From the NCBI GenBank assembly GCA_002163155.1, contig MAAO01000002.1, positions 496,001 through 560,000 on the forward strand: a DNA stretch of 64,000 nucleotides, read 5' to 3'. How positions within the stretch are numbered: position 1 is the stretch's first letter; every line of letters begins with the position of its first letter. Below are positions 1-64,000 of the stretch, piece by piece. The notes under the pieces were generated by a model. That model searched no databases. It saw only the letters and a list, made by a program, of their open reading frames with translations, and was not told the origin of the DNA. This DNA is from Halobacteriovorax marinus (lineage in GTDB: Bacteria > Bdellovibrionota > Bacteriovoracia > Bacteriovoracales > Bacteriovoracaceae). A program made the translations under genes and the position numbers.

Positions 1-227
1 TTGTAGTTAATTCCGTGACAAGAGATCAACTCACTCACAGTTCCACCAGCACCTAGTTCTTCCATGAGAAGACGAAAGGGAAAGGCGCAAATATTAGACA
101 TAGGCGCTAAGAGTAGAGGCGAGTCAAATGACACGTTGCCAAGTTTTATAGCGGTACGTCTTTTGATCAACAGGTCGATTTTTTCCTGCAGATCCTTAGA
201 AAATGGTGTAACTTGAGTAATATTCAT
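1..227 (-). CDS. tRNA-dihydrouridine synthase, N-terminal part (runs off the window)
   Basis: The gene starts with ATG on the minus strand at 227 and continues past the left edge, so only about 75 residues are visible. The segment LLLAPMSNICAFPFRLL followed by EELGAGGTVSELIS matches the start of the Dus TIM barrel (family pattern LAPMAGVTDxPFRxL ... GAGLxxTEMVS), where the FMN phosphate and the tRNA uridine site begin. Dus enzymes reduce uridines in tRNA D-loops with FMN and NADPH. It is divergent from the HAD gene with a 54 bp gap. The Dus subclass (A, B or C) cannot be told from this part. Confidence 0.85.
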   Translation of the reverse strand, partial: MNITQVTPFSKDLQEKIDLLIKRRTAIKLGNVSFDSPLLLAPMSNICAFPFRLLMEELGAGGTVSELISCHGINY

Positions 228-281
228 GGCGAATTTTTAACAGAAAGTAACACAATCGAAAAGGTGGACGGGAGTTTTTTT

Positions 282-950
282 ATGCCTAAAGATCCTAGTA
301 TTAAGGGACACATTGTTTTTGATTGTGATGGAACGCTAATTTCTAGCCAAGAGGCTATTTTTAAAGCAATTCAGGTACTTATGAGCGAAACTCTCGAGCG
401 TCCAGTGGATCGCGCTGAAGTTTTAGAGAAGTACACCGCGGATATGGCGCAATTGGCCGCCAGATTTGGACTAGATGTTGAAAATGAAGAGGTGAGAAAT
501 CATCTAATTAAGCGCTGGACTGAGCTTTCTAATCAAAATGAGTTTAGATATGCCCTATTTGAGGGAATTGAAGAGCTTATTTTAAAATTAAGTGAAATGG
601 GGTATAGATTATATGTCTGGACTGCCAGAGACCGTATGAGCACGTTGGCGATTCTTAAATCACTCAATGTGGCCAAGCACTTCTATGAGTTTCGCTGCTT
701 TGATGACACGACTCCAAAACCTCATCCTATGGGATTAGAGGAAATGGTAGGAGAGTTTGATAGATCAAAAACACTTATGATCGGAGACAGCACAACTGAT
801 ATTCAAGGGGCCAAGTCTTTTGGATGTGTTTCTGTGGGAGCGCTTTGGTGTAGCTTTGCTAATGAAGCCTACATGGATGAATTAAATGTTGATTACAAGG
901 CGAGAACGCCTGATGAAATTATAAAAATAGTAGAACAAGTCTATAGTTAG
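282..950 (+). CDS. HAD-superfamily phosphatase (phosphoglycolate phosphatase-like)
   Basis: A cytoplasmic 222-residue HAD hydrolase. Motif I is DCDGTL, with the nucleophile and acid/base aspartates at residues 14 and 16. Motif II is the threonine of VWTARD, a lysine follows in TTPKPHP, and motif IV is GDSTTDI. The long helical insert after motif I is a C1 cap, as in Gph/PGMB-like enzymes. I chose the ATG at 282 because GGACGGGAG lies just upstream. The open frame could begin at a TTG at 213, but that adds a non-homologous N-terminus overlapping the divergent dus gene. It lies 11 nt before ffh and is probably co-transcribed. The substrate is unknown; 2-phosphoglycolate is only a guess. Confidence 0.85.
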   Translation: MPKDPSIKGHIVFDCDGTLISSQEAIFKAIQVLMSETLERPVDRAEVLEKYTADMAQLAARFGLDVENEEVRNHLIKRWTELSNQNEFRYALFEGIEELILKLSEMGYRLYVWTARDRMSTLAILKSLNVAKHFYEFRCFDDTTPKPHPMGLEEMVGEFDRSKTLMIGDSTTDIQGAKSFGCVSVGALWCSFANEAYMDELNVDYKARTPDEIIKIVEQVYS

Positions 951-961
951 AGGATCAAGAG

Positions 962-2392
962 ATGTTTGACAATTTAAGTGAGAAATTTGCAGATGCTTTC
1001 AAGAATATCCAAGGTAAAGGAAAAATTTCTGAAAGCAATATTGAAGACGCCCTAAAGCAAGTGCGAACTGCTCTTTTAGAAGCAGATGTGAACTTTAAGG
1101 TTGTTAAGCAATTCATTAATGCAGTTAAAGAAAAGTCTCTTGGTGAAAAAGTTATTACTGGTGTTAATCCAGAAGAACAATTCATAAAGATTGTTAACGA
1201 CGAACTTGCCACCATTATGGGAACGGCAAATGAAGAAGTTAACTTAGATAGAACTGGAGTGGTTCCGATTTTAATTGTCGGTCTTAACGGACAAGGTAAG
1301 ACAACTTTCTCTGGTAAACTTTCTCTACATTTAACTAAGAAGAAAAATAAGAAAGTTCTCCTTGTGCCTGCCGATACTTTTAGACCAGCCGCCAAGGATC
1401 AACTGATCACTCTTGCAAAGAGTATGGAAATGGACTGGTTTGATTCGGACCTCTCTACTCATCCAAAAACTATTGCTACTGATGCCATGGCCTTTGCCAA
1501 AGAAAATGGTTTTGATGTTGTGATCATCGATACGGCTGGACGTTTACATGTTGACGTTGAGCTGATGGAGCAGATTAAAGAAGTTAGAGAATCTCTTGCT
1601 TCTTTTGATCCTGAAGTTCTCATGGTTGCCGATGCCATGACTGGGCAAGAAGCCGTTAATGTAGCGAAGAGTTTCCATGAAACTGTAAACCTAACAGGTG
1701 TTGTGCTTTCAAAAATGGATTCAGATGCTAGAGGTGGTGCCGCACTTTCAATTAGACACGTAACTGGCGTACCAATTAAATATATCTCTACTGGTGAGAA
1801 GATGAAAGACCTTGAGCTCTTTCACCCTGATCGTCTTGCGGGAAGAATTTTAGATATGGGAGACGTTGTTTCTCTTGTAGAAAAAGCCGAAGAAGTCATT
1901 GATCAAAAAGATGCCGAAGACATGATGAAGAACCTTGAAAAAGGAAAATTCACAGTTGAGGATTTCTTAAAGCAAATGGATATGATGAAGAACTTAGGTT
2001 CTATGGGATCAATTTTAAAAATGATTCCTGGTATGGGTGGAATGATGAGACAAATTGGTGATCTCTCTCCAGCTGAAGATGAAATGACTCGTATGCGAGT
2101 GATCATCAATTCAATGACTAAGAAAGAAAGACAAGATTATAAAGTCGTCAAAGAATCTCGTATCACAAGAATCGCAGGTGGTTCAGGAACAACTGAATCA
2201 CAGGTGAAAGACTTCCTCGCAAAATTCCGTCAAATGGAAAAAATGATGGGAGGAATGATGCAGATGATGAAAGGTGGCGGAATGCCTGGAATGGCAGGTG
2301 GAGCGCCTGGTGGAATGCCGGGGATGCCTGGTATGGGTAAGCCTAAGAAACCTCGTAAGAAAGGTGGAAAGTGGGGTGGAGGTTTCTTCTAG
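962..2392 (+). CDS. ffh: Signal recognition particle GTPase Ffh
   Basis: This 476-residue protein binds SRP RNA and signal peptides of nascent inner-membrane proteins and docks with FtsY. The N domain (about 1-90) is followed by the G domain with P-loop GLNGQGKTT (near residue 107), DTAGR and a DARGGAAL motif. The C-terminal M domain (about 310-440) has methionine-rich helices and the RNA-binding stretch RITRIAGGSG. Length is slightly above the usual 450, with a Met/Gly tail (GGMPGMPGM) ending in a basic KPKKPRKKGG segment. The guanine-specificity motif reads LSKMDSDARGG instead of the common TKLDGDARGG. The SRP RNA gene is not visible nearby. Confidence 0.97.
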   Translation: MFDNLSEKFADAFKNIQGKGKISESNIEDALKQVRTALLEADVNFKVVKQFINAVKEKSLGEKVITGVNPEEQFIKIVNDELATIMGTANEEVNLDRTGVVPILIVGLNGQGKTTFSGKLSLHLTKKKNKKVLLVPADTFRPAAKDQLITLAKSMEMDWFDSDLSTHPKTIATDAMAFAKENGFDVVIIDTAGRLHVDVELMEQIKEVRESLASFDPEVLMVADAMTGQEAVNVAKSFHETVNLTGVVLSKMDSDARGGAALSIRHVTGVPIKYISTGEKMKDLELFHPDRLAGRILDMGDVVSLVEKAEEVIDQKDAEDMMKNLEKGKFTVEDFLKQMDMMKNLGSMGSILKMIPGMGGMMRQIGDLSPAEDEMTRMRVIINSMTKKERQDYKVVKESRITRIAGGSGTTESQVKDFLAKFRQMEKMMGGMMQMMKGGGMPGMAGGAPGGMPGMPGMGKPKKPRKKGGKWGGGFF

Positions 2393-2421
2393 AAACCCCA
2401 TCTAGTTCCCAAAAGAAACTA

Positions 2422-3774
2422 CTAGTGCTCTTCTATTACTTTGAGAAGGGCATTGAATGGTGTCTTAAAATTCCCTGAAGAGAAATTCGCTTCAAGGTCT
2501 TCAACTAGTAGGTGCTTCTCAGTTGGATAATCATGAAAGTACATGAAGTGAGCGGTTCTAAGCGCTAGAATAAAGATACAGCTTAGAGGAGAGATCCTAA
2601 TCGCCGCCAATGATCTTGGAAAACCTGATCCATTACCTTTTTCATGATGCTCAAGAATAATATTTTTTACATCACTAGAAATAATTTTCATCTCATCTAC
2701 AAACTTACAAGCTTCCAGCATATGATCTGAAACGATTTGCTTATCGTCCATAGAGAGGTCATGAAAATCTTTGCCGTCTTTGTCGATGATTTCTGAGAGC
2801 TCACCCTTCTCGATAAAGAGATCGTGCAAGAAAGCTGCGAAGGTGAGTTTCTCCACATGCTGTACATTTGAATAACTCGTATTCTTACAAATGAGATAAG
2901 CGATATGTACCGTCAGTAATGTGTGTCCAACTTGATAACCTTTATTCTTGTAGAATTTATTTAAAAGGCCATTCATTTCCGGGTTACGGGAGAGTTGTTT
3001 AACACTATTGACGACAAATTTATTCACATAATTTTTTTGTTCTTCATTAATACCTAAGTGGTGAAGAGAATTATGAACAACTTCGTAGCCTAGTGCCCCG
3101 ACAGTTATAATTTCAGAAAAACTTCCCGTGGCATCAATATCGCGAGACATTTTATTAAGTAGGTTATTCATAAAAGGTTGGAAATCTTTTTCTTCTAGGT
3201 AAGCGAAGACTTCACCTTTTTGAATATATTTTTCTAATTGGGACTTCTCTGTGAGATCGCCTTCATGAATAATTTTAATGAATTTTCCACTACCAACTTT
3301 TAAAAAGATATTTGTATTTTCATTGAGAAATTTAATAAGAAAATCAATTTTAACTCTCTTATAATCAAAAGAATCAATATTTGTAGAAGGCTTATCAATC
3401 TCTTCCCCTAGACCCTGTTTGACACTCTCGATGAGCAGTTCTTCGTCTACAGGTTTTTGAACGTAGGAATTTAGAAGATTACAATTTAGCCATTCAAGAA
3501 TCGACTCATCAAAGTCTTCATAGAATTCACTCGTGCACATAACAAAAGGTAGGTTCTTATTTTCAACATTGTACTTTAGAAGATCGCCACCAGTACCATT
3601 GGGCATATTGAAATCAGAAACGATTACTTCAATCGCTTCATCGCTCTCAAGTAATTTTATTGCCTCGTTGCCACTCGTGGCCCTGATAATCTCATTATCA
3701 AACTCTGATTCAAATAAAATTTCTAATATATCTAGAATATCGGGTTCGTCGTCGACGATGAGTACTTTCTTCAT
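2422..3774 (-). CDS. Response regulator with C-terminal HD-GYP-like domain
   Basis: A 450-residue cytoplasmic signalling protein. A receiver domain (about 1-125) has the acidic pair DDE, phospho-acceptor in VSDFNMPNG, and the conserved lysine in YVQKPV. A middle domain (about 140-215) contains a KGEVFAYLEEKDF segment shared with the protein at 20156-21505. The C-terminal HD domain has FLHD, a downstream DHMLEA histidine and HHEKGNGSGFP, a variant of the HD-GYP signature HHExxDGxGYP. The usual HDxGK is HDLFI here, so c-di-GMP phosphodiesterase activity is possible but not assured. It is convergent with ffh and divergent from the related gene at 3890. It is one of three related proteins in the window. 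Confidence 0.85.
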   Translation of the reverse strand: MKKVLIVDDEPDILDILEILFESEFDNEIIRATSGNEAIKLLESDEAIEVIVSDFNMPNGTGGDLLKYNVENKNLPFVMCTSEFYEDFDESILEWLNCNLLNSYVQKPVDEELLIESVKQGLGEEIDKPSTNIDSFDYKRVKIDFLIKFLNENTNIFLKVGSGKFIKIIHEGDLTEKSQLEKYIQKGEVFAYLEEKDFQPFMNNLLNKMSRDIDATGSFSEIITVGALGYEVVHNSLHHLGINEEQKNYVNKFVVNSVKQLSRNPEMNGLLNKFYKNKGYQVGHTLLTVHIAYLICKNTSYSNVQHVEKLTFAAFLHDLFIEKGELSEIIDKDGKDFHDLSMDDKQIVSDHMLEACKFVDEMKIISSDVKNIILEHHEKGNGSGFPRSLAAIRISPLSCIFILALRTAHFMYFHDYPTEKHLLVEDLEANFSSGNFKTPFNALLKVIEEH

Positions 3775-3889
3775 AGGGGATATGATACCTGCCTTTGAAT
3801 GTTATTGTAAAATTACCTACTTAATGGGCAATTATTGTAGATATTTTTATCATTGCTGCCTATAATTAGAGTCTGAATAAGGGTGATTT

Positions 3890-5233
3890 ATGGCCAATAA
3901 AATTAAAGTTCTATTCTATGAGCCAAGGCTAGACTTTCTCCACGTCTATTGTCTAAATATCATGGTCTATACCGACGCTAAAATCATCATTTGTAGCGAT
4001 CAGGAAGAAGCTTTAGCGATCTGTGCCGAAGAGGATTTAGACTTTATTATCATTAATAATTCAAGCAAGAAGAATAAGAAAAAAGACATTTCTTATCACC
4101 TAAATAATTCCATCAAGCATAGTGCGAAAAGGCCCAACGTACTCCTGATCGGAGGGGCAAAGTGTGACTATGAAAATTTTGAAGTCAAGGCCTCGGACTC
4201 TAGTTTAAAAGATATTATCAAGTTTATCGCTAGTCATGCGCAGATTACTGCAAAAGAGATGTCTGAACTATGGACCAAGAAATACTATCCCATTCCCATT
4301 CACTACTTACTTCCGGGATGGCAAACCACCAAAAATCTCTACGAAGTGGAAGAGCCAATAAATATTGGAAAACCTACTGTGCGAGCGGGCGAGATTATTC
4401 AAAACTCTCTCTTAGAAGAATACCGTAAAGAGGGAAGAGAGAACCTCTACGTAAATTCTGCGGGTCGCTTAGATCTTGTGAATTCCTTTTCAAGTAGTAT
4501 TTTGGAAACTCTTAGTCCTGATAGTGGAATTGATATTAGAAGAAGAAATTTAGAAACTTCTAATGCCTATGAAATGGTTTCTGAGCAAGTGAGATCTATT
4601 GGTGTGACTGAGACTAGTTTGGAGTTGGCAAAAGCCTCAATCACCTCCATGGAGAAAATGATTGATGAATTAGGCAGTATGAAAGCTCTCTACGAACAGC
4701 TCAGAGAGGATGAACTCTCTTTGCGTTATCGTCACGGACTCGTTACAGCTTTTGTCGCCACTCATCTCTTAAATCAGACTGATTGGGGACATAAGCAGCA
4801 ACGCGAGTTGATCACATATATGGCCTTCTTTCACGACATGGTCTTAACAGAAGATTACATGCTTAAATTTGAACACGATAAAGATGTGATGGATTCTGAT
4901 CTACCGGATATTGAAAAATCAATTATTGTGAATCACGCAAGACTAGCTGCTAAAATTATTTCGAGTACTAAGGGATTTCCTAGTGGTTTAGATGTTCTTA
5001 TTAAACAACATCACGGTTGTAAAATGGGAGATAGTCTACACAAAATCTCCATGAACGTTTCCCCTTTGGCGATTATATTTGTTCTAAGTGAGGAGTGGAC
5101 TAATCTCTCTCTTGAAGCGGAAGAATTAGGGAAGAGCTACACCAAAGACAAAATCATTCGCTACCTAAAGAGAAAGTACGAATTTCCAAACTTCATGAAG
5201 CTCATCCATCTCCTCGACCAACTCAACATCTAA
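3890..5233 (+). CDS. Degenerate receiver plus HD-domain protein, HD-GYP relative
   Basis: A 447-residue protein with the same three-part plan as the gene at 2422-3774 but strongly diverged. The N-terminal 115 residues look like a receiver fold (KIKVLFYEP ... DLDFIIINN), yet the phosphorylatable aspartate context has become IIINNSSKK, so phosphorylation is unlikely. The middle part (about 150-215) resembles the linker domain of its relatives. The C-terminal part keeps FFHDMVLTED and NHARLAAKII, but the GYP region is reduced to QHHGCKMGDSLH. It is probably a non-catalytic binding or docking version. Its stop codon TAA is the first three bases of the tandem REP-like repeat, so the RAYT element abuts the gene end exactly. 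Confidence 0.65.
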   Translation: MANKIKVLFYEPRLDFLHVYCLNIMVYTDAKIIICSDQEEALAICAEEDLDFIIINNSSKKNKKKDISYHLNNSIKHSAKRPNVLLIGGAKCDYENFEVKASDSSLKDIIKFIASHAQITAKEMSELWTKKYYPIPIHYLLPGWQTTKNLYEVEEPINIGKPTVRAGEIIQNSLLEEYRKEGRENLYVNSAGRLDLVNSFSSSILETLSPDSGIDIRRRNLETSNAYEMVSEQVRSIGVTETSLELAKASITSMEKMIDELGSMKALYEQLREDELSLRYRHGLVTAFVATHLLNQTDWGHKQQRELITYMAFFHDMVLTEDYMLKFEHDKDVMDSDLPDIEKSIIVNHARLAAKIISSTKGFPSGLDVLIKQHHGCKMGDSLHKISMNVSPLAIIFVLSEEWTNLSLEAEELGKSYTKDKIIRYLKRKYEFPNFMKLIHLLDQLNI

Positions 5234-5290
5234 TAGGTACGCGGTTACTTTTCGTGATTCTAATAGGTACGCGGTTACTTTTCGAGATTT
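5231..5290. repeat. Tandem pair of 30 bp REP-like repeats
   Basis: The units at 5231-5260 and 5261-5290 differ at only two positions. The shared core is AATAGGTACGCGGTTACTTT followed by TCG. GTAC-GCG-GT(T)AC inside it can fold into a short hairpin with one bulged T, which fits the small-hairpin style of REP sequences. An inverted copy lies at 6340-6362, beyond the transposase gene. Confidence 0.85.
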
Positions 5291-5297
5291 TAATCAA

Positions 5298-5921
5298 TTA
5301 ACCTTTTGGATTATCTAAAATATTTCGATGAAAGGTAGAGATATTGTTACTGGCCATAAATCTCTCTTTCTTTAAAGACTTCCTTAAAATGGAATCAAAG
5401 TCGTCTCCACACAATTTTTCAATCCACTCTTTTTCCTCAAAGTAATTAATGTGTGGTCTATGATTTAAAACGCGAGACACCTCATCTGTGAAATTAAGCG
5501 AGCTGAAAGGATACCTCTTACATGTATCTATAATTTGCGCCCTCACAGGATTTTGATAAATATAACGGTAAACATTTAGAAGATAATTTGAGTTATCAAC
5601 GATGGACCACTTATAGCGATTACTAAAACGGTGATTAATGGTTTTAGATTTCTTAGAAATTAACTTCGCTAATTTTGAATTAAAGAATCTCATGAATTGA
5701 TCAATATCTTCTCCCGGAGTTGAAAGAAGTAGATGATAGTGATTTCCCATCAGTACGAAGCAATGGATTTCTACAGGAACTTTTTCAATTGCATATTTTA
5801 GACTCTCTATTGAGAAGTCCCAAACAGCATAGAGAGGGATTCCAAACCAGCACTTATTATTAGTTCTGGAAGTTACGTGATAGGGAAATTTATTTTGTCG
5901 AATAAGTTTTCTTCTTGTCAT
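5298..5921 (-). CDS. REP-associated tyrosine transposase (RAYT, Y1/HUH family)
   Basis: A 207-residue single-strand DNA transposase of the IS200-like/TnpA_REP superfamily. The HUH motif is His-Tyr-His at residues 61-63 within MGNHYHLLLS. The tyrosine helix is YRYIYQNPVRA (about 118-128), where the catalytic tyrosine attacks DNA. Length and the NPVRA segment match RAYT proteins rather than IS200 TnpA. Repeats with a common 20 bp core flank the gene, two tandem on the downstream side and one inverted about 420 bp upstream, as expected for REP/BIME sequences served by this enzyme. The frame is intact. Confidence 0.88.
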   Translation of the reverse strand: MTRRKLIRQNKFPYHVTSRTNNKCWFGIPLYAVWDFSIESLKYAIEKVPVEIHCFVLMGNHYHLLLSTPGEDIDQFMRFFNSKLAKLISKKSKTINHRFSNRYKWSIVDNSNYLLNVYRYIYQNPVRAQIIDTCKRYPFSSLNFTDEVSRVLNHRPHINYFEEKEWIEKLCGDDFDSILRKSLKKERFMASNNISTFHRNILDNPKG

Positions 5922-6031
5922 GAGGTATATCTGCCAGAAGAAACCATTTAAAACAAAATTCTAAGAGAGATTTATAAAAATAATTCACTTATGAACATTT
6001 TTGTTTGTTTAATTCGTCTTTTCAAAAGTGA

Positions 6032-6037
6032 ATTATA
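6032..6037 (-). promoter_or_regulatory. Extended -10 promoter candidate for the RAYT gene
   Basis: Read on the minus strand the sequence is TTGATATAATTC: a perfect TATAAT preceded by TG one base away, an extended -10. No good -35 is visible. A start near 6025 would give a leader of about 100 nt before the transposase ATG at 5921. Confidence 0.4.
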
Positions 6038-6055
6038 TCAAATGGAATTGTCTTT

Positions 6056-6084
6056 TTGTGTTTATCTGAATGCCATTTTAGAGT
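6056..6084 (+). promoter_or_regulatory. Promoter candidate for the toxin-like ORF
   Basis: TTGTGT at 6056-6061 and TAGAGT at 6079-6084 are separated by 17 bp. Both hexamers match the consensus only partly. Transcription would begin near 6091, so the RNA 5' end would coincide with the 5' arm of the long hairpin that covers the toxin start. Confidence 0.3.
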
Positions 6085-6090
6085 AGATAA

Positions 6091-6162
6091 ATGAAGTCCT
6101 CAGTTTTCTCTTTGCCTCAATGAAGAGGCCCTTGCAAAAGGAGAGGTCATGGAGGACTTCAT
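6091..6162 (+). promoter_or_regulatory. Long hairpin masking the ribosome-binding site of the toxin-like ORF
   Basis: The 11-base arm ATGAAGTCCTC (6091-6101) is perfectly complementary to GAGGACTTCAT (6152-6162), which are codons 2 onward of the small ORF. Inside, TCTC and TTTGC near 6107-6115 can pair with GCAAA and GAGA in 6134-6144, covering the AAAGGAGAGG Shine-Dalgarno. Self-sequestration of the start region is a known trait of type I toxin mRNAs such as tisB and zorO. Confidence 0.55.
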
Positions 6163-6229
6163 AAGGGTGATTACGATAATCATTCTTTGTTTGCAGCTGA
6201 TAACTGCGATCATTGAATTATTAAAGTGA
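6149..6229 (+). CDS. Candidate type I toxin-like hydrophobic small protein, 26 residues
   Basis: The ORF starts with ATG at 6149, five nt or less from a strong AAAGGAGAGG ribosome site, and ends at TGA 6227-6229. The product begins MEDFIRVI, continues TIIILCLQLITAIIE and ends LLK: a charged N-terminus, one continuous hydrophobic helix and a C-terminal lysine. This layout and length recall TisB, ZorO, DinQ and ShoB of E. coli, which insert into the inner membrane and dissipate the membrane potential. The start lies inside a long hairpin and a strong hairpin follows the stop. The antitoxin RNA was not identified. A non-toxic membrane microprotein or chance ORF remains possible. Confidence 0.5.
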   Translation: MEDFIRVITIIILCLQLITAIIELLK

Positions 6230-6235
6230 TCTTTA

Positions 6236-6261
6236 GGGCCAAGTGTAATAGCACTTGGTCC
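6236..6261 (+). terminator. Strong hairpin just after the toxin-like ORF
   Basis: The arms GGGCCAAGTG (6236-6245) and CACTTGGTCC (6252-6261) form a 10 bp stem with one G-T pair and a six-base loop. It lies seven bases after the stop codon. There is no long T-run after it, so it may terminate weakly or protect the RNA 3' end. Confidence 0.5.
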
Positions 6262-6339
6262 ACCTTATGAATTTTAGCATGGAAAAATTGTACAAATCAA
6301 TTTAATTCACAGTCTAAGGACTTTAAGTAATTAGAATAA

Positions 6340-6362
6340 CGAAAAGTAACCGCGTACCTTTT
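6340..6362. repeat. Inverted copy of the REP-like repeat
   Basis: CGAAAAGTAACCGCGTACCT (6340-6359) is the exact reverse complement of 20 bases of the repeats at 5231-5290, so the transposase and toxin-like ORF lie between oppositely oriented copies. It ends 10 bp before the stop codon of the giant fibre gene. Confidence 0.85.
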
Positions 6363-6372
6363 AGCCTTTTAG

Positions 6373-9300
6373 TTAGTTAACCGTGTAACTCACATCTGAT
6401 TCAGTGAACGTTGGACTATCACCACCACCATGAATGATTTCAATATCAATTAATGGATGGACAATACTTGTTACATTGAAAGTAAGTACATAACCTTGGC
6501 CACTCACTGTTAAGACAGGGGAGGCTACTGCTCCTGAAGCACTATTAACTGAAAGCACATGGGCTGAAATAGCATTATTGTGGTAGAAGCGACCCTCAAA
6601 GTGTCCACCACCACCGGCACCAGAAATATGAACTTTATAGATCACACTTTTCCAAGTTGATGCCGTAACACTTACGACTATATTTCCTGAATATGTTCCT
6701 ACTTTATTCCAAAGTTTATTAATCTTTACCGCACCACCATCATTAGTATTGTGAAGCTTTGTACTGGCGTCAGCTGTCTTAATATCTAGAGTCGCAGCAG
6801 GTGCATTACCTCCAATTCCAACTCTACCATTTGTATCAATTCGCATTGCTTCTGCAACATTTCCTGGAGCAGTAGTGGTTATTCCTGTACCAAAGGATAT
6901 TCCACCATCGTTACCGGTTCCATTGAATTGCATGTAACCCATCCAAGTTGAATCAATTTTTTCTTGAATCCTTGTACCTGCACTGTTCCAAACGGAACCT
7001 GCAGAAGTTCTGATTTGTCTGATATCTAGGAAGTTATTGTTTCCATTATGACTACTGAATCTTGCCATTTCGACTACGTTGTTTAGAGTAGTCCCTAAAC
7101 TAGGTGCTACTACTTCTAACTGTGCATCAGGGGTTGTTGTTCCTATTCCCACATTTCCATTGGTATTTATTATCATTTCAGGAGTACCACTTCCACTTTC
7201 ATTTACACCAAAACTGATAGGGTGGTTAGTATCAGTTATAATCTCAAGTCCAGCGGTTGGAGATGTGAAGTATCTCTGAGCACCTTCAGCTGATTGGATG
7301 ACAGATTCAACATTCGTAGTAGTAGACTTTATTCTACCTGCAGCGTTAGTTGCAGTAGCGTCGTGTACATGAAATAGACCGCTTGGTGAAGTTGTTCCAA
7401 TTGCGACTCTTCCACCATTTCTATTTAAAACTAGTGACTGTGCAACTGATTCAGCATTGTTGGTCGCTTCTATAAAAGAATATTGTTCAACTCCAGATTC
7501 CCAGCGCGCACCTAGAATCAATTTTTGATCTGTTTGTTGAATCTTTACTTTTGCTTCATCTGTTATAGCATTATCATCTCTTACATGGAGTCTGGTGTTG
7601 GCTTCTGGAGCAATAATTCCAACCCCTACATTACCAGAAGCATCAATATTAATTCCGTTCGTACCACCATTACCAACTAGTGTATTGGTCGCAAGATCTA
7701 GTTTTTGAGTTGCTGTATGACTACCGAGGTTATCAGCGGCACCGCCACCACTTCCTCCTGAAATTAAAAATCCATAGGCATTAGTAAATAGGGTTGAGTT
7801 GTATAAATTTATGGTAGAACCTGAAGACTGTCTGGTTGCAAATTCTAGATAATCAGAAGTCCCATTTAAATAAATGACAGCAGATATTTTAACATTAGGA
7901 TACATTCCTCCTGTTGTCACACCAGACGCGAGAGATGCTTTTACTCCTGAACCATTTTTTAAAATCCAGGCATAGGGATTATTCCAACCCGTTATCGCCG
8001 AATATAAAATATCCGCATGAACGTAGTAGTAACCAGCAGTCGTCGGTTGAAAGCGGTCATTGGTCATATCAAAAGCACTGGCAGTATCATATTCTTCAAT
8101 GTTGAAATTAATTTTTGTTGTCGTCGAAGTTGGAATGGCCTGACCCGAAGTCGCTGCCACACTAAATGAAACATTTGTATTTGAACTGAGTCCAATCCAG
8201 GTTGTTCCATCGTAGTACATCATCTTCTTAGTCGCAGTATTGTAATAAGTTTGCCCGGCTGTTCCTGGGCCAGGGTCAGCTGCGAGTTGTGGAATATTGA
8301 CTCCATTCGTTGAAGCAAAATCTAAATTGGCAACAGTCACAGTGTTCGCTGCGAGATCAGTTCCTGTTACTGATCCATCATTTATTTCATCACTTGTCAC
8401 AGCACTGGTTGCAATTTCTGTTGCAGTCACGGAATCTGTAGTAAGTGATCCACCACTACCGGCACCAATTTTCACAATAGATAAAAAATTTGCTGCAGAA
8501 GTTGCATGAAGAGTTCTTGCCACAGTATCACCGTTATAGCCGACAATTTTTACAACTTGGCCAGCTGTTAATCGTAAAACAGTTGATAAACTCTCTGTTA
8601 GTGTCGCGGAAGCCGCTCCTGCATAATTTCCATTTCGTATAACTTCACTTCCATCAACAAATAATGAAAGAAGAACTCTCTTACCATCTACTAATGTATT
8701 CACTCTAATTGTAGAAGAAATTTGATAGAGACCAGCTTCTGGAGCAGTCCATTCACCTGTACTTGAATTGTAAGCAGAGTTTGAATCTTCATCTACTACA
8801 TTAAATTTAATGTCTTCAAAAGTTGAAGCAGTTAAAGACTGTGAGTTGTTATTTGATGCTCTAAAGTATACTTCACTTCCTGCGCTACTACTTGTGGCTC
8901 CATTAAGTAAAGTGAATCCCATATAAGCGTAACCGGATCCAAGAATATCTCTTCCTGATGATCCACGTGTCACAGCAATTTTATCGCCACTACTTAAATT
9001 TAGCATGACTGAAAAAGATTCGTCTGGTGAGCAGGCCGCTGTACAACTTGAAAGATCGATATCGACAATTTCATTGATTGAGTATGAAGGGGAGTCTGGA
9101 TTGATGACATAATCAAAGAGGACTCTTGAACTTCCTGTGGCTATACTTTTTAAATGTACGTTTAAGAGATAAAGTCCCGCTTCAGGAGCCACGAACCAAC
9201 CCTTAGATGAATCAAAGATTCCATCAGCGTCACTTAATATTCTACCGTTTAATGTTCCAGTTTCTGAATAGCTTGATCCAATTCTTCGACTCGATAATCC

Positions 9301-12300
9301 AGAGTCATAACCAGCAGCTCCAGTTGGATCAACACTCCAACTTCCTGCTGCTGCTACTAAGGCAAACTTCGCAGTACTTGATCCACCACTACCAGAACCA
9401 ACTTCATCCCAACTTGAACCATTGTAAGACTCAAGCTTTCCAGTCGTTGTATTGTAAATTATATCACCAGCAGATGGCGTTAGAGCATCTCTTGCTGTTG
9501 TTGTTAAGTTTGGTGGGCTAAAGGCATTAGCGTTAGATGAGAGATCAGCTGAAACTGCGCCTCCATCAGAAGTAATATAACCTCTAAGGTAGACAGTATA
9601 TGCGTTACTGGAATCTGTATTGTGACTTGATTTTGTTTCTATTGTTATTTCATTAGTTAGTGAATCGCTCCAGGGAACCATTATTTCGGTATAATCAGAA
9701 TTCGCATAATCTGAATAATGTCTTGAGTTATACTTACTCGTGTTCTCTGTTCCTGTAGCACCCTTTTGATAAGCATCAAATGTCCAATAACCGTGTGTTG
9801 AACCATTATCTCCATGGTTATAATAAATCCCAATGACAACTGCCTTAGTCGTTGCTGGTAGAGCAGTTGCTAGAGTATAGTGATTAGTTGGAGTAATAGT
9901 GTGGTAAGTCACACCTGAGACAATAGTTTCATTCGCTCTTTTTAAATTAAAACTTCCACCGCCACTACCAGATCCCATCTCAACCCAAGAAGACCCATCA
10001 TAGAACATGATCTTCTTGGTTGCTGTGTTGTAGTAAGTTTGCCCAGCAGTAGTTCCTGTTGGATCTGCTGCAAGTTGAGGAATATTGATACCGTCAGTTG
10101 TTGCGAAATCGAGATTGTCAATTGTCACAGTATTAGAAGCGATATCAGTTCCTGTTACTGTTCCATCATCTATCTCATCACTTGTTACTGCACTAGTTGC
10201 AATTTCTGTAGCTGACACTGAATCAGCAGAAAGGGCACCGCCAGAAGCTCCTGCTCCTATGTAGTGAATATTAAAAAATGTAGCTTCATTTACATATAAA
10301 GTACAAGCACTTGAGCATCTAGCAAAGACTTCAACTGTTTGACCCGCGCTTAAGTCTAAGACTTTCATAAGTCTTGGGAAGTTTTCACCACCGCCAGTTC
10401 TTGAACCAATTTCATTAGACGATGCTACTTGAGTACCGGCCACTTCTAATCTTATTGCACCTGTAACATTATCATCTACATCCATTGCAAGTTGAGAGGA
10501 GAAGATGTATTTACCAGTCTTTGGAGCCGTGAAAGTATTTGTGGCAAAGTTATTAGAGGCATCGGCCAGTTCATTACCAAAAATAACTTTTTGAGCAACT
10601 CCACCAGAGAGGGCTTGATTTGATCCCCCTACATTATTTACTTCTACGAAAATATTTGAACTAGATGAATTGGTCAGCTCTATCCAAGCTGTTCCGTCAT
10701 AACTATTTAAGAGTTTAGTAGTCGTATCAAAAATGATGAGACCTATTGCTGGAGTTGCTATGGCATCTCTTTGTACTGTAGTCATCCTAGGAGGAAGGAA
10801 ACCCTTTGTTGAAGAGCTCACATCAAGAGCAGCACTTGGGTCTGGAGTTGTACCAATTCCAAAGCTTGTAAAATAATTATCAGATAGAGTTTGTAGATCA
10901 AGACAAGAAAAACTTCCCACTCCATTTGTCATGAGAGTTCTACCGTTAGCACAACTTGTACTCAGTCCCGATAGGTGAGTGTCTAGAATTCCTTCTGCTT
11001 TTACACTTATAGTTCCTGCCGTATCTAGAATTGTTGTACCGTCTGCTGTGAGTTTTGTATCAGTCGTCATGGCAGTACATGATCCGTCTGCAAGAAGAAC
11101 TTGCGTTCCCGTACAAATGGTTGTGGTATTTGTGTTGTTGTCTGTAATCCCAGTAATAAGGGATCCATCAAGAGCAGGAAATCTTCCTGAAGCATCAAGT
11201 CTTACAAGTTGACTATTTCCATTGGTAGAACCAATTCCTATCAGAACATCATTTGTATTTGCTGTAAGGGCAATATCACTGCTAGCAGTTAAGCCTTTAA
11301 AGACTAGGTCTGTTGACGTTTTTGTTTTATATAACGAAGTACCACCAGCACTTGAAGCGGTATTGGTTTCTCCCGCAGAGCCTGATCCACAGGCCGTACC
11401 AGTAGCACTGATGACTCCGGTTGAACTTGTTTGGAGACATCTTGTTCCTGTTCCTGCGAGACTTGTGGCCTTAATATTACCGGCGGCTTCAATTCTAAAT
11501 TTTTCAGTACCACCAGTGACTAGCACTAAGTTACCAGCATCATCTCCAACCTTAGTTGAAGTTCCTGTTGTCGTTGTATTTTGAAAGTTGATGAAGGACT
11601 TGGTATCACTATCTGCTTCAAAAGTTGCAACGATATTTGATGAAGAACTTTTTACGTGAAGTGTTTTTCCTGGTGTAAATGTTCCAATCCCAACATTACC
11701 AGCAGAGTCAACAGCGATACCTTCATTCCCACCATCTCCACTTAGATAATTTGATCCAAGTTGAATATTTGCTGTGGCCGTATGATTTCCTAAATTATCT
11801 GCACCAGAGCTCATGGCCACACATGATCCATCAGCAAGAAGAACATTTGTTCCTGTACAAATCGTTGTGGCGTTTGTATTTGTGTCAGCAACAGTTGTAT
11901 CAACAGTCATAGCGACACAACTTCCATCAGCAAGAAGAACATTTGTTCCCGTACAAATAGTTGTAGCGTTTGTATTAGTGTCAGCAATAGTTAAATCCGC
12001 AACACAAGTTAAACTCGTTCCATTTCCTTTTAAGACTTGACCGACACCACAAGTGGGTAGGGCTGCTTTTGCAAAAGCTGTAACTGAAGGATCAGTTTCA
12101 ACTGCTGTATCTAGGTTTCCTGATCCATCAAGGATAGGGATTTTTCCTGCTGTATTACCAGTGTCAACTGCTAGTGTTCCGGTTGTTGTAATCGTTCCAC
12201 CAGTTAGACCAGATCCCGCTACAATTGAAGTGACTGTTCCACCACCGCCACCTGAACCACAGGCAGTACCTGTTGCTGAGATAACACCAGTTGAGCTTGC

Positions 12301-14052
12301 TTGTAGACATCTTGTTCCAGTACCGGCAAGAGAAGTTATTTTAGCGTCACCAGCGACGTGTAATTTTGCATCCGCTGTTGCACTTCCAATCGCTACGCGA
12401 CCAGCTGCAGTTATTCTAAATGAATTCGTAACAGCTGCACTTGTATTGTAAAATCTAAAGTCACCAGCGTTAGTTATAGAAATTGTTCCGTACTTTGTTC
12501 CGTCTTGAGAGATGAGTCTTGCTCCACCGTCCATGGAATCAATATTTGATTTAATATTTAATAAAGAGGTGAGAGTAGAAGTTCCGATTCCTACTTTTCC
12601 GCCATTAGGAACTAATTCCACATAATTTGAAGCGGCCGTGTCGTGAGTTGAAACTGTAAGGGCAGACTTTGTTCCATCGGGAGATACCATTTTATAAGAA
12701 AGGCCATCACTACTTGGAACAAGATCTAAACTAGTACTTGCTCCAGTGCCTGAAAGTGTATAAGTAAATTCTCTTTCACCATCAAAAACTAAAACGTCAG
12801 CGTTAGCATTGGCTCCAATTTCTACTTTTCCAGCAACGTCTAATTTATTTCCGGCAGCAGCGACTGCTCCCACTCCAACGTTACCTGAGGTATCAACTCT
12901 TATTCCTTCGTTACCTCCATCTCCTGAGAGATAGTTTGTTCCAAGAGTTATATTTCCAGTTGCAGTGTGATCTCCAAGATCATCGGCTCCACTAGCGGGA
13001 GTTGTACAAACAACATCTCCGGCCACGTCAATGGACATTACCGTTCCAACACCACAGACTCCAGCGTTGATGCGATCAAAAGTTATTGTATCAGTAGCGA
13101 TATCACCGTTAACAATTGTTCCATTTGAAATCATAGCACTTGTGACACTTGGAATTCTTGCAGTAGCGAATGTACCTGAAGTTACTTTACCGGCATCTAT
13201 ATTTGGAATTTGTCCTGTTGCAAAAGTACCTGTGGTAACTTTGGCGGCATCTAAGTTTGGAATCTGTCCTGCCGTAAATGTACCAGTAGTAATTTTAGCA
13301 GCATCTAAACTAGGAATTCTTGCAACACCAAATGAACCTGTTGTAATCTTGGCTGCATCTAAGTTTGGAATTCTAGCTGTAGTAAAAATACCTGAAGTGA
13401 TTTTAGCGGCATCTAAATTTGGAATTTCCGCTGCTGATAAATTTACATTAACAACTGGAGCAGCGGCAGTACCAGAAATAGTAATTCCAGTTCCTGGATT
13501 AACACTTGTAACAGTTCCACCACCACCACCAGTGCTATCATTGGCACAAGTAAATGCTCCAGCACCATCAGCTTTTAACACCTGACCAACTGTACAATTT
13601 GTTGTGATTCCATTTATTGAAAGGTTCGTAATTGATTGCGCTTTAACAGACTCTGCACCTAGCGCATAAATAGCTAGGGGAGTTCCAGTGATTGATTGCA
13701 CGGGATAAGTTTTTGTATTGGAATTATCCGTAACTCGAATATACAAAGCATCACCGGCCGTAACCGCTTCAGCAATAATCGTTTTTAAAGTTTTTGTATT
13801 AGTGGCACAAGTTGTGGCGTAATCAAATTCAAGATGAAACACACCGTTTGAAAGAGCAACACTAGCGTCAGTGTGAGAACATTTTAAAGTTGGACCTGCT
13901 CCGGTTAAGACTTCAACTGTAAGACTAACTGGTCCCGCAATAGGAGCGCCAGAGGCCATAGTTAATCTACCGGAATAGGAAATCAGCTCACTTGAATGTG
14001 AGTTAAAAATGAGAAAAAGAAATAGTAATATTAATTGCTTAATCACCCTCAA
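6373..14052 (-). CDS. Giant secreted modular fibre/adhesin, MAT-like
   Basis: A 2559-residue protein with an N-terminal signal peptide (LILLFLFLIFNSHSS), then a conserved head (ISYSGRLT ... LAIYALGAESVKAQS). Phage-fibre-like modules follow: five 18-residue repeats (IPNLDAAKITTGTF, about residues 205-300), YLSGDGGNEGI and NVGIGT stalk segments, and DGSSWVEMGSGSGG linkers. Four C1q/TNF-like jelly rolls lie near 1130-1265, 1560-1715, 1725-1865 and 1955-2100, plus another beta domain near 1365-1500. No S74 chaperone domain is visible at the C-terminus. The composition (Gly, Thr, Ser, Ala, few Lys) suits a trimeric extracellular fibre. Bdellovibrio mosaic adhesive trimer proteins have this plan and are used to recognise prey; a similar role is inferred. 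Its likely upstream partner is at 14270-15703. Confidence 0.75.
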   Translation of the reverse strand: MRVIKQLILLFLFLIFNSHSSELISYSGRLTMASGAPIAGPVSLTVEVLTGAGPTLKCSHTDASVALSNGVFHLEFDYATTCATNTKTLKTIIAEAVTAGDALYIRVTDNSNTKTYPVQSITGTPLAIYALGAESVKAQSITNLSINGITTNCTVGQVLKADGAGAFTCANDSTGGGGGTVTSVNPGTGITISGTAAAPVVNVNLSAAEIPNLDAAKITSGIFTTARIPNLDAAKITTGSFGVARIPSLDAAKITTGTFTAGQIPNLDAAKVTTGTFATGQIPNIDAGKVTSGTFATARIPSVTSAMISNGTIVNGDIATDTITFDRINAGVCGVGTVMSIDVAGDVVCTTPASGADDLGDHTATGNITLGTNYLSGDGGNEGIRVDTSGNVGVGAVAAAGNKLDVAGKVEIGANANADVLVFDGEREFTYTLSGTGASTSLDLVPSSDGLSYKMVSPDGTKSALTVSTHDTAASNYVELVPNGGKVGIGTSTLTSLLNIKSNIDSMDGGARLISQDGTKYGTISITNAGDFRFYNTSAAVTNSFRITAAGRVAIGSATADAKLHVAGDAKITSLAGTGTRCLQASSTGVISATGTACGSGGGGGTVTSIVAGSGLTGGTITTTGTLAVDTGNTAGKIPILDGSGNLDTAVETDPSVTAFAKAALPTCGVGQVLKGNGTSLTCVADLTIADTNTNATTICTGTNVLLADGSCVAMTVDTTVADTNTNATTICTGTNVLLADGSCVAMSSGADNLGNHTATANIQLGSNYLSGDGGNEGIAVDSAGNVGIGTFTPGKTLHVKSSSSNIVATFEADSDTKSFINFQNTTTTGTSTKVGDDAGNLVLVTGGTEKFRIEAAGNIKATSLAGTGTRCLQTSSTGVISATGTACGSGSAGETNTASSAGGTSLYKTKTSTDLVFKGLTASSDIALTANTNDVLIGIGSTNGNSQLVRLDASGRFPALDGSLITGITDNNTNTTTICTGTQVLLADGSCTAMTTDTKLTADGTTILDTAGTISVKAEGILDTHLSGLSTSCANGRTLMTNGVGSFSCLDLQTLSDNYFTSFGIGTTPDPSAALDVSSSTKGFLPPRMTTVQRDAIATPAIGLIIFDTTTKLLNSYDGTAWIELTNSSSSNIFVEVNNVGGSNQALSGGVAQKVIFGNELADASNNFATNTFTAPKTGKYIFSSQLAMDVDDNVTGAIRLEVAGTQVASSNEIGSRTGGGENFPRLMKVLDLSAGQTVEVFARCSSACTLYVNEATFFNIHYIGAGASGGALSADSVSATEIATSAVTSDEIDDGTVTGTDIASNTVTIDNLDFATTDGINIPQLAADPTGTTAGQTYYNTATKKIMFYDGSSWVEMGSGSGGGSFNLKRANETIVSGVTYHTITPTNHYTLATALPATTKAVVIGIYYNHGDNGSTHGYWTFDAYQKGATGTENTSKYNSRHYSDYANSDYTEIMVPWSDSLTNEITIETKSSHNTDSSNAYTVYLRGYITSDGGAVSADLSSNANAFSPPNLTTTARDALTPSAGDIIYNTTTGKLESYNGSSWDEVGSGSGGSSTAKFALVAAAGSWSVDPTGAAGYDSGLSSRRIGSSYSETGTLNGRILSDADGIFDSSKGWFVAPEAGLYLLNVHLKSIATGSSRVLFDYVINPDSPSYSINEIVDIDLSSCTAACSPDESFSVMLNLSSGDKIAVTRGSSGRDILGSGYAYMGFTLLNGATSSSAGSEVYFRASNNNSQSLTASTFEDIKFNVVDEDSNSAYNSSTGEWTAPEAGLYQISSTIRVNTLVDGKRVLLSLFVDGSEVIRNGNYAGAASATLTESLSTVLRLTAGQVVKIVGYNGDTVARTLHATSAANFLSIVKIGAGSGGSLTTDSVTATEIATSAVTSDEINDGSVTGTDLAANTVTVANLDFASTNGVNIPQLAADPGPGTAGQTYYNTATKKMMYYDGTTWIGLSSNTNVSFSVAATSGQAIPTSTTTKINFNIEEYDTASAFDMTNDRFQPTTAGYYYVHADILYSAITGWNNPYAWILKNGSGVKASLASGVTTGGMYPNVKISAVIYLNGTSDYLEFATRQSSGSTINLYNSTLFTNAYGFLISGGSGGGAADNLGSHTATQKLDLATNTLVGNGGTNGINIDASGNVGVGIIAPEANTRLHVRDDNAITDEAKVKIQQTDQKLILGARWESGVEQYSFIEATNNAESVAQSLVLNRNGGRVAIGTTSPSGLFHVHDATATNAAGRIKSTTTNVESVIQSAEGAQRYFTSPTAGLEIITDTNHPISFGVNESGSGTPEMIINTNGNVGIGTTTPDAQLEVVAPSLGTTLNNVVEMARFSSHNGNNNFLDIRQIRTSAGSVWNSAGTRIQEKIDSTWMGYMQFNGTGNDGGISFGTGITTTAPGNVAEAMRIDTNGRVGIGGNAPAATLDIKTADASTKLHNTNDGGAVKINKLWNKVGTYSGNIVVSVTASTWKSVIYKVHISGAGGGGHFEGRFYHNNAISAHVLSVNSASGAVASPVLTVSGQGYVLTFNVTSIVHPLIDIEIIHGGGDSPTFTESDVSYTVN
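8195..10235. repeat. Duplicated stalk module inside the giant fibre gene
   Basis: Two copies of a module of about 85 residues lie at roughly 8195-8445 and 9975-10235. Each runs ATEIATSAVTSDEI, then NIPQLAADP, then TAGQTYYNTATKK and a W-containing end. The copies precede different jelly-roll domains, so they look like recombination-prone connectors between exchangeable tips. Confidence 0.75.
11060..11990. repeat. Repeated cysteine-containing segment in the giant fibre gene
   Basis: The segment TTICTGTNVLLADGSCVAM occurs in two adjacent copies (about 11815-11980) and a third diverged copy near 11065-11130. The DNA is nearly identical between the adjacent pair (GCAAGAAGAACATTTGTTCC at about 11830 and 11930), which points to recent tandem duplication. 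Confidence 0.7.
13150..13428. repeat. Five 54 bp tandem repeats encoding an 18-residue beta repeat
   Basis: Five successive units of the type IPNLDAAKITTGTFTTAR are encoded here on the minus strand. Each unit is 18 codons, so copy number can change without breaking the frame. Such short repeats form triple beta-helix shafts in phage-like fibres. Confidence 0.85.
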
Positions 14053-14269
14053 ACGTACAACCTTTTAAGCAAAATTGGTTACTTATCATAGTATTCTAAT
14101 CGGTAGCTGGGGTTGTTAGTTAACGAATTATTATTTAGAAGCTAATGTGTTGTATTTATTCCGGTTCTTATTAGTCGACTATTTTTCTAAATACTGGAAA
14201 TGGCTTGATTTGTAGGCGAGGTAAATTAACTTTATTCTTTTTTAGAATTGTTAATGGTTAGGTGGTGAA

Positions 14270-15703
14270 TTAGTGCATGATTTCAGCAGCTGTTGATTCA
14301 AGCACATGATCTACATCCAAGTGGCGAGAACGACCACTTTTCACTGAGAAATCTCCAATGGGAGCCGTCGTGGCTGGACCTCGAAAAATTCCATAACTTC
14401 CAAAACTTCCACTGAACTCAGCTACTCCTGCAGCTACTGGAGCTTTGGCAGTGGAACTAGTCGAACTATTGAAGTAATCAAAATCTTTAAGGACAACTTT
14501 ATGAGTGGCACAACTGTAGAGGTGAGTGGCCGGATTTCTATTGCCAAGAATGGAGACAAAGAAGTTTCCAATATTTCCATAAGTCATAATGGATGAAGTG
14601 AGAGCAGTTGTTAAAGGACCTGCCGTCACACCAAGATCATAGAAATCTGGTGTAGCATTTCCATCAAAATCTACTCCATTAGTAGCGTGTGGATAATTTG
14701 TTTCAACTTGTAAACAATTTAGAGCATTTGGATTATACGTATCTAAATCATAGAGTCCATAATCATAATTGGCGTTTAAGTATTCCGTTGAGGCCATATT
14801 CACTGTGGCCACTTCTGTGGTTTGAATATACTGAACATCAACCGTTGAATTCATATTGGGAAAAGTTGAACTCACAAGATAGTTCTGGTTATCTTTATCT
14901 CCATCAACTCCAAGGGAGCTTTCTCCGTAGTAAGACAGACAAAAATTTCCATCAATAGCACCAACCGGAATCGCTGTAGAGTAAGTTGTTCCCGTTGTCC
15001 CCGGGTCTGGATCACAACAAGCGCCAGAACTTAAACAATAATAAATCGCTCCACCAATATCACTACTGAGAGCAACAGTAGGATTGACCGAGAAATTTCC
15101 CGAACCAATATCTGCAGTAATTATAGGTTTTATACTTGGGGGAATAGCTGCTGGTGCAACCGGAGAAGGTGAATCATCTTCAGGTGTTTCAGAAGTTTCT
15201 ACTAATTTATCTGAAGTTGTTCTGGCATCATCATCTGTACAGTTTGTAGCACACTCAACAACTTTAACTTCTTCTTTGTCTTTCTTCTCTAGATCTATTT
15301 TTTCTTTTTCTTTTGTTAATTCTTCCTGTGCAATTTTCTTCTGTCGAGATTCTTTACTGGCAGGATCACTTTGTTCGCGCGAACTATTCGCTTTCTTACT
15401 GGAGGATCTAGCACCACCCACAAAACTGGAGGACGCACTCTGTGGACTTTCTTGAAAGTCTGCGGATTCTATTTTTTCATCTTCTTCTCTTTCAGAAATA
15501 TCGTTGAGAAGGGAAGAGGGTGATCTGGCAATTTTTAATTTTCTTTGAAAGTCTGCTTCTTTTTTTTCTTGCAGTGCTACTGATTCTTTAGTTTCAACTT
15601 TTTTATCAGCAGTGGGAATTTTAGGAATCAGATAATAGAGCGCCACCCCAACTGCTGAGAGGGCCACGGTCTTTAAAATCATCTTGGGTATTTCTGATAA
15701 CAT
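14270..15703 (-). CDS. Membrane-anchored protein with charged stalk and cysteine-rich secreted domain
   Basis: A 477-residue protein that I do not recognise. A hydrophobic segment at about 8-25 (MILKTVALSAVGVALYYLIP) is probably an uncleaved inner-membrane anchor. Residues about 35-165 are highly charged and likely coiled coil or disordered (KEKEKIDLEKKDKEEVK). The rest is a Ser/Thr-rich domain with a tight cysteine cluster (YYCLSSGACCDPDP, residues about 225-240) and a DFDGNATPDFYDLG segment that could bind calcium. It lies 217 bp upstream of the giant fibre gene on the same strand, so it may help export, anchor or ripen that fibre. That role is inferred from position only. Confidence 0.6.
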   Translation of the reverse strand: MLSEIPKMILKTVALSAVGVALYYLIPKIPTADKKVETKESVALQEKKEADFQRKLKIARSPSSLLNDISEREEDEKIESADFQESPQSASSSFVGGARSSSKKANSSREQSDPASKESRQKKIAQEELTKEKEKIDLEKKDKEEVKVVECATNCTDDDARTTSDKLVETSETPEDDSPSPVAPAAIPPSIKPIITADIGSGNFSVNPTVALSSDIGGAIYYCLSSGACCDPDPGTTGTTYSTAIPVGAIDGNFCLSYYGESSLGVDGDKDNQNYLVSSTFPNMNSTVDVQYIQTTEVATVNMASTEYLNANYDYGLYDLDTYNPNALNCLQVETNYPHATNGVDFDGNATPDFYDLGVTAGPLTTALTSSIMTYGNIGNFFVSILGNRNPATHLYSCATHKVVLKDFDYFNSSTSSTAKAPVAAGVAEFSGSFGSYGIFRGPATTAPIGDFSVKSGRSRHLDVDHVLESTAAEIMH

Positions 15704-15900
15704 AGCGTTCTTCTCGGGTATTTCTTTAGGTTTACTTAGTCTTATTGTGACTGAAGAATCTTTGCTACGGAAAGTTAGCTAGTTACAAGTGGGCTAACTA
15801 GCAAATCTAGTTATTTGCGCCCAGAATCCTTGTAAATTTGTCATCTTCACTGGCCCTTTGAGTCATGACAGAGGGCCAGTGAAGTTGATTAAATTCCTCT

Positions 15901-16557
15901 ATGACAAAACACACACTACGCTCAATAATTCTCTTTCTATTCTCAACACTCATCTTTGCAGCCGAGCCAGGCTACCCACAGCACTGGTGGCAAGAAGTTG
16001 ATCCCTCTAGCGCTTCTAGTTGGGAAGTATTGCCACAGGCCGCTGGAGCTGGAGAAGTGATTCTCTCTAAGAGAAATGAGCTGGGAATTCTTTCAAATTT
16101 TGCGGCTACACCATTTATCTATAAAGAGATAGCTTTTGAATCGGTAGAAGGACTTTGGCAATCTCTTAAATACCCAGAGGGTGAAGATGACTTTCGAGCC
16201 ACTTATGAGGGGCTGGAATGGCCTTATACGCGCTCTGAAGTGGAGCAAATGGTTGGTTTCCTCGCAAGAAAGGCCGGACGTTACGCCAACGCTAATATGC
16301 GTGAAATGGATATCAACTGGGTGACTTTTAAAGGTAAGAAAATCAAACTTTGGGTAAGCACAACGACAAAAGGCGTGCACTATAGATTGATCAAAGATGC
16401 TCTTAAATCAAAAGCCATGCAAAATCCTGAGGTGATGAGTGTTCTCATGTCTACGGGAGACCTTATTCTAAGACCTGATCACAGTATGGGAGAAAGACCT
16501 CCGGCCTGGTTCTATAATAAAATCTGGATGGAGCTTAGAGCGGAATTCAATAAGTAA
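15901..16557 (+). CDS. Secreted NADAR-domain protein (YbiA/RibX superfamily)
   Basis: A 218-residue protein with an N-terminal signal peptide (SIILFLFSTLIFAA). The mature part carries the NADAR signature ILSNFAATPFIYKEIAFESV, then EGLWQSLKY, and a C-terminal VLMSTGDLILRPD ... IWMELRAEF that matches the LLxTGxxxIxE ... LMxIR end of the family. NADAR proteins are N-glycosidases acting on ADP-ribose-linked or riboflavin-pathway substrates and are normally cytoplasmic (family knowledge). An export signal is therefore unusual: the enzyme may act in the periplasm, on NAD metabolites, or in prey. An insertion between QSLKYPE and the next helix makes it longer than typical. It is a single gene with its own strong terminator. 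Confidence 0.78.
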   Translation: MTKHTLRSIILFLFSTLIFAAEPGYPQHWWQEVDPSSASSWEVLPQAAGAGEVILSKRNELGILSNFAATPFIYKEIAFESVEGLWQSLKYPEGEDDFRATYEGLEWPYTRSEVEQMVGFLARKAGRYANANMREMDINWVTFKGKKIKLWVSTTTKGVHYRLIKDALKSKAMQNPEVMSVLMSTGDLILRPDHSMGERPPAWFYNKIWMELRAEFNK

Positions 16558-16572
16558 TAAGCAATAATTATT

Positions 16573-16597
16573 GGGTCTCTAGTTAGACCCTTTTTTA
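16573..16597 (+). terminator. Rho-independent terminator after the NADAR gene
   Basis: GGGTCT (16573-16578) pairs with AGACCC (16585-16590) across a six-base loop and is followed by six T. Confidence 0.9.
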
Positions 16598-16684
16598 TGT
16601 TGTAATTATGACGCTATGCGTAGATATCCTTCTCAACTTTTGTTAATGTCCCTAAGAATTATTTATTAACTTAGGAGATACACC

Positions 16685-17089
16685 ATGAAAAAGCTTTCTG
16701 TATTGCTATTATCTTTATTCATTTTTAATTCAGCTTACGCTCTTTCAGATAGAGATTGTCGCAATGTCTACAATGATGCTTTTGAAGAATTGGCCCAAAG
16801 AACAATAGATTTTAATCAGGGTTACTCGGATAAGTTTGAATTCTCTGTGCAAGTAGCTGGAATTTCAACAACTGTCTCTAGTGTTAGGGCCCTTTGCTTA
16901 GTGATTGAGTCTCCGAAAAATGCTAAATGTGTAAAAGCTTATAAAAAACGTTATAAGACTCTTCGTAACCAAATAAAATTGACTTCGGTACTAGTTGGTA
17001 ATCAGACAAGAGTGAATCCAAGAGTAATCGACACTATAACTAGTGAATTTGGCACGTTATTTAACCGTGCAAAATGTGGGGACCTGTAA
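16685..17089 (+). CDS. Small secreted protein, unknown function
   Basis: A 134-residue protein with a clear signal peptide (LSVLLLSLFIFNSAYA), so the mature form of about 115 residues is periplasmic or secreted. Four cysteines remain in the mature part (DRDCRN, RALCLV, NAKCVK, RAKCGD), enough for two disulfides. The pattern is mostly helical with a basic middle (YKKRYKTLRNQ). A good ribosome site (TTAGGAGATACACC) precedes the ATG. No family recognised. It stands alone between the NADAR gene and rpsP. Confidence 0.7.
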   Translation: MKKLSVLLLSLFIFNSAYALSDRDCRNVYNDAFEELAQRTIDFNQGYSDKFEFSVQVAGISTTVSSVRALCLVIESPKNAKCVKAYKKRYKTLRNQIKLTSVLVGNQTRVNPRVIDTITSEFGTLFNRAKCGDL

Positions 17090-17106
17090 ATTTAGGTTCT
17101 TAATTA

Positions 17107-17135
17107 TTGACAACTAGTTGGGTATGACTTATTTA
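17107..17135 (+). promoter_or_regulatory. Candidate promoter of rpsP-khpA
   Basis: A perfect -35 TTGACA (17107-17112) is followed after 17 bp by a weak -10 TATTTA (17130-17135). A perfect TATAAT also occurs at 17154-17159 but lacks a good -35, so two starts are possible. Confidence 0.4.
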
Positions 17136-17185
17136 ATATAGCCTAAATATAAGTATAATAAACGAGTTATCGTAGGAGTTCATAC

Positions 17186-17431
17186 ATGTTAACAATCAGA
17201 ATGCAACGTGGTGGTAGAGTACATATGCCAATTTATACAATTGTTGCTACAGATTCACGTAATCCAAGAGATGGTAAATTTCTTGAAAAATTAGGTCAAT
17301 ACAACCCTAGTAAAGAATCAGAATTATCAGATATTAAAACTGATAGAATTGCTGCTCTAGTTAAAAACGGTGCAACTATGTCTGATACTGTTAGAACTCT
17401 TTTAAAGAAAAATAAAATTCAAATTGGTTAA
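17186..17431 (+). CDS. rpsP: 30S ribosomal protein S16
   Basis: An 81-residue protein of the usual S16 length. The N-terminal signature MLTIRMQRGGRVHMPIYTIV (family: MVxIRLxRxGxKxxPFYRIV), then SRNPRDGKFLEKLGQYNP, is diagnostic. It assembles early with 16S rRNA in the 30S subunit. A TAGGAGTTCATAC ribosome site precedes the ATG. It is followed by khpA 106 bp downstream, as in many bacteria, but rimM and trmD do not follow. Confidence 0.97.
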   Translation: MLTIRMQRGGRVHMPIYTIVATDSRNPRDGKFLEKLGQYNPSKESELSDIKTDRIAALVKNGATMSDTVRTLLKKNKIQIG

Positions 17432-17537
17432 GGTTAATTCCTCTTTGCTCTAAGTAGAGAGTTATTCGCCCTAGGCGTAACGTTGATAGTTGAAAGCTTC
17501 AGTCTATGAATTGAAGCATGTGAAAAGCGAGAATTGA

Positions 17538-17777
17538 ATGAGCGAATTAAAAGACCTAATCCATTATGTTTCTAAAGCACTTGTTGATATGCCTGAGTCG
17601 GTTTCAGTTAATGAAATCGTTGGTGAGCAAACAACAGTGATCGAATTAAAAGTTGATAAATCAGACTTAGGTAAAGTTATCGGTAAGCAGGGTCGTACGG
17701 CCAGAGCACTTAGAACAATCCTTAATGCAGCTTCTACGAAGCTTAAGAAGAGATCAGTTCTAGAAATTATCGAATAA
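17538..17777 (+). CDS. khpA: KH-domain RNA-binding protein KhpA
   Basis: A 79-residue single type II KH domain with the RNA-binding loop [15 protein letters not shown] (GxxG is GKQG). KhpA binds many RNAs, often with KhpB/EloR, and affects cell envelope and division in the bacteria where it was studied. Position after rpsP is the classical context. A strong terminator follows, ending this short operon. Confidence 0.93.
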
Positions 17778-17806
17778 TTTCTAAATACCAAATTGATTAA
17801 ATACTG

Positions 17807-17831
17807 GCCTCACTCGTGTGAGGCTTTTTTT
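17807..17831 (+). terminator. Rho-independent terminator after khpA
   Basis: GCCTCAC (17807-17813) and GTGAGGC (17818-17824) form a 7 bp stem with loop TCGT, followed by seven T. Confidence 0.95.
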
Positions 17832-17960
17832 ATTCCCAACGAAATATTCTCACTAGAATTAAAAATCGTCTTGTTAAATATCAAAGATTATTTGCCTTAA
17901 TTTTTCTTGAGATACAATCATTCTTCTTTTTATATTATAAAAATTGTTTATGATGTCCCC

Positions 17961-18335
17961 ATGACAAAAAACGAAATTTCAGTATTGATAGTGGATGACG
18001 AGCCGGACCTCTTAGAGATTTGTGCAGATGCATTTGAGATGGAAGATTATAAAGTGTACACAGCACTTGATGGAGTTAAAGGGCTTGAGGCCTTTATGAA
18101 TAACTCTGTTGATGTTGTGATCTCTGATTCCTACATGCCGGAAATGAATGGTCTTCAGCTTTTGAAAACGATTATAGACTCCGAAAAAGAAATGCCTATT
18201 TTCTATCTCTCCACAGGGGCGATTGATGTAACAGAGGACTCCTTAAAAGAAAAGGGGGCAACAGGTCTCATCTCGAAACCTTTTGATTTAGATGAGATAC
18301 TAGAGCGAGTTAGTAACGATTTAAAAGCTCGGTAG
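17961..18335 (+). CDS. Single-domain response regulator (CheY-like)
   Basis: A 124-residue stand-alone receiver: acidic pair DDE near residue 12, phospho-acceptor aspartate in VVISDSYMPEMNG, conserved Ser/Thr in YLSTG and lysine in ISKPF. I chose the ATG at 17961; an upstream in-frame start at 17907 would add 18 hydrophobic residues without homology. No output domain is present, so it probably acts by protein contact or phosphorelay. The next gene starts one base after its stop, which suggests an operon with the SIS-domain protein. Confidence 0.88.
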   Translation: MTKNEISVLIVDDEPDLLEICADAFEMEDYKVYTALDGVKGLEAFMNNSVDVVISDSYMPEMNGLQLLKTIIDSEKEMPIFYLSTGAIDVTEDSLKEKGATGLISKPFDLDEILERVSNDLKAR

Positions 18336-18336
18336 T

Positions 18337-19845
18337 ATGCCATATAAAATTAAGGCCCAAGAATTCTTAGAAATTTCACATGATTTTAAGTTAGGTGATT
18401 TACCTACAGAACAACCTCATCATAAAACAAAAGACCTTTCTCATTGGTCAAAGAATGATTTGAAAAAAGCTCTCTCTTCTATAAAGGAAATAGAGCTAGA
18501 TCTCTTTCAAACAACACTTGATAAATTTTCTCATATAGAACAACTAAGTTTAGATATTACCAAGACCTTTCAGGACGGCGGGCGCGTGTTTCTCTGTGGC
18601 TGTGGCGCTACTGGACGTCTTTCCTTAGCTCTTGAAGCGATTTGGAGAAAGACCATGCCTGAGTCACATAAGGTTCTCTCGTTTATGGCAGGCGGTGATG
18701 TGGCGCTTATTCACTCCATTGAGAACTTTGAAGACTATCCTGAATACGGAGAGAGACAACTCTTAGAGTTGGGTTTTAGTGAGTCTGACCTCCTTATCTC
18801 ATGTACTGAAGGTGGAGAAACTCCCTTTGTTATTGGGGCCACGGTAGCTGCTAGTAAGATCTCTAAACATCCAACATATTTTCTCTATTGTAACCCTGAT
18901 GATATTCTCTGCAAAACAGTAGAGCGCTCAAAGCGAGTGATTGAAAGTTCAGCTATTACAAAAATTAATTTAACCGTAGGACCCATGGTTCTAGCGGGTA
19001 GTACTAGAATGCAGGCCAGTACTATTTTAATGTTAGCAGTTGGTTGTGCACTCTTCGAAAAAGATAAGCAGTGGCTGACGGATTTAAAGAGTCAATTTGA
19101 AAAAATTGATTTTGAAGTTTTAGAAGAGTTAATAGAAAAAGAAACAGACATTTATGAAGCCTCCGAGACGATACTCTATAGAACAACTGATGAATTAGGA
19201 ATTAGTGTTCTAACGGACACAACGGAGAGATCTCCCACTTTTAGTTTACAACCCTTTGAAAGTCCCGATGAATACACTTCTAAATACTCTTTGTGTTATT
19301 TAACGCTAGATGGGATAACTGGAGTTTTGAATTCTTGGAATAAACTCTTAGAAAGAGATCCTAGAACTCTTGAGTGGCATGAAACAAGAGATCTTACAGG
19401 TCTTGAGCGCTTAAAAGGTTTTGATATTTCAAAAGATATTTTTGAAAAAAGAAAAAACTATATTGAAAAAATTGATCATCATTTTGATGTGTATTTGAAA
19501 GATGATGTCCTTAGTTTTTCTCTTGATGGAGTCTCAAAGGATATAAAACTTTCAGGGCTCAATCTCTTTGCCATTCATATCATTTTAAAAATTCTTTTAA
19601 ATACTCATTCTACTCTTGTTATGGGACGCCTTGGTCGCTATGAAAGTAATATTATGACATGGGTGAGACCTAGTAATAATAAACTCATTGATCGGACGAT
19701 TCGTTATATTTTGATTCTCTTAGAAAATGAAGGGATTGTTAAAAGCTACGATGAAGTTTGCTATGAATTATTTCATCAAATGGAAACTGCTGGAAAGAAT
19801 GAGGCGTTAGTGATGAAAACATTTCACTCAATTAAAGACGCTTAA
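18337..19845 (+). CDS. Double SIS-domain sugar-phosphate protein, GKRP/MurQ-like
   Basis: A 502-residue cytoplasmic protein. Residues about 75-215 form a SIS domain with a phosphosugar loop [20 protein letters not shown] and a second SIS hallmark [29 protein letters not shown] follows. A second, weaker SIS-like half fills the C-terminus. MurNAc-6-phosphate etherase MurQ has a single SIS domain of about 300 residues and a glutamate in ASECPPTF; that motif is not conserved here, so the protein is closer in size to glucokinase regulatory protein. A role in sensing or cleaving an amino-sugar phosphate, perhaps from wall turnover, is inferred. It overlaps tatA tail to tail by 4 nt. Confidence 0.72.
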
Positions 19846-20039
19846 GAATCCTTATCAATTTTGTCGCTTTTCTTATCATTGTCAATTTCATCATTCTTGT
19901 CATCAGAGTCATCTAAACCCTTCTTAAAGTTCTGTATCGCCTTACCAAGAGCGCTGCCAAGCTGTGGTAGTTTCTTTCCTCCAAAGAGGAGAACCACTAC
20001 TGCCAATATCACCATTCCTTCGCCAAAACCAAAACTCAT
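19842..20039 (-). CDS. tatA: Sec-independent translocase subunit TatA/TatE
   Basis: A 65-residue protein with the TatA layout: a short hydrophobic helix ([15 protein letters not shown]), the hinge [21 protein letters not shown] as an amphipathic helix, and an acidic/lysine-rich tail. TatA forms the pore-like oligomer for export of folded proteins with TatC. tatB and tatC are not adjacent. It overlaps the 3' end of the convergent SIS gene by four bases. Confidence 0.92.
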
Positions 20040-20155
20040 AATTATTCCTTTTTACTTATTATAGTATTTTCTTGCGCACTTGCCTATATGAAAATGCTCA
20101 ATATTGATGTTGTATTATAGTGATTCCAAGGCCTTTTCTTTATAGAATTTAGGGT

Positions 20156-21505
20156 ATGAAACACTTTCTCCTAATTGATGATAATTTCGACCATATTGAA
20201 CTTCTTATGACGAGTATTGAATCTCGATTTGATAATGAAATATTGATCGCAGGAACAATTTCTGAGGCCCTCTTTGTTTTAGAAAATCGAAAAGATATAG
20301 GGGTTATTATTGCTGATTATAATATGAGAGAGGGAACGGGGGGAGATGTCTATAAAAGATATAGGGAGCTTGGTTATAATATTCCTTTCGTTCTTTTGAC
20401 TGCAGAGTCGATTGAAGATTTAAGTGAATTTGATGGTTTCATAGATTCAAATACATCGCTTCATCGATACTTGCAAAAACCTTATAAAATGAATGATCTA
20501 GTGGAAATGTTAGAAGATTTAATGGGTGATGGAGCGAATCAAGATGATTCAAAGTATAAGAAAGTTAGAATACAAAGTTATCTAACTATTCATAAAACCA
20601 ATTTTCCACTTTTCGTAAAAATCAATGAAGATAAAATTATTCAATTAAGTCAACTTGGTGATGAGGATAGTGATTTTCAACTAAAGAAGTTACAAGATAA
20701 GGGTCTCTTGCATATCTATCTTACAAATGAGGATTATAAGTCTTTCATCAATGAAAGTTATAGTAGTATGACCGATCTCCTTATAAGTGAGAAGACAACA
20801 GTTTCAGACAAAATTGATGCCCAATTCGATAGTGTCGACTCTTTTCATGATGGTCTGGTGCTCTTGGGAATGCCTGAGGCGTCATTATCACTTGCTCAAA
20901 AAAGTATTGATACAACTATAACTAACCTAAGAAAAACGAAGGGACTCACTCCTGTTCTCACTAAAATCCTGAGTAGGAAGGGTTATGTTCAACAAATATC
21001 TCTACTCACTAATTATATTTCAGTCGCTATCGCCAAGGAAACAGAGTACGCAGATACTAAGCTCTATGAAAAACTTTCCTTAGCGGCAATCTTTATGGAT
21101 ATGTCTCTACAAGAAGAGGAACCCTGTAAAGTTCTAGATATAAAAGAACAAAAATATAAAGATTTCGATTTTGGGACTAGGGGAAAAATTTCTGCGCACT
21201 CTGAAAAGTCGTGTGAAATATTGGAGAGTTATTTAGAGATTTCTCAGGATGTTAGAAATATCATTTTGGAGCACCATGAAAGACCCGACGGATCTGGTTT
21301 TCCTAGAGGAATAACTACTAGTAGTATTAAATTTCCAAGCGCTATTTTTATTTTGGCCCATGAGTTTTCTCATCACCTTATTCTTTCTTCAATAAATAGA
21401 GTACCGTTAAAAGAGGTTCTTCTAAGACTATATCTTGACTATGATACAGGAAATTTTAAAAAACCACTTGAGGCATTTAAAAGAGTCTTTAAATTCGACA
21501 AGTGA
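20156..21505 (+). CDS. Response regulator with HD-GYP-like output, HD histidine lost
   Basis: A 449-residue paralogue of the protein at 2422-3774. The receiver has DDN, a phospho-acceptor in IIADYNMREGTGGD and YLQKPY. The middle domain (about 140-220) repeats the KVRI ... KLQDKGLLHIYLTNEDY layout. In the HD domain, the canonical HD pair reads IFMDMS, so the metal-binding histidine is methionine, while AHSEKSCEIL and HHERPDGSGFPRG are retained. The complete HHExxDGxGFP but broken HD suggests c-di-GMP or partner binding rather than hydrolysis; this is inference. It is divergent from tatA. Confidence 0.83.
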   Translation: MKHFLLIDDNFDHIELLMTSIESRFDNEILIAGTISEALFVLENRKDIGVIIADYNMREGTGGDVYKRYRELGYNIPFVLLTAESIEDLSEFDGFIDSNTSLHRYLQKPYKMNDLVEMLEDLMGDGANQDDSKYKKVRIQSYLTIHKTNFPLFVKINEDKIIQLSQLGDEDSDFQLKKLQDKGLLHIYLTNEDYKSFINESYSSMTDLLISEKTTVSDKIDAQFDSVDSFHDGLVLLGMPEASLSLAQKSIDTTITNLRKTKGLTPVLTKILSRKGYVQQISLLTNYISVAIAKETEYADTKLYEKLSLAAIFMDMSLQEEEPCKVLDIKEQKYKDFDFGTRGKISAHSEKSCEILESYLEISQDVRNIILEHHERPDGSGFPRGITTSSIKFPSAIFILAHEFSHHLILSSINRVPLKEVLLRLYLDYDTGNFKKPLEAFKRVFKFDK

Positions 21506-21520
21506 TTTCTAAAATAAGTA

Positions 21521-22057
21521 TTAATAGATCTTGGACATATCCATTGTGTATTTACCTGGAGAATATTCAGCGAATCTCTTGGCCTTAATATCCTTATATA
21601 ATTTCTTAGCATTTGAGTAACTTGAGTATGGGTAGATACTGATTCCACCTCTTGGAGTAAATTCTCCAATCACTTCTATGTATTTTGGTTTCATTAATTT
21701 AGCAAGATCGTTACAAATCTTTTGAATACAGTCTTCATGAAAATCACCATGATTTCTAAAACTAAAGAGATAGAGCTTAAGTGATTTAGATTCAACCATT
21801 TTTTCACCAGCAATATAATTGATATATATTCTAGCAAAGTCTGGTTGTGCTGTTTTAGGGCAAAGGCTAGTGAACTCTGTACAGAGAAATGTAGTCCATG
21901 CGTCACTGGCAGGGTTCTTATTATCAAAGGCCTCAAGTAACTCGGGAGAGTAAGTTGTAGGGTATCTTGTCTCATTTTCACCTAGAGAGAAGCTCTCTAA
22001 TTCTTTTGCGTTGCGTCCCTTTTTAGTAGAAACACTCTTTGTTTTAGCTTTTGCCAT
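21521..22057 (-). CDS. queF: NADPH-dependent 7-cyano-7-deazaguanine reductase QueF
   Basis: A 178-residue enzyme of queuosine synthesis that reduces preQ0 to preQ1. The catalytic cysteine and aspartate lie in [16 protein letters not shown], the E-S substrate motif in [21 protein letters not shown], and the C-terminal [10 protein letters not shown] is typical of the short unimodular type. The ATG at 22057 is preceded by AAGGGGAAGTAAG; an upstream in-frame ATG at 22090 lacks support. A basic N-terminal extension ([15 protein letters not shown]) precedes the catalytic core. Other queuosine genes are not in the window. Confidence 0.95.
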
Positions 22058-22124
22058 CTTACTTCCCCTTTTTATATAATTTTGGTACATTAGCGAACAT
22101 AAACAGTCAAAAAGATTTGAAAAT

Positions 22125-24569
22125 ATGACAGACCAAAAGATACAATTTCAAGGGCCCAGAGAGGCGCTAGGTCACAGAAAAACGAAAGTAATTCTTGTCC
22201 AGCTAGGTTCTCCTAAGTCTCCAAAAATTAAAGATGTGAGATCATTTCTTAGGGAGTTCCTCGGTGATCCGAGGGTGGTGGATGCCAATCCCATTTTATG
22301 GAAAATCATCTTAAACCTCTTTGTGATTCCCTTTAGACCAGCAAAATCAGCTAAACTCTACTCGAGAATTTGGAATGGGAAGAGTTTCCCATTAATAGAT
22401 AATACCGCCTCTTTTACTAGGGGTGTGTCTGATTTACTTAATACTGATAAAGTTGAAGTAGAGCATGCCTTCTTATTATGTGCTCCCACAGTTAAAGATG
22501 TTTGGGATAAGTGGGAAGAAGAGCTTCTTAATGCTAAGGATGCCGCCACCGAGTGGTTGATTATCCCTATGTTTCCACAATATTCAGAAAGTACAATTGC
22601 TTCTGGAATGGATGGCTTCTTTCACACTTTAAAAGACAGGGTACAAATACCACCCTTTAAATTTCTTACCAACTTTCATCGCTCTAAGGCGTTTATTGAT
22701 AATTCAGTGAAAAATATTGATGAAAGCTTGTCCGCTTTTAGAAGTTCAGGTGAAGAGTCGAATATTCTCATTATCTCTTTTCATGGCATCCCCAAGAGAA
22801 GAGTGATCTATAAGAATGACATTTACATGCGCCACTGCTTTGAGACTTTCATGCTCTTAAAGTCTAGAGTTGCCCAGATTGATGAATCAAAAATACTGAT
22901 TACTTTTCAATCAAGGTTTGGCTCAGAAGAGTGGCTTACTCCTTACACAGAAGATGTTGTTGCTAGTGAAGTGGCAAAGGGTAATAAGAATATAGCAGTT
23001 TATTGTCCAAGTTTTGTTGCGGATTGTTTAGAAACTACAGATGAAATTGCGACTGAATTAAAAGATGAAACAAAGAAAATTGGTGGTGAGATACAATTTA
23101 TTCCCTGCCTTAATGATAACGAAGATTGGTGTAAGGATTTTTCTAAGTTCATTGAAAACCAATGTGAGGCCCATGCCGTTGATAAGGCGCGAGATTTCTA
23201 CTATTTAAAAGAAGAGGATTATACACAAATGGAACAACCAAAAATGACTGAAGAACCTTTAAGCGACAATGCAAAGAAATCTTTAAAGATTATCTTTTTA
23301 ACTCTATTTCTAGACTTAGTGGGATTTTCGATTATCTTCCCACTCTTTCCTGCTTTGGCGAAACACTACATAAAAGTCGATGGTGATAACTTCTTTTTAA
23401 ATGCTATCTTTAATGCGATTGAGAGTTTAGCTGCCACTGGTGGAGCTGATAAACTTCAGGCAATTGTTCTCTTTGGTGGGGCGCTTGGAGCTCTCTACTC
23501 TCTATTGCAATTTATTGCAGCACCAATTTGGGGAACCATTTCAGATCGAATAGGAAGAAAGCCCGTACTGATAGTTTCAGTTTTTGGACTCGCACTTAGT
23601 TATGTCATGTGGTTCTTCGCTGGGAACTTCACGATTCTCATTCTTGCCAGATTTATCGGGGGAGTTATGGGAGGGAATATCTCAACAGCTACAGCAGTTG
23701 TTGCAGATGTCACTTCGAAAAGGAATAGATCTAAGGGAATGGCGACAATAGGAATTGCCTTTGCACTAGGTTTCATAATAGGACCTGCCATGGGTGGGAT
23801 CATGTCACTTATTGATCTTACAGAAATTTATCCAGCACTTGCTGATTATGGTGTGAATCCTTTTTCCATGTCTGCGGCCCTGGCCTTTATCTTAAGTGCC
23901 TTTAACTTATTTTTCTTAACTAAGAGATTCGAAGAGTCGCTTCCTGCCTCTAAAAGAGGAAAACATGCTAGTGAGAGAACATTTAATCCATTGGCACTAT
24001 TTAAACTTCTTCCTTTTAAAGGTGTGAACCTTACTAACTTTGGTCACTTCTTCTTTTTGATGGCATTCTCTGGGATGGAGTTCACACTGACTTTTCTAGC
24101 AGTTGAGCGCTTTAGTTATTCTTCTATGGATAACGCATATATGTTCATCTTTATTGGTTTTGTGATTGCTCTTGTTCAGGGTGGATTCGTTCGAAGAAAA
24201 GCGGGACAAATTGGGGAGAAGAAAGTCGCAGTGATGGGACTCATTCTACTAATTCCAGGACTTGTGGCGATTGGATATTCAGAGTCGAGCTTTCTGCTCT
24301 ATGTGGGATTATTCTTCTTGGCCACGGGATCTAGTATGGCAATTCCTTGTTTAACTTCTCTGGTTTCTCTCTATACTCCGGATGACAAACAGGGACATAG
24401 TATTGGGATTTTTAGATCTCTTGGAGCACTGGCGAGAGTGATTGGTCCAATTTCTGCTTCTATTGTTTATTGGAAGTACGGATCGAGCTCACCTTACTTC
24501 ATAGGTTCAGCTTTTTTGATTATTCCGATTATTTTAATTTCAATGTTGAAGCAACCTGAGAAACACTAG
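22125..24569 (+). CDS. Fusion of ferrochelatase (HemH) and MFS transporter
   Basis: An 814-residue protein combining two families. Residues 1-355 are ferrochelatase, which inserts iron into the porphyrin: [24 protein letters not shown] and [15 protein letters not shown] at the start, the catalytic histidine 220 in [17 protein letters not shown] and the glutamate 303 in [10 protein letters not shown]. After a charged linker (about 355-385), residues 385-814 form a major facilitator carrier with about 12 membrane helices and the loop 2-3 signature SDRIGRKPV, closest to TetA-type drug/H+ antiporters. The frame is continuous, with no stop or ribosome site between the halves. A link between haem synthesis and export or drug efflux is inferred. 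bfr and bfd lie next to it. Confidence 0.85.
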
Positions 24570-24605
24570 AAAAAATATATTCTTAAAAAGTTTATTCTAA
24601 AAAAG

Positions 24606-24637
24606 TAAAAAGGCCCTCTCTAGGGCCTTTTTCTTTT
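24606..24637. terminator. Bidirectional terminator between hemH-MFS and bfr
   Basis: GGCCCT (24612-24617) and AGGGCC (24622-24627) with loop CTCT are flanked by A5 on the left and T5 on the right, so the hairpin serves both convergent genes. Confidence 0.93.
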
Positions 24638-25111
24638 TTAGTCATTTGAAATTTGAGATTGAATAAAGTTTTGCACTCCAACTTTTTGGATGAGACCTTG
24701 TTGAGTTTCTAACCAATCAACATGTTCTTCTTCACTGGCAAGAATTCCTCTTAGTAGATCTCTTGTGACATAGTCTTGTTTTGATTCACAAAGAGCGATG
24801 TAAGTTTTGAGCTCTGGTATTGCCTTATTTTCTACTTCTAAATCAGAAGAGATAACTTCTTCAATACTTTGACCAATCTTAATGCGATTTAGCTTTTGTA
24901 AATTAGGAAGACCTTCTAAGAAGAGGATTCTTTTGATGATTTCATCAGCATGTTTCATCTCATCAATTGAAGCATCATATTCTAACTTACCAAGTTTCTC
25001 TAGGCCCCAGTCATCAAGCATTCTGGCGTGAAGAAAGTATTGGTTAATTGCAGTAAGTTCATTTGCTAATACGTCATTAAGCGCATCGATAATTTGATTA
25101 TCACCCTTCAT
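24638..25111 (-). CDS. bfr: Bacterioferritin
   Basis: A 157-residue four-helix iron-storage protein. Ferroxidase ligands are Glu18, Glu51, His54, Glu94, Glu127 and His130 by position, and Met52 in SIDEMKHADEIIKRI is the usual haem ligand between subunits. KGDNQIIDALNDVLANELTAINQYF is the standard start (given in two parts by the family). Forms a 24-subunit shell storing ferric iron in the cytoplasm. It lies 64 nt downstream of bfd in the same orientation, so the pair stores and releases iron. Confidence 0.96.
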   Translation of the reverse strand: MKGDNQIIDALNDVLANELTAINQYFLHARMLDDWGLEKLGKLEYDASIDEMKHADEIIKRILFLEGLPNLQKLNRIKIGQSIEEVISSDLEVENKAIPELKTYIALCESKQDYVTRDLLRGILASEEEHVDWLETQQGLIQKVGVQNFIQSQISND

Positions 25112-25175
25112 AAAATTCCTTTTTAGTTTATTTAAAAGGATAGTATAGAGAATGGGGAATTAGTGTTCAATAGAT

Positions 25176-25361
25176 TTATTTCTTAGATTTAGAAACTTTT
25201 GTTTGATTAGACTTTGAAATTCTCTCGATGGCATCTAGAAGACAGATTCCACAACTATCACCGACACCTAGGTCTTTCAGGACATCACTAGGCTTAGATT
25301 CAGGCTTGATCGCCTTCTCTAATTGCTCTTCTGTAATACCTTTACAAACACAAATGTACAT
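25176..25361 (-). CDS. bfd: Bacterioferritin-associated [2Fe-2S] ferredoxin
   Basis: A 61-residue Bfd-type protein. The cluster cysteines are Cys4 and Cys6 (MYICVCKGITEEQL) and the pair in GDSCGICL. Bfd donates electrons to the haem of bacterioferritin to mobilise stored iron. The C-terminal lysine/serine tail (SNQTKVSKSKK) is a small extension. First gene of the bfd-bfr operon, with a near-consensus promoter upstream. Confidence 0.93.
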   Translation of the reverse strand: MYICVCKGITEEQLEKAIKPESKPSDVLKDLGVGDSCGICLLDAIERISKSNQTKVSKSKK

Positions 25362-25426
25362 AGTTCCTCTTGTTTTCTCTGTTTAGCCTATCGGAATAAA
25401 ATCACCAAAGCTTAACTTCGGTTCTT

Positions 25427-25454
25427 ATTATACATCAATTGTTAGGTGGGTCAA
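25427..25454 (-). promoter_or_regulatory. Sigma-70 promoter of bfd-bfr
   Basis: On the minus strand TTGACC (25454-25449) and a perfect TATAAT (25432-25427) are separated by 16 bp, about 65 bp before the bfd ATG. No clear Fur box could be seen by eye. Confidence 0.65.
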
Positions 25455-25572
25455 ACCGTTTCTAAAGGTTTTCTTAAGTTGTTGAAATTACTAATTGAAA
25501 GTATTTCACACTTGTTGCACTGCGTCTGAAGTGCTGCTATAAACTGCCAACAATAAAAACCAGTGAAAAACT

Positions 25573-27054
25573 ATGAGCAAATTAATTATTCTTTTATACT
25601 TAGCCGTCATCACTTACTCAGTGAGAGCACAGGATGGTGGATTTCATTTAACTAATGGGGACTTCAATAGAACCATTAACGAATCCCATGAAATAGTTAT
25701 TTTAAATGATGGCTATAATGCGCTAACAAATCGTCTCGAAATGATCGAGAGGGCCCAAGTATCCATTGATTTAGAAACCTTTATTTGGCACTTTGACGAG
25801 TCCGGTCAAATTCTCATTAATGCCATAATTAAAAAAGCAAAGGAAGGAGTTAAGGTAAGACTTCTCATAGATAATTTTGTAGGTGCTGCAGACTTTACTC
25901 CTTTTATTGCTCATGAGCTTAGAAAAATTGGAATTGAAGTTCGTTATTATAATCCCACGCCAACTTATCAGGTGGTTGAAACTCAGTGGCGAAATCATAA
26001 GAAATCACTGACTGTTGATAATTCTGAATCCGTTGTGGGTGGCCGAAACATAGGGGATGAGTACTTTGACTTAAGTGAGAGTTATAATTTTATCGACCGC
26101 GATGTTTGGGTTAAAGGTCCTATCGTAAAATCTATTACTGAAAGTTTTTCGAGTATATGGACATCCAGAGAGTCTGTGAAAATACTCAGACCAAAGATGC
26201 CTAGTAAGAAAGATCTTATTTATAGAAGAGCTGCTAGAAGTTCTCGTGTCAAATTTCAACTTATTGCAGACCTTAGAGAGTGGAAGAAGAAAGTCGCTCA
26301 CGCTAAGAATATGATCGATATTAAAAATGAAAATAAACTCTTAAGAGCTCAATTAGATTCAATGTCTCTCTTTCATGCGGCATCTCAATTCTACGGTACG
26401 TGCAATAGTGTTACTTTTTCTTCAGATAGACCTATCTCTCATGAAACGGGGAAAACTGGGCGCATCTTAAAGAATGAGGTTTATAGACGACTTGAGAATG
26501 TTAATGAATCTCTCTTAATTGAAAGTCCATATTTTATTTTGAATAAGAAAACGGAAAATATTCTTCATGACGTTATGGATAGAGGAGTTGATACCACTCT
26601 TCTTACTAATTACCTCTATAGTACTGACGCTATTTACGTCGCTGCTTCTTTTAATAATATTATTGATAACTGGGTAAGAGAGGGGATGAACATCTATCTC
26701 TACGGTGGAGACAATCAGACTGATTATCAAACAATCTCTAAAGAAGTCGGTACTTCTAGATGGGGAATTCATGCGAAGTCTGCCGTTTTTGATGACAAGT
26801 CAATAATGATTGGATCATTCAATTTTGATCCTAGAAGTTATAACTTTTCAGCTGAGCTGGCACTATTTTGTAATGACAATGAAACTATCGCTCTCGAGTT
26901 GAAAGAAGACATTGAACAGAGAATGCGCGATTCAATCTATATTGAAAATGAAGATATGATTGATAAGACTAAATTTGATCGAGTGGGAGTTGTTAAGAGA
27001 ATTGTCTATTATCTCCTAAAGGTTCCCTCTACAATGTTTGATTTTCTACTTTAA
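25573..27054 (+). CDS. Secreted phospholipase D family protein (ClsC/cardiolipin synthase-like)
   Basis: A 493-residue protein with a signal peptide (LIILLYLAVITYSVRA). Two complete HKD motifs are present: HKKSLTVD from His142 with downstream GGRNIGDEYF, and HAKSAVFD from His400 with GSFNFDPRS. The spacing and the GGRNIGDEYFD segment match cardiolipin synthase C-like or phosphatidyl-transferase proteins rather than nucleases. It would act on phospholipids in the periplasm or outside the cell; remodelling its own membrane or attacking prey membrane are both possible. It overlaps the ATP-grasp gene tail to tail by 4 nt. Confidence 0.85.
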   Translation: MSKLIILLYLAVITYSVRAQDGGFHLTNGDFNRTINESHEIVILNDGYNALTNRLEMIERAQVSIDLETFIWHFDESGQILINAIIKKAKEGVKVRLLIDNFVGAADFTPFIAHELRKIGIEVRYYNPTPTYQVVETQWRNHKKSLTVDNSESVVGGRNIGDEYFDLSESYNFIDRDVWVKGPIVKSITESFSSIWTSRESVKILRPKMPSKKDLIYRRAARSSRVKFQLIADLREWKKKVAHAKNMIDIKNENKLLRAQLDSMSLFHAASQFYGTCNSVTFSSDRPISHETGKTGRILKNEVYRRLENVNESLLIESPYFILNKKTENILHDVMDRGVDTTLLTNYLYSTDAIYVAASFNNIIDNWVREGMNIYLYGGDNQTDYQTISKEVGTSRWGIHAKSAVFDDKSIMIGSFNFDPRSYNFSAELALFCNDNETIALELKEDIEQRMRDSIYIENEDMIDKTKFDRVGVVKRIVYYLLKVPSTMFDFLL

Positions 27055-27932
27055 TTAGAAAAGCTGTTTCTAACGTGGTCAATAAGTTCTTTGGCCACAT
27101 TCACTTCACAAACCTTTTCCAAAGTTTCAAATCCTGGGCATGGATTCACTTCTAATAAGAAGAGATTATCGTTTGTTTCTATTAAATCAATCCCTCCATA
27201 GAAGAGATTAGTATTTCTTCGAATTTCATGAAAGAAGGAGAGGATTCCTTCACTTAGATCTCTTGGTTCAATTTTAAAACACTCACTTCTATTGGCATTT
27301 AAGCGAAACTCATTTTGATGAATTCCATTTTTTTCAAAAGCTCCTACTATATTTTGACCTACAAAGAAGAGTCTATATTCTCGAATACCTTTTATCCTCG
27401 GTTGGATAATAAAGCGTTGATCTTTCAAGTAGTAGTAACTTTCAAGTTGGCTTTGAAGGGAGTCGAAACCACGGCAAAGACTTATGCCATATCCCTTATT
27501 ACTTCTAGTAGGTTTAATAATATATTCATCTTCATAGAAGCAATCAGACTTTGGAAAATTAATAATATCTTCCAAAAGCTCTATGGGGATATCTCCTCTG
27601 ATCGCTCTGGTTGGAGAACAGGCAACTTCTAAATTATTCATGAAAATATGAGAAGATAATTTATCTCTAAAGGTGAGAGTTTCATCCACAGGATTTAATA
27701 TCAAAGCACCTTGATTCTTCCAAGATTGGCACAATTGCAGGTCAAAGTCGTCGTACTTGATTCCAGAATATCTATTAAAGACTACGGAGGCATCACTGCT
27801 TTCTAACTCGCTCCAATGCCCCGTTTCATAGATATTGACATGGCGGCATGGTAAATCCAGCTGCTTAGCCTCTTGAAGAAGTCTAGAGCTCGAATAAAGT
27901 TGGCTATTTTGAGAAATAACTAATACTTTCAT
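27051..27932 (-). CDS. RimK-like ATP-grasp ligase
   Basis: A 293-residue ATP-grasp protein. Visible motifs are DEYIIKPTRSNKGYGI (nucleotide-binding lysine and glycine loop), QPRIKGIREYRLFFVG, and the metal-binding GGIDLIETNDNLFLLEVNPCPGF. RimK-type enzymes join amino acids to a carboxyl group, for example glutamates to ribosomal protein S6. I chose the ATG that begins MKVLVISQNS at 27932; the longer frame from 28004 adds residues with no family match. The acceptor here is unknown. It is divergent from the M14-like lipoprotein. Confidence 0.83.
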   Translation of the reverse strand: MKVLVISQNSQLYSSSRLLQEAKQLDLPCRHVNIYETGHWSELESSDASVVFNRYSGIKYDDFDLQLCQSWKNQGALILNPVDETLTFRDKLSSHIFMNNLEVACSPTRAIRGDIPIELLEDIINFPKSDCFYEDEYIIKPTRSNKGYGISLCRGFDSLQSQLESYYYLKDQRFIIQPRIKGIREYRLFFVGQNIVGAFEKNGIHQNEFRLNANRSECFKIEPRDLSEGILSFFHEIRRNTNLFYGGIDLIETNDNLFLLEVNPCPGFETLEKVCEVNVAKELIDHVRNSFSN

Positions 27933-28018
27933 AGGCAAGTCTTTGAAAAAAGGGTATTTTATTACCGTTAACGTAAGATTGTAATCAGATACCAATATTA
28001 GCATAGGAATCTCATAAA

Positions 28019-29173
28019 ATGATGATGATAAGAATTAATCTATATCTCTTAGTAATTACACTGTTGAGTGGATGCTCTATGCCGTCAAAAATTATTGAAA
28101 ATGGAACTGCTAAGTCCAAGAAAGTCACGAAGATTGAGAAAGTTGAGAAAACTGAAAAAGTCGTTGTTCTTGAAAAACCGGTGCTTCATTTAGAAAAGGT
28201 TTTTGTTCCAGCAAAAGGTCCTGTTTGGAAAAAAACTTTGTCTCAGACAAAAGTTGTTTCAAAATTTTGTAAGAAAATTGATCGCAAATTTCACCACTGG
28301 GGTTGGGGAAAGAGTCGTTGTAAAAATATAAAGTGGAATAATGTAAGAACTTCTCACTTAGGTGATCCTCTTATTTGGACTGTCTATGGTGATGAGTCTA
28401 CGCAAAAAGAAAACCCTAAAGACATGACTCTCATACTTTGTGGTGTACATGGAGATGAGATCACACCTATTAAGTTTTGCTTTGATATTATTCATCACTT
28501 AGAAAAAATCTCAAAGGGTCATCTTCCAGGGTTTGAAGAACTTAAGGGGAAACTAGTTGCTGTAGCCCCTATAGTGACTCCGGATTCTTTTTTTAAGAGA
28601 AGACCAACTAGAACAAATGCCCGTGGTGTTGATGTAAATAGAAACTTTCCAACTCGTGATTGGAAGAAGAGTGCGCTAAAGCTTTGGAAGAAAAGATATA
28701 GAAAAGATAAGAGACGCTACCCAGGTAAGAAGTCTCTCAGTGAACAAGAAACAATTTTTCAAGTGAATCTGATCAAAAGATATATCCCTACAAAGATTAT
28801 CTCAGTACACGCACCATTAACAATTATAGATTATGATGGACCAGAATTTCACGATCATAAATCCACAAATAGTATTCAATCAATGATTGCTCCTAATGCT
28901 AAACAACTTCTTGTTCAAATGAGTAAGAAGGCCAACGGATATAGAATTAAAAATTATCCGTTCTTTCCTGGAAGCCTAGGAAATTATGCTGGTAATGAAA
29001 GAAAGATACCGACTTATACTCTTGAACTTCCAACTGCTGATAATAGAAAACATAAGAAGTATTGGAGCCGATTCAAAGATGCCATACATTCGGCCATCCT
29101 TCACGATATGCATAAAGATATCGAAGTGGCTAAAGTCATAAAAGAAAAGAAATCTAAAGTTTCAACTAACTAG
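28019..29173 (+). CDS. Lipoprotein zinc carboxypeptidase, M14/MpaA-like
   Basis: A 384-residue protein with a lipoprotein signal (ITLLSGC, Cys19) and a charged stalk of about 80 residues (repeated KIEKVEKTEK). The catalytic domain has zinc ligands His144 and Glu147 in GVHGDE and His264 in ISVHAPL, substrate arginine in NARGVDVNRNFPTRDW, and the catalytic Glu336 in TYTLELPTA. This pattern matches murein peptide amidase A, which cuts between D-Glu and diaminopimelate in wall peptides. Anchored in the envelope of a predator it could trim its own or prey peptidoglycan; that is inferred. Confidence 0.85.
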   Translation: MMMIRINLYLLVITLLSGCSMPSKIIENGTAKSKKVTKIEKVEKTEKVVVLEKPVLHLEKVFVPAKGPVWKKTLSQTKVVSKFCKKIDRKFHHWGWGKSRCKNIKWNNVRTSHLGDPLIWTVYGDESTQKENPKDMTLILCGVHGDEITPIKFCFDIIHHLEKISKGHLPGFEELKGKLVAVAPIVTPDSFFKRRPTRTNARGVDVNRNFPTRDWKKSALKLWKKRYRKDKRRYPGKKSLSEQETIFQVNLIKRYIPTKIISVHAPLTIIDYDGPEFHDHKSTNSIQSMIAPNAKQLLVQMSKKANGYRIKNYPFFPGSLGNYAGNERKIPTYTLELPTADNRKHKKYWSRFKDAIHSAILHDMHKDIEVAKVIKEKKSKVSTN

Positions 29174-29509
29174 CTCTTTTACTCTTTCTCTTCATGACTA
29201 CTTTTCTTAGGGAGTTGCTTTGAAACAAGTAGCACTCTTTGAATCTTGTAGGTCTTAGTGCTCCTAAAACTGAATAACTCAATTCCCTTAAGTCTGATCA
29301 CATCTATTCAAATGTAACTCACCTGACTGGACTTCCTTTTGGCGAGTCTGCCTGTTTTAGAAAAGGTGAATAAGCTGGGCTCATGGTATACGCGAAGCGA
29401 GAGATGGCATTGAAGATTACTTGAGAAGCTTTACCTACTTAAATTAAGAATAACTTGAATCACCTTCTTCAATTCTCACTCCGAAAAGTCATGCAGTTAG
29501 GGGGCTCTA
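29174..29509. other. 336 bp intergenic stretch, no gene recognised
   Basis: No RBS-led ORF of note is present. One frame is open over about 28 codons near 29334-29418 (DFLLASLPVLEKVNKLGSWY) without a start codon, which may be gene debris. The imperfect pairing CCTTTT/AAAAGG near 29335-29366 could make a leader hairpin for the hemerythrin gene. Confidence 0.4.
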
Positions 29510-29941
29510 TTGAACTTAATGGATTGGAATGAAGATTTAGAAGTAGAAGTTGATTTTATGAATGATGAACACAAAGTCATTTTAAGTCTCATGAACAACC
29601 TCTATGTTATTTTTAAACGTGATCCTCAGTGTGTTGAGTTTTCAGAAACTTTCTTTACTCTGAGATCTTACACCGAAAAACATTTCAAAGATGAAGAACG
29701 ATTCATGCAAGAAATGAATTACTCTGGTTTTGAATCTCATAGGGTCATTCATCAGAAAATATTAGAAATGTTTTCTAAACATGTAGAGTATTATAATGAA
29801 GAGGGCGAAGTGGAAGAGGGGTTCTTTGACTTCTTAACTTATTGGCTTCATTCCCATATGAACAGTTGCGACTCTGACTATTCAAAAGAATATCATCAAC
29901 AACAAATGCAAACTCAAAAGAATAAATTAAAAGTAGCCTAG
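29510..29941 (+). CDS. Bacteriohemerythrin
   Basis: A 143-residue di-iron O2-binding protein. Ligands read in order: His in MNDEHKVI, His and Glu in HFKDEERFM, two His in SHRVIHQKI, His in WLHSHMNSCDSDY with the terminal Asp. Such proteins sense or carry oxygen or feed it to enzymes in the cytoplasm. The start is TTG at 29510, six bases after GGGGG; an in-frame ATG at 29519 would be 15 bases away and is less likely. A strong terminator follows, so it is a single-gene unit. Confidence 0.92.
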   Translation: MNLMDWNEDLEVEVDFMNDEHKVILSLMNNLYVIFKRDPQCVEFSETFFTLRSYTEKHFKDEERFMQEMNYSGFESHRVIHQKILEMFSKHVEYYNEEGEVEEGFFDFLTYWLHSHMNSCDSDYSKEYHQQQMQTQKNKLKVA

Positions 29942-29957
29942 GAATTGGCCAAAAAAA

Positions 29958-29990
29958 AGCCCGTTCACGATTAGTAAACGGGCTTCATTT
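29958..29990 (+). terminator. Terminator after the hemerythrin gene
   Basis: AGCCCGTT (29958-29965) pairs with AACGGGCT (29977-29984), flanked by A8 before and TTCATTTT after. Confidence 0.88.
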
Positions 29991-30134
29991 TAAGAAGATC
30001 AACAGGGCGTCGTTGATTTTGGCAACTATAAATTTTATCGACTATAATTAAGATTTCTTTAGGAGTATTTGTGGATTATCTCAAGGAATTGAAAATTAAA
30101 TTTTCGAAACTAAAACTTTTGTAATGAAATAAAA

Positions 30135-30521
30135 TTAAATTTGGTTGGCGGATTGAATTAAAAGTCTACTAACTATTCTTTAATAACACCATGGTTACTC
30201 ACTCTTTGAACTTTTCAAATCTTTTTGCGATATTGGGGAGTGAATTACTTTTTCAGAATTTATACCAAGTATGAACTAACGGGGATTTTCTTTGGTTGAT
30301 TTTAGACCGAAGTATTTAGACTTTTTATCCCAACCAATATGATCAGGAAAAGACTCTCTTACAACTCGGTCAATACTTACAACTCTTGGAACTTTACAAC
30401 TAGAGTGAAAGAGAAGGATCTTGTCTCCATTTTTCATTTCATCAGTAAAATTTAACACTGCTTTACCCATTTCGTTATCAGTTTTGCAAGATTCAGTAAT
30501 GGCCCAATATATATAGTTTCT
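30135..30521 (-). pseudogene. Decayed EVE-domain protein gene
   Basis: Read on the minus strand, the EVE (PUA-like, modified-base binding) family is recognisable in order. YWAITESCKTDNEMGKA comes first but has no start codon before an upstream stop at 30522-30524. Then NGDKILLFHSSCKVPRVV and DHIGWDKKSKYFGLKS, then ENPR followed by a TAG where the family has tryptophan, so TGG probably became TAG. The frame goes on FILGINSEK, then PISQKDLK. After a stop and frameshifts MVLLKNS and SRLLIQSAN remain, matching the family end. At least one nonsense change and two frameshifts are needed. The intact 64-codon part at 30276-30470 could still be translated but lacks both ends of the fold. Confidence 0.75.
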
Positions 30522-30633
30522 CTAAGTGTACGTAATGATTGTGTTTGCCACATTTTGTAGGCAGAAATGCTTAAGTCTTTTAGTTTTATGCCCGATTAGA
30601 GAGGTGAATTAGTTTAATGCACTAGGAGAAATT

Positions 30634-32586
30634 ATGCTTGCTAGCTTTTCAGAATTTAAATTCTACCAGTCTTTTAGAATTTCGGTAGAAGATGCTGATG
30701 ATCTTCGCTTTCTTGCGGAGTCTACTGATAATTGTGGCAAAAATTCCTATATTGATGATGCAAAGCTCGTTGATATTAGTGTAACAGGGCTAGGTTTTTC
30801 TACTAAGAATAGAATAAGTGTAGGAGAAGAAATTACTGTCTCGCTACAATTTAAAAGACATCACCTCGATTTAACGGGGAGAGTGGTCCGCGCTTTTTCA
30901 GATGCTATAGAAGATGAAGAAATTATTTATGGATTAGAACTCGATGCTGAAAGAGACCTTAGAAAGTTTCTAGAGCACTATGTTTTAAGTTTTTCAAATG
31001 ATCGTCTTAAAGATTGTTTAATCGATGCGGCCTTAAAAGAAAAATACACTAAAGCAAGTGAAGGATTTGAGATGTTTTCTCTGCTTCTTTCTCTGTTTAA
31101 AGACATTACTTTCTTTGGAGATAAAGAAGGTTTTCTAGATACTATGCTTGAAGAAGTTGTACGTATTTTAAATGCTCAACGTGCCTCTATTTTTCTCATT
31201 AATCCTGAGTCGAATGAGCTTGAGGCCATTGGTGCTCTTGGTGTTGATAAGGAAAAATTAAAATTCGATTATCGTTTAGGTATCGCCGGATCTGTTTTCA
31301 CAACAGGAGTGGCCTTAAATATTGATATTCAATCTGATAAGAGTCGCTTTAATGACCAATTTGATAAACACTTTGGTTATGAAACGAAGTCCATTATTTG
31401 TCATCCTATCCACAATAGAGAAGACAAAATTATTGGTATCATTCAAATTTTAAATAAGAGAAACCAAGATAGATTTACTGTAGAAGATGAAAAAACAATG
31501 AAAGTACTCTCTCTTGTTTTCTCTTCTGTATTTCATAACTACAATCCTATGTCAGAAACGAGTCAAATTAGAAGATTCTCGACTCCATTTGATAGAAAAC
31601 ATGCCTTGATTGGAAAGAGTTCTCACATGGCCTCTCTTAGATCTGCCATTATTAAAACGAAAGATCTCGATTCTCCACTTCTTATTCATGGAGAGAAAGG
31701 TGTTGGGAAACAACTCTTTGCTAAAATTATTCACCATGAAGGTTGCCGTGGTCTTAAAGGTCATGAAGAAATTCGTTGTGAAGAACCTTCAAGAGATAAA
31801 CTCTATAAAGAATTATGGGGTGATGGTGTAGGAGAGTGTGCTTTCGCTAATGTTGCTGGTGGAACAGTTGTCTTACATGAGATCTGTGCCCTAGATTTGG
31901 AAGAGCAAAGAAAATTATTAAGTGTATTAAACGATAGAAAAGTTCCTGGAACGGTTATTTCTATTGATGCTAGAGTTATCGCCACTTCAAGTAAAGATAT
32001 TGGAGAATTGGTGGATAAGGGAGAGTTTGATAAAGATCTCTTCGAATATATTTCTAGTGCTTTTATTTATATGGAGCCACTTAGAAGAAGAATTGAAGAT
32101 GTTGACTTACTTGTAGATTTTTTCTTAAAAATTGAGTGTAAGAAACAAGGTCTTCTTTTAAAGAATTTTTCTCCAAAAGCTATGGATAAGTTAAAAGATT
32201 ACGATTGGGCCGGAAATATTACTGAGCTTAGAAAGTGTGTGGAAAGGGCAGTGCTTTATAATCCAAAAGCCCACATCATAACAGAAGTAGCACTAGAGAA
32301 TAATGCTTCGCCACTATTAGATATTTCTAAGAAGCAGAGAATGTTTGGAAATGTTCCTCACGTGGCAGACTATAAACTACCATTGAAAGACAGAGTCGCT
32401 CTTATTGAAAGAGAGATGATTATGTCTGAAATTAAAAGAAATAATGGAAATAAATCTAAGGCCGCTAAGGAGATGGGTATCTCTAGAGAGGCACTTAGAA
32501 AGAAATTACTTCAATCGCGTCAAGTTCTAGATGGACTTACTGTTGTAGCTCCAGTTGAAGTGACTGAAGATAAAGAAGCAGCTTAA
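30634..32586 (+). CDS. PilZ-GAF-AAA+ regulator with Fis-type HTH, GAFTGA lost
   Basis: A 650-residue regulator. A PilZ domain (about 10-115) has the DISVTGLGF motif of c-di-GMP receptors, although the upstream RxxxR is not obvious. A GAF domain follows (about 165-305: RASIFLINPESNELEAIGALG). The AAA+ domain (about 325-530) has Walker A GEKGVGKQ, but the sigma-54 contact loop GAFTGA is missing and Walker B reads GGTVVLHEI, with histidine instead of aspartate. The C-terminus is a Fis HTH (NNGNKSKAAKEMGISREAL). It descends from sigma-54 enhancer-binding proteins but probably cannot remodel sigma-54 polymerase; it may act as repressor or sigma-54-independent regulator, as TyrR does. Convergent overlap with yjbQ. 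Confidence 0.85.
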   Translation: MLASFSEFKFYQSFRISVEDADDLRFLAESTDNCGKNSYIDDAKLVDISVTGLGFSTKNRISVGEEITVSLQFKRHHLDLTGRVVRAFSDAIEDEEIIYGLELDAERDLRKFLEHYVLSFSNDRLKDCLIDAALKEKYTKASEGFEMFSLLLSLFKDITFFGDKEGFLDTMLEEVVRILNAQRASIFLINPESNELEAIGALGVDKEKLKFDYRLGIAGSVFTTGVALNIDIQSDKSRFNDQFDKHFGYETKSIICHPIHNREDKIIGIIQILNKRNQDRFTVEDEKTMKVLSLVFSSVFHNYNPMSETSQIRRFSTPFDRKHALIGKSSHMASLRSAIIKTKDLDSPLLIHGEKGVGKQLFAKIIHHEGCRGLKGHEEIRCEEPSRDKLYKELWGDGVGECAFANVAGGTVVLHEICALDLEEQRKLLSVLNDRKVPGTVISIDARVIATSSKDIGELVDKGEFDKDLFEYISSAFIYMEPLRRRIEDVDLLVDFFLKIECKKQGLLLKNFSPKAMDKLKDYDWAGNITELRKCVERAVLYNPKAHIITEVALENNASPLLDISKKQRMFGNVPHVADYKLPLKDRVALIEREMIMSEIKRNNGNKSKAAKEMGISREALRKKLLQSRQVLDGLTVVAPVEVTEDKEAA

Positions 32587-33002
32587 TCTTTTTGAAATTT
32601 TACTAATATCGTTCTTGTCTTGGGACTATCTCTAAACTCACAGAGATAGATTCCCTGCCAAGTCCCTAAAACCATCTCTCCATTTTCAACAATAAACGCC
32701 ATATTTTGATTAACAAGCATTGTCTTCATATGTGAAGGAGAGTCATCAGCGCCCTCATCAACATGTTTTATAAAGGGGAGAGTTCTAGGAGCGACAGCAT
32801 CCAGAAAATGTTCTAGATCTTCTTTAGCAGAGGGGTCATAGGATTCGTTTACAGTAATGCCACAACTGGTATGAGTGATAAAGAGGTGAATAATACCATT
32901 TTCTTTATTTGGCGCTAAACGCTGTAAAACTTCTTGCACTAACTGAGTAATGTTATAAAACTTTTCTCCGTTGGTTGAAAAATTTATTTTAGAATAGCTC
33001 AT
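32583..33002 (-). CDS. YjbQ/UPF0047 family protein
   Basis: A 139-residue protein of the YjbQ family, which has weak thiamin-phosphate synthase activity in vitro (family knowledge) and unclear physiological role. Conserved segments are GIIHLFITHTSCGITVNE, the DHxF-like DLEHFLDAVAP and LVNQNMAFIVENGEMVLGTWQGIYLCEFRD. Length is typical. It overlaps the stop of the convergent PilZ-GAF-AAA+ gene by four bases. Confidence 0.93.
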   Translation of the reverse strand: MSYSKINFSTNGEKFYNITQLVQEVLQRLAPNKENGIIHLFITHTSCGITVNESYDPSAKEDLEHFLDAVAPRTLPFIKHVDEGADDSPSHMKTMLVNQNMAFIVENGEMVLGTWQGIYLCEFRDSPKTRTILVKFQKD

Positions 33003-33093
33003 TTAAACTTCCTTTTTGCTTATAAGCACATTATTCTCAACATTTAGCTAAGAATTGTCGATAATAATATATGAAAAATTTTAATAGGAGCAA

Positions 33094-33903
33094 ATGTTGA
33101 GCATCATAGAGATCCTCTACAGACAAATGGGAATAAAGGATCTTGTAGACATTGGAGTTGTCTCAATTATCCTCTATCAAGTATTGCGTATCGTTCAAGG
33201 AACTCGCGCCTTACAAATTCTCTTAGGGCTTGTACTAGTTCTAGGACTCTATGGGATCGGAATCTATTATAAGCTTTATTCGTTAAATTGGATTCTTACT
33301 CACTTCTTTGACTACTTTGTCATAATATTTATTATTCTCTTTCAAGATCAAATTCGTTCTGCTCTGGCCAATGTGGGTACAGGTAGGAGAGTGTTCGGTG
33401 TTTTCAGTAGAAAGCGAGAGTCACTGGAAATTGAAGAAGTTGTCGAAGTTGCTGGTGTTTTTAGTAAAGAGAAAATTGGAGCACTCATTGTTTTTGAAAG
33501 AAATCATGGTTTAGATAATATTGTAGGAACTGGAACAAAAATTGGAGCTGAGATCCATTCTGATCTCATTTATTCAATCTTCCAATCTAGTTCTCCGTTG
33601 CACGATGGAGCCATTATTATTCAAGAAGGAAAAATTTCAGCGGCAGGTTGTTTCTTGCCACTTTCTAATAACGTCGAAATTGATCGTCATCTAGGAACTC
33701 GTCATAGGGCAGCTCTAGGTATTTCTGAAATTTCAGACTCTATTGTTGTCACAGTTAGTGAAGAGACTGGAAAGATAAACATTTCTATCGATGGAACTTT
33801 CTATCTTTGTTCAAATGAAAATCAACTTAGGAAATACCTAAAACATTTATGGTCGAATGAAAAATTAGATGACCAATTAAAACCAATTCAGCTAAAGGAT
33901 TAG
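33094..33903 (+). CDS. cdaA: Membrane diadenylate cyclase CdaA
   Basis: A 269-residue c-di-AMP synthase. Three membrane helices fill the first 90 residues, and the DAC domain follows with the ATP-contacting LHDGA (His170-Ala173) and GTRHRAALGISE (Arg203-Arg205), both complete. It makes c-di-AMP from two ATP at the inner face of the membrane. It is the first gene of a six-gene set: cdaR starts one base after its stop and glmM follows, the same core order as in Firmicutes, where GlmM and CdaR modulate CdaA. Confidence 0.96.
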   Translation: MLSIIEILYRQMGIKDLVDIGVVSIILYQVLRIVQGTRALQILLGLVLVLGLYGIGIYYKLYSLNWILTHFFDYFVIIFIILFQDQIRSALANVGTGRRVFGVFSRKRESLEIEEVVEVAGVFSKEKIGALIVFERNHGLDNIVGTGTKIGAEIHSDLIYSIFQSSSPLHDGAIIIQEGKISAAGCFLPLSNNVEIDRHLGTRHRAALGISEISDSIVVTVSEETGKINISIDGTFYLCSNENQLRKYLKHLWSNEKLDDQLKPIQLKD

Positions 33904-33904
33904 A

Positions 33905-34831
33905 ATGAAGAATTGGCATAGAGTACTTAATAAAAATGATAAATATTCAAGACACTTTCTTAAATTAGTCAGTCTCTTCTTTGCGTGTTTCCTGTGGTTC
34001 TATGTCTTAAATTCTGAGCCACAAGTTGTTGAACAACTTTTAACTTTGAGTCTAAAGTCTCCCAAGGGCCTTAGTGTTTCAAATATTGTTCCTGCTAAAA
34101 TCAAAGTCAAACTAAAAGGATCTAGGGCCTTTGTTAGAAACGTTGTTGAGCGTGAAGAGAAGATCTATTTAAATCTAAAGAATTATCCTTACAAGAAAAA
34201 AGGTGGCTTTAACGTCCTCTTAACTCCCAATGATGTTTCGGTTCCTTTTGGAGTAGAAGTTATTAGCGTGAGTCCCGATAATTTTAAAGTAAAACTAGAA
34301 AAGAGAATCACTAAGAAATTAACCATTAAGGCCAGTTTGGTTGGCTCACTTCCAACGGATCTAAATCTCATTAAAAAGACTCTTGAGCCCGCAACGGTTC
34401 TAGTCTCGGGGCCGATTGAAGTGATGAGAAAAATTTCTAAAGTTGTCACTTCTCCCATTGATATAACTAATCTTCAAGGAAAGGGAGAGTTGAAAATTTC
34501 TCTTGGTCAAATGGATAGTCGCGTTGAAAGCAATAGAGCTTCGGCCATTACTTTTAAATATATAGTCAAACCAAGAAAAGCCAATCTAACTTTAAAGAAA
34601 GTAAAAATACGATTCTTAACAACTTCTACGAGGCTAAAATCAAAGTCTAAGTATGTCTCTCTTGATGTTCTGGCTCCCGAGGGAGTGCGAATAACGGCTT
34701 CAAGTGTTCAAGTCATTGCCGATGTGCCGGATAAAAAGGGGGTGCATCGTGTTAAGTTACGTGCGAAACTCCCGGAAGGCATTCATCTTTTGCAAATCAA
34801 TCCCCAATCTATTAATGTAACTATTCGTTAA
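33905..34831 (+). CDS. cdaR: YbbR-domain regulator CdaR
   Basis: A 308-residue protein with one N-terminal membrane helix (LVSLFFACFLWFYVL) and about three YbbR repeats on the outer face. The repeats show the pattern PAKIKVKLKGSR ... VLVSGPIEVMRKISKV. CdaR binds and regulates CdaA across the membrane in the species studied. It begins one base after cdaA. A T-rich interval of 47 bp separates it from glmM. Confidence 0.92.
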   Translation: MKNWHRVLNKNDKYSRHFLKLVSLFFACFLWFYVLNSEPQVVEQLLTLSLKSPKGLSVSNIVPAKIKVKLKGSRAFVRNVVEREEKIYLNLKNYPYKKKGGFNVLLTPNDVSVPFGVEVISVSPDNFKVKLEKRITKKLTIKASLVGSLPTDLNLIKKTLEPATVLVSGPIEVMRKISKVVTSPIDITNLQGKGELKISLGQMDSRVESNRASAITFKYIVKPRKANLTLKKVKIRFLTTSTRLKSKSKYVSLDVLAPEGVRITASSVQVIADVPDKKGVHRVKLRAKLPEGIHLLQINPQSINVTIR

Positions 34832-34878
34832 TATGGTTCTCTGGCCTTTTTTTTTGAGAGAGGCCTAAAAGGAATAAC

Positions 34879-36243
34879 ATGTCAGAAAGAAAACTATTCG
34901 GTACCGATGGTATCCGTGGCAAAGCAAATATTTATCCTATGACTCCTGAAGTGGCGACTGCTCTTGGACGAGCTGTAACTCACTACTTTCAAGGACGTAC
35001 TAAGAGAAAGAAGCCTCTTATTATTGTGGGTAAAGATACTCGTCTGAGTTGTTACATGTTTGAACAAGCTTTTGCCGCTGGCGTTTGTTCCCAAGGTGGC
35101 GAGGTTATCCTTACTGGACCTCTACCAACTCCTGGGGTGGCATTTGTTACTGAATCTATGAGAGCTGATGCGGGAGTCATGATTAGTGCTTCTCATAATC
35201 ATTACTCTGATAATGGAATTAAGATTTTTGATTCTGTTGGACATAAGTTGCCAGACGAAGTTGAACTACAACTAGAAGAGCTTGTCCTCAATTTACAATT
35301 AATGCCTGTTAAGGTTGGTGGAGAACTAGGTAACGCCAAAAGACTAAGAGAAGTTTTTGGAAGGTACCTTGTACACGTAAAATCGACTTTAAGTGATATA
35401 TGTAAACTTGATCAAATGAGAATTGTGCTCGACTGTGCCAATGGTGCCGGTTACCGAGTTGCTCCTATGATGTTTGATGAACTCGGGGCAGAAGTAATGA
35501 CTCTTGGAGTAGATCCAAATGGGCAAAACATAAATTCTAACTGTGGCTCTCTTCACCCTGAAGAGGCCTGTGAGCAGGTTAAGAAATACCGTGCTGATTT
35601 AGGTGTTTGTCTTGATGGTGATGCCGATAGAGTGACACTCATTGACGACGAAGGTGTTGTGATAGAAGGCGATGCTCTAATTGGAATATTTGCCAAACTT
35701 CTTCTGGACACGGGAAGAATGAAAAAAGGTGACACAGTGGTTGGGACAGTTATGTCTAACCTAGGTCTTGAAAACTATGTTAAATCCCTAGGATTAAAAT
35801 TTCATAGAACTAAAGTTGGTGACAGATATATCGTAGGATATATGCGCGATAATAATTGTATTTTAGGGGGAGAGCCCTCTGGTCATGTTATTTTCGGAGA
35901 GTACGCTACGACTGGAGATGGTTGTCTCGCCGCTCTTAAGGCCATTGAGGCCATGAAGTATTACAATAAATCAATTAGAGAATTAGCTAGTGCAATTGAT
36001 CTCTATCCACACCTCGTAAAGAACGTTGTGGTAAAGAATAAAGTTCCTCTTGAAGATGTGGAACCTATTCAAAAAATAGTGAAAGAAATTGAATCGTCTC
36101 TTGGAGATCGAGGAAGAATTCTTCTAAGGTATTCTGGAACGGAATCTCTCGCCCGCGTCATGGTTGAAGGGGAGAAGCTCGCAGATGTTCACTCCTATTG
36201 TGACAGACTAGTAGATGTAGTCACTAAGGAATTAGGAAATTAA
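34879..36243 (+). CDS. glmM: Phosphoglucosamine mutase
   Basis: A 454-residue alpha-D-phosphohexomutase converting glucosamine-6-phosphate to glucosamine-1-phosphate for UDP-GlcNAc, peptidoglycan and LPS. Motifs: LFGTDGIRGKAN at the N-terminus, active-site serine loop MISASHNHYSDNG, metal loop CLDGDADRVTL, sugar-binding GGEPSGHVIF and phosphate-binding RYSGTESLARVMVEG. Length is standard. Position behind cdaA-cdaR links wall precursor supply with c-di-AMP control. Confidence 0.97.
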   Translation: MSERKLFGTDGIRGKANIYPMTPEVATALGRAVTHYFQGRTKRKKPLIIVGKDTRLSCYMFEQAFAAGVCSQGGEVILTGPLPTPGVAFVTESMRADAGVMISASHNHYSDNGIKIFDSVGHKLPDEVELQLEELVLNLQLMPVKVGGELGNAKRLREVFGRYLVHVKSTLSDICKLDQMRIVLDCANGAGYRVAPMMFDELGAEVMTLGVDPNGQNINSNCGSLHPEEACEQVKKYRADLGVCLDGDADRVTLIDDEGVVIEGDALIGIFAKLLLDTGRMKKGDTVVGTVMSNLGLENYVKSLGLKFHRTKVGDRYIVGYMRDNNCILGGEPSGHVIFGEYATTGDGCLAALKAIEAMKYYNKSIRELASAIDLYPHLVKNVVVKNKVPLEDVEPIQKIVKEIESSLGDRGRILLRYSGTESLARVMVEGEKLADVHSYCDRLVDVVTKELGN

Positions 36244-36244
36244 T

Positions 36245-37009
36245 ATGAAAACAAGATTAGGTGTAAATATTGATCACGTAGCGACTCTCAGACAAGCGAG
36301 AGGCGAGGGTTATCCAAGCATCGTTGAGGCGGCTAAAACGGTCTTACAAGAGGGTGCTGATCAAATTACGATTCATTTACGTGAAGATCGTAGACATATT
36401 CAGGACACAGATGTGGAGGCAGTGCATCTCGTCACTAAGAAGTTTGGTAAACCTCTTAATTTGGAAATGGGTTGTAATGACGAAATCGTTGAGATTGCCA
36501 TTGCGACTGCTCCTGATTGGATTTGTCTGGTTCCTGAAAAAAGAGAAGAGAAGACCACAGAAGGTGGACTCGACTTGATTTCAGTTGCTAACTTTGAAAA
36601 AATTCAAAAGACTTGTACTTATCTAAAATCGAAATTGCCAAGTGTTAAAATTTCTCTCTTTTTAGAGGCCAGTCAAGAGGTCTTATTAAAGGCTTCCACG
36701 CTACCCATTGATGCTGTAGAAGTTCATACGGGAGATTATGCTAAGGCTCATCTCAATGATGAAAGTTACGATGAATTTATTTCTCAATTTCTAGCAGCTA
36801 AGAAGTTGTTAGTGGAAAAGAATATTAACTGCCACGCCGGACATGGACTTACTCAACAAAGTCTCATTCCTCTTTTGGAAAAAAACATTTTTGAAGAGTA
36901 TAATATTGGGCATTGGATTATTTGCCAGGCTTTATTTGAAGGTCTTGGACCTGTTGTAAAAAAGATGAGTCATTGCTTGAGTGATTACCCATATACTAAA
37001 GAGGATTAA
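36245..37009 (+). CDS. pdxJ: Pyridoxine 5'-phosphate synthase
   Basis: A 254-residue TIM-barrel enzyme that condenses 1-deoxyxylulose-5-phosphate with aminoacetone-phosphate to make vitamin B6. The signature start is RLGVNIDHVATLRQARG, followed by GADQITIHLREDRRHIQD, LNLEMG, WICLVPEKREEKTTEGG and GHGLT. It starts one base after the glmM stop and ends one base before nnr, so the three genes are surely co-transcribed. Confidence 0.97.
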   Translation: MKTRLGVNIDHVATLRQARGEGYPSIVEAAKTVLQEGADQITIHLREDRRHIQDTDVEAVHLVTKKFGKPLNLEMGCNDEIVEIAIATAPDWICLVPEKREEKTTEGGLDLISVANFEKIQKTCTYLKSKLPSVKISLFLEASQEVLLKASTLPIDAVEVHTGDYAKAHLNDESYDEFISQFLAAKKLLVEKNINCHAGHGLTQQSLIPLLEKNIFEEYNIGHWIICQALFEGLGPVVKKMSHCLSDYPYTKED

Positions 37010-37010
37010 A

Positions 37011-38606
37011 ATGAGAGTTGTCGATATAAATGAGATGAAAGAAATTGAAAAGCTCGCCATTGAAGAATTTGGCTTCAGTGAATCTCTCATTATTGAAAAT
37101 GTAGGTGTGCGTGGGGCTGACTTCATTGAAGAAATTATTCTTGAAGAGCTCGAATATTCTGGAGAAATTGTTGTTCTCGTTGGTAGTGGAAATAATGCCG
37201 CTGATGGTTTAGCGATCTCTAGGAACCTTGTGAATAAGGGACATAGAGTTAGGGCCTTTATCCTCTTTCCAGATGATGATAAGGCGACTGAAGAGCAGAG
37301 AAAACAAGTTCACTTAGCAAAGTCTTACGGTGTAAGAATTAATGAAGTAAAGAATATCAATCAAATACAAAGTTACTTTGAAGAGACGCAGGACAATTAT
37401 GTTGTCATTGATGCAGTTCTTGGAACTGGTTTCAAACTCCCACTCTCTCAGTATCTCTTTGAGCTTTTTAATTGTGTTAACAACGCTAGAAGTATGACTA
37501 TATCTATTGATATGCCTTCTGGGATTACTGCTGACGTTGGTGGGAAAAGTTCTGCAGCTATTGAAGCTGATTTTACTCTGGCGATTGGTCTACCAAAGAC
37601 AGGTCACTATATTGATGAAGGCGCCAGACATAGTGGACAAGTCCTAACGTTAGATGTGGGATTTCCAAAAACTATTTTAAACGGTGGAGATAAGGCGCTC
37701 TTAACTCCCGAAGTAATTAGTGGTGCTTTTGGAGAGAGGAATAAATTTGCTCACAAGAATACCTTTGGTCACACTCTTGTGCTTGGAGGATCTCCTGGTT
37801 TAACAGGAGCTTGTATTATGGCCTCTACGGGTGCTTTAAAGGTTGGTGCCGGTATCGTTACCGCTGCGACTTGGAAGAGTAGCTACTACGAATTAACTTC
37901 TAGAATTATGCCTGAAATTATGACCGGTCTTATTCCTTCTGAAGAAAAAGACATTGAAACAATTATTAGAGAATTGGATCGTTATGATGCTGTGGTTATT
38001 GGACCAGGTCTTGGTGTTAACGCAGAGTCTAGAAATATTGTGGTTGAGTTGCTCAACCACTTTGCCGGTCCGGTCATTGTTGATGCCGACGCTATTAAAG
38101 TCTTAAGTCTTGAAAAAGATGGTGATCTACTACATTCAAGAAAGTATCCAACGATCTTTACTCCCCACATGGGTGAGTTTGCCCAATTTACTGGTGCCAG
38201 TGTCGATGATATTTTGCAAAAACCCATTGATTACTTAAAAGAAGTTGTCGATCGCACAAATACTTGTTTCATCATGAAGGGTCCTTGTTCTTTTCTAGGC
38301 TTCCCAAATGGTGATGTGTTCATCAACTATTATCCAAACGATGGAATGGCCACAGGTGGCTCAGGAGATGTTCTCGCTGGTATTCTTGGTGGTCTTCTGG
38401 CACAAAACCCTCTGGATAGAAAACAGAGTGGAATGTTCTTAGATAAGAGCCACTTGTATCAAGCAATTTGTTTAGCAGTGGCCGCTCACACGCTTGCTGG
38501 AAAACATGCAGCAGAAAAACATGGCGTAAGAGCTATGACTGCTGGAACTATTGTTGATCACTTAAGCGCTGCTTTCAGTGAACTAAGTGAAGATGCTTTA
38601 ATTTAG
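37011..38606 (+). CDS. nnr: Bifunctional NAD(P)H-hydrate epimerase/dehydratase
   Basis: A 531-residue repair enzyme fusing NnrE and NnrD. The N-terminal epimerase half (about 1-220) has VLVGSGNNAADGLAISRNL, DAVLGTGF and SIDMPSGI. The ADP-forming dehydratase half (about 235-530) has LGGSPGLTGACIMA, VIGPGLG, TPHMGEFAQFTG, and the catalytic NDGMATGGSGDVLAG. It converts damaged NAD(P)HX back to NAD(P)H. The ATG at 37011 follows directly on pdxJ; an earlier in-frame ATG at 36981 inside pdxJ is unlikely. Confidence 0.95.
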   Translation: MRVVDINEMKEIEKLAIEEFGFSESLIIENVGVRGADFIEEIILEELEYSGEIVVLVGSGNNAADGLAISRNLVNKGHRVRAFILFPDDDKATEEQRKQVHLAKSYGVRINEVKNINQIQSYFEETQDNYVVIDAVLGTGFKLPLSQYLFELFNCVNNARSMTISIDMPSGITADVGGKSSAAIEADFTLAIGLPKTGHYIDEGARHSGQVLTLDVGFPKTILNGGDKALLTPEVISGAFGERNKFAHKNTFGHTLVLGGSPGLTGACIMASTGALKVGAGIVTAATWKSSYYELTSRIMPEIMTGLIPSEEKDIETIIRELDRYDAVVIGPGLGVNAESRNIVVELLNHFAGPVIVDADAIKVLSLEKDGDLLHSRKYPTIFTPHMGEFAQFTGASVDDILQKPIDYLKEVVDRTNTCFIMKGPCSFLGFPNGDVFINYYPNDGMATGGSGDVLAGILGGLLAQNPLDRKQSGMFLDKSHLYQAICLAVAAHTLAGKHAAEKHGVRAMTAGTIVDHLSAAFSELSEDALI

Positions 38607-38629
38607 AGTAGATATTTTGGAAATAAAAA

Positions 38630-39079
38630 ATGAAAGAAGTCCGGGTTTGGGAAAACGTCCACGAGAGTGATTTAGTAAAAGTTGTAAGCGAGCTTAAAGA
38701 CTCCTTACAAACTCCCTGCGTCGTACTTCTCTCTGGCCCAGTTGGTGCTGGAAAAACAACTCTAACAAAGAAGTTTATTGGGGGAGAAGATGAAGTCTGC
38801 TCTCCTACATACTCCATTATCAATGAGTCTAACGACTGTGCTCATGGGGACTTCTACCGTTTGGAATCAAGTGAAGAAGTCGTTCACTTAGAGCTTTCTC
38901 TCTACTTAGAAGATAAGAATTACTTCCTCATCGAGTGGGGAAAACCCTTTCTAAAAGAAATTCAAAGAAATATTGAGGAAGATTGGCAAGTTTTTGAACT
39001 TTTATTTGAAATTAACCCAAATCAATCTAACGATTCTAGCGTCTCTACGCGTAAATTAACCCTAACTGAGATTTTATAA
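38630..39079 (+). CDS. tsaE: tRNA threonylcarbamoyladenosine synthesis ATPase TsaE
   Basis: A 149-residue small P-loop ATPase needed with TsaB/TsaD for t6A37 in ANN-decoding tRNAs. Walker A is GPVGAGKTTLTKKF. VCSPTYSIINES, HGDFYRLES and YFLIEWGKP are all family hallmarks. Start codon lies 23 nt after nnr, and the frequent neighbour relation nnr-tsaE is seen in many genomes. Last gene of the operon. Confidence 0.95.
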   Translation: MKEVRVWENVHESDLVKVVSELKDSLQTPCVVLLSGPVGAGKTTLTKKFIGGEDEVCSPTYSIINESNDCAHGDFYRLESSEEVVHLELSLYLEDKNYFLIEWGKPFLKEIQRNIEEDWQVFELLFEINPNQSNDSSVSTRKLTLTEIL

Positions 39080-39491
39080 AAACAAGATTTCAGTATCTTA
39101 AGGGCCGTACGGGGCAAATATTTCCGACTAAAATACTTCGCTTTCCTATTATTTTCTCACAAGAAGAACTAAAGTTAAAAGTAAGTTCCCGAGAGAAACA
39201 GTCTAACTCTTTATTTTTATTAGAGCCAACAGTAAAGAAAACTCAAGTATTCCTAAATTTGCGAAATTAAAGAAAAAAAGGTGATTTTACGGCCTGAATT
39301 CGTATTGACTTAGGTGCCTCTAAGTTGTCATACTATCTTACGTAGATCGGATTAGTTAATTAATTCGGTTTATGGGGAGCACAGGACGCGACCCGAAATA
39401 GAGAGCACACCACAAGTAATATTAACTTGTATTATGCAACACTAGACCGAGCTATTTAGCTTTCAATTGGATTTTTTATGGAGGAAGACCA
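39080..39491. other. 412 bp regulatory interval upstream of the IscR-like gene
   Basis: No gene seen. After the tsaE end there is an 8 bp palindrome CCGTACGG (near 39108). A promoter candidate lies at 39305-39334, and a leader of about 150 nt runs to the ATG at 39492. The leader holds TTCGG/CCGAA pairing around a GC-richer segment (about 39365-39400), a nine-codon mini-ORF from ATG 39372 without an obvious ribosome site, and a small AGCT-ATTT-AGCT hairpin near 39450. Confidence 0.5.
39305..39334 (+). promoter_or_regulatory. Candidate promoter of the iscR-like/desulfurase pair, with dyad
   Basis: TTGACT (39305-39310) and CATACT (39329-39334) are 18 bp apart. The spacer contains an imperfect inverted repeat, TGACTTAG against CTAAGT-TG-TCA (39306-39330), which could be an operator for the Rrf2-type regulator it precedes. 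Confidence 0.45.
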
Positions 39492-40037
39492 ATGAGACTC
39501 ACTTCAAAAGGACGTTACGCAGTAAGAGCAATGCTTGACCTAACTACCCACTCAAATGGGAACCCAGTTAGACTTCAAGAGATCTCTCAAAGACAGAACA
39601 TTTCACTTCACTATTTAGAGCAACTTTTCAGAAAGCTTAGAAATGGGCAATCAGTTAAGTCTGTGAGAGGACCAGGTGGTGGTTATGTACTTGCTAGAAG
39701 TATGGACCAAATCACTATTAAGGATATCCTTGATTGCGTAGGTGAAAACATCAACCCAGCCAAAGACATTATTGGTTCTGAAGCTGAAACTTCTAATACA
39801 GTAGAGTTTCACCTGTCTAAGAACTACTTTCAAAATCTAGGGACGATTATGAGAGAGTACTTGTCAACGACATCTCTAGGTGATTTAATGCGCAAATCTA
39901 AAGAGATTGAAATTGAATTAAAGACGGAAGAAGCAGCAGCTGCTACTCAAACTGAAGTTGTTCAAGCAGCCCAAGTTGAAAGCACAATTGGACTAACTTC
40001 CGCAATTAGGAATCCAATTGGCGAGATTAATCAATAA
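39492..40037 (+). CDS. Rrf2/IscR-like transcription regulator lacking cluster cysteines
   Basis: A 181-residue winged-helix regulator: MRLTSKGRYAVRAMLDL start, recognition helix ISLHYLEQLFRKLRNG and wing VRGPGGGYVLARS are classical for IscR/Rrf2. However, the segment where IscR holds three cysteines for a [2Fe-2S] cluster reads INPAKDIIGSEAETSNTVEF, without cysteine; the only Cys is in ILDCVGEN. It may therefore sense something else or act without cofactor, as CymR-type members do. An Ala/Thr/Gln-rich tail of about 35 residues follows. The desulfurase gene overlaps its 3' end by 20 nt, so translation is coupled. A GGAGGAAGACC ribosome site precedes the ATG. Confidence 0.88.
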   Translation: MRLTSKGRYAVRAMLDLTTHSNGNPVRLQEISQRQNISLHYLEQLFRKLRNGQSVKSVRGPGGGYVLARSMDQITIKDILDCVGENINPAKDIIGSEAETSNTVEFHLSKNYFQNLGTIMREYLSTTSLGDLMRKSKEIEIELKTEEAAAATQTEVVQAAQVESTIGLTSAIRNPIGEINQ

Positions 40038-41184
40038 GAGATTTTATTTCGATTATAATGCAACATCCCCGTTGGCAAGCACAGTCGTAGACTGGCTTCC
40101 TAACGGGGATTTGCTATTTGCAAATCCTTCTTCCATCCATTCATCTGGGAAGAAAACCAAACGCTATATTAATGAATCTAGAAAGTTTCTCTTTGAAACA
40201 TTTGGATTAGACTTAAGTTATCGACTGTTCTTTCACTCAGGAGCTTCTGAGGGAATCAATACTCTTGTTAAAGGTTTAGCTCAAAATCACTATGCTAAAG
40301 GTGAGAAGATTAACTTTGTTCACGCTATGGTTGATCACAGCTGTGTCTTTAATTTAAGAGATGAGCTCGAGCTCTATGGGCATAAAGTGGTTACGTTCGA
40401 TGTTTGTGAATCGGGAGATTTTGATGAGGACCAACTCATCAAGACCATTAAAGATTTAAAAGGACCGACTCTTTTTAATTTCACTTGGGTGAATAATGAA
40501 ACTGGTGTCGTGTGGAATTTAAACTTTCTAGAAAGACTTAAAAAAGAAACAAATTGCTTCATCCATGTGGATGCTGTGCAGGCCATAGGAAAAATTCCTA
40601 AGTGGAATGAACTCTCTGAGTTCGCTGATGCTTATACTTTTTCTGGACATAAGTTTGGGGCCCTAAAGGGAATAGGCTTTTCTTTTGTAAAAGAGGATTA
40701 TCCTTTTTGTTCTATGGTTAGAGGCGGTGGTCAGCAAGATGGTATGCGTTCTGGAACAGAGAATACATACGGAATCTACTCTTTAAAACTTGCCCTAGAA
40801 GAACTAATGGCCCAGGAAAATTTCCATAAATTAGTTGAGGCCAAGTCTCATATAGAAAATGGGCTGGTAGAGCTTTTAGAAAATAAGGGACGAGTGATTG
40901 CAAGGAATGCAAATACTCGAAATGGAAATACTATCTATATGATTATTCCTGGCACTAAAGCGGACATTCTCATTACTGCTTTTGATCTCGCAAAGATGGA
41001 CGTGAGTTCAGGTTCAGCATGCTCTTCAGGCGCTGTTCTCCCTAGTAGAGTGCTTATGAGTATGGGTGTGAATGAGGAAGATGCTAAATCTGCCATACGA
41101 CTTTCTTTTTCTTACGACCTAAGTTTAGAAGATGCAAAGGAATACCTTCCTAAAATTTCAACCATCGTTGCAAGGTTTCTTTAG
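40018..41184 (+). CDS. Cysteine desulfurase (NifS/IscS family)
   Basis: A 388-residue PLP enzyme that takes sulfur from cysteine for Fe-S clusters and thiolation. Motifs: FDYNATSPL and FANPSSIHSSG at the start, HVDAVQAIGKI, PLP-lysine in SGHKFGALKGIGF, RSGTENT, and catalytic cysteine in VSSGSACSSG. The start is a TTG at 40018 inside the iscR-like gene, with GGA just upstream; no ATG is near the family start. No iscU, iscA or other isc/suf gene follows, so the scaffold proteins must be encoded elsewhere. Confidence 0.93.
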   Translation: MARLINKRFYFDYNATSPLASTVVDWLPNGDLLFANPSSIHSSGKKTKRYINESRKFLFETFGLDLSYRLFFHSGASEGINTLVKGLAQNHYAKGEKINFVHAMVDHSCVFNLRDELELYGHKVVTFDVCESGDFDEDQLIKTIKDLKGPTLFNFTWVNNETGVVWNLNFLERLKKETNCFIHVDAVQAIGKIPKWNELSEFADAYTFSGHKFGALKGIGFSFVKEDYPFCSMVRGGGQQDGMRSGTENTYGIYSLKLALEELMAQENFHKLVEAKSHIENGLVELLENKGRVIARNANTRNGNTIYMIIPGTKADILITAFDLAKMDVSSGSACSSGAVLPSRVLMSMGVNEEDAKSAIRLSFSYDLSLEDAKEYLPKISTIVARFL

Positions 41185-41237
41185 AAAACCACCTTCATTA
41201 AACCTCATAATCATGCTTGAATAGTACGTTTTCACTC

Positions 41238-41258
41238 TTGACATTTTTTTATGTCAAT
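41238..41258. promoter_or_regulatory. Inverted repeat upstream of the HU gene
   Basis: TTGACAT (41238-41244) and ATGTCAA form perfect 7 bp arms around six T or so. The left arm is also a perfect -35 hexamer TTGACA, with a weak -10-like TGTAGG 17 bp on. It may be a promoter with an embedded operator. Confidence 0.4.
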
Positions 41259-41382
41259 GCTGTAGGGGCATTGAGATAGAAAAAAATAAAAAAAGCAGTA
41301 AATAAAGGTGTCTCAAGCCTTGCCAAGTTAAATTATTTGCTTCAACATAATATGTAATCAACCCAACATCATGGAGGAATTT

Positions 41383-41661
41383 ATGAACAAGAAACAACTA
41401 TTAGAAGCAATTCTAAAGAACAAAGAACTTACAGGAATGACTAAGAAAGACGCTGAGCTTTTCCTTAACACTACTATTGATACAATCAAGAAAACTGTTA
41501 AAAAAGGTGAAGATGTTTCTCTTATCGGTTTTGGTTCTTTTTCTAAAGTTAGAAGAGCAGCTAGAGCAGGTGTAAATCCAGCAACTGGTGAGAAGATTAA
41601 AATTAAAGCAAAAAATCTTCCAAAGTTTAAGCCAGGTAAAGCTTGGAAAGATATGTTCTAA
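41383..41661 (+). CDS. HU-family DNA-binding protein
   Basis: A 92-residue histone-like protein: NKKQLLEAILKN start, the beta-arm core VSLIGFGSFSKVRRAARAGVNPATGEKIKI and KFKPGKAWKDMF end are typical of HU. It binds and bends DNA as a dimer in the nucleoid. The ATG at 41383 is preceded by GGAGGAATTT; the ATG at 41371 lies before that ribosome site and is not used. A strong terminator follows. Confidence 0.95.
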   Translation: MNKKQLLEAILKNKELTGMTKKDAELFLNTTIDTIKKTVKKGEDVSLIGFGSFSKVRRAARAGVNPATGEKIKIKAKNLPKFKPGKAWKDMF

Positions 41662-41690
41662 GATTGCTTTTGCAATTAAGAAAATCTAGA

Positions 41691-41713
41691 GGGATCTTTG
41701 TGATCCCTTTTTT
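41691..41713 (+). terminator. Rho-independent terminator after the HU gene
   Basis: GGGATC (41691-41696) and GATCCC (41702-41707) with a five-base loop, followed by six T. Confidence 0.92.
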
Positions 41714-41855
41714 ATAATTAGCTTTTGACTCGCCGCTTCCTTAAGTAAACATCTAGATTTACGTGACACCGTGAAATAAATTTGACTAGGAGGGTAAAAC
41801 TTTATAAAAAAACTCCACTACACAGACACACAACTCTTTTTAGGGGAGATTATCG

Positions 41856-42563
41856 ATGAAAAAGATTCTTTTTATAGCTTTCTTTATTATGGCATCTGTA
41901 TCCGCCAGAAATGTTAATCCAAGACATAAACTAACTATCACTATGAACAACTTCGTTCTACAAACGGTGGTCGGTCAGGCTGTACACGCTGAACTCATGT
42001 ATAGGTTTCCGCGTTTTAACTATGTCTATGGCTGTACGGTTGGAAATATTAGAAAGTACCCGTGTGCTTATAAGAAAGCTTTTAAAGTGAATAGAAGCAC
42101 TATTGTGATCCATCCAGATATGCACACAGCTTCTAATGAGTATCTCTCTTGGATTATGGTTCAGGCCATGACGAAAATGATTTATGAAAAGAAGTATCAA
42201 TTAACAAAGTATAGTCGACTTAGAGTTGTTGAAATTGAGCAAATGGTTTTTCTTACGGCACAACTTTTCTGGGAAGAGCTTAACCCACCAATAAGTAGAG
42301 ACCTAGATCTCTTTAACAGCCCAATGAATAGTATTGCTAGAAGATTAGATCTTTCGGTTTTTGCTTTCACAAGAATTTACGATGTAAATTTTGTTCTTCC
42401 ATTTTTAAATAAAGTGGCCACTAGGGCCAAGAGAAAGGATGGGATCACAAGATCAGCTTCTGATATCATAACTGGAGTGAACTATAGTAAAGAAGAAAAG
42501 AGAATTGCTAGAAATATTATTGATGATATTTACGGTGATTTATTGAGACTAGAAGGTTTTTAG
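41856..42563 (+). CDS. Secreted protein of unknown function, helical
   Basis: A 235-residue protein with a signal peptide (ILFIAFFIMASVSA). The mature part has two cysteines close together (YGCTVGNIRKYPCAYK), likely a disulfide. It then appears helical, with a EYLSWIMVQAMTKMIYEKKY segment and a basic stretch. No family recognised. It is flanked by the HU terminator and a convergent hairpin, so it is a single-gene unit. A clean AGGGGAGATTATCG ribosome site supports the start. Confidence 0.7.
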   Translation: MKKILFIAFFIMASVSARNVNPRHKLTITMNNFVLQTVVGQAVHAELMYRFPRFNYVYGCTVGNIRKYPCAYKKAFKVNRSTIVIHPDMHTASNEYLSWIMVQAMTKMIYEKKYQLTKYSRLRVVEIEQMVFLTAQLFWEELNPPISRDLDLFNSPMNSIARRLDLSVFAFTRIYDVNFVLPFLNKVATRAKRKDGITRSASDIITGVNYSKEEKRIARNIIDDIYGDLLRLEGF

Positions 42564-42577
42564 TCTCTCATATATTT

Positions 42578-42604
42578 AACAGGGATTTTAAATGAATCCC
42601 TGTT
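42578..42604. terminator. Convergent hairpin terminator
   Basis: AACAGGGATT (42578-42587) and AATCCCTGTT (42595-42604) form a perfect 10 bp stem between two convergent genes. There is no long T-run on either side. Confidence 0.7.
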
Positions 42605-42616
42605 CACATACTTTGC

Positions 42617-43678
42617 TTATACAGAAATATAAATCGTATCCCCATCAATTCTAATAGAATCTTCCTCTAGAAAAAGTTTTAAGATCATCATTGTTAAACT
42701 CTTTGCAGGGATTCCCGCAATTGAAGCCTTTTTAATTTCTAGCTTTAAAATATCTTCTTCTACCAGGTAATTTATGATTCCTCTTACTTTGAGTTTGAAG
42801 GTGAAGAGAATTTTTATTTTTGCTGTGACACTTACATTGTGGTTATTGATGCTGACTCTTAGGTTTTTTATATCCTTAAGATCAACAAGGGCCTTCGTAT
42901 TCTTTGGATTGTAACTCTTTAGTTTTTTAAGATTTTTAAATTCACTGAAACCATCTAGGTAAAAACTAGATTGATTAAAACAACCGGCGATAAAGTCTTC
43001 TTCTTTAAATCGACCTGTGATTCCATTCTTGCAGCGAACTTGTAAGATATTCACTTTGGTTTTTTGACCGTCTGAAGTGAATATTGTTTGTGCACTATCG
43101 AGAGAGATAAGCTCTGGGGTAATAGTAGTATTTAGATTTCTTGTTAAGAGATTCATTGAATCATTTATAAAGTGCACGCTAGGAGAGTGGATATTTCCAT
43201 TTTGGAGACAGACAATATCGATATCTGTGGTGGTATCTCCTTTAGGATCACAACTTCCTCTTAGAGATTCTGTCTCTAGGGTAGTTTTATCCATAAGAAT
43301 TCTTATTTTAGGTATTTCAAAAAAAGCTTCATCCTTATTGAGATTTAAATTTGCATTTTCAATTAAAAGCTCATCTAGGGTAACTAATGGGTTATCTGCC
43401 TCAAGTTGAGTTGTGTATGTGATGAGAGAAGTTTTGGCCTTAAAGACTTTGTCGATAATCTCAACTTGGCCTTCAATTAATCCTTCAACTCCGCCGGCTT
43501 CAAAAGTGTCCTTACCATATTTAATGTAGAGCTTCTGTGCTTCGAGTTTTCCTTGCACCAGACCATCAGTTTTCTGAGTTTCAACTGATAGGTTTTTGAT
43601 TTCGAAGATATCGCGAGCTGCAAATGAATTGAAGATGAAAATATTAAATGCCAATAAAGCTATAAGTGTCTTATTCAT
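42617..43678 (-). CDS. Secreted beta-rich protein, unknown function
   Basis: A 353-residue protein with a signal peptide (LIALLAFNIFIFNSFAA). The body is a series of alternating beta-like segments (SVETQKTDGLVQGKLEAQKL, then VEGLIEGQVEII), resembling lipid-transport or AsmA-like beta layers. That resemblance is weak. Four cysteines sit mid-protein (RGSCDPKGD, DIVCLQ, QVRCKN, IAGCFN). It is probably periplasmic or outer-membrane linked. It is preceded by its own short promoter region, 124 bp from the end of the lysR gene. Confidence 0.65.
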   Translation of the reverse strand: MNKTLIALLAFNIFIFNSFAARDIFEIKNLSVETQKTDGLVQGKLEAQKLYIKYGKDTFEAGGVEGLIEGQVEIIDKVFKAKTSLITYTTQLEADNPLVTLDELLIENANLNLNKDEAFFEIPKIRILMDKTTLETESLRGSCDPKGDTTTDIDIVCLQNGNIHSPSVHFINDSMNLLTRNLNTTITPELISLDSAQTIFTSDGQKTKVNILQVRCKNGITGRFKEEDFIAGCFNQSSFYLDGFSEFKNLKKLKSYNPKNTKALVDLKDIKNLRVSINNHNVSVTAKIKILFTFKLKVRGIINYLVEEDILKLEIKKASIAGIPAKSLTMMILKLFLEEDSIRIDGDTIYISV

Positions 43679-43802
43679 AAAACCTCCACAGCACTAATAG
43701 CAAAACTAGTGCCGCAATTTTTTTCGTGATATTAAACACTTATTTAATCAAATCTGTTTCACTTTTAGAACAAACTTGTTCTGACATTTCTGGTGAAGGC
43801 CT

Positions 43803-44705
43803 TTATTTATGCTTTTTCTTTATAAATGAAGAGATTTCAACGACTAATTTTTGAATAAGATCTGAATTTTCTTTGAATTTTGAATAAGAAATTGAAATTG
43901 AGTGCTCACTTCTTTTGAGTGGTATTGTGGATTTAATATTTATGGCAACTAAGTTCTTTTTAGAGACGTCATAACTTGCAACAAGACTTGGCAAAAGAGC
44001 GATTCCTATACCGTTTATTGCTAAGGCCTTAGCTGATTCTAAGCTTGAAGTTTCGTAAACCTTTCTATTTTCAATAAGTGATTTCAGATTCTGCTTAAAT
44101 TCTGAGCTTAAATTTTGAATGGCCTGTGGCATATATATAATCGGAGCAATAGCTAAATCAGAGTAATCAGCAATTTCACTATTTGTAGTTGTGTAGAATT
44201 TAAAATGATCATTGATTGATGATTTAGAAATAATGTTCTTAACTTTTTTAGGATCAACAGTTAGAGCTAAATCATAAACACCATTTTCTAGTTCCGATAA
44301 AATAGTATGACTTCTATTTGTAGATAGTTGAATATTAAGATTTGGGTACTTTTTTGAAATGTGTTTAATAAATTTGGGCCAAAAGTAAATAGCAAGACTA
44401 TCGTATGTTCCTATTCTGACTGTCGCATTCATAGGATCGTTCTTATTTAAGAGTAGACCTTCAACTTCATCTAGCTTGTAAAAGAGTTCTACACAATATT
44501 CAAAAAGCAACTTTCCCTCTTCACTTAAAATGACCCCTTTAGGTGTTCTTAGAAAAAGTTTTATCTGTATGCTTTCTTCCAATACTTTAATTGATTTTGT
44601 TAGTGAAGGTTGTGTGATGAATAGGGTGCGCGAAGCCTTATTAAAAGAACCAGCTTTCGCAATTTCATAGAAGTAATGTAGTTTTTCCAAATGTTCTTTC
44701 AGCAT
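43803..44705 (-). CDS. LysR-family transcription regulator
   Basis: A 300-residue LysR protein. The N-terminal winged helix has KLHYFYEIAKAGSFNKASRT and LFITQPSLTKSIKVLEESI. The effector domain (about 90-290) is a periplasmic-binding fold (VRIGTYDSLAIYFWP ... NGIGIALLPSLVASYD). It is divergent from the five-gene redox operon starting at 44815, the usual arrangement for a LysR activator and its target. A T-N11-A dyad lies right before its start codon. The effector is unknown. Confidence 0.92.
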   Translation of the reverse strand: MLKEHLEKLHYFYEIAKAGSFNKASRTLFITQPSLTKSIKVLEESIQIKLFLRTPKGVILSEEGKLLFEYCVELFYKLDEVEGLLLNKNDPMNATVRIGTYDSLAIYFWPKFIKHISKKYPNLNIQLSTNRSHTILSELENGVYDLALTVDPKKVKNIISKSSINDHFKFYTTTNSEIADYSDLAIAPIIYMPQAIQNLSSEFKQNLKSLIENRKVYETSSLESAKALAINGIGIALLPSLVASYDVSKKNLVAINIKSTIPLKRSEHSISISYSKFKENSDLIQKLVVEISSFIKKKHK

Positions 44706-44720
44706 ATAGCCTGAAGCTAT
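44706..44720. promoter_or_regulatory. LysR-type operator candidate (T-N11-A)
   Basis: ATAGC-CTGAA-GCTAT is a perfect 5 bp inverted repeat with T-N11-A spacing, touching the lysR start codon. It would suit autoregulation of lysR and activation of the divergent operon. Confidence 0.55.
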
Positions 44721-44775
44721 AGCTCATATAGAAGAAAGTCAATTTATTTATAGCTACTATTCAATTAAATTAAAC

Positions 44776-44795
44776 AAGCAAAAATATATTTGCTT
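44776..44795. promoter_or_regulatory. Second dyad before the redox operon
   Basis: AAGCAAA (44776-44782) and TTTGCTT (44789-44795) form perfect 7 bp arms around AATATA, 19 bp before the ATG of the YHS gene. It may be an operator or a leader hairpin close to the ribosome site. Confidence 0.4.
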
Positions 44796-44814
44796 AAACG
44801 TTGAAGGAGTATCT

Positions 44815-45312
44815 ATGAAGTCTATTTTATTAACCCTAGTCATGTCCTTTTTGACTATTTCTCACACTCAAGCATTTGATCAATTGGATCGAAATGTCGC
44901 GGAATACAATTTAAGTGATCGTGGAGTTGGGCTTATCAATTATAAAAATGGAAAGGCCTATGATCCAGTTTCGTATTTTGTTGAAGAAGGTTCTAGCGCA
45001 CTGGTAGGGAGTGACGAGTTTTCTCTCGTCTACGAAGAAGTTGAATACCTATTTTCAAGTGCAGTGAATATGAAATCATTTTTAACAGATACGGCCAGGT
45101 ATGAACCAACATTTGGTGGATGGTGTGCAAGAGCTATGGTCGCGGGTCAAAAAGTTCAAATTAATACTGAGCTATTCACTGTAGTAGGTAGGAGAGTATT
45201 CTTCTTCGTAAATAATAGAGCAAAGAGATTCTTTGATAGAAATTTAGAGAAAAATATCTTACTAGCAGATAAGAACTGGAAAGAAATTTCTGGTGAAGCT
45301 CCTAGAATTTAA
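44815..45312 (+). CDS. Secreted YHS-domain protein
   Basis: A 165-residue protein with a signal peptide (LTLVMSFLTISHTQA). The core KAYDPVSYFVEEGSSALVGS, then YLFSSAVNMKSFLTDTARYEPTFGGWCARAM, is the YHS family as found in periplasmic proteins of copper or redox gene sets, with the cysteine of GGWCA conserved. Metal binding is plausible but not proven. First gene of the five-gene operon under the divergent LysR regulator. Its ribosome site is GAAGGAGTATCT. Confidence 0.85.
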   Translation: MKSILLTLVMSFLTISHTQAFDQLDRNVAEYNLSDRGVGLINYKNGKAYDPVSYFVEEGSSALVGSDEFSLVYEEVEYLFSSAVNMKSFLTDTARYEPTFGGWCARAMVAGQKVQINTELFTVVGRRVFFFVNNRAKRFFDRNLEKNILLADKNWKEISGEAPRI

Positions 45313-45336
45313 TTATTAGTCTTTCTTGGAGAATAT

Positions 45337-45981
45337 ATGAAAAATATCCTTTTTATTTTCTATATAATTTTCTTTATCTCTTGTGGTGATTACGTAGAGT
45401 TTAAAGAGAGTCCATTGCCGTTTCTCCAAGGAAGGTTTCCTCTCGAAGAGTTAACATTTGAAAATATAAATAATAAAGTTTTAAAAAATAATTGCCTCTC
45501 TTGTCATGGAGAATATGAGGATTTTGAAATTGTTAAATCAAAATCGAATGAAATAATTGAGGCCATGACGAGTGGAAGGATGCCTAAGAATGCTCCTGCT
45601 TTAAGTCGTGAACTGCAAGGTTTATTTAAAGCATGGGTCGAAAAAGGAGCTCCCTTTGGAGATAACCCTCCTCCATCTGGCGGGAGTAATGAGTTAAGTG
45701 CAGAGTGGAGATCAATTTCTAAAAAGGTCATTTTTCCAAAGTGCTTAAGATGTCATAACCCAAACGGTCAGGCGAGCTTCTTAGACCTTAGTACGAGGCA
45801 GAAATTTTTTGAACAAAGAGATTATCTATTAAATGGGTTCTCTGATGTAGAAAATAGTTACCTGTTTGAAGTCTTAAATGATGATGAAGAACCAATGCCT
45901 CCTGCTTCGTCAGGAATTGAAAGATTAACAACTTTTGAAAAAGAAATTTTAAAAGAATGGATTGAGAAGGGTCTTCCTTAA
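45337..45981 (+). CDS. Dihaem cytochrome c lipoprotein
   Basis: A 214-residue protein with a lipoprotein signal ending FFISCGD. Two haem c sites are visible, CLSCHG and CLRCHN, each with a downstream methionine-containing loop (SGRMPKNAPAL and EEPMPPASSG) that would give the sixth ligand. The two halves look like an internal duplication, each ending in a similar helix (FKAWVEKGAPFG and LKEWIEKGLP). It would carry electrons at the outer face of a membrane. It follows the YHS gene by 24 nt and precedes the YceI gene. Confidence 0.88.
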   Translation: MKNILFIFYIIFFISCGDYVEFKESPLPFLQGRFPLEELTFENINNKVLKNNCLSCHGEYEDFEIVKSKSNEIIEAMTSGRMPKNAPALSRELQGLFKAWVEKGAPFGDNPPPSGGSNELSAEWRSISKKVIFPKCLRCHNPNGQASFLDLSTRQKFFEQRDYLLNGFSDVENSYLFEVLNDDEEPMPPASSGIERLTTFEKEILKEWIEKGLP

Positions 45982-45991
45982 AGGATTTGAA

Positions 45992-46522
45992 ATGAAAAAA
46001 ATATTACTAATGTTACTTATTATAAATATCAATGTAGCAAATGCCTCTAAAGTGATTTCTTCAAAGGTTAAGTTTCAAGCAACGGGGAAACCAGCTTTTC
46101 TTAAAATTAATGGAGAAGGAAAATTAGGGGTAACAAAACTTAAGATTGTAGGAAACAAGTTAATAGGTTCAATAGAAGTTGATTTAAATGAACTTGATTC
46201 TGGAATAGAGCTCCGAGATAACCATTTAAAAGAGAATTATCTTGAAACTAAGAAATATCCAAAAGCAATTCTGTATTTAGATCATGCTGATCTTTTAAAA
46301 GGATCTTCGGAGAATACTCTCGAAGCTGTATTGGAGCTACATGGAGTTAAGAAAACTATTGAATTTATCTCTACCATTAAAATTAATGAGAAGGTTTTAA
46401 CTGTCGAGTCTGAGTTTTCTATAAAGCTAAGTGATTTTAAAATTGCAATTCCTTCCTTTCAAGGAATAACAGTGAGTAAGATTGTTAAGTTAAATATCAC
46501 AGCAAAAATTGAGCTTGATTAA
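45992..46522 (+). CDS. Periplasmic YceI-family protein
   Basis: A 176-residue lipocalin-like protein with a signal peptide (LLMLLIININVANA). Conserved YceI features are KVKFQATGKPAFLKINGEG, LDSGIELRDNHLKENYLE, KYPKAILY and LHGVKKTIEF. The family binds polyprenyl or quinone-like lipids in the periplasm and often sits with haem or cytochrome b561 proteins. The ATG at 45992 is preceded by AAGGATTTGA; the longer frame from a TTG at 45962 overlaps the cytochrome gene. Its stop overlaps the next start by one base. Confidence 0.9.
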   Translation: MKKILLMLLIININVANASKVISSKVKFQATGKPAFLKINGEGKLGVTKLKIVGNKLIGSIEVDLNELDSGIELRDNHLKENYLETKKYPKAILYLDHADLLKGSSENTLEAVLELHGVKKTIEFISTIKINEKVLTVESEFSIKLSDFKIAIPSFQGITVSKIVKLNITAKIELD

Positions 46523-47631
46523 TGAAGACCTTAATTACGATATTTTTATTAGTACTTAGCGCTAATACTCTTTCTTATGTTGAGAATGTAACAAAGGGAT
46601 ATGCCAATTGTATGTCATGCCATATTTCCCCAAACGGGGGAGGTATCCTTACTGATTATGGAAGAGTCTTGTCTTCGGCAATGATGAGTACATGGAAAGT
46701 TAGGCCTGGGTTTGAAAATCCTTATTACGGACTATTTAAAAATACGCAGAGTTTAAAACTTGGAGGACAGCTCAGAACTATTCAAGTTCACGCTGAGAAT
46801 AATCAGGTCAAAATTGCCAAGAAATTTGTTATGCAAAATAACTTGGAGTTTGCCTACAAAATAAAAAACGTAAATATCGTAGGGACTATTGGCAGGCAAG
46901 AAGGACCCAAGACCACAAAGAGAAAAGGAGAGTTTCTAAGTGAGAGGCATTACCTATTATGGGAAACATCTGAGGATACAAGAGTTCGTATTGGGAAATT
47001 TAAGCAGCACTTTGGAATAAATACTCCTGATCACACAAGATTTGTTAAACAATCCTTGGGGTTTGGATCAAATTCTGAAACTTATAATTTTGAAGTTTCT
47101 AAGTACTATGACTGGGGAGAAATCAATATTTCTCAGAGTGTAGGTGATTTCTTTGCTCATAAAGCGGACGATTTACAAAAGAGAAACTTAGTCTTTAACT
47201 TTACTCATTATGGCAATGGATCCTCGCGCTTTGGGACTAGTCTTCTTTTGGGTCGAGATTCTCTTAATAAGAGAAGAGTGTACGGAGTTAATGCTGTTTC
47301 CGGTCTTAGTAAAAATACATATTTTCTAAGTGAATTAAATTACGAAAGAAAGATTGAATTAAATAGTTCTGACATTTCTACTGATGCACTGTTTGGGGTT
47401 CATACATTGGGCTACAAGGCATTTAAAGGGGGGACAGGTTACTTTGTCTTTGAACATTCTCAAAATGATCTATCAAAGAATGAGTCTTTGATTTTATCTC
47501 CAGGAGTTGGGGTACAACTCTTACCAATTCCTCACGTAGAGGTTCAATTAGAGTATCAAAGAAGAAGTTATCAGGTCGCAAAGAATAATCCTGAACACCG
47601 ATCTTTTATGATCTTTCACTTATATCATTAA
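46522..47631 (+). CDS. Outer-membrane beta-barrel protein with N-terminal haem c site
   Basis: A 369-residue protein. After a signal peptide (ITIFLLVLSANTLS) comes YANCMSCHISPNGGGILTDYGR with one CxxCH haem site (residues about 30-35). The rest (about 70-369) is a chain of amphipathic beta strands with aromatic ends (RVRIGKFKQHFGI, YGVNAVSGLSKNTYFLSEL) that ends FMIFHLYH, consistent with an outer-membrane barrel. A haem directly fused to a barrel could bring electrons to or through the outer membrane; this is inference. Its ATG overlaps the yceI stop codon by one base. Confidence 0.75.
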   Translation: MKTLITIFLLVLSANTLSYVENVTKGYANCMSCHISPNGGGILTDYGRVLSSAMMSTWKVRPGFENPYYGLFKNTQSLKLGGQLRTIQVHAENNQVKIAKKFVMQNNLEFAYKIKNVNIVGTIGRQEGPKTTKRKGEFLSERHYLLWETSEDTRVRIGKFKQHFGINTPDHTRFVKQSLGFGSNSETYNFEVSKYYDWGEINISQSVGDFFAHKADDLQKRNLVFNFTHYGNGSSRFGTSLLLGRDSLNKRRVYGVNAVSGLSKNTYFLSELNYERKIELNSSDISTDALFGVHTLGYKAFKGGTGYFVFEHSQNDLSKNESLILSPGVGVQLLPIPHVEVQLEYQRRSYQVAKNNPEHRSFMIFHLYH

Positions 47632-47643
47632 TGAGGAGTTTTT

Positions 47644-48276
47644 ATGCAAGAGGAAATAGTAAAAACAAATTTAGATAGAGCAAGTCAGTTTTATTCAATG
47701 ATGAATGAAAGAAGAAGTATAAGAAGTTTTTCAGACAAAGATATTCCTTTGGATGTCTTAAAGGAATGTATTAAAGTCGCAGGTACTGCCCCTAGTGGGG
47801 CAAATCGACAACCATGGTATTTTGCTTTAGTTGTTGATCCAATCCTTAAAGCTAAAATTAGAGAAGCAGCAGAGAAAGAAGAATTAGACTTTTATCAAAG
47901 AAAAGCTTCGGATGATTTTCTAAGAGACCTTTTACCTTTTGGAACTTCTTGGAAGAAAGCACACTTAACTGAGGCCTGTGCATTAATCGTTATATTTTCA
48001 AAGAGTTTTGATTTTATAGGTGAGGAGAAACTAAAATGTTACTATCCCAAAGAATGCGTGGGAATTGCAACGGGAATGCTCATCACTTCTTTACATAGAC
48101 TCGGTATTGGAACTTTAACTCATACTCCAAGTCCCATGAGCTTTCTAAATAATGTATTAGATAGGCCTAGTCATGAAAAAGCTTTCATGATTCTTGCTGT
48201 TGGACATAAATCTTCATCTTATATTCCACCAAAGATTACAAGAAAACCTTTTCATCAGATTTGTGATGTCTATTGA
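47644..48276 (+). CDS. Nitroreductase-fold flavoprotein, iodotyrosine deiodinase-like
   Basis: A 210-residue FMN enzyme: RRSIRSFSDKDIPLDVL, then GTAPSGANRQPWYFALVVDP, then IREAAEKEELDFYQRKA match the reductive dehalogenase branch (IYD-like) of the nitroreductase family, including the conserved EExxFY segment in the substrate lid. It ends VGHKSSSYIPPKITRK. It lacks a signal peptide and is thus cytoplasmic, unlike the four genes before it. Last gene of the operon, with a 7 bp tail overlap with the convergent hydrolase gene. Confidence 0.87.
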   Translation: MQEEIVKTNLDRASQFYSMMNERRSIRSFSDKDIPLDVLKECIKVAGTAPSGANRQPWYFALVVDPILKAKIREAAEKEELDFYQRKASDDFLRDLLPFGTSWKKAHLTEACALIVIFSKSFDFIGEEKLKCYYPKECVGIATGMLITSLHRLGIGTLTHTPSPMSFLNNVLDRPSHEKAFMILAVGHKSSSYIPPKITRKPFHQICDVY

Positions 48277-49175
48277 TTATTAATAAAGTTTAAAATATCT
48301 CTTCTTACGAGTTTAGCAGTTGATTCCTCTTCATTATCAATCTCGTGAAGTGTATTCTTATAGAGTAATGTTTTAAAGTGACGTGCATTTTTTTTAATTG
48401 CTTTTAAAGTCTTATTTGAATTTACGTAGGTGTCAATTCTAGGATCAGATAAGAGTACAAATCCTTTAACTGCTTTAGAGATTTTCCAGCTTCTTCTCGC
48501 TTTATAGGCCTGCATTTGAAGATTAATTGAAAATTTCAATACGTGAGCAGGGCTCGCTGGGTAAATCGCGTCTTCATGGGGATCATTGACTCCAATAAAC
48601 CTATTTGTGGTTAAAGTCCTTATTGTAATTTCATCAATTGGCCAATTAAAGAGTCCTTCGCCTACTAAGTAGCGTGGAGAAATTCCTGGTGCAATTAAAG
48701 TAATAGATTTTACTGTCTTGCCTTTATCTAGATAAGCTTTTTTATAGGCAGCGAGTCCTCCGGTGGACCATCCAATTATATGATACTTATGATTTGCGCC
48801 ATCATTTCTCTTATATTTTGAAATAACTAAATCACCAAGCCTATTTATATTTTGAATTTTCGTGTAATTCATAGATCCAAGGGATCCGCCTTGGCCCATA
48901 TAATCAAAAGCTATAACTCTATATCCATCTTTAATGAGAACTTCAAAAAGAGGATCATGGTTTAACATTGAATCGGCCAGTCCTTGGTAGTAGAGTATAT
49001 TTCCCTTGAAGGGGACATCAGGGTTTGCCTTCAAAAATCCTGTACGAATCGAAATCTTCTTTCCTTTATTTAAAAAATCTATTCTATCCATTTGCCAATT
49101 CAAATAACTACCGGCAATTGAGTTTACACTCATACATAGTGCAAATAGAAATATTGAAGTTTTAATAAACTGCAT
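48270..49175 (-). CDS. Secreted alpha/beta hydrolase
   Basis: A 301-residue serine hydrolase with a signal peptide (TSIFLFALCMSVNSIAG). The nucleophile lies in GWSTGGLAAY, the acid probably in LLSDPRIDTYV and the histidine in KNTLHEIDNEE; the oxyanion region is ILYYQGLADSM. Monoglyceride lipase/lysophospholipase-like order. I start at the ATG at 49175, preceded by TTAGGAGATCCT; the longer frame from 49277 adds 34 residues before the signal peptide. A related secreted hydrolase is at 52896. Confidence 0.83.
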   Translation of the reverse strand: MQFIKTSIFLFALCMSVNSIAGSYLNWQMDRIDFLNKGKKISIRTGFLKANPDVPFKGNILYYQGLADSMLNHDPLFEVLIKDGYRVIAFDYMGQGGSLGSMNYTKIQNINRLGDLVISKYKRNDGANHKYHIIGWSTGGLAAYKKAYLDKGKTVKSITLIAPGISPRYLVGEGLFNWPIDEITIRTLTTNRFIGVNDPHEDAIYPASPAHVLKFSINLQMQAYKARRSWKISKAVKGFVLLSDPRIDTYVNSNKTLKAIKKNARHFKTLLYKNTLHEIDNEEESTAKLVRRDILNFINNQ

Positions 49176-49386
49176 AGGATCTCCTAAATTTGTTTTTCCT
49201 TTATTAAGCAAGACATATGCCATTTCTAAATAATGATTATGGTTATTTAGAGTTTTTAAATATGAATATTTGTTCACATTTTTATGAGGTTGTCTAAATA
49301 TTGAACAACATAGATGTATAAGCTATTAATATTAGTGTCTTTCATTTGGACTGACTTTTGCTCTTTAGGGGGTGGGCGAGGTACTA

Positions 49387-49872
49387 GTGAAAAAAATATT
49401 ATTTACAATTACATTACTTTCTCTTGGCATGACGATTCAGTCTAAGGGTGTGCAACAGATTAAGGTTAAGACCACGTATAAGCGGTCTAAGAAAATCTGG
49501 GGAGTTTATACTCAAAAGAAGCAAGAGTGGTTTAAAGGCAAGAAGAAGCACCGTATTGGGGTCAAGCATGACCGCGTACTCATGCGTAAAGATGGCCATC
49601 TTGTTTTCATCTCTCCAAAAATGAGTTTAGGTGTTTTAAGCTATAATGTTTTAGAAGTTCCCTATGTTAAAACTGGAAAAAAGAAAATCAAAATTGAAGG
49701 TGATAACCTAACAAAATTAGAATTTAATAAAATTCCCATAGTCAAAAATGACGAGCGTTATGAAACGGTTTCTTATAATTGTAAGAACAAGTGGAAAACT
49801 ATTGAATGCACGCAAGTTTTACGTGAAAGAGATCTTGCCAAGGGTGTTTTAAGAGAAATTGCTAGAGAGTAA
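49387..49872 (+). CDS. Small secreted basic protein, unknown function
   Basis: About 161 residues with an N-terminal signal (ILFTITLLSLGMTIQS) and a very basic mature part (KTTYKRSKKIWGVYTQKKQ, KGKKKHRIGVKH), with two cysteines near the end (YNCKNKWKTIECTQ). No family recognised. A GTG at 49387 with GGCGAGG five bases upstream fits better than the GTG at 49372, whose G-rich upstream is too close. The basic surface would suit binding to wall polymers or nucleic acid; speculative. Confidence 0.6.
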   Translation: MKKILFTITLLSLGMTIQSKGVQQIKVKTTYKRSKKIWGVYTQKKQEWFKGKKKHRIGVKHDRVLMRKDGHLVFISPKMSLGVLSYNVLEVPYVKTGKKKIKIEGDNLTKLEFNKIPIVKNDERYETVSYNCKNKWKTIECTQVLRERDLAKGVLREIARE

Positions 49873-49907
49873 TCTATTCTAAATAGGCTAGGTTCGTTTA
49901 GAAGACT

Positions 49908-51467
49908 TTATAGAGCATCGAGTACTCCTGTTAGTTTATCGTAACTTAAATAGAGAAAGTCCTTATTTCCTGCGTTGGTATCAGCGACAGTTCCCTGAGT
50001 ATATCCAAGCATTAGTAATTTACCATTTGTAACTATTATATCAGTTGGACGTTCATGATTACTCTGGTTGGCCGGAGCAAAGTAGGCTCCAGCATACTTT
50101 GCTGTACCTAATTGATCTCCCCAGATAACTGCACCAGTGTCTTTATTGAGAAGTCCTGTAATAATATTTGTATTAGCAGTGTTAGCATCATTATCAAATA
50201 AATCTCCTTGCGTATGACCCGCAAAGAAAACACCATCGTCAGTTACTTTTAATTCATAAATTTCGTCATTGGCATTATTGGCAATAAAGGGAGCGGCACC
50301 AGAAGTCACGGCTCCAAATTGCCTTCCCCAGCGCGCAGCTCCAGCTGACGTTAGAGAGAGAATCACTGAAGCATTACTTGGTGCATTCTCTAAGAAAGCT
50401 AAGCCTCCTGATCCTGAAGCATGCCCTCCAAGATAGATATTATCTGAAGAGTCTTTCGCAAGAGCTCTTAATGTAAAGTTATTTCCGTCTGTGATTCCAA
50501 AAGCAACAGGTTCATCTTCTCCGAAGGTGAAGCTCCACTGCCAGTTATAGGAGAAGTCGGTCTTTATTACAAAGTAATTATACGTGCCGGCTCCTGTGGC
50601 CGAAGCAAAATCCTCACGGCTAATTCCTGTTACTACGATCCCATCACTTAAGGCAACAATTGCTGTAGGTGTTTCAGCTCCTCCTGCGGCGCCGGCTTGA
50701 ATCAAATTATTATTCATCTGAGTAGATGAAACACGATTCCCTTCTAAATCAAATTCGTGAATAAAGATATCGTTTAAGCCTCCTCCTGCATTGATGTAAC
50801 TTCCATTTACTTTACCAAGAATAAAGATACGATCGCCAACTCGATCTCCACCAATAACATTGTCTGCTGTAGCGTTTGCACTATAGGTTTGTTCTAGTTG
50901 TTTTACCCAAGTCACAGTTCCATCTGTACGTGATACCTCAATGGAAAATACGTCGGTGGAGTCTCTTGTTCCTACTAAACTTGAACTTGTATCACCAAAA
51001 ATAATGAGATTTCCATCATTGTCAGTGGTTCCATAGTAAGGTCTTTCATCACCCGTATTATTCGCTAAAGATGTTGTCCCGTAATGCCTATACCAATCTA
51101 CTGTTCCATCTGCATTAAAGTGAGTCACCACGATGTCTCTACCAGCATGTGTTTCAAGCATGTCACTTGAAGTCGCACCCACTAGAAAAAGTCCACCCTT
51201 AGGATCTTCTACCCAAAGTCCAAGTTCCTCATTTGCGGAGAGGTCTGCAAAAGGTCCTCCATTTCCAGTTAGAAATGCGTTACCTATTTGGACTCCTGAT
51301 AAATCAGCAGTAAGGCCTGGAGTCCCAGGTGCAGTTGAAGCTCCACTAGAAATTGAATTTGAACCTGTAGGTGAGGTGATATCTATGCTTCCATTACAAG
51401 AAGTGAGAAGCAATATTGCTAGAATATGAGGATAGAATTGAAAGAATTTAATTATATATTTATACAT
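49908..51467 (-). CDS. Lipoprotein with SBBP-type beta-propeller repeats
   Basis: A 519-residue lipoprotein (signal ending LLLTSCNGS). After a Ser/Gly/Pro linker the body repeats a blade of about 60 residues: DIVVTHFNADGTVDWYRHYG, DVFSIEVSRTDGTVTWVKQL, DIFIHEFDLEGNRVSS, YFVIKTDFSYNWQWSFTFG, VILSLTSAGAARWGRQFG and NIITGLLNKDTGAVIWGDQLG. This is the SBBP/WD-like propeller common on bacterial surface proteins, likely seven blades. Probable surface binding protein; ligand unknown. It stands alone on the minus strand. Confidence 0.8.
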   Translation of the reverse strand: MYKYIIKFFQFYPHILAILLLTSCNGSIDITSPTGSNSISSGASTAPGTPGLTADLSGVQIGNAFLTGNGGPFADLSANEELGLWVEDPKGGLFLVGATSSDMLETHAGRDIVVTHFNADGTVDWYRHYGTTSLANNTGDERPYYGTTDNDGNLIIFGDTSSSLVGTRDSTDVFSIEVSRTDGTVTWVKQLEQTYSANATADNVIGGDRVGDRIFILGKVNGSYINAGGGLNDIFIHEFDLEGNRVSSTQMNNNLIQAGAAGGAETPTAIVALSDGIVVTGISREDFASATGAGTYNYFVIKTDFSYNWQWSFTFGEDEPVAFGITDGNNFTLRALAKDSSDNIYLGGHASGSGGLAFLENAPSNASVILSLTSAGAARWGRQFGAVTSGAAPFIANNANDEIYELKVTDDGVFFAGHTQGDLFDNDANTANTNIITGLLNKDTGAVIWGDQLGTAKYAGAYFAPANQSNHERPTDIIVTNGKLLMLGYTQGTVADTNAGNKDFLYLSYDKLTGVLDAL

Positions 51468-51671
51468 GTAAATCCTGATAATTTAGTCACTAAACTATTC
51501 GTATAATTATAAAGAAAACTTGAAGAATATAGGTCTCTAGATTTGAGAAAACTTTAAAGTCACGTCAAAATAGGTAGTTGTGAATGTAATGATTATAGAG
51601 ACTTCTGGAAACTGCGCAAACTTTATTGGTCATTAAGTATTTTTAGTTTACGAGAGGGGGATTAAACACTA

Positions 51672-52613
51672 TTAAAAGAATTGATAGCCGATACCAAGGC
51701 CAAAGCGTATTCCACTTAAACTCCCCGCATCTTTTGTGAGCTTGTGATACTTAATAAGGCCTGAGTAAGTCATATTCTTACCAAACTTTCTGCCAATATA
51801 GAAAATACTCTTATATCCGGAGAAAGGGTTATTGCTGATGTTATTACTTTCGTAGATTGAATATGAGCCACTTAGCTTTAGAAAAGTTTTTTGAAGGTAG
51901 AGACTTGTTCCCAAAGTAGCATAAATTAACTGGTTAGAATTGAAACTCAGTTTTCCTAGTGAAATATCATTCTCATTCGCTGAAGCAAACCGTTCAAAAT
52001 CGGCACCATAATAGAAATGAAGTCCTTTCATTAAAGGAAGAGATAATTCGTGATAAATGTTGGATCCAATTTCTATTGGAGGATTACTTTTAGATTCATT
52101 TATTCCTGAAACACTTGTAGATGAAATATATGAAACATATAAACTTAGTGACAAAGAGTGCGAATCTCTAAAAACTTTTCGTGCAATTAGGCCTAATGTT
52201 GCAGGAGAGTTCAGCTTATATTTAATACTTGTGCCATTACTAGTGAGCTCTTTATTTTGCGAGGATGAAGCCGAGTAAAATCCTAATAAATTAAACTGAG
52301 AAGAAAAGAAAGACGTATTCTTAAGTGGCTCTGCAAAGTTCCACGAAATGAAGGGAGAGTAGGGAGGAATCACATAAATTTGATCACCTTTTTTGGGTGA
52401 CTTTGTTTTTATATGTTTATTCCACTTTATGAGATCTTCTTCAAAATTTTTTATATCTCTATAGTGATGTAGGTCATGGTCCTTGTATTCTTTTGCTAGA
52501 GCGTTCCATGATCTATCTTCTTTGATTTCTACAATTAAATTTTTTGCTGAAGCAAATTCTATAAGCTTGAATAGCACTAAGGAGTAAAAGAAAAGTATTC
52601 TAAGAAAACTCAT
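51672..52613 (-). CDS. LysM-like domain plus outer-membrane beta-barrel
   Basis: A 313-residue protein. After a signal peptide (ILFFYSLVLFKLIEFASA) comes a segment IVEIKEDRSWNALAKEYKD ... KWNKHIKTKSPKKGDQIYV that looks like a LysM fold (peptidoglycan binding). The remainder is amphipathic beta strands ending GLGIGYQFF, with the terminal phenylalanine needed for barrel assembly. It may tie the outer membrane to the wall. I start at MSFLRILFF (52613); the frame open from 52652 adds 13 residues. Confidence 0.68.
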   Translation of the reverse strand: MSFLRILFFYSLVLFKLIEFASAKNLIVEIKEDRSWNALAKEYKDHDLHHYRDIKNFEEDLIKWNKHIKTKSPKKGDQIYVIPPYSPFISWNFAEPLKNTSFFSSQFNLLGFYSASSSQNKELTSNGTSIKYKLNSPATLGLIARKVFRDSHSLSLSLYVSYISSTSVSGINESKSNPPIEIGSNIYHELSLPLMKGLHFYYGADFERFASANENDISLGKLSFNSNQLIYATLGTSLYLQKTFLKLSGSYSIYESNNISNNPFSGYKSIFYIGRKFGKNMTYSGLIKYHKLTKDAGSLSGIRFGLGIGYQFF

Positions 52614-52895
52614 TTTAAAGATTCCAGGATTAAAATATAAATTTACCAACATTAATAATTTTAGTTAATTCTAGGAGTAATAGCAAGAAGGGTAAAGGGG
52701 TCAATTAAATAGAAATTACCTATATAAGTCTTTGAACCACTAGAGAATAGCCGTGCTTTTAGTAAATCGTAATACTTGACTGTCACAAAGTTGAAAATAT
52801 TACTTAAACCTAGAAAGCATTCGTTTCACCGAGGGTAATTGCTTATAATGATAAAGAATTGAATAGATTCTTAAAAGTTAATTTTGGAGCGTAAA

Positions 52896-53849
52896 ATGAC
52901 CAAGGTCACTATTGTTATTACATCACTACTTCTAATGTTGGGTTCAAATTTAACTTTTGCAGAAGCACCAGCAACTGACTTTGATGCTTTAGAAAATGCT
53001 CCAAAAGTTGAAATTCCAATTGTGGCATTTCATAAAAGTTATGATGAAACAAAACTAGCTTACTATAAATTTAACTCTACTGAGCAATCTGATAGGGCGG
53101 TTATTGTTCTTCATGGTGGAGGTGCTCACTCTTTGTCGGGTTATCAGCATCTAGCAGATACTCTGTCCCGTGAATATTCAACAAATGTATATCTCGTGGA
53201 TCTTCGAGGTCATGGACGTTCAAAAGGTAGAAGAGGTGATGCTCCGAGAGCTAATTCCATCAAGAAAGATTTAAAGTCGTTTGTGAAATTTACTAAGAAA
53301 CAAAATAAGTTAGTTTATGTACTAGGTCACTCATCAGGGGCCGGACTATTATTAAATTATATTTCGTGGAAAAAGAAAATTGAAGTTGATGGTTACTTCT
53401 TTGTCTCTCCGCAGTTTGGTCACAAGGCTAAAATTGAAAGAGATAATCCAACAACTCCTCCTTTTGCGACAATTAAATTATATAAATTTATTATTGCTCA
53501 AAGTACTTTTGGACTTTTCTATGGACATTCTCCAGCAGTCCATTTTAATTACCCAGCTAAAGTTCTTGCAAGAGATCCACTAATAAACACATTCATCACA
53601 AGACATATGTCAGTTGGAATGACTCCTAAAAAACCTGTTAAACAATTTAAAAAGATTGACCAGAAATATGGTCTCTTTACAGGGGAGAGAGATAACCTTC
53701 TTGATCCTTTAAAAGTGACTAAGTACTGTGATTACGCAACTGAAGATATTAATAAGCAATCTGCTTGTGAAATCCTGTATCAGGGTCACTTATCTATTCT
53801 TTTAAAGGTTGGTCATAATGTTGGTGAACTTATTTTAAATTGGAACTAG
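52896..53849 (+). CDS. Secreted alpha/beta hydrolase, lysophospholipase-like
   Basis: A 317-residue serine hydrolase with a signal peptide (IVITSLLLMLGSNLTFA). Oxyanion segment VIVLHGGGAHSLSGYQ, VDLRGHGRSKGRRGDAPR, nucleophile in VLGHSSGAGLLLNY, histidine near GHLSILLKVGHNVGE. This order is typical of monoacylglycerol lipase/PldB-like enzymes. The ATG at 52896 has TTTGGAGCG upstream; the frame could begin at TTG 52884, inside that site. Strong hairpin follows. A likely role in lipid digestion is inferred. Confidence 0.85.
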   Translation: MTKVTIVITSLLLMLGSNLTFAEAPATDFDALENAPKVEIPIVAFHKSYDETKLAYYKFNSTEQSDRAVIVLHGGGAHSLSGYQHLADTLSREYSTNVYLVDLRGHGRSKGRRGDAPRANSIKKDLKSFVKFTKKQNKLVYVLGHSSGAGLLLNYISWKKKIEVDGYFFVSPQFGHKAKIERDNPTTPPFATIKLYKFIIAQSTFGLFYGHSPAVHFNYPAKVLARDPLINTFITRHMSVGMTPKKPVKQFKKIDQKYGLFTGERDNLLDPLKVTKYCDYATEDINKQSACEILYQGHLSILLKVGHNVGELILNWN

Positions 53850-53853
53850 TCAT

Positions 53854-53886
53854 ATAAGTTATTAGAGTTTTTTTCTAATAACTTAT
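53854..53886. terminator. Long hairpin terminator
   Basis: ATAAGTTATTAGA (53854-53866) and TCTAATAACTTAT (53874-53886) form a perfect 13 bp stem with a T-rich loop, between convergent genes. Confidence 0.8.
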
Positions 53887-53896
53887 TTAATATTCT

Positions 53897-54046
53897 CTAT
53901 CTAAAAAGTTTTCTTAAATATTTCTTTTCTTCTAGATTAGTGGTTTTCTTCATTTCGAGGTCTAGATAGAGTTTAGTTTCAGAGTCATTTCTATAGTTTG
54001 AAACAATATTCCAAAATTGATTTAAAAGTTTTTTTAATTTCTTCAT
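53897..54046 (-). CDS. 49-residue basic small protein, unknown function
   Basis: ATG at 54046 is preceded by AAAGGAAATAGTT, a good ribosome site, and the frame ends at TAG 53897-53899. The product starts MKKLKKLLNQFWNIV, continues SNYRNDSETKLYLDLEMKK and ends in EKKYLRKLFR. It is helical and basic without a membrane segment. No family recognised. The clean start signal and the terminator placed just beyond its stop support a real gene. Confidence 0.6.
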   Translation of the reverse strand: MKKLKKLLNQFWNIVSNYRNDSETKLYLDLEMKKTTNLEEKKYLRKLFR

Positions 54047-54136
54047 AACTATTTCCTTTCATTGAATAAACTTAAGGCCAGTTTATTCGAATATAGGAAA
54101 ATGTATTGTTATGATTTTGTTAGAATTATAATGAGA

Positions 54137-54367
54137 TTAATTAAGTGATTTCTCTATTGCTTGTAGAAGCATTCCTCTAGGATTTGCTGCACTTATTTTT
54201 GGAAACTGAATCTTTTTTAAACTCTTCTTCTCGGCATTTACAACTTTAGTCGTCTTAGCAGATTTTGTTTCAGTCTTTGGAATGAGTTTAATATTCTGCG
54301 TGGCCACAGCATTGAGGACAAGAATAAGTATGGCGATAAATTGAATTTTAAAAAAGTCTTTAAACAT
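54137..54367 (-). CDS. Small exported or anchored protein, unknown function
   Basis: A 76-residue product with an N-terminal hydrophobic helix (IQFIAILILVLNAVA) followed by a Lys/Thr/Pro-rich tail (KTETKSAKTTKVVNAEKKSLKK) and IEKSLN end. It could be a short periplasmic peptide or an anchored protein. Composition agrees with neighbouring genes and the 5' end is close to a structured region. No family recognised. Confidence 0.5.
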   Translation of the reverse strand: MFKDFFKIQFIAILILVLNAVATQNIKLIPKTETKSAKTTKVVNAEKKSLKKIQFPKISAANPRGMLLQAIEKSLN

Positions 54368-54453
54368 AGAGTTTAATTATCACATAGTGATTCGCCGCGC
54401 AATAAGCCTGAAAATATTTACTCTATCATCGCCACTGTAAAATAGCCTCGGTG

Positions 54454-54487
54454 ACACTTTGGCCAGGTCCAAGAAGGGCCAAAGTGT
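54454..54487. terminator. 11 bp perfect hairpin, possible terminator
   Basis: ACACTTTGGCC (54454-54464) and GGCCAAAGTGT (54477-54487) pair completely with a 12-base loop. No T-run, so it may instead be part of a structured RNA. Confidence 0.5.
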
Positions 54488-54569
54488 TCTGATTTCAATC
54501 TGGCTCCAAGATAACGTACTGATTTTATATGTTAATAAGTTGGCACGGGGCCTGCTATAAGTAAGACAA

Positions 54570-54724
54570 TTGGTTGGTACCAATGGCCTTGATCAGCAAC
54601 TCGTAATTGCTCAAAATCCCACCTTAGCCAACCTCACTAATAATGGTCCGAATGGATCTTATCTCAAACTACAAATACCCTATCTTTCAATTACAACTGA
54701 ACTCTGATCAAGGCCCTCTTTTTA
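54570..54724 (+). ncRNA. Candidate structured RNA, 6S-like rod
   Basis: GGCCTTGATCAG (54585-54596) is the exact complement of CTGATCAAGGCC (54704-54715). Inside, GTAATTG (54603-54609) pairs with CAATTAC (54688-54694), and GGTCC/GGATC close a GAAT loop near 54645-54656. The result is a long rod with a large central bubble, about 130-150 nt, the overall shape of 6S RNA. A T-run (CTCTTTTTATTTT) follows on the plus strand, and a TATAAG about 25 bp upstream could be a -10. No convincing ORF is present. 6S identity is inference. Confidence 0.45.
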
Positions 54725-55639
54725 TTTTAGGACCTGATCAATATCTTTAAATCCATTTTTAATGGCCAAGCTTCTCGCTGTTTGATTCTTTTGATTTCTA
54801 AGAGTGAGACTAGCCCCTTTAGCTTTAAGTAGCTCCACAAGCTTTATAAAGCCCTCAGAGCTCGCGTAATGAAGAGCTGTATTGCCATCGAGATCTTGTT
54901 GATTAATCTTAGCTTTTCCATTTAAGAGCAGTTTAGCGACTTCTAAATGGCCGCTTCTGGCAGCGTTCATGAGATAGGAGAAGTTGTTCTTATTCCAAGT
55001 ATGATTGACATTTGCACCTCTACTAATAAGTAGAGAAACCATTTCCTCGTGAGCTCCACCTAAGGCCATCGTGAGAGCGTCCGCCCCCAGTTTATTTTCA
55101 GTGTGAATATTAGCTCCACTCTCAACGAGATATTTAAGAACTGCAAAGTTCTCGCTACCTGCTGCTTCCATGAGGGGAGTGATCTTATCTCTATCGGCGA
55201 TATTTATATCTGCTTTTAGATCTTCTACTATATATTTTATAAATTCCAAGTTTCCATTAAAACTGGCCCTAGTCAGTAGTGTTCTACCGTCTTCTTTAGA
55301 ATATTCATTAATAGTTGTTTTTAATATTGGATTGTTTTCCACAAAAGTTTTGAAGAGACGTAGGTCTCTCTTTCTGATGAGGATATCACTTTGATGAGAG
55401 AGGGGAAGGGCTTCAAAGCTCTGACTCTCTCTTTGATTGACGACTTTATCAAGGGACTCATGGTCATGTTGATGATGGTCATCGTGATCTTTTTCACTTA
55501 ATTGATTCTCTGACAGATGACTATCAATTTGCGATTGTATTGGATCTGGTGAATCAGTGAAGAAGAAAGTGTTTATCGTTACAACTGCTAACCATACAGT
55601 TGTAACGAGGAATAAAATTTTTAAATACTTTAAGTTCAT
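54722..55639 (-). CDS. Membrane-anchored ankyrin-repeat protein
   Basis: A 305-residue protein with one N-terminal membrane helix (ILFLVTTVWLAVVTINTFFF), a His/Asp-rich linker (HDDHHQHDHES), and then about six ankyrin repeats from residue 110 on (DGRTLLTRASFNGNLEFIKY, KITPLMEAAGSENFAVLKYL, ADALTMALGGAHEEMVSLL and so on). It would present a protein-binding surface in the periplasm. The histidine cluster might bind metal. It starts 9 bp after the end of dacB and may share its transcript. Confidence 0.85.
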   Translation of the reverse strand: MNLKYLKILFLVTTVWLAVVTINTFFFTDSPDPIQSQIDSHLSENQLSEKDHDDHHQHDHESLDKVVNQRESQSFEALPLSHQSDILIRKRDLRLFKTFVENNPILKTTINEYSKEDGRTLLTRASFNGNLEFIKYIVEDLKADINIADRDKITPLMEAAGSENFAVLKYLVESGANIHTENKLGADALTMALGGAHEEMVSLLISRGANVNHTWNKNNFSYLMNAARSGHLEVAKLLLNGKAKINQQDLDGNTALHYASSEGFIKLVELLKAKGASLTLRNQKNQTARSLAIKNGFKDIDQVLK

Positions 55640-55648
55640 GCATCTATT

Positions 55649-56974
55649 TTAGCGCATAACCTCAAAAGCAGGGAAGAAATATTCTTTGTTATATTCTACT
55701 TTCTCTCCGCCACCATAATCGGCCACGAGTTTATTGACTATTTCATTTTGCGCGGCTTTGGCGTGACCTTTCCAACCTCTTAGCTGATGAAAGACTCCAA
55801 AGTAGTGCTCACCTTGTTTGGTACTGACTTTTCCTGCTAGGGCAGAGGTGTGAAAGAGCGTCCCTGTTTTCGCCATGACGGCATTTTTCAACTTGGGAGA
55901 AAGAAATCTCTTTCTAATAGTAGACTTTGTTGCCCCTGAAGAATCTATATCACTTCCTGCTACTGCTACGATTTGTTGCAGAGACTTTTGATACTCTATC
56001 ATTGTATCGTTTAAGTCTTCTACGATTCTTACAATGAGAGAACAAGTGGCGTAGTTGTCTTGCCGCTTAGAGTTCTTATATGTAGGAAGACCAGAGCCTG
56101 AATAAATTTTTATACTTGATTCATTTTCAGAAAATTTCTTTCTATCTACATCAAGGTTTGGATACCAGCTCTCTACTTTCTCAGCGATGAATTTATCAAA
56201 TTCAACTTCGCCTCCAAGTTTATCAAAAACTTGATCAGCAATGAAATTATTGGACTTTATATTCATGGCCTTTAAGTACTTCACTAGTTCTGGAGAAAGA
56301 TGAAGGCTCACCTTTGCTTCTGGATCATTTGCCAGAGGGTTTTCTTTTAGAAAAGAAACTTCTTTAACACTAAGGTTTAAGTCATCAATACTTTCTCTTA
56401 TTTCTAGAGTTGTTAACACTTCACTAGGTGTCTCTTTAACAAAAGACTTATAAGCAACTTTTAACTTATTCCAAGCAGGTGTGTGGAAGAAGTCTTTTAA
56501 GTTTGCCGCTGTTCTAGATTTCTTAACTTTAAAGATATCTCCAACATAACCTTCAGCATTAGTGAAAACTCGCAGATTAGAATCAAAAGTTATTTTATCT
56601 AATTCAGTGATACCCATATTATTTAACTGAGAGAGAATGAAGAATAACTTTCTCTTAGAGAAAATAGGGTCTTTATCACCAACGATGTGGAGGTGTTTAT
56701 CTTTTAAATAGAACTGGCTCTTAAAGTGATACTCTGGAGTGAGCTTATTAATCGCCCAATAAGTAGTAACAAGTTTAGAAACAGAAGCCAGCCTAACTTT
56801 CATATGGGGATTTGATCCTCTGACCTTTCCCTTTGAATCAGTGAAACAAAAAGCATGGTGCTCAGGTGACATATTGTAATTATCTAAGATGAGTTCCCAA
56901 CCAGACTTTGCAAAAACACTTGGAGTGGTGGCAAGTCCTAGTAGCACACTAGTCGCTATAAATTTTCTGAGCAT
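55649..56974 (-). CDS. dacB: PBP4-type D-alanyl-D-alanine carboxypeptidase/endopeptidase (S13)
   Basis: A 441-residue periplasmic protein with a signal peptide (SVLLGLATTPSVFA). The S13 active site is complete: SxxK at Ser64-Lys67 (RLASVSKLV), SxN in IKSNNFIADQVF and KTG in MAKTGTLFHTS. It cuts peptidoglycan cross-links and terminal D-Ala. Bdellovibrio uses DacB enzymes of this family to round up prey (literature); a predatory role is inferred. I start at MLRKFIATS (56974), preceded by AAGGGGAATACT; the frame is open from 56989. Confidence 0.93.
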   Translation of the reverse strand: MLRKFIATSVLLGLATTPSVFAKSGWELILDNYNMSPEHHAFCFTDSKGKVRGSNPHMKVRLASVSKLVTTYWAINKLTPEYHFKSQFYLKDKHLHIVGDKDPIFSKRKLFFILSQLNNMGITELDKITFDSNLRVFTNAEGYVGDIFKVKKSRTAANLKDFFHTPAWNKLKVAYKSFVKETPSEVLTTLEIRESIDDLNLSVKEVSFLKENPLANDPEAKVSLHLSPELVKYLKAMNIKSNNFIADQVFDKLGGEVEFDKFIAEKVESWYPNLDVDRKKFSENESSIKIYSGSGLPTYKNSKRQDNYATCSLIVRIVEDLNDTMIEYQKSLQQIVAVAGSDIDSSGATKSTIRKRFLSPKLKNAVMAKTGTLFHTSALAGKVSTKQGEHYFGVFHQLRGWKGHAKAAQNEIVNKLVADYGGGEKVEYNKEYFFPAFEVMR

Positions 56975-57107
56975 AGTATTCCCCTTCACATGAGTGAACT
57001 TCTAAAGTGGAGAGGTTATCCCTTAAATATATGTGAATGACAAGATGCGTTATAATAAATACCTATTGTAGGAAATAGGCTCGAATAAATCTCGTAAGAA
57101 CGGGTAG

Positions 57108-57749
57108 TTAACCCGCTTTTAGAATAGGGAGAATGTCTTTAATCCCCCCAATAATCATCTCAATTGAGATGGCGAGAAGGATAATACCCATGATTCTAGT
57201 CATGACATTTAGTCCTATGGTTCCAATCTTTTGCCCGATTCTCTCAGAAGAAGTAAGAATGAGCTTAATGATAAAACCAATAATTACAATTGCAATGACG
57301 GCTCCAATCCAGTGGTAAGAAGTTGTGAAGGTCTTGGCGTGAATAATGGACGTGGAAATTGCCCCAGGTCCTGAGAGCAGGGGAATCGCTAGGGGAACAA
57401 TTCCAATTTCTCTTAGATCTTCCATTTCGGTGATTTCTTCAGGATTAATTTTAGCGTTTGAAGATTGTGCCTGGATCATACTAAAGGCCATGGATGAAAG
57501 TAAGAGTCCACCACCAATGGTGAATGAGGCGATACTGATTCCAAAGAATTCAAGCACACTCTGGCCTATGATCAGACTTATGATAATAGTCACTACAACG
57601 GCTATTGAGCAGGACTTAGCGATTTTACTAATTTGAGATTCACTACTATTTCTGGTGATGTTGATGAAAATTGGAATGATTCCAATGGGGTTTAAAATTG
57701 AAATAAGGGTGATCGAAAATTTTATAATGTCATTAAATGCCAGTTCCAT
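57108..57749 (-). CDS. MarC-family (UPF0056) membrane protein
   Basis: A 213-residue inner-membrane protein with six hydrophobic helices. ISILNPIGIIPIFINIT, GGGLLLSSMAFSMIQ, and LAIPLLSGPGAISTSIIH are the MarC signature. The function of the family is unknown; an earlier link to antibiotic resistance was not confirmed. I prefer the ATG at 57749; the frame could start with GTG at 57770. It is divergent from the lysozyme-like gene. Confidence 0.93.
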   Translation of the reverse strand: MELAFNDIIKFSITLISILNPIGIIPIFINITRNSSESQISKIAKSCSIAVVVTIIISLIIGQSVLEFFGISIASFTIGGGLLLSSMAFSMIQAQSSNAKINPEEITEMEDLREIGIVPLAIPLLSGPGAISTSIIHAKTFTTSYHWIGAVIAIVIIGFIIKLILTSSERIGQKIGTIGLNVMTRIMGIILLAISIEMIIGGIKDILPILKAG

Positions 57750-57875
57750 AAGCCGTTTCCAGAGTTTCACTGTGAATATTTTGCTCTAAGTATACATCAA
57801 TTCACATTTTTTTAACGGATTTATAGACCCTACCGATCAGTTTCACAAGACGAAGAAATTAATTTCGGAGGTAGT

Positions 57876-59021
57876 GTGAAAAAAAGGATACTTTTACTCG
57901 GTCTTATAATGATCGTAAATTCTGTAAGTGCCATGAGTTTATTTCGCTCTCGTAGACCTGAGCCGGAACCAGATCCTGTGCCCCCTGTTCAGATCCCTAG
58001 TGATCCTCCGGCGCAAACTCCAGACCCCACACCTTCGCCCATTAATTTTATTGAAGTGGCAGACCAGGTAGGGAAGAGTGTAGATAGTTATTTTGGAAAC
58101 TATCAAGCTTTAGACACCAGACGAGTTGATTCACTTGAGCACGAAAGTGATTACTGTGAAATAGAGTTAGAAGAACACCAGAAATTTAGTGAACGCGTGA
58201 GTTACTTTGTAGAATTGCAATTAGAAGATACCAAAACTCACTTAGCCTATCTGGCACCCTATTATGCAGTACCAAGAGATAATGATGATTTTCATCTCTC
58301 TGGTTTAGCACAGAGACCACTTTGTCACTCTACTAGTTCGTCCCTTAGGAAAACTCTTAAGAAAAGTGATAGAGTTCCTGGCTCTTCAGTTATCTCAAAA
58401 ATGAATACCTTCGAAGAGAAAGTTAATTCTCTTAGAACTCAAATGATTGCTGGAAGTGATGAGGCAAAAATGGAATTATCGAAGATTTGGTCCAGATTCT
58501 TCTCTTGCCTAGCTTACACGGAGAGCTTATCGACTGCAGATTCATCCAGCTCACAGAAAGTAGCGAAGAAGTACGCTCCCAGTGGATATAGAAAACCTGC
58601 CGGTGTAAAATTTTACGAGGACCCATATCAAGACGAAGCTTCAAAACTCAATATTGGAATGTATCAATTTACACCTAAGGGTAGTGGAAATATAAATGCT
58701 TGTTTAAAGAGTTGGAATGATCGCTACCCAAGTTGCCAAGTCGCTACGGGAAGTTCTCGATCAGAGTTGGTGCGAGTTTTTGGATCATCACTGCAGACTA
58801 TGAATGCATTTTGTGGAGTGAATAAAATCGTACAAACTTTCTCGGTACAATTAAATAGTACAAAATCCTCTGCCATCCATCCTAGTAATAGTGGTAGGTC
58901 TAAGAGTGATCGCTGTGTGACACCTTTTATATATTCAGGTTACGCCTACAATCACTTCGGACCCCTAATGAACTCTACCAGAAGTAATCTTTCAAAACTC
59001 ATGACTTGTGTGATGAAATAG
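57876..59021 (+). CDS. Secreted lysozyme-like protein
   Basis: A 381-residue protein with a signal peptide (ILLLGLIMIVNSVSA) and a proline-rich linker (PEPEPDPVPPVQIPSDPP). The C-terminal half contains FFSCLAYTESL, in which the glutamate has the position of the catalytic residue of lysozyme/transglycosylase folds, then KLNIGMYQFTPKGSGNINACLKSWN and a final FGPLMNSTRSNL. Eight or so cysteines suggest disulfides. Bdellovibrio makes a deacetylation-specific lysozyme (DslA) for leaving prey; a similar job here is a guess. The GTG start follows TTCGGAGGTAGT. Confidence 0.6.
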   Translation: MKKRILLLGLIMIVNSVSAMSLFRSRRPEPEPDPVPPVQIPSDPPAQTPDPTPSPINFIEVADQVGKSVDSYFGNYQALDTRRVDSLEHESDYCEIELEEHQKFSERVSYFVELQLEDTKTHLAYLAPYYAVPRDNDDFHLSGLAQRPLCHSTSSSLRKTLKKSDRVPGSSVISKMNTFEEKVNSLRTQMIAGSDEAKMELSKIWSRFFSCLAYTESLSTADSSSSQKVAKKYAPSGYRKPAGVKFYEDPYQDEASKLNIGMYQFTPKGSGNINACLKSWNDRYPSCQVATGSSRSELVRVFGSSLQTMNAFCGVNKIVQTFSVQLNSTKSSAIHPSNSGRSKSDRCVTPFIYSGYAYNHFGPLMNSTRSNLSKLMTCVMK

Positions 59022-59035
59022 TCGATGAAATAAGT

Positions 59036-59073
59036 CTGTCTTTTCGTGAAATGAAAAGACAGAAAATTTTTAA
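59036..59073 (+). terminator. Terminator after the lysozyme-like gene
   Basis: TCTGTCTTTTC (59036-59046) pairs with GAAAAGACAGA (59054-59064), an 11 bp stem, followed by AAATTTTT. Confidence 0.85.
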
Positions 59074-59133
59074 TGCCAAACCCTTTGTAAGTTTCTAGAA
59101 TAACTCTATTCAACTTTAACAAAGGGATTTGTT

Positions 59134-60435
59134 TTGATAAAAACTCTACTAGTCATGATGACTTTATGTACAAGCCTAAGTGCTTTTTCTAAAACTCCAA
59201 AATTTCACCAAAATAGATTAATCGTAAAGTTAAAAGAAGGACAGACTCTTCCTAATAACTCAACGATTACAAGTTCTATGCACCTTTTTAAAAATACTTA
59301 CATTGTAAGAACAAATTCTCTAATTGCTTTAGAATCTGCTCTTAAAGAAAATGCTAGTGTTCAATCGGTTAATAGAGATTACTTCTCTGGTAGAGAGAAA
59401 CTTCCTACTGCTAAAAATGTAGAGAAGCTAGCTCACGGAGCCAATAAATTAAACACTCCATTTAATGATCCAGGTTTAAGAAAACTTTGGGCGTTTAAGG
59501 CAAGTTCTAATAATGGAATGGGTGTTCTTCCTGCTTACGAAAACTACGACTCTTCAAACTCTGAAAGAATTATTGTTGCCGTTGTTGATACGGGAGTTGA
59601 TTACAACCACGAAGATTTAAAAGATATTATGTGGATCAACGAAGGTGAGATTCCTGGGAATGGAATTGATGACGATGAAAATGGTTACATTGACGATATC
59701 CACGGGATCAATACTCTTGTAAGAGATGCACAGGGGAAGGCGACAATGGATATGATGGATGGTCATAGTCATGGTTCTCATGTCTCTGGAACAATTGGCG
59801 CCACACAAAATAATGGAATTGGAATCGCCGGTGTTGCTTCTAACGTAAGAATTATGGGAATCAGAACTGTTCCAAACTCTTCTGATGAAACAGATGTAGA
59901 TGTAGCGGAAGCTTTTATTTATGCCGCTAAGAATGGTGCTAGAATTATCAACTGCTCGTTTGGTAAAGCTCACAATGAAGGTGGAATGCTAGTTAAAGAG
60001 ACGATTGATTATATCGGTTCTGAATATGGTGTTCTTGTTGTTGCTGCCGCTGGAAATAGCTCACGTGATATTGATAGAAGATTAACGTATCCTGCATCTT
60101 TTACTAGTGAAACTCTCTTAGTAGTAGCATCTACAAGTAAGAGAGGGGGAATGTCATATTTCTCTAATTACGGAAAAGTAAATGTAGACGTTGCTGCTCC
60201 TGGTTCTGGAATTTATTCTACGACTCCTGGAAATAGATACGGAAATATGTCAGGGACTTCAATGGCCTCTCCAAACACTGCTGGTGTTGCTGCTGAAATC
60301 CTTTCAAGAAATCCTGCCTTAACTCCTGTGGAGCTTAAAGAAGTGATCATGAGAACTGTTAGCAAGGGAAGAAGATACTCTGCTAAGGTTGTCTCTGGTG
60401 GTCTCGTTGATTTAAGTGCTGCTGTTAAAGAATAA
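59134..60435 (+). CDS. Secreted subtilisin-family serine protease (S8)
   Basis: A 433-residue protease with a signal peptide (LLVMMTLCTSLSAFS) and an I9-type propeptide (about 25-85: RLIVKLKEGQTLP ... VQSVNRDY). The catalytic triad is Asp152 (VAVVDTGVDYNHEDL), His213 (GHSHGSHVSGTIG) and Ser376 (GTSMASPNTAG), with the oxyanion asparagine in AAAGNSS. A calcium-like loop NGIDDDENGYIDD follows the Asp. The start is TTG at 59134 with AAAGGGA upstream. Predatory bacteria secrete many such proteases; role in prey digestion inferred. Confidence 0.95.
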   Translation: MIKTLLVMMTLCTSLSAFSKTPKFHQNRLIVKLKEGQTLPNNSTITSSMHLFKNTYIVRTNSLIALESALKENASVQSVNRDYFSGREKLPTAKNVEKLAHGANKLNTPFNDPGLRKLWAFKASSNNGMGVLPAYENYDSSNSERIIVAVVDTGVDYNHEDLKDIMWINEGEIPGNGIDDDENGYIDDIHGINTLVRDAQGKATMDMMDGHSHGSHVSGTIGATQNNGIGIAGVASNVRIMGIRTVPNSSDETDVDVAEAFIYAAKNGARIINCSFGKAHNEGGMLVKETIDYIGSEYGVLVVAAAGNSSRDIDRRLTYPASFTSETLLVVASTSKRGGMSYFSNYGKVNVDVAAPGSGIYSTTPGNRYGNMSGTSMASPNTAGVAAEILSRNPALTPVELKEVIMRTVSKGRRYSAKVVSGGLVDLSAAVKE

Positions 60436-60457
60436 TGATTGACACTTATTAGATGAG

Positions 60458-60484
60458 AAGGCGTCCGTTTGGGCGCCTTTTTTT
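60458..60484 (+). terminator. Rho-independent terminator after the subtilase gene
   Basis: AAGGCGTCC (60458-60466) and GGGCGCCTT (60471-60479), one G-T pair, loop GTTT, followed by a T-run. It also lies at the stop codon of the convergent gene. Confidence 0.92.
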
Positions 60485-61184
60485 ATTCCTCAAAGAAATC
60501 TCCTAAATCTTCAACTTTAGTCTTCTTACTCTTTTTCTCTGTCCAGCTCTTTGAGGTGGGAAAGTGGTAAACTGTGCTGGAGGGTTTTCTGTAAGTAGTT
60601 TTAGGCCTATAGGTGTATTTCTTCTTTGGAGTATAAGACTTTTTATAGACTGTTTTTGCTTTCGAAGGAAGAAAGTATTTAGAAGGAGTATATTTAAATT
60701 TAATAGGAGTCGATCTCTTATACGAACTGGTTGATTTTACTTTTGTAGGAGTGGCGGATTTCTTGGACAGCTCTTGTAGTAGTTGATTTTGTAAAACGGT
60801 ATTTTTTGATTTTAAGTCCGAGAGTTCCTTAAAGTTTTTCTCAGACTGTGCACTTATTTCTTTTATGACTTTTTCTAGAGAATATAATTTTCCAATAGTT
60901 TTTGCGGCACCTTTATTCTCAGCATTTGAAACCTTGTCTTTTAGATTTGAAATCTGCTTATGAAGAGCATTTATCTTTAGATCTTTTATTTGATTCTTAT
61001 TCTTCAATGTTCCACTAGAATACTTGTGAGATTTATTACTACTTTCCATCTGTTCTTTGTTATTAGCGAGCTGCTCTAACTTATCTTTAAGAGACTGGTC
61101 TTGCTTAATGAGTAAGAAGAGGAGAGTGGCACAGGTGACACTTAGGAGGGCGATAATATAGTCTTTCTTGTTTGGTTTTTTCAT
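60483..61184 (-). CDS. Membrane-anchored coiled-coil protein with Lys/Tyr/Pro-rich tail
   Basis: A 233-residue protein: cytoplasmic KKPNKKD, one membrane helix (IIALLSVTCATLLFLLI), then a coiled coil of about 120 residues (DQSLKDKLEQLANNK ... LQNQLLQELSKKS). The last 90 residues are low-complexity, rich in Lys, Thr, Ser, Tyr (YKKSYTPKKKYTYRPKTTYR), ending in an acidic LGDFFEE. It could bind peptidoglycan or another envelope protein. No family recognised. Confidence 0.65.
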   Translation of the reverse strand: MKKPNKKDYIIALLSVTCATLLFLLIKQDQSLKDKLEQLANNKEQMESSNKSHKYSSGTLKNKNQIKDLKINALHKQISNLKDKVSNAENKGAAKTIGKLYSLEKVIKEISAQSEKNFKELSDLKSKNTVLQNQLLQELSKKSATPTKVKSTSSYKRSTPIKFKYTPSKYFLPSKAKTVYKKSYTPKKKYTYRPKTTYRKPSSTVYHFPTSKSWTEKKSKKTKVEDLGDFFEE

Positions 61185-61347
61185 TGGGTCTATTTTACGA
61201 GGGTTTGTTAGAAGTTGGTTTTATTAATGTACTTACTTCTAGTTAGGAGAGTTTAAACAAGGGATGGGCGGCAATAATTGGAGGACTTCTCTCATAGTCC
61301 TAATCAAGCGTAGAAAAATGTCATGTAACTTGTTGAAATATGGTAGT

Positions 61348-62094
61348 ATGAATAACCATAGTTTTAATATAAAGGTCTCTTTGTTTTTTATAAATTTACT
61401 ACTTCTCTCATTAATGATTCTAAGTTTTCCCTTGAAAACACTTGCACAAGATGTTGAGGTTTCAATTATTGATGTTGAACCTTATGGATTGTCTGTCGGA
61501 GATCGTATTTCTGGAATTCATGCTGACTATTTAAAAAAAGTTTTAGAAATTGCAAAGATAACTTATTCCATCAATATTAAACCCTATCCTAGAGTCATAA
61601 AGGACCTTCAAGACAACAAGGCTCAGTTATCGCTTTTCTTTAAACGCTCTGATCTCATAAATACAGTAGAGATCGATAAGAGTATTGGATTTTTTAATTT
61701 CATAGTGAGTCATGTTGATTCTCCTATAACTAATATTTCCAAACTTGTAGGGAAGCACATAGGAGTTATTAGAGATGCAAAGTATGAAGATAGTTTTGAT
61801 AAAGATAAGTCTATTCAAAAAATGCAACTTGATAACTATCTGCAAGGGTTGAACTTACTAAAATTAAAAAGAGTTGATGGGTTAGTTATATCAGAAGCAG
61901 CATATTTCTTTTACTTACAAACTCACACTCAAGAAAAGAGAATCTTTTCTAAACCGATTATTTTAAATAGGAAACATAATTATATTTATTCCAATAAAAG
62001 TATTGGTATTGAAAATATCAAAAAAATACAAAAAGCGAATCAGTTTTTAATCAAGAGTGATTTTCTTGAATCTATTTTAATTAAATATAAGTAA
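61348..62094 (+). CDS. Periplasmic solute-binding protein, family 3-like
   Basis: About 248 residues with a signal peptide (FINLLLLSLMILSFPLKTLA). The fold reads VEVSIIDVEPYGLSVGDRIS, HADYLKKVLEIAKITYSI, PYPRVIKDLQDNKAQLSLFF, and KLVGKHIGVIRDAKYE, a pattern of amino-acid-binding-like proteins (SBP_bac_3). No transporter genes are adjacent, so it may be a sensor or orphan binding protein. The start at ATG 61348 is a choice; in-frame starts at 61264 and 61318 would put an odd extension before the signal peptide. Confidence 0.72.
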   Translation: MNNHSFNIKVSLFFINLLLLSLMILSFPLKTLAQDVEVSIIDVEPYGLSVGDRISGIHADYLKKVLEIAKITYSINIKPYPRVIKDLQDNKAQLSLFFKRSDLINTVEIDKSIGFFNFIVSHVDSPITNISKLVGKHIGVIRDAKYEDSFDKDKSIQKMQLDNYLQGLNLLKLKRVDGLVISEAAYFFYLQTHTQEKRIFSKPIILNRKHNYIYSNKSIGIENIKKIQKANQFLIKSDFLESILIKYK

Positions 62095-62134
62095 TCTATT
62101 AAAGAAATATACTTAAAATTGAATGTGAAAAAGA

Positions 62135-63949
62135 TCACTTATGTTTAAGTTTGATTTCTTGCATAAACTCATTAAGATCTTCTTGCTTTGGAGTTGTACC
62201 GTAGTTGGCCATTCTCTGAACAACTTTATCCTCATTCTTAATATATTCTCTTAGAGTCGTAGAGACTTCTGAATCAGTCATGGTTTCAATTTCTTTAATA
62301 AGATCTTCCGATTTTCTGGAGTCTTTCTTGGAGAAAGTAGCAGTGAAAAGTTCATCAATTTTCTTATCTAGGTTTTTTACAGTTTTGAACTGTTTGGTGA
62401 TTAAGCTTTTAACGACTATATCTACGTGTGCTCTGTAACCTTCATTTTTAAGATAGTTAATATTTTCTGTGAAAAATTCACCTCTTCCAAAGAAGTCTCT
62501 TCTGGCAAGAAAATCAGCCGTAAGATTGTCACGTATCTCTAGAAATTCTGGATCAGTAAGATAGTTATAATCTGGATTATGTTTAGATAAGTAATAGTAG
62601 TACGAAGTATGATCAAAGATGAATTGCGAGTAACAAGCATTCTCTACGGACCATTTTCTTTCAACGTTAGAACAATCTACTAGGCCTTTTGAAAGTCCGG
62701 TCACATCGTACCAAGTATTAATAAAGAAATTATTAACATAGGCCATGAACATATTGTAAGTAGGGTCTTCAGTCACAGGAAGCATAAAGGAAGCCGTAAT
62801 TGTCCCTACAGCACTAATGGCACCTAGACCTAGAACCCAATTTCTGGCCGTGGCCATAGGAGTGGACTTTTGAACCTTTTCAAAAATTCCTTGAACAGTC
62901 TTATATTTAAAACGTTCTCGTGATTTTCTTTTACTTTTCTTTCTCGAAAATAATGCTTTCCATTCTGCTCTGTGTTCAGCTTTTTGCACAAATTCAATAG
63001 CATCAGATCTTGGAATAAGGTCAGGTCTCTCAAAGAGAATATGATCAATTCTTGCTAACAGAGCGACTTGTTCCTTAGATCTAAGTGAAGCAGGAATATC
63101 ATCTATTGCAGCTCTGGCAAAATCTAATCTTCTTTGTCTGTAACCTTGCTCAACGATTTCATGAAAAATATCACTATTCTTTTGATACTCTTCAAAAATA
63201 TTTTGCGTAAATATATGATTTACATCTAATTCCTTATCAGTGATAAAGAGATCATATGCACTAAAGCTGTTAAAAGATTTTTTTTCCCAAACTGTGGTAA
63301 ATTCGCCAGCATTATTTTCTCTAATCCAGGGTAGGGTTATTTCTTCTTTTCTGTAGTGTGAGAAGTTACCAGTAGCAATATCTTTATCTTTTAATATTTC
63401 TAGCTGCATCTTAGCTTCAAATCCATTTCTTATTTTTTCGTATAATTTTCTTGGATGATCATGGTAGTTATCAACCCAACCATTTATATCTTTAAAGGCT
63501 TCTTCTACTTCCTCTCCAGTACTCGCTCCGGCCTTTCTTATAAATTCGACAGCACCAAAAGTATCTTCACCTGATTCATCATAGAACTGATAGAAAGAGG
63601 GTATGTAGTCATTATTATTTCTCTTCATGAGTTTTTGAGTCGCAGCTTCTCGCGATTCACTAAACCCATAAGGAATATCATTCTTACTAATCTTTTTATT
63701 ATCGTAAGATGCAAAAACGGTTTCAAAATATTCTCGATAATTGTCATCTTCTCTAAACTTGCTTAGCTTATGGAAACGCTTCTTCAAAATGTTATTGCTA
63801 TTAAAGAAATTATTGATGATATTTTTACAACTAGCTGTTCCTGATGCAATCATCCCGGCCGGAGTTCTATCTCTATTAATTGAAGAGCATGAATACAAGG
63901 CGAGAAGGGTAATGCTTAAAAGAATGTATTTAATTTTTAGTTTTTTCAT
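62135..63949 (-). CDS. Large lipoprotein, unknown function
   Basis: A 604-residue lipoprotein (signal ending LLALYSCSS, Cys21). The body is charged and mostly helical (EEVEEAFKDINGWVDNYHDH, SRKKSKRKSRERFKYKT). One hydrophobic stretch (ARNWVLGLGAISAVGTITASFML, about residues 368-390) may be a second membrane segment, and a YYYYLSKHNPDYNYL tyrosine-rich segment follows. Two cysteines sit near LVDCSNVERKWSVENACYS. No family recognised; similar large lipoproteins are frequent in predatory Bdellovibrionota. The region to the window end (63950-64000) holds only its upstream sequence. Confidence 0.65.
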   Translation of the reverse strand: MKKLKIKYILLSITLLALYSCSSINRDRTPAGMIASGTASCKNIINNFFNSNNILKKRFHKLSKFREDDNYREYFETVFASYDNKKISKNDIPYGFSESREAATQKLMKRNNNDYIPSFYQFYDESGEDTFGAVEFIRKAGASTGEEVEEAFKDINGWVDNYHDHPRKLYEKIRNGFEAKMQLEILKDKDIATGNFSHYRKEEITLPWIRENNAGEFTTVWEKKSFNSFSAYDLFITDKELDVNHIFTQNIFEEYQKNSDIFHEIVEQGYRQRRLDFARAAIDDIPASLRSKEQVALLARIDHILFERPDLIPRSDAIEFVQKAEHRAEWKALFSRKKSKRKSRERFKYKTVQGIFEKVQKSTPMATARNWVLGLGAISAVGTITASFMLPVTEDPTYNMFMAYVNNFFINTWYDVTGLSKGLVDCSNVERKWSVENACYSQFIFDHTSYYYYLSKHNPDYNYLTDPEFLEIRDNLTADFLARRDFFGRGEFFTENINYLKNEGYRAHVDIVVKSLITKQFKTVKNLDKKIDELFTATFSKKDSRKSEDLIKEIETMTDSEVSTTLREYIKNEDKVVQRMANYGTTPKQEDLNEFMQEIKLKHK

Positions 63950-64000
63950 GAAGGACTTAACGGTTTAACTACCTGATTTCTTTAGTTTAAAGAGAGTCTT

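Follow-up and report, generated by a model that had tools for sequence, protein, structure and literature searches.

The gene at 15901–16557 of the window (the whole 64,000-nucleotide stretch of DNA analysed here) very probably encodes, judging from its sequence, an exported protein with a NADAR fold. With a probability of roughly 0.5, we read this protein as a Sec-exported NADAR N-glycosidase that would belong to an exported set of enzymes dismantling nucleic acids and dinucleotides for salvage. The source organism is a relative of bacteria that prey on other bacteria. The earlier note had placed a NADAR protein with an export signal at this gene, and the ORF, which is intact from ATG to TAA, the Pfam and profile matches, the fold and the hydrophobic N-terminus all agree with it. 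The features of the gene and its surroundings are listed in Table 1.

Table 1. Features of the exported NADAR gene and of its surroundings in the window
Feature	Position	Strand	Basis or remark
CDS, exported gp30.3-type NADAR protein, 218 aa	15901..16557	+	ORF, Pfam, profile, fold model
Signal sequence, residues 1–20 (predicted)	15901..15960	+	cleavage after A20 by eye, type I
Family-specific conserved N-terminal block, residues Y25–G62 (YPxHWW...SWEVLPQ...SKRNELG)	15973..16086	+	alignment
NADAR (gp30.3-type) core, residues 65–218	16093..16554	+	Pfam, profile, alignment, fold
E83	16147..16149	+	aligned with YbiA E and phage E; 116/116
K90	16168..16170	+	alignment and spacing; 107/116
D193-H194	16477..16482	+	H194 aligned with phage gp30.3 histidine
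Terminator-like hairpin, then TTTTTT on +	16573..16590		3′ of NADAR gene
Perfect 13-bp inverted repeat enclosing GTCATGACA, 16 nt 5′ of NADAR start codon	15845..15884		sequence
Divergent exported 477-aa protein	14270–15703		upstream of NADAR gene
Small exported protein	16685–17089		downstream of NADAR gene

In Pfam, the protein matched Phage_30_3 (gp30.3) with an E-value of 1.1e-7 and 32.1 bits (curated cut-off 36), and NADAR with an E-value of 0.033 and 14.9 bits, which falls short of the curated score (35.1). Since such a score is a reporting threshold and not a biological feature, NADAR membership rests on the fold and the residues. A profile of 29 relatives, 28 of which match Phage_30_3 and 27 NADAR at E ≤ 0.1 (best NADAR E-value 6.8e-6), had E. 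coli YbiA as its sole match in the PDB (E 6.6e-5), with the YbiA active-site glutamate and lysine aligned to E83 and K90. A single-protein phmmer match in the PDB, 3gkx (E 0.68), was taken as chance. Two PHROGs families of unknown function matched, and none of the 63 candidate stretches found on scanning viral_contigs with the family alignment was confirmed as a relative.

An AlphaFold2 model was built from five sequences and had a middling pLDDT of 66.6; residues 19–62 and 187–202 score below 50, and the loop around H194 is therefore modelled poorly. Foldseek placed 2b3w (E. coli YbiA), 8bau (P. nicotianae) and 8bat (G. lovleyi) at the top, and these three NADAR structures, with VIA-align Z-scores of 9.0, 8.3 and 7.8, were the only PDB matches with Z ≥ 5, in line with a YbiA-like fold. 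The next row scored 3.0, and no non-NADAR family rose above that value, which by itself excludes nothing.

The P. nicotianae residues E43, K50 and E125 were mapped onto the window protein. We take E83 to be the counterpart of the active-site glutamate (E43 in P. nicotianae, E88 in E. coli C7), and K90 to be that of K50 or K95, its spacing from the glutamate likewise being 7. Both E83 and R111 are found in all 116 family members, D193 in 115/115 and H194 in 114/115 of those readable there, while position 90 carries K in 107 members, L in 7, M in 1 and H in 1. The earlier note had made its assignment depend on the catalytic residues of the NADAR pocket, and E83, K90 and H194 are kept, in a fold that the structure matches support. 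In place of the EHT-motif glutamate of the YbiA family, PDH or DHS is found, and H194 aligns with the phage histidine in all three phage proteins compared (RB49, Morganella and Brevundimonas). As H194 sits on the phage histidine, the protein is a histidine-type, gp30.3-like NADAR and not a YbiA; the class named in the earlier note therefore stands, in a narrower form than was stated there. Among the relatives, three acidobacterial exported NADARs (L029, L031 and L190) carry leucine at the position of the active-site lysine (MMLYP).

Phage gp30.3 (PF08010; T4, RB49) shares with the window protein the core fold, the motifs SNF, E-x6-K/R and HSxG, and the histidine that replaces the catalytic E/D of other NADARs. 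Identity is 31–33% in the alignment, and about 26–32% over 63–73% of the query among the 40 tblastn matches listed. Unlike the window protein, however, gp30.3 has neither a signal sequence nor the HWW...SWEVLPQ...SKRNELG block, its loop behind the catalytic K is shorter, and it acts inside the host cell. With its export signal and extra N-terminal block, the window protein departs from a phage-encoded cytoplasmic stand-alone domain, and no phage context of the gene was seen. YbiA-type NADARs share the fold and the active-site E and K, but they carry the EHT glutamate where the window protein has histidine, and E. coli YbiA has no export signal, its core beginning about 22 residues after the start of the solved chain. 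The DarT1-associated NADAR antitoxin (BC4488 type, the G. lovleyi structure above) is alike in fold, but it has aspartate for the histidine, is cytoplasmic and is encoded with DarT1. A DarTG1 antitoxin was considered and rejected for the window gene: no DarT toxin gene adjoins it, no DarT-like gene was seen among its neighbours, and two exported proteins flank it.

The window protein begins with MTKHTLRSIILFLFSTLIFA-AEPGYPQHWW, with cleavage predicted between MTKHTLRSIILFLFSTLIFA and AE. The n-region of the signal is short and basic (K, H, R) and a hydrophobic core follows, with a best 12-residue Kyte-Doolittle mean of 2.80, against at most 1.51 in the remainder of the protein; the window member has no lipobox. 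Export signals were called throughout by a generous home-made hydrophobicity rule that chooses among start codons, not by SignalP. By this rule, the basic n-region, hydrophobic core, cleavage site and conservation in orthologues expected of Sec export were all found: a signal is present in 114 of the 116 gp30.3-type members, as the earlier note's claim needed, one more was recognised by eye with a long n-region, and the remaining one is unreadable at its N-terminus. It is very improbable that the N-terminal segment is a membrane anchor or a start-site artefact and not a functional signal. The rule itself picks the start codon and, in its lenient form, marks 408 of the 772 neighbouring ORFs (the secretome is large), although none of 14 recognisable cytosolic neighbours. 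Against an artefact speak its near-constant presence in orthologues, many of them with lipoboxes, and the h-regions, which are unrelated in sequence yet lie in the same place, whereas phage relatives begin at the core; moreover, the basic n-region would leave the domain facing outside even if uncleaved.

Lipobox-like signals occur in 44/116 gp30.3-type members and, together with the 9/116 replacements at K90, would fit a catalytically weak or inactive binder, that is, a periplasmic or lipoprotein receptor for ADP-ribose-like ligands in sensing or uptake. We consider such a receptor improbable, as E83 and H194 are nearly invariant, the members are mostly one-domain proteins and no coupled transporter was found among their recurring neighbours. 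Longer architectures also occur: in L102 (331–1860), about 280 aa are fused to the C-terminal side of an exported NADAR, while an additional domain is N-terminal in L190 and C-terminal in L214.

The hairpin 3′ of the window gene suggests a single-gene transcript; the hairpin search of the stretch found 3 where shuffles gave 1.0, an excess that is weak when taken alone. The 13-bp inverted repeat is not present in 4 other members of the genus, whereas a G(T/C)CATGACA element lies at about the same position before the NADAR gene in 5/5 genus members. Both flanking genes in Table 1 are conserved NADAR neighbours within the genus only, and both are common to the nearest named relative, Bacteriovoracaceae bacterium UBA3083 (71% identity); past the small exported protein lies, by eye, the rpsP region. 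Further upstream in the window (6373–14052, − strand), a 2559-aa exported protein with fibre-like repeats (DAAKITTG..., GNVGIGTT...) is possibly a predator adhesin or fibre, and in some other members of the genus an ORF related to it (cluster c32) adjoins the NADAR gene.

A profile search placed the gp30.3-type family in 111/368 genomes of the phylum, and a protein search in 22/59 genomes including the window's own. The 116 members comprise 117 fetched places and the window copy, less L178 and L179; L028, with an interrupted frame, was excluded before the counts, and four contig-end or partial places from the profile search stay outside the 116. Of the two removed, L179 (genome G175) is apparently cytoplasmic and of another architecture; its N-terminus looks SLOG-like by eye, it matches the NADAR profile weakly, and the canonical NADAR of the same genome is exported. 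L178, a weak family hit, belongs to the canonical YbiA type and carries a lipoprotein signal. Strong matches (E < 1e-80) were found in 3/297 Acidobacteriota genomes (5/297 at E ≤ 0.001) and in 5/294 Planctomycetota genomes (10/294 at E ≤ 0.001). The translated members from both phyla likewise start, by eye, with signal-like sequences, and the genes flanking L030 and L031 look native to Planctomycetota and Acidobacteriota, respectively (also by eye). As these few Acidobacteriota and Planctomycetota are not known as predators, predation is not required.

The search for other secreted NADARs, proposed in the earlier note, turned up many; at the level of predicted signals, exported NADARs are a trait of Bdellovibrionota, in two branches. 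For the second, YbiA-type branch, a PF08719 search gave 39/356 positive genomes of the phylum, all above the cut-off, with 40 places, all of which were fetched. Every one of the 35 proteins with the EHT motif has an export signal (34 by rule, one by eye), and a 36th protein of the YbiA branch has no EHT and has a signal by rule. The other four, non-EHT NADARs are without a signal, one of them (L281) ambiguously so, with an in-frame upstream hydrophobic stretch that has no start codon. The two types often occur together in family f1. In genus g71 of family f6, the gp30.3 type is found in 9 genomes, the YbiA type in 12, neither in 3 and both in none, the PF08719 search having given 0/12 in the 9 gp30.3-type and 3 NADAR-less genomes. 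Such zero overlap has a chance of 1.7e-4 under random placement among the 24 genomes, a figure that ignores kinship, and it would fit a replacement of one exported NADAR by the other.

Clustering of 920 neighbouring ORFs from the 116 loci brought out three exported partners. The first is an ExoIII-like protein (Exo_endo_phos_3, PF19580, E 5.6e-31), whose gene directly precedes NADAR on the same strand in 14/116 loci from seven genera of family f1. In the six loci that were mapped, the gaps are 5–34 bp, counting the stop codon; the nuclease of L170, far off and on the opposite strand, is not counted among the 14. The second, a type I phosphodiesterase/nucleotide pyrophosphatase lipoprotein (PF01663, E 5.7e-86), adjoins 9/116 loci, in 8 of them on the same strand. 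The third is a tandem UDG-like protein of 484–906 aa (the shortest cut by contig ends) with two UDG-like repeats, encoded within ±4 kb on either strand in 10/116 loci from four families. Four of five UDG-like proteins scanned matched the UDG superfamily above the cut-off, and their nearest NCBIfam models, UdgX and family-4 UDG, scored far under the cut-offs. NADAR, UDG, nuclease and pyrophosphatase genes stand all together in L112 (genome G033), the order UDG-nuclease-NADAR runs in one direction in L162, and in genome G023 the genes for UDG, nuclease and pyrophosphatase adjoin one another with no NADAR beside them. The exported YbiA-type genes have no such partner nearby (0/40).

Beyond adjacency, the UDG-like protein, present in 13/59 genomes, goes with NADAR: 12 of these 13 genomes are NADAR-positive versus 10 of the 46 others (p 6e-6, related genomes not being independent), and by genus the figures are 12/13 with the UDG protein versus 6/39 without. 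In genomes with the UDG protein, 3 of 16 NADAR loci adjoin its gene versus 0.05 expected, and at least 7 changes of the UDG neighbourhood are needed on the NADAR tree, 4 of them forced by well-supported branches. The nuclease occurs in 48/59 genomes, with weak NADAR co-occurrence (p 0.03), and the pyrophosphatase in 30/59, with none (p 0.24; strict 0.07); both are so widespread that co-occurrence tells little. The partner profiles had no match in the window, in the contig L027 of its own genus or in the contigs L028–L031 from outside the phylum, nor did the UDG profile in the four whole genomes behind L028–L031. The UDG-like protein was not found in the window's genome, and the genus is without this partner; exported nuclease and pyrophosphatase homologues are encoded in the window's genome, far from the NADAR gene.

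The exported tandem UDG-superfamily proteins of Bdellovibrionota (L162:5893–8490, L116:6029–7993 and relatives, some of them lipoproteins), which occur also away from NADAR genes, are apparently undescribed. In L101 (5903–8556), a class II aldolase-type protein follows nuclease, NADAR and pyrophosphatase, with methionine-salvage-like and deaminase-like genes (by eye) also downstream, a hint that nucleosides are salvaged in that genus.

NADARs hydrolyse ADP-ribose off guanine in DNA according to two reports (PMC11543638, PMC11125620); in the second, the T4-type NADAR removes it from guanosine in DNA, and a further one extends this to guanine in RNA, T4 enzyme included (PMC11833690). The window protein, Sec-exported, would work either in the periplasm or beyond the cell. 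On nucleic acids or nucleotides encountered outside the cytoplasm, it would cut the N-glycosidic bond that joins a base, most likely guanine, to ADP-ribose or a related ribosyl group. In the exported set it would stand beside the tandem UDG-like base glycosylase, the ExoIII/DNase-I-superfamily nuclease and the type I phosphodiesterase/nucleotide pyrophosphatase, and its simplest role would be to strip ribosyl adducts from nucleic acid and nucleotides under breakdown. In predators, prey nucleic acid and NAD derivatives would be the natural source. The substrate, the link to prey and the site (periplasm, outer membrane or bdelloplast) are what we infer. Action on NAD and ADP-ribose compounds or ADP-ribosylated nucleic acid, as the earlier note proposed, may be drawn only indirectly, from the biochemistry of the subfamily and the exported neighbours of relatives. 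Adjacency in a minority of loci and the members without lysine at K90 count against this reading. In Bdellovibrio, putative secreted nucleases are reported to be expressed in sequence through the predatory cycle (PMC7925074), and prey nucleotides are thought to be taken up (PMC12546842). Two of these nucleases, Bd0934 and Bd3507, resemble the window protein by function, being exported and presumably directed at the nucleic acid of the prey (PMC7925074), but they cleave phosphodiester bonds and are not N-glycosidases.

Instead of salvage, the exported NADAR might reverse ADP-ribosylation that serves prey or competitors as defence or weapon, the work of DarT1-like prey enzymes or secreted guanine ADP-ribosylating toxins, much as gp30.3 may do inside its host. 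Its kinship with gp30.3 is in keeping with this, such a role was suggested for phage NADAR (PMC11125620), and invading predators and phages presumably meet the same prey. Nevertheless, we hold counter-defence to be unlikely: a Sec signal leads to the periplasm and not into the cytoplasm of the prey, there is no linked delivery system, the recurring neighbours include no recognised ADP-ribosyltransferase gene, and in that report phage NADAR gave no in vivo rescue from DarT1. Damage control of riboflavin intermediates, as by E. coli YbiA, would draw on the common fold and a weak TIGR02464 match (16.8 bits, cut-off 73.7), but these intermediates are cytoplasmic in the established pathway, and, as the sole NADAR of either kind found by searching the window's own genome is exported, this role was dropped as hardly credible.

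Returning to the exported set, the two exported NADAR branches of Bdellovibrionota, with the UDG-like protein, the nuclease and the pyrophosphatase, might, as a tentative and rather doubtful extension, form an extracytoplasmic base-excision-like machine for uracil-type, modified or ADP-ribosylated bases of prey nucleic acid, before or during its digestion.

The literature describes NADARs as antitoxins of the cytoplasm, as phage proteins or as enzymes of riboflavin damage control, and a full-text literature search, which was not exhaustive, found no report of an exported one. As most NADARs of this phylum are predicted to be exported, ADP-ribosyl bases or a similar ribosyl compound would be met outside the cytoplasm, and the question of how predators dismantle modified prey nucleic acid would gain a concrete set of enzymes.

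Follow-up and report, generated by a model that had tools for sequence, protein, structure and literature searches.

A conserved cytochrome–YceI–haem-barrel core in a modular envelope operon with a putative LysR operator

Fused cytochrome-porins are so far represented mainly by the iron oxidase Cyc2, an Fe(II) oxidase whose barrel has been modelled on OprO/OprP and for which a Porin_O_P fold has been proposed (PMC8406198). YceI lipocalins carry isoprenoid quinones or bind ubiquinone and, together with a cytochrome b561 partner, guard the envelope from lipid peroxyl radicals and lipid peroxidation (PMC9113575). The locus described here lies in a 64,000-nucleotide stretch of a near-complete, 4.55-Mb genome of Halobacteriovorax marinus (hereafter the window), in which ORF calls place five plus-strand genes for a YHS protein, a dihaem lipoprotein, a YceI protein, a haem-barrel protein and an IYD-like flavoprotein facing a minus-strand LysR gene (Table 1). 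The intergenic gaps within the operon are, in order, 24, 10, −1, and 12 nt, in agreement with the tight packing (gaps of 24 nt or less) reported in the first-pass annotation, and 109 nt separate LysR from the YHS gene. A convergent hydrolase gene indicates that the operon unit ends after the flavoprotein gene. Scans for sigma-70 promoters and for terminators added no informative signal. For YceI, the start was taken as the ATG at 45992, whereas the ORF tool extends the gene to 45962. Family scans (Pfam, NCBIfam) back every gene label except that of the barrel.

Table 1 Features of the operon and its flanks (positions within the window).
Feature	Position	Strand	Basis or remark
LysR-type regulator	43803..44705	-	Divergent from operon; PF00126/PF03466
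Composite operator, abutting the LysR start	44706..44753	+	Promoter comparison, matrix and pattern scan
Exported YHS (seleno)protein-family member	44815..45312	+	NF041384
Dihaem c-type cytochrome lipoprotein, PSCyt1-like	45337..45981	+	CLSCH, CLRCH; lipobox FISC
YceI-family periplasmic lipocalin, signal peptide	45992..46522	+	PF04264; ATG start
Putative fused monohaem cytochrome/outer-membrane barrel, Cyc2-like haem domain, 369 aa	46522..47631	+	CMSCH at residue 30
Cytoplasmic IYD-type flavoprotein	47644..48276	+	Nitroreductase superfamily
Hydrolase gene, flanking	48270-49277	-	Convergent with operon

Among solved structures, the flavoprotein is nearest to 5ko7 (E 3e-57), followed by animal iodotyrosine deiodinases (E about 1e-41). 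Residues E80, Y84, and K105, which we take to be the IYD substrate lid, and T159 and T161, presumably the FMN loop, are invariant in 30 sequences, and the lack of a signal peptide suggests that the enzyme acts in the cytoplasm. To our knowledge, no role is known for IYD in bacteria. The dihaem protein, assigned by the family scan as a PSCyt1-like cytochrome, carries its haem motifs at residues 53 (CLSCH) and 136 (CLRCH) behind the lipobox, and a cytochrome c assembly gene was found in the same genome. The YceI protein matches PF04264 (E 4e-16, 60 bits, cut-off 23.7), with an N-terminus judged by eye to be of the Sec type. The YHS protein exceeds the NF041384 cut-off (92.4 bits against 70); with the Pfam YHS model by itself it does not reach the threshold. 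Its Cys104, in a GWC (GxC) motif, is invariant and occupies the position of Sec in selenoprotein members of the family, where the motif is GxU (PMC13188914), which points to a redox thiol.

For the haem-barrel protein, CxxCH was found once per barrel in all 42 of the barrels first examined and was invariant in two barrel alignments (36 and 39 sequences), within the consensus [YF]xE...GYxNCxxCHxSPxGGGxLTxYGRxLS. The single haem motif initially annotated was borne out, and the refuting case named there, a barrel protein that carries no haem, did not arise at the level of the motif; loading with haem is predicted. The barrel itself is a more tentative assignment, the yardstick being the 16-strand OprP-like porin of Cyc2. 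The window protein matched no Pfam or NCBIfam model, Porin_O_P included, while 10 of 39 relatives matched Porin_O_P (best 7e-7) and 4 of 39 matched OMP_b-brl. Among solved structures, only weak OmpX/Ail and cytochrome c6 matches were retrieved, and an AlphaFold model built from an alignment of two sequences only reached a pLDDT of 28. Amphipathic-strand counts were no better than in shuffled columns, and period-2 autocorrelation was weakly raised (86 of 2000 shuffles reached the same value). We infer a barrel fold and an outer-membrane location. A search of plasmids and viral contigs yielded no barrel match, and a DNA scan of genome contigs yielded one relative (L039), in a Bdellovibrionaceae MAG.

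We then compared this family with Cyc2 homologs taken from plasmid records, using a motif query built on the published consensus. These homologs share the consensus xPxFARQTGxxCxxCHxxFPELTxYGRxFK, and their haem domains, stripped of signal peptides, aligned with those of the barrel family over 32 columns (hhalign score 45.8, E 3e-10, probability 97%), against 8–12 columns around the motif and scores of 22–28 for four control sets of unrelated CxxCH domains. Between the barrel regions of the two families there was no convincing alignment, and Pfam models did not match the Cyc2 homologs, which left Porin_O_P unusable as a control common to both. A c-type cytochrome gene adjoins most of the Cyc2 loci retrieved. 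The Cyc2 motif AXPXFAR[Q/K][T/Y] upstream of CxxCH is absent from the window protein, which reads SYVENVTKGYANCMSCH; at this position relatives commonly have FPEMVRHGYxNC, in which only P and R match in position. Because the strict motif is lacking, we file the family as Cyc2-like fused cytochrome-porins without a name, and not as Cyc2. The haem-barrel fusion, singled out by the first-pass annotation as the most unusual part of the locus, is therefore not unprecedented, Cyc2 being an already described fused cytochrome-porin (PMC8406198).

Barrel homologs occur in 76 of the 129 genomes of the taxonomic family; a profile search of the phylum finds them in 235 of 369 genomes, representing 110 of 182 genera. 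To characterize their neighborhoods, we used 81 barrel loci from 46 genera; as these were picked among the stronger matches, the sample is not random. In 70 of them (38 genera) a YceI gene is found no more than 3 kb from the barrel gene, and in 61 no more than 100 nt away, whereas we estimate that ~1% of random loci would have YceI at 3 kb or less (8 YceI genes in 4.55 Mb). A further c-type haem protein is encoded at up to 3 kb in 70 loci (40 genera), and 63 of the 81 loci, covering 34 of the 46 genera, have both neighbors. The commonest order is cytochrome, YceI, barrel, with genes that overlap or nearly do so. The cytochrome lipoprotein, YceI, and the haem-barrel protein are a conserved core. 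Co-occurrence across genomes, the check proposed at first annotation, thus recurs for the core, and the genes are not scattered among relatives. The window's genome also contains a strongly diverged second copy (L076), made up of LysR, a PF03640 protein, YceI, the barrel, and a monohaem lipoprotein.

The complete five-gene set is rare: it was found at six loci, the window included, in five genera of one family. On the barrel tree, these six belong to a clade of 18 with full support, which also holds most other YHS-bearing operons; within it they require two changes. Of the 30 IYD loci read, 25 have LysR with IYD, mostly as a divergent pair, 14 have YHS, 11 the cytochrome, and 6 the barrel. The LysR-IYD pair and the YHS-cytochrome pair each occur separately elsewhere: three genomes (L153-L155) have YHS, cytochrome, and IYD without YceI and barrel, and others have YHS and cytochrome alone. 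IYD-labelled genes near the barrel in two further loci (L143, L149) were rejected, as their genomes were missing from a stricter IYD search. The window operon is modular, put together from parts, of which IYD, YHS, and LysR are regulon partners that can be separated from the core. Overall, the initial interpretation was partly supported: the five genes do co-occur, but the conserved unit is cytochrome-YceI-barrel and not the full set.

Evidence for a regulon came from comparing LysR-divergent promoters, which revealed a composite site made of a 15-bp dyad (ATARC-N5-GYTAT), exactly 18 bp, and then TCAATTTATTTATAG. In the window, the dyad reads ATAGCCTGAAGCTAT, and the site scores 35.1 bits, against 12.3 for the next one in the 64 kb, although it is itself among the seven LysR-adjacent sites on which the matrix was trained. 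Held-out sites before an unlinked YHS-cytochrome-YceI-barrel operon in another genus (g13) scored 16.5, 14.7, 14.7, 11.3, and 10.8, with empirical p of 0.0008 to 0.008 relative to 1,283 other upstream regions, and a sixth held-out site (L043) scored 7.2 (p 0.06); these loci are related and not independent. Among the three top-scoring controls (16.3, 16.1, and 15.1) are the reverse side of one YHS promoter and the gene that leads a second YHS operon. In whole-genome pattern scans, the site preceded IYD in six genomes of g13, of which three lay outside the training set, and the window operator was the one perfect match that its genome contains; the reversed pattern matched once in 12 genomes. 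In the L051-L053 branch of five-gene operons the site was not found, which suggests that the operator there is changed or different. Since the site precedes both the YHS-cytochrome-YceI-barrel operon and the LysR-IYD pair at unlinked g13 loci, a single regulon comprising LysR, IYD, and the operon is the most likely arrangement, also where the loci are unlinked. The LysR control initially proposed gains support from this conserved operator, and LysR is the probable protein that binds it.

What this core does can be approached through its parts. Taken together with the quinone-carrying and lipid-protecting role of YceI lipocalins (PMC9113575), the combination of a YceI protein, a Cyc2-like barrel, and an envelope cytochrome has as its simplest reading an outer-membrane electron path for detoxification. 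Our best explanation of the whole, which we hold tentatively and at somewhat less than even confidence, is a Cyc2-type outer-membrane electron-transfer core with a protective role, switched by LysR together with YHS and IYD. The barrel would be an outer-membrane protein whose single c-haem domain lies at the mouth of the pore on the periplasmic side. It would exchange electrons with a small redox-active substrate entering this pore or with a YceI-borne lipid or quinone, while the dihaem lipoprotein would pass electrons to or from the respiratory chain. The core would thereby clear the envelope of reactive metal, lipid, or halogen species instead of yielding energy. LysR, bound at its operator, would co-activate the core, the YHS thiol protein, and IYD, the latter reducing, in the cytoplasm, products of tyrosine or phenol that are halogenated (or oxidised in another way). 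Gene order, an invariant haem motif, phylum-wide linkage, a Cyc2-like haem domain, a common operator, and invariant IYD lid residues can be read from the sequences themselves, and from these the electron path, the substrate, and the protective role may be proposed. The electron-transfer function envisaged at first annotation is supported by the Cyc2-like haem domain and by the cytochrome adjacent in most loci, whereas the coupling of quinone-like lipids to dehalogenation that was also suggested there is hypothetical.

Metal handling is the alternative that fares best, although we consider it unlikely. Under this alternative, the barrel module would resemble Cyc2, itself an Fe(II) oxidase (PMC8406198), in oxidising Cu(I) or Fe(II), and would lower toxic Cu(I): the barrel haem would oxidise metal entering the pore, the dihaem lipoprotein would hand the electrons on to a terminal oxidase, and YHS would bind metal. 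A different barrel branch does occur in copper loci, beside a CsoR-type repressor, a multicopper oxidase, and a TolC-like protein, and in several genera genes for Cu P-type ATPases that contain heavy-metal-binding and YHS domains follow immediately after the core, starting 7-9 nt past the barrel gene in four loci. However, these copper ATPase, CsoR, and multicopper oxidase neighbors were found in other genera and not in the window, whose branch is linked instead to LysR-IYD, and neither YceI nor IYD has an obvious metal role. The copper link belongs to other branches, not to that of the window; metal ions would fit as substrates of the copper-locus branch, and oxidised lipids or halogenated phenolics would fit that of the window.

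In a halogenated-aromatic pathway, a halophenol or halotyrosine would enter through the barrel, be sensed by LysR and undergo reductive dehalogenation by IYD, with the cytochromes as sink or source of electrons. This is favored by the invariant IYD lid residues, by the widespread LysR-IYD pair, and by an operator common to IYD and the barrel operon. Yet IYD is predicted to be cytoplasmic and flavin-dependent, with no known tie to periplasmic cytochromes, and only 6 of 30 IYD loci have the barrel beside them. Ring-cleavage genes are also absent nearby. We regard the pathway as improbable and did not retain, as our principal interpretation, an operon dedicated to halophenol catabolism. We give slightly less credence still to energy-yielding extracellular electron transfer, i.e., Cyc2-type electron uptake (or delivery) feeding respiration: the Cyc2-like haem domain and, in one genome (L142), a 21-haem protein adjoining the barrel would suit it, but the regulon context resembles detoxification, and the window operon has neither a multihaem conduit nor AXPXFAR[Q/K][T/Y]. 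That the genes form no functional unit, being chance neighbors or a gene order inherited vertically, is very improbable, and chance clustering was rejected: while IYD, YHS, and LysR each occur away from the barrel, the core linkage holds in 34 of 46 genera despite low identity, a second copy exists in the same genome, and unlinked operons have a common operator.

In the literature searched, which left most subscription papers outside its scope, no described pathway was found for this gene set, as the first-pass annotation had supposed. The fused cytochrome-porin kind is known, and this family, its partnership with YceI, and the LysR-IYD regulon appear new. A bolder and more doubtful proposal is that the protective electron-transfer core represents a third outer-membrane conduit beside Mtr/Pcc and Cyc2, namely a YceI-partnered fused cytochrome-porin, phylum-wide and including Bdellovibrionaceae, that is detoxifying and not respiratory and uses the lipocalin as a mobile redox carrier. 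If so, electrons would cross the outer membrane to detoxify copper, lipid radicals, and halogenated phenols. For bacteria that are not known metal respirers, this phylum-wide, multi-copy, Pfam-less relative of Cyc2 offers a candidate route by which electrons reach or cross the outer membrane. The role of YceI proteins is under debate, and they would gain a defined redox partner; the common operator, by linking a bacterial IYD to envelope redox proteins, makes the physiological signal of IYD testable.

Among described systems, Cyc2 of Acidithiobacillus and Mariprofundus is the closest, with an N-terminal single-CxxCH domain and an outer-membrane barrel (putative in the window protein) in one protein, a haem-domain signature that is alike as far as LTxYGR, a neighboring c-type cytochrome gene, and a Porin_O_P-like barrel, for which some relatives of the window protein give a match. 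Unlike Cyc2, the window barrel is without the defining AXPXFAR[Q/K][T/Y] and PXL motifs, measures ~370 aa where Cyc2 mostly has 400 or more, and belongs to a family usually accompanied by YceI, with no iron-oxidiser context. In the BcnA-LcoA-PsrA system of lipid-peroxyl detoxification (PMC9113575), a YceI lipocalin is likewise genetically linked to a haem electron carrier, but that carrier is an inner-membrane cytochrome b561, where the window has a c-type lipoprotein and the haem-barrel protein instead. With iodotyrosine deiodinases, including the bacterial protein 5ko7, the flavoprotein shares 39-44% identity over the alignment and keeps the lid E/Y/K and the TxTP loop, yet it sits in an operon with envelope cytochromes and its substrate is putative. 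Finally, Mtr/Pcc porin-cytochrome conduits also pair an outer-membrane barrel with c-haem proteins, but place a separate multihaem cytochrome inside a 26-strand porin; in the window one haem is fused to a small putative barrel and the partner has two, and an Mtr-type conduit was rejected.

At the core module of cytochrome, YceI and haem-barrel genes, a gene of the size of a copper P-type ATPase follows in five loci (L114, L115, L132, L135, and L137), an identity confirmed by Pfam in L115 and L132. Between cytochrome and YceI, an ankyrin-type protein is inserted in L131, L132, L135, and L137, and the one in L131 carries a cupredoxin domain. A small cytochrome b562-like protein is encoded upstream of YceI-barrel in L077 and L140 (with a weak Pfam match in L140), and the 21-CxxCH protein of L142 is possibly a multihaem partner of the haem-barrel. 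The second haem-barrel operon of the window's own genome (L076) encodes a PF03640 protein, YceI, the barrel, and a monohaem lipoprotein, with an opposite LysR gene facing them.

Features near haem-barrel and IYD genes
Feature	Locus and position	Arrangement
560-aa protein, 21 CxxCH motifs	L142 7208-8890	convergent with haem-barrel gene
Second haem-barrel operon	L076 7043-10299, contig C9	
Spondin_N-domain secreted protein	L166 6048-6713	adjoins IYD
Alpha/beta hydrolase gene	window 48270-49277	convergent with IYD gene, overlapping its end by 7 nt

Upstream of the core, a ~600-aa gene and a small exported protein gene stand divergently in L042, L058, L062, L077, L118, L133, L144, L146, and L147. 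The ~600-aa gene, whose product in L118 is a TPR and winged-helix regulator, is a candidate alternative regulator of the core module. Where the composite operator of the regulon is absent (intergenic regions of L052, L053, and L154), a different, CTAATCAATAC-like promoter element is held in common. Around IYD, the Spondin_N-domain secreted protein is apparently another regulon member; by eye, IYD neighbours in L040, L154, and L164 resemble that of L166, the only one confirmed by Pfam.
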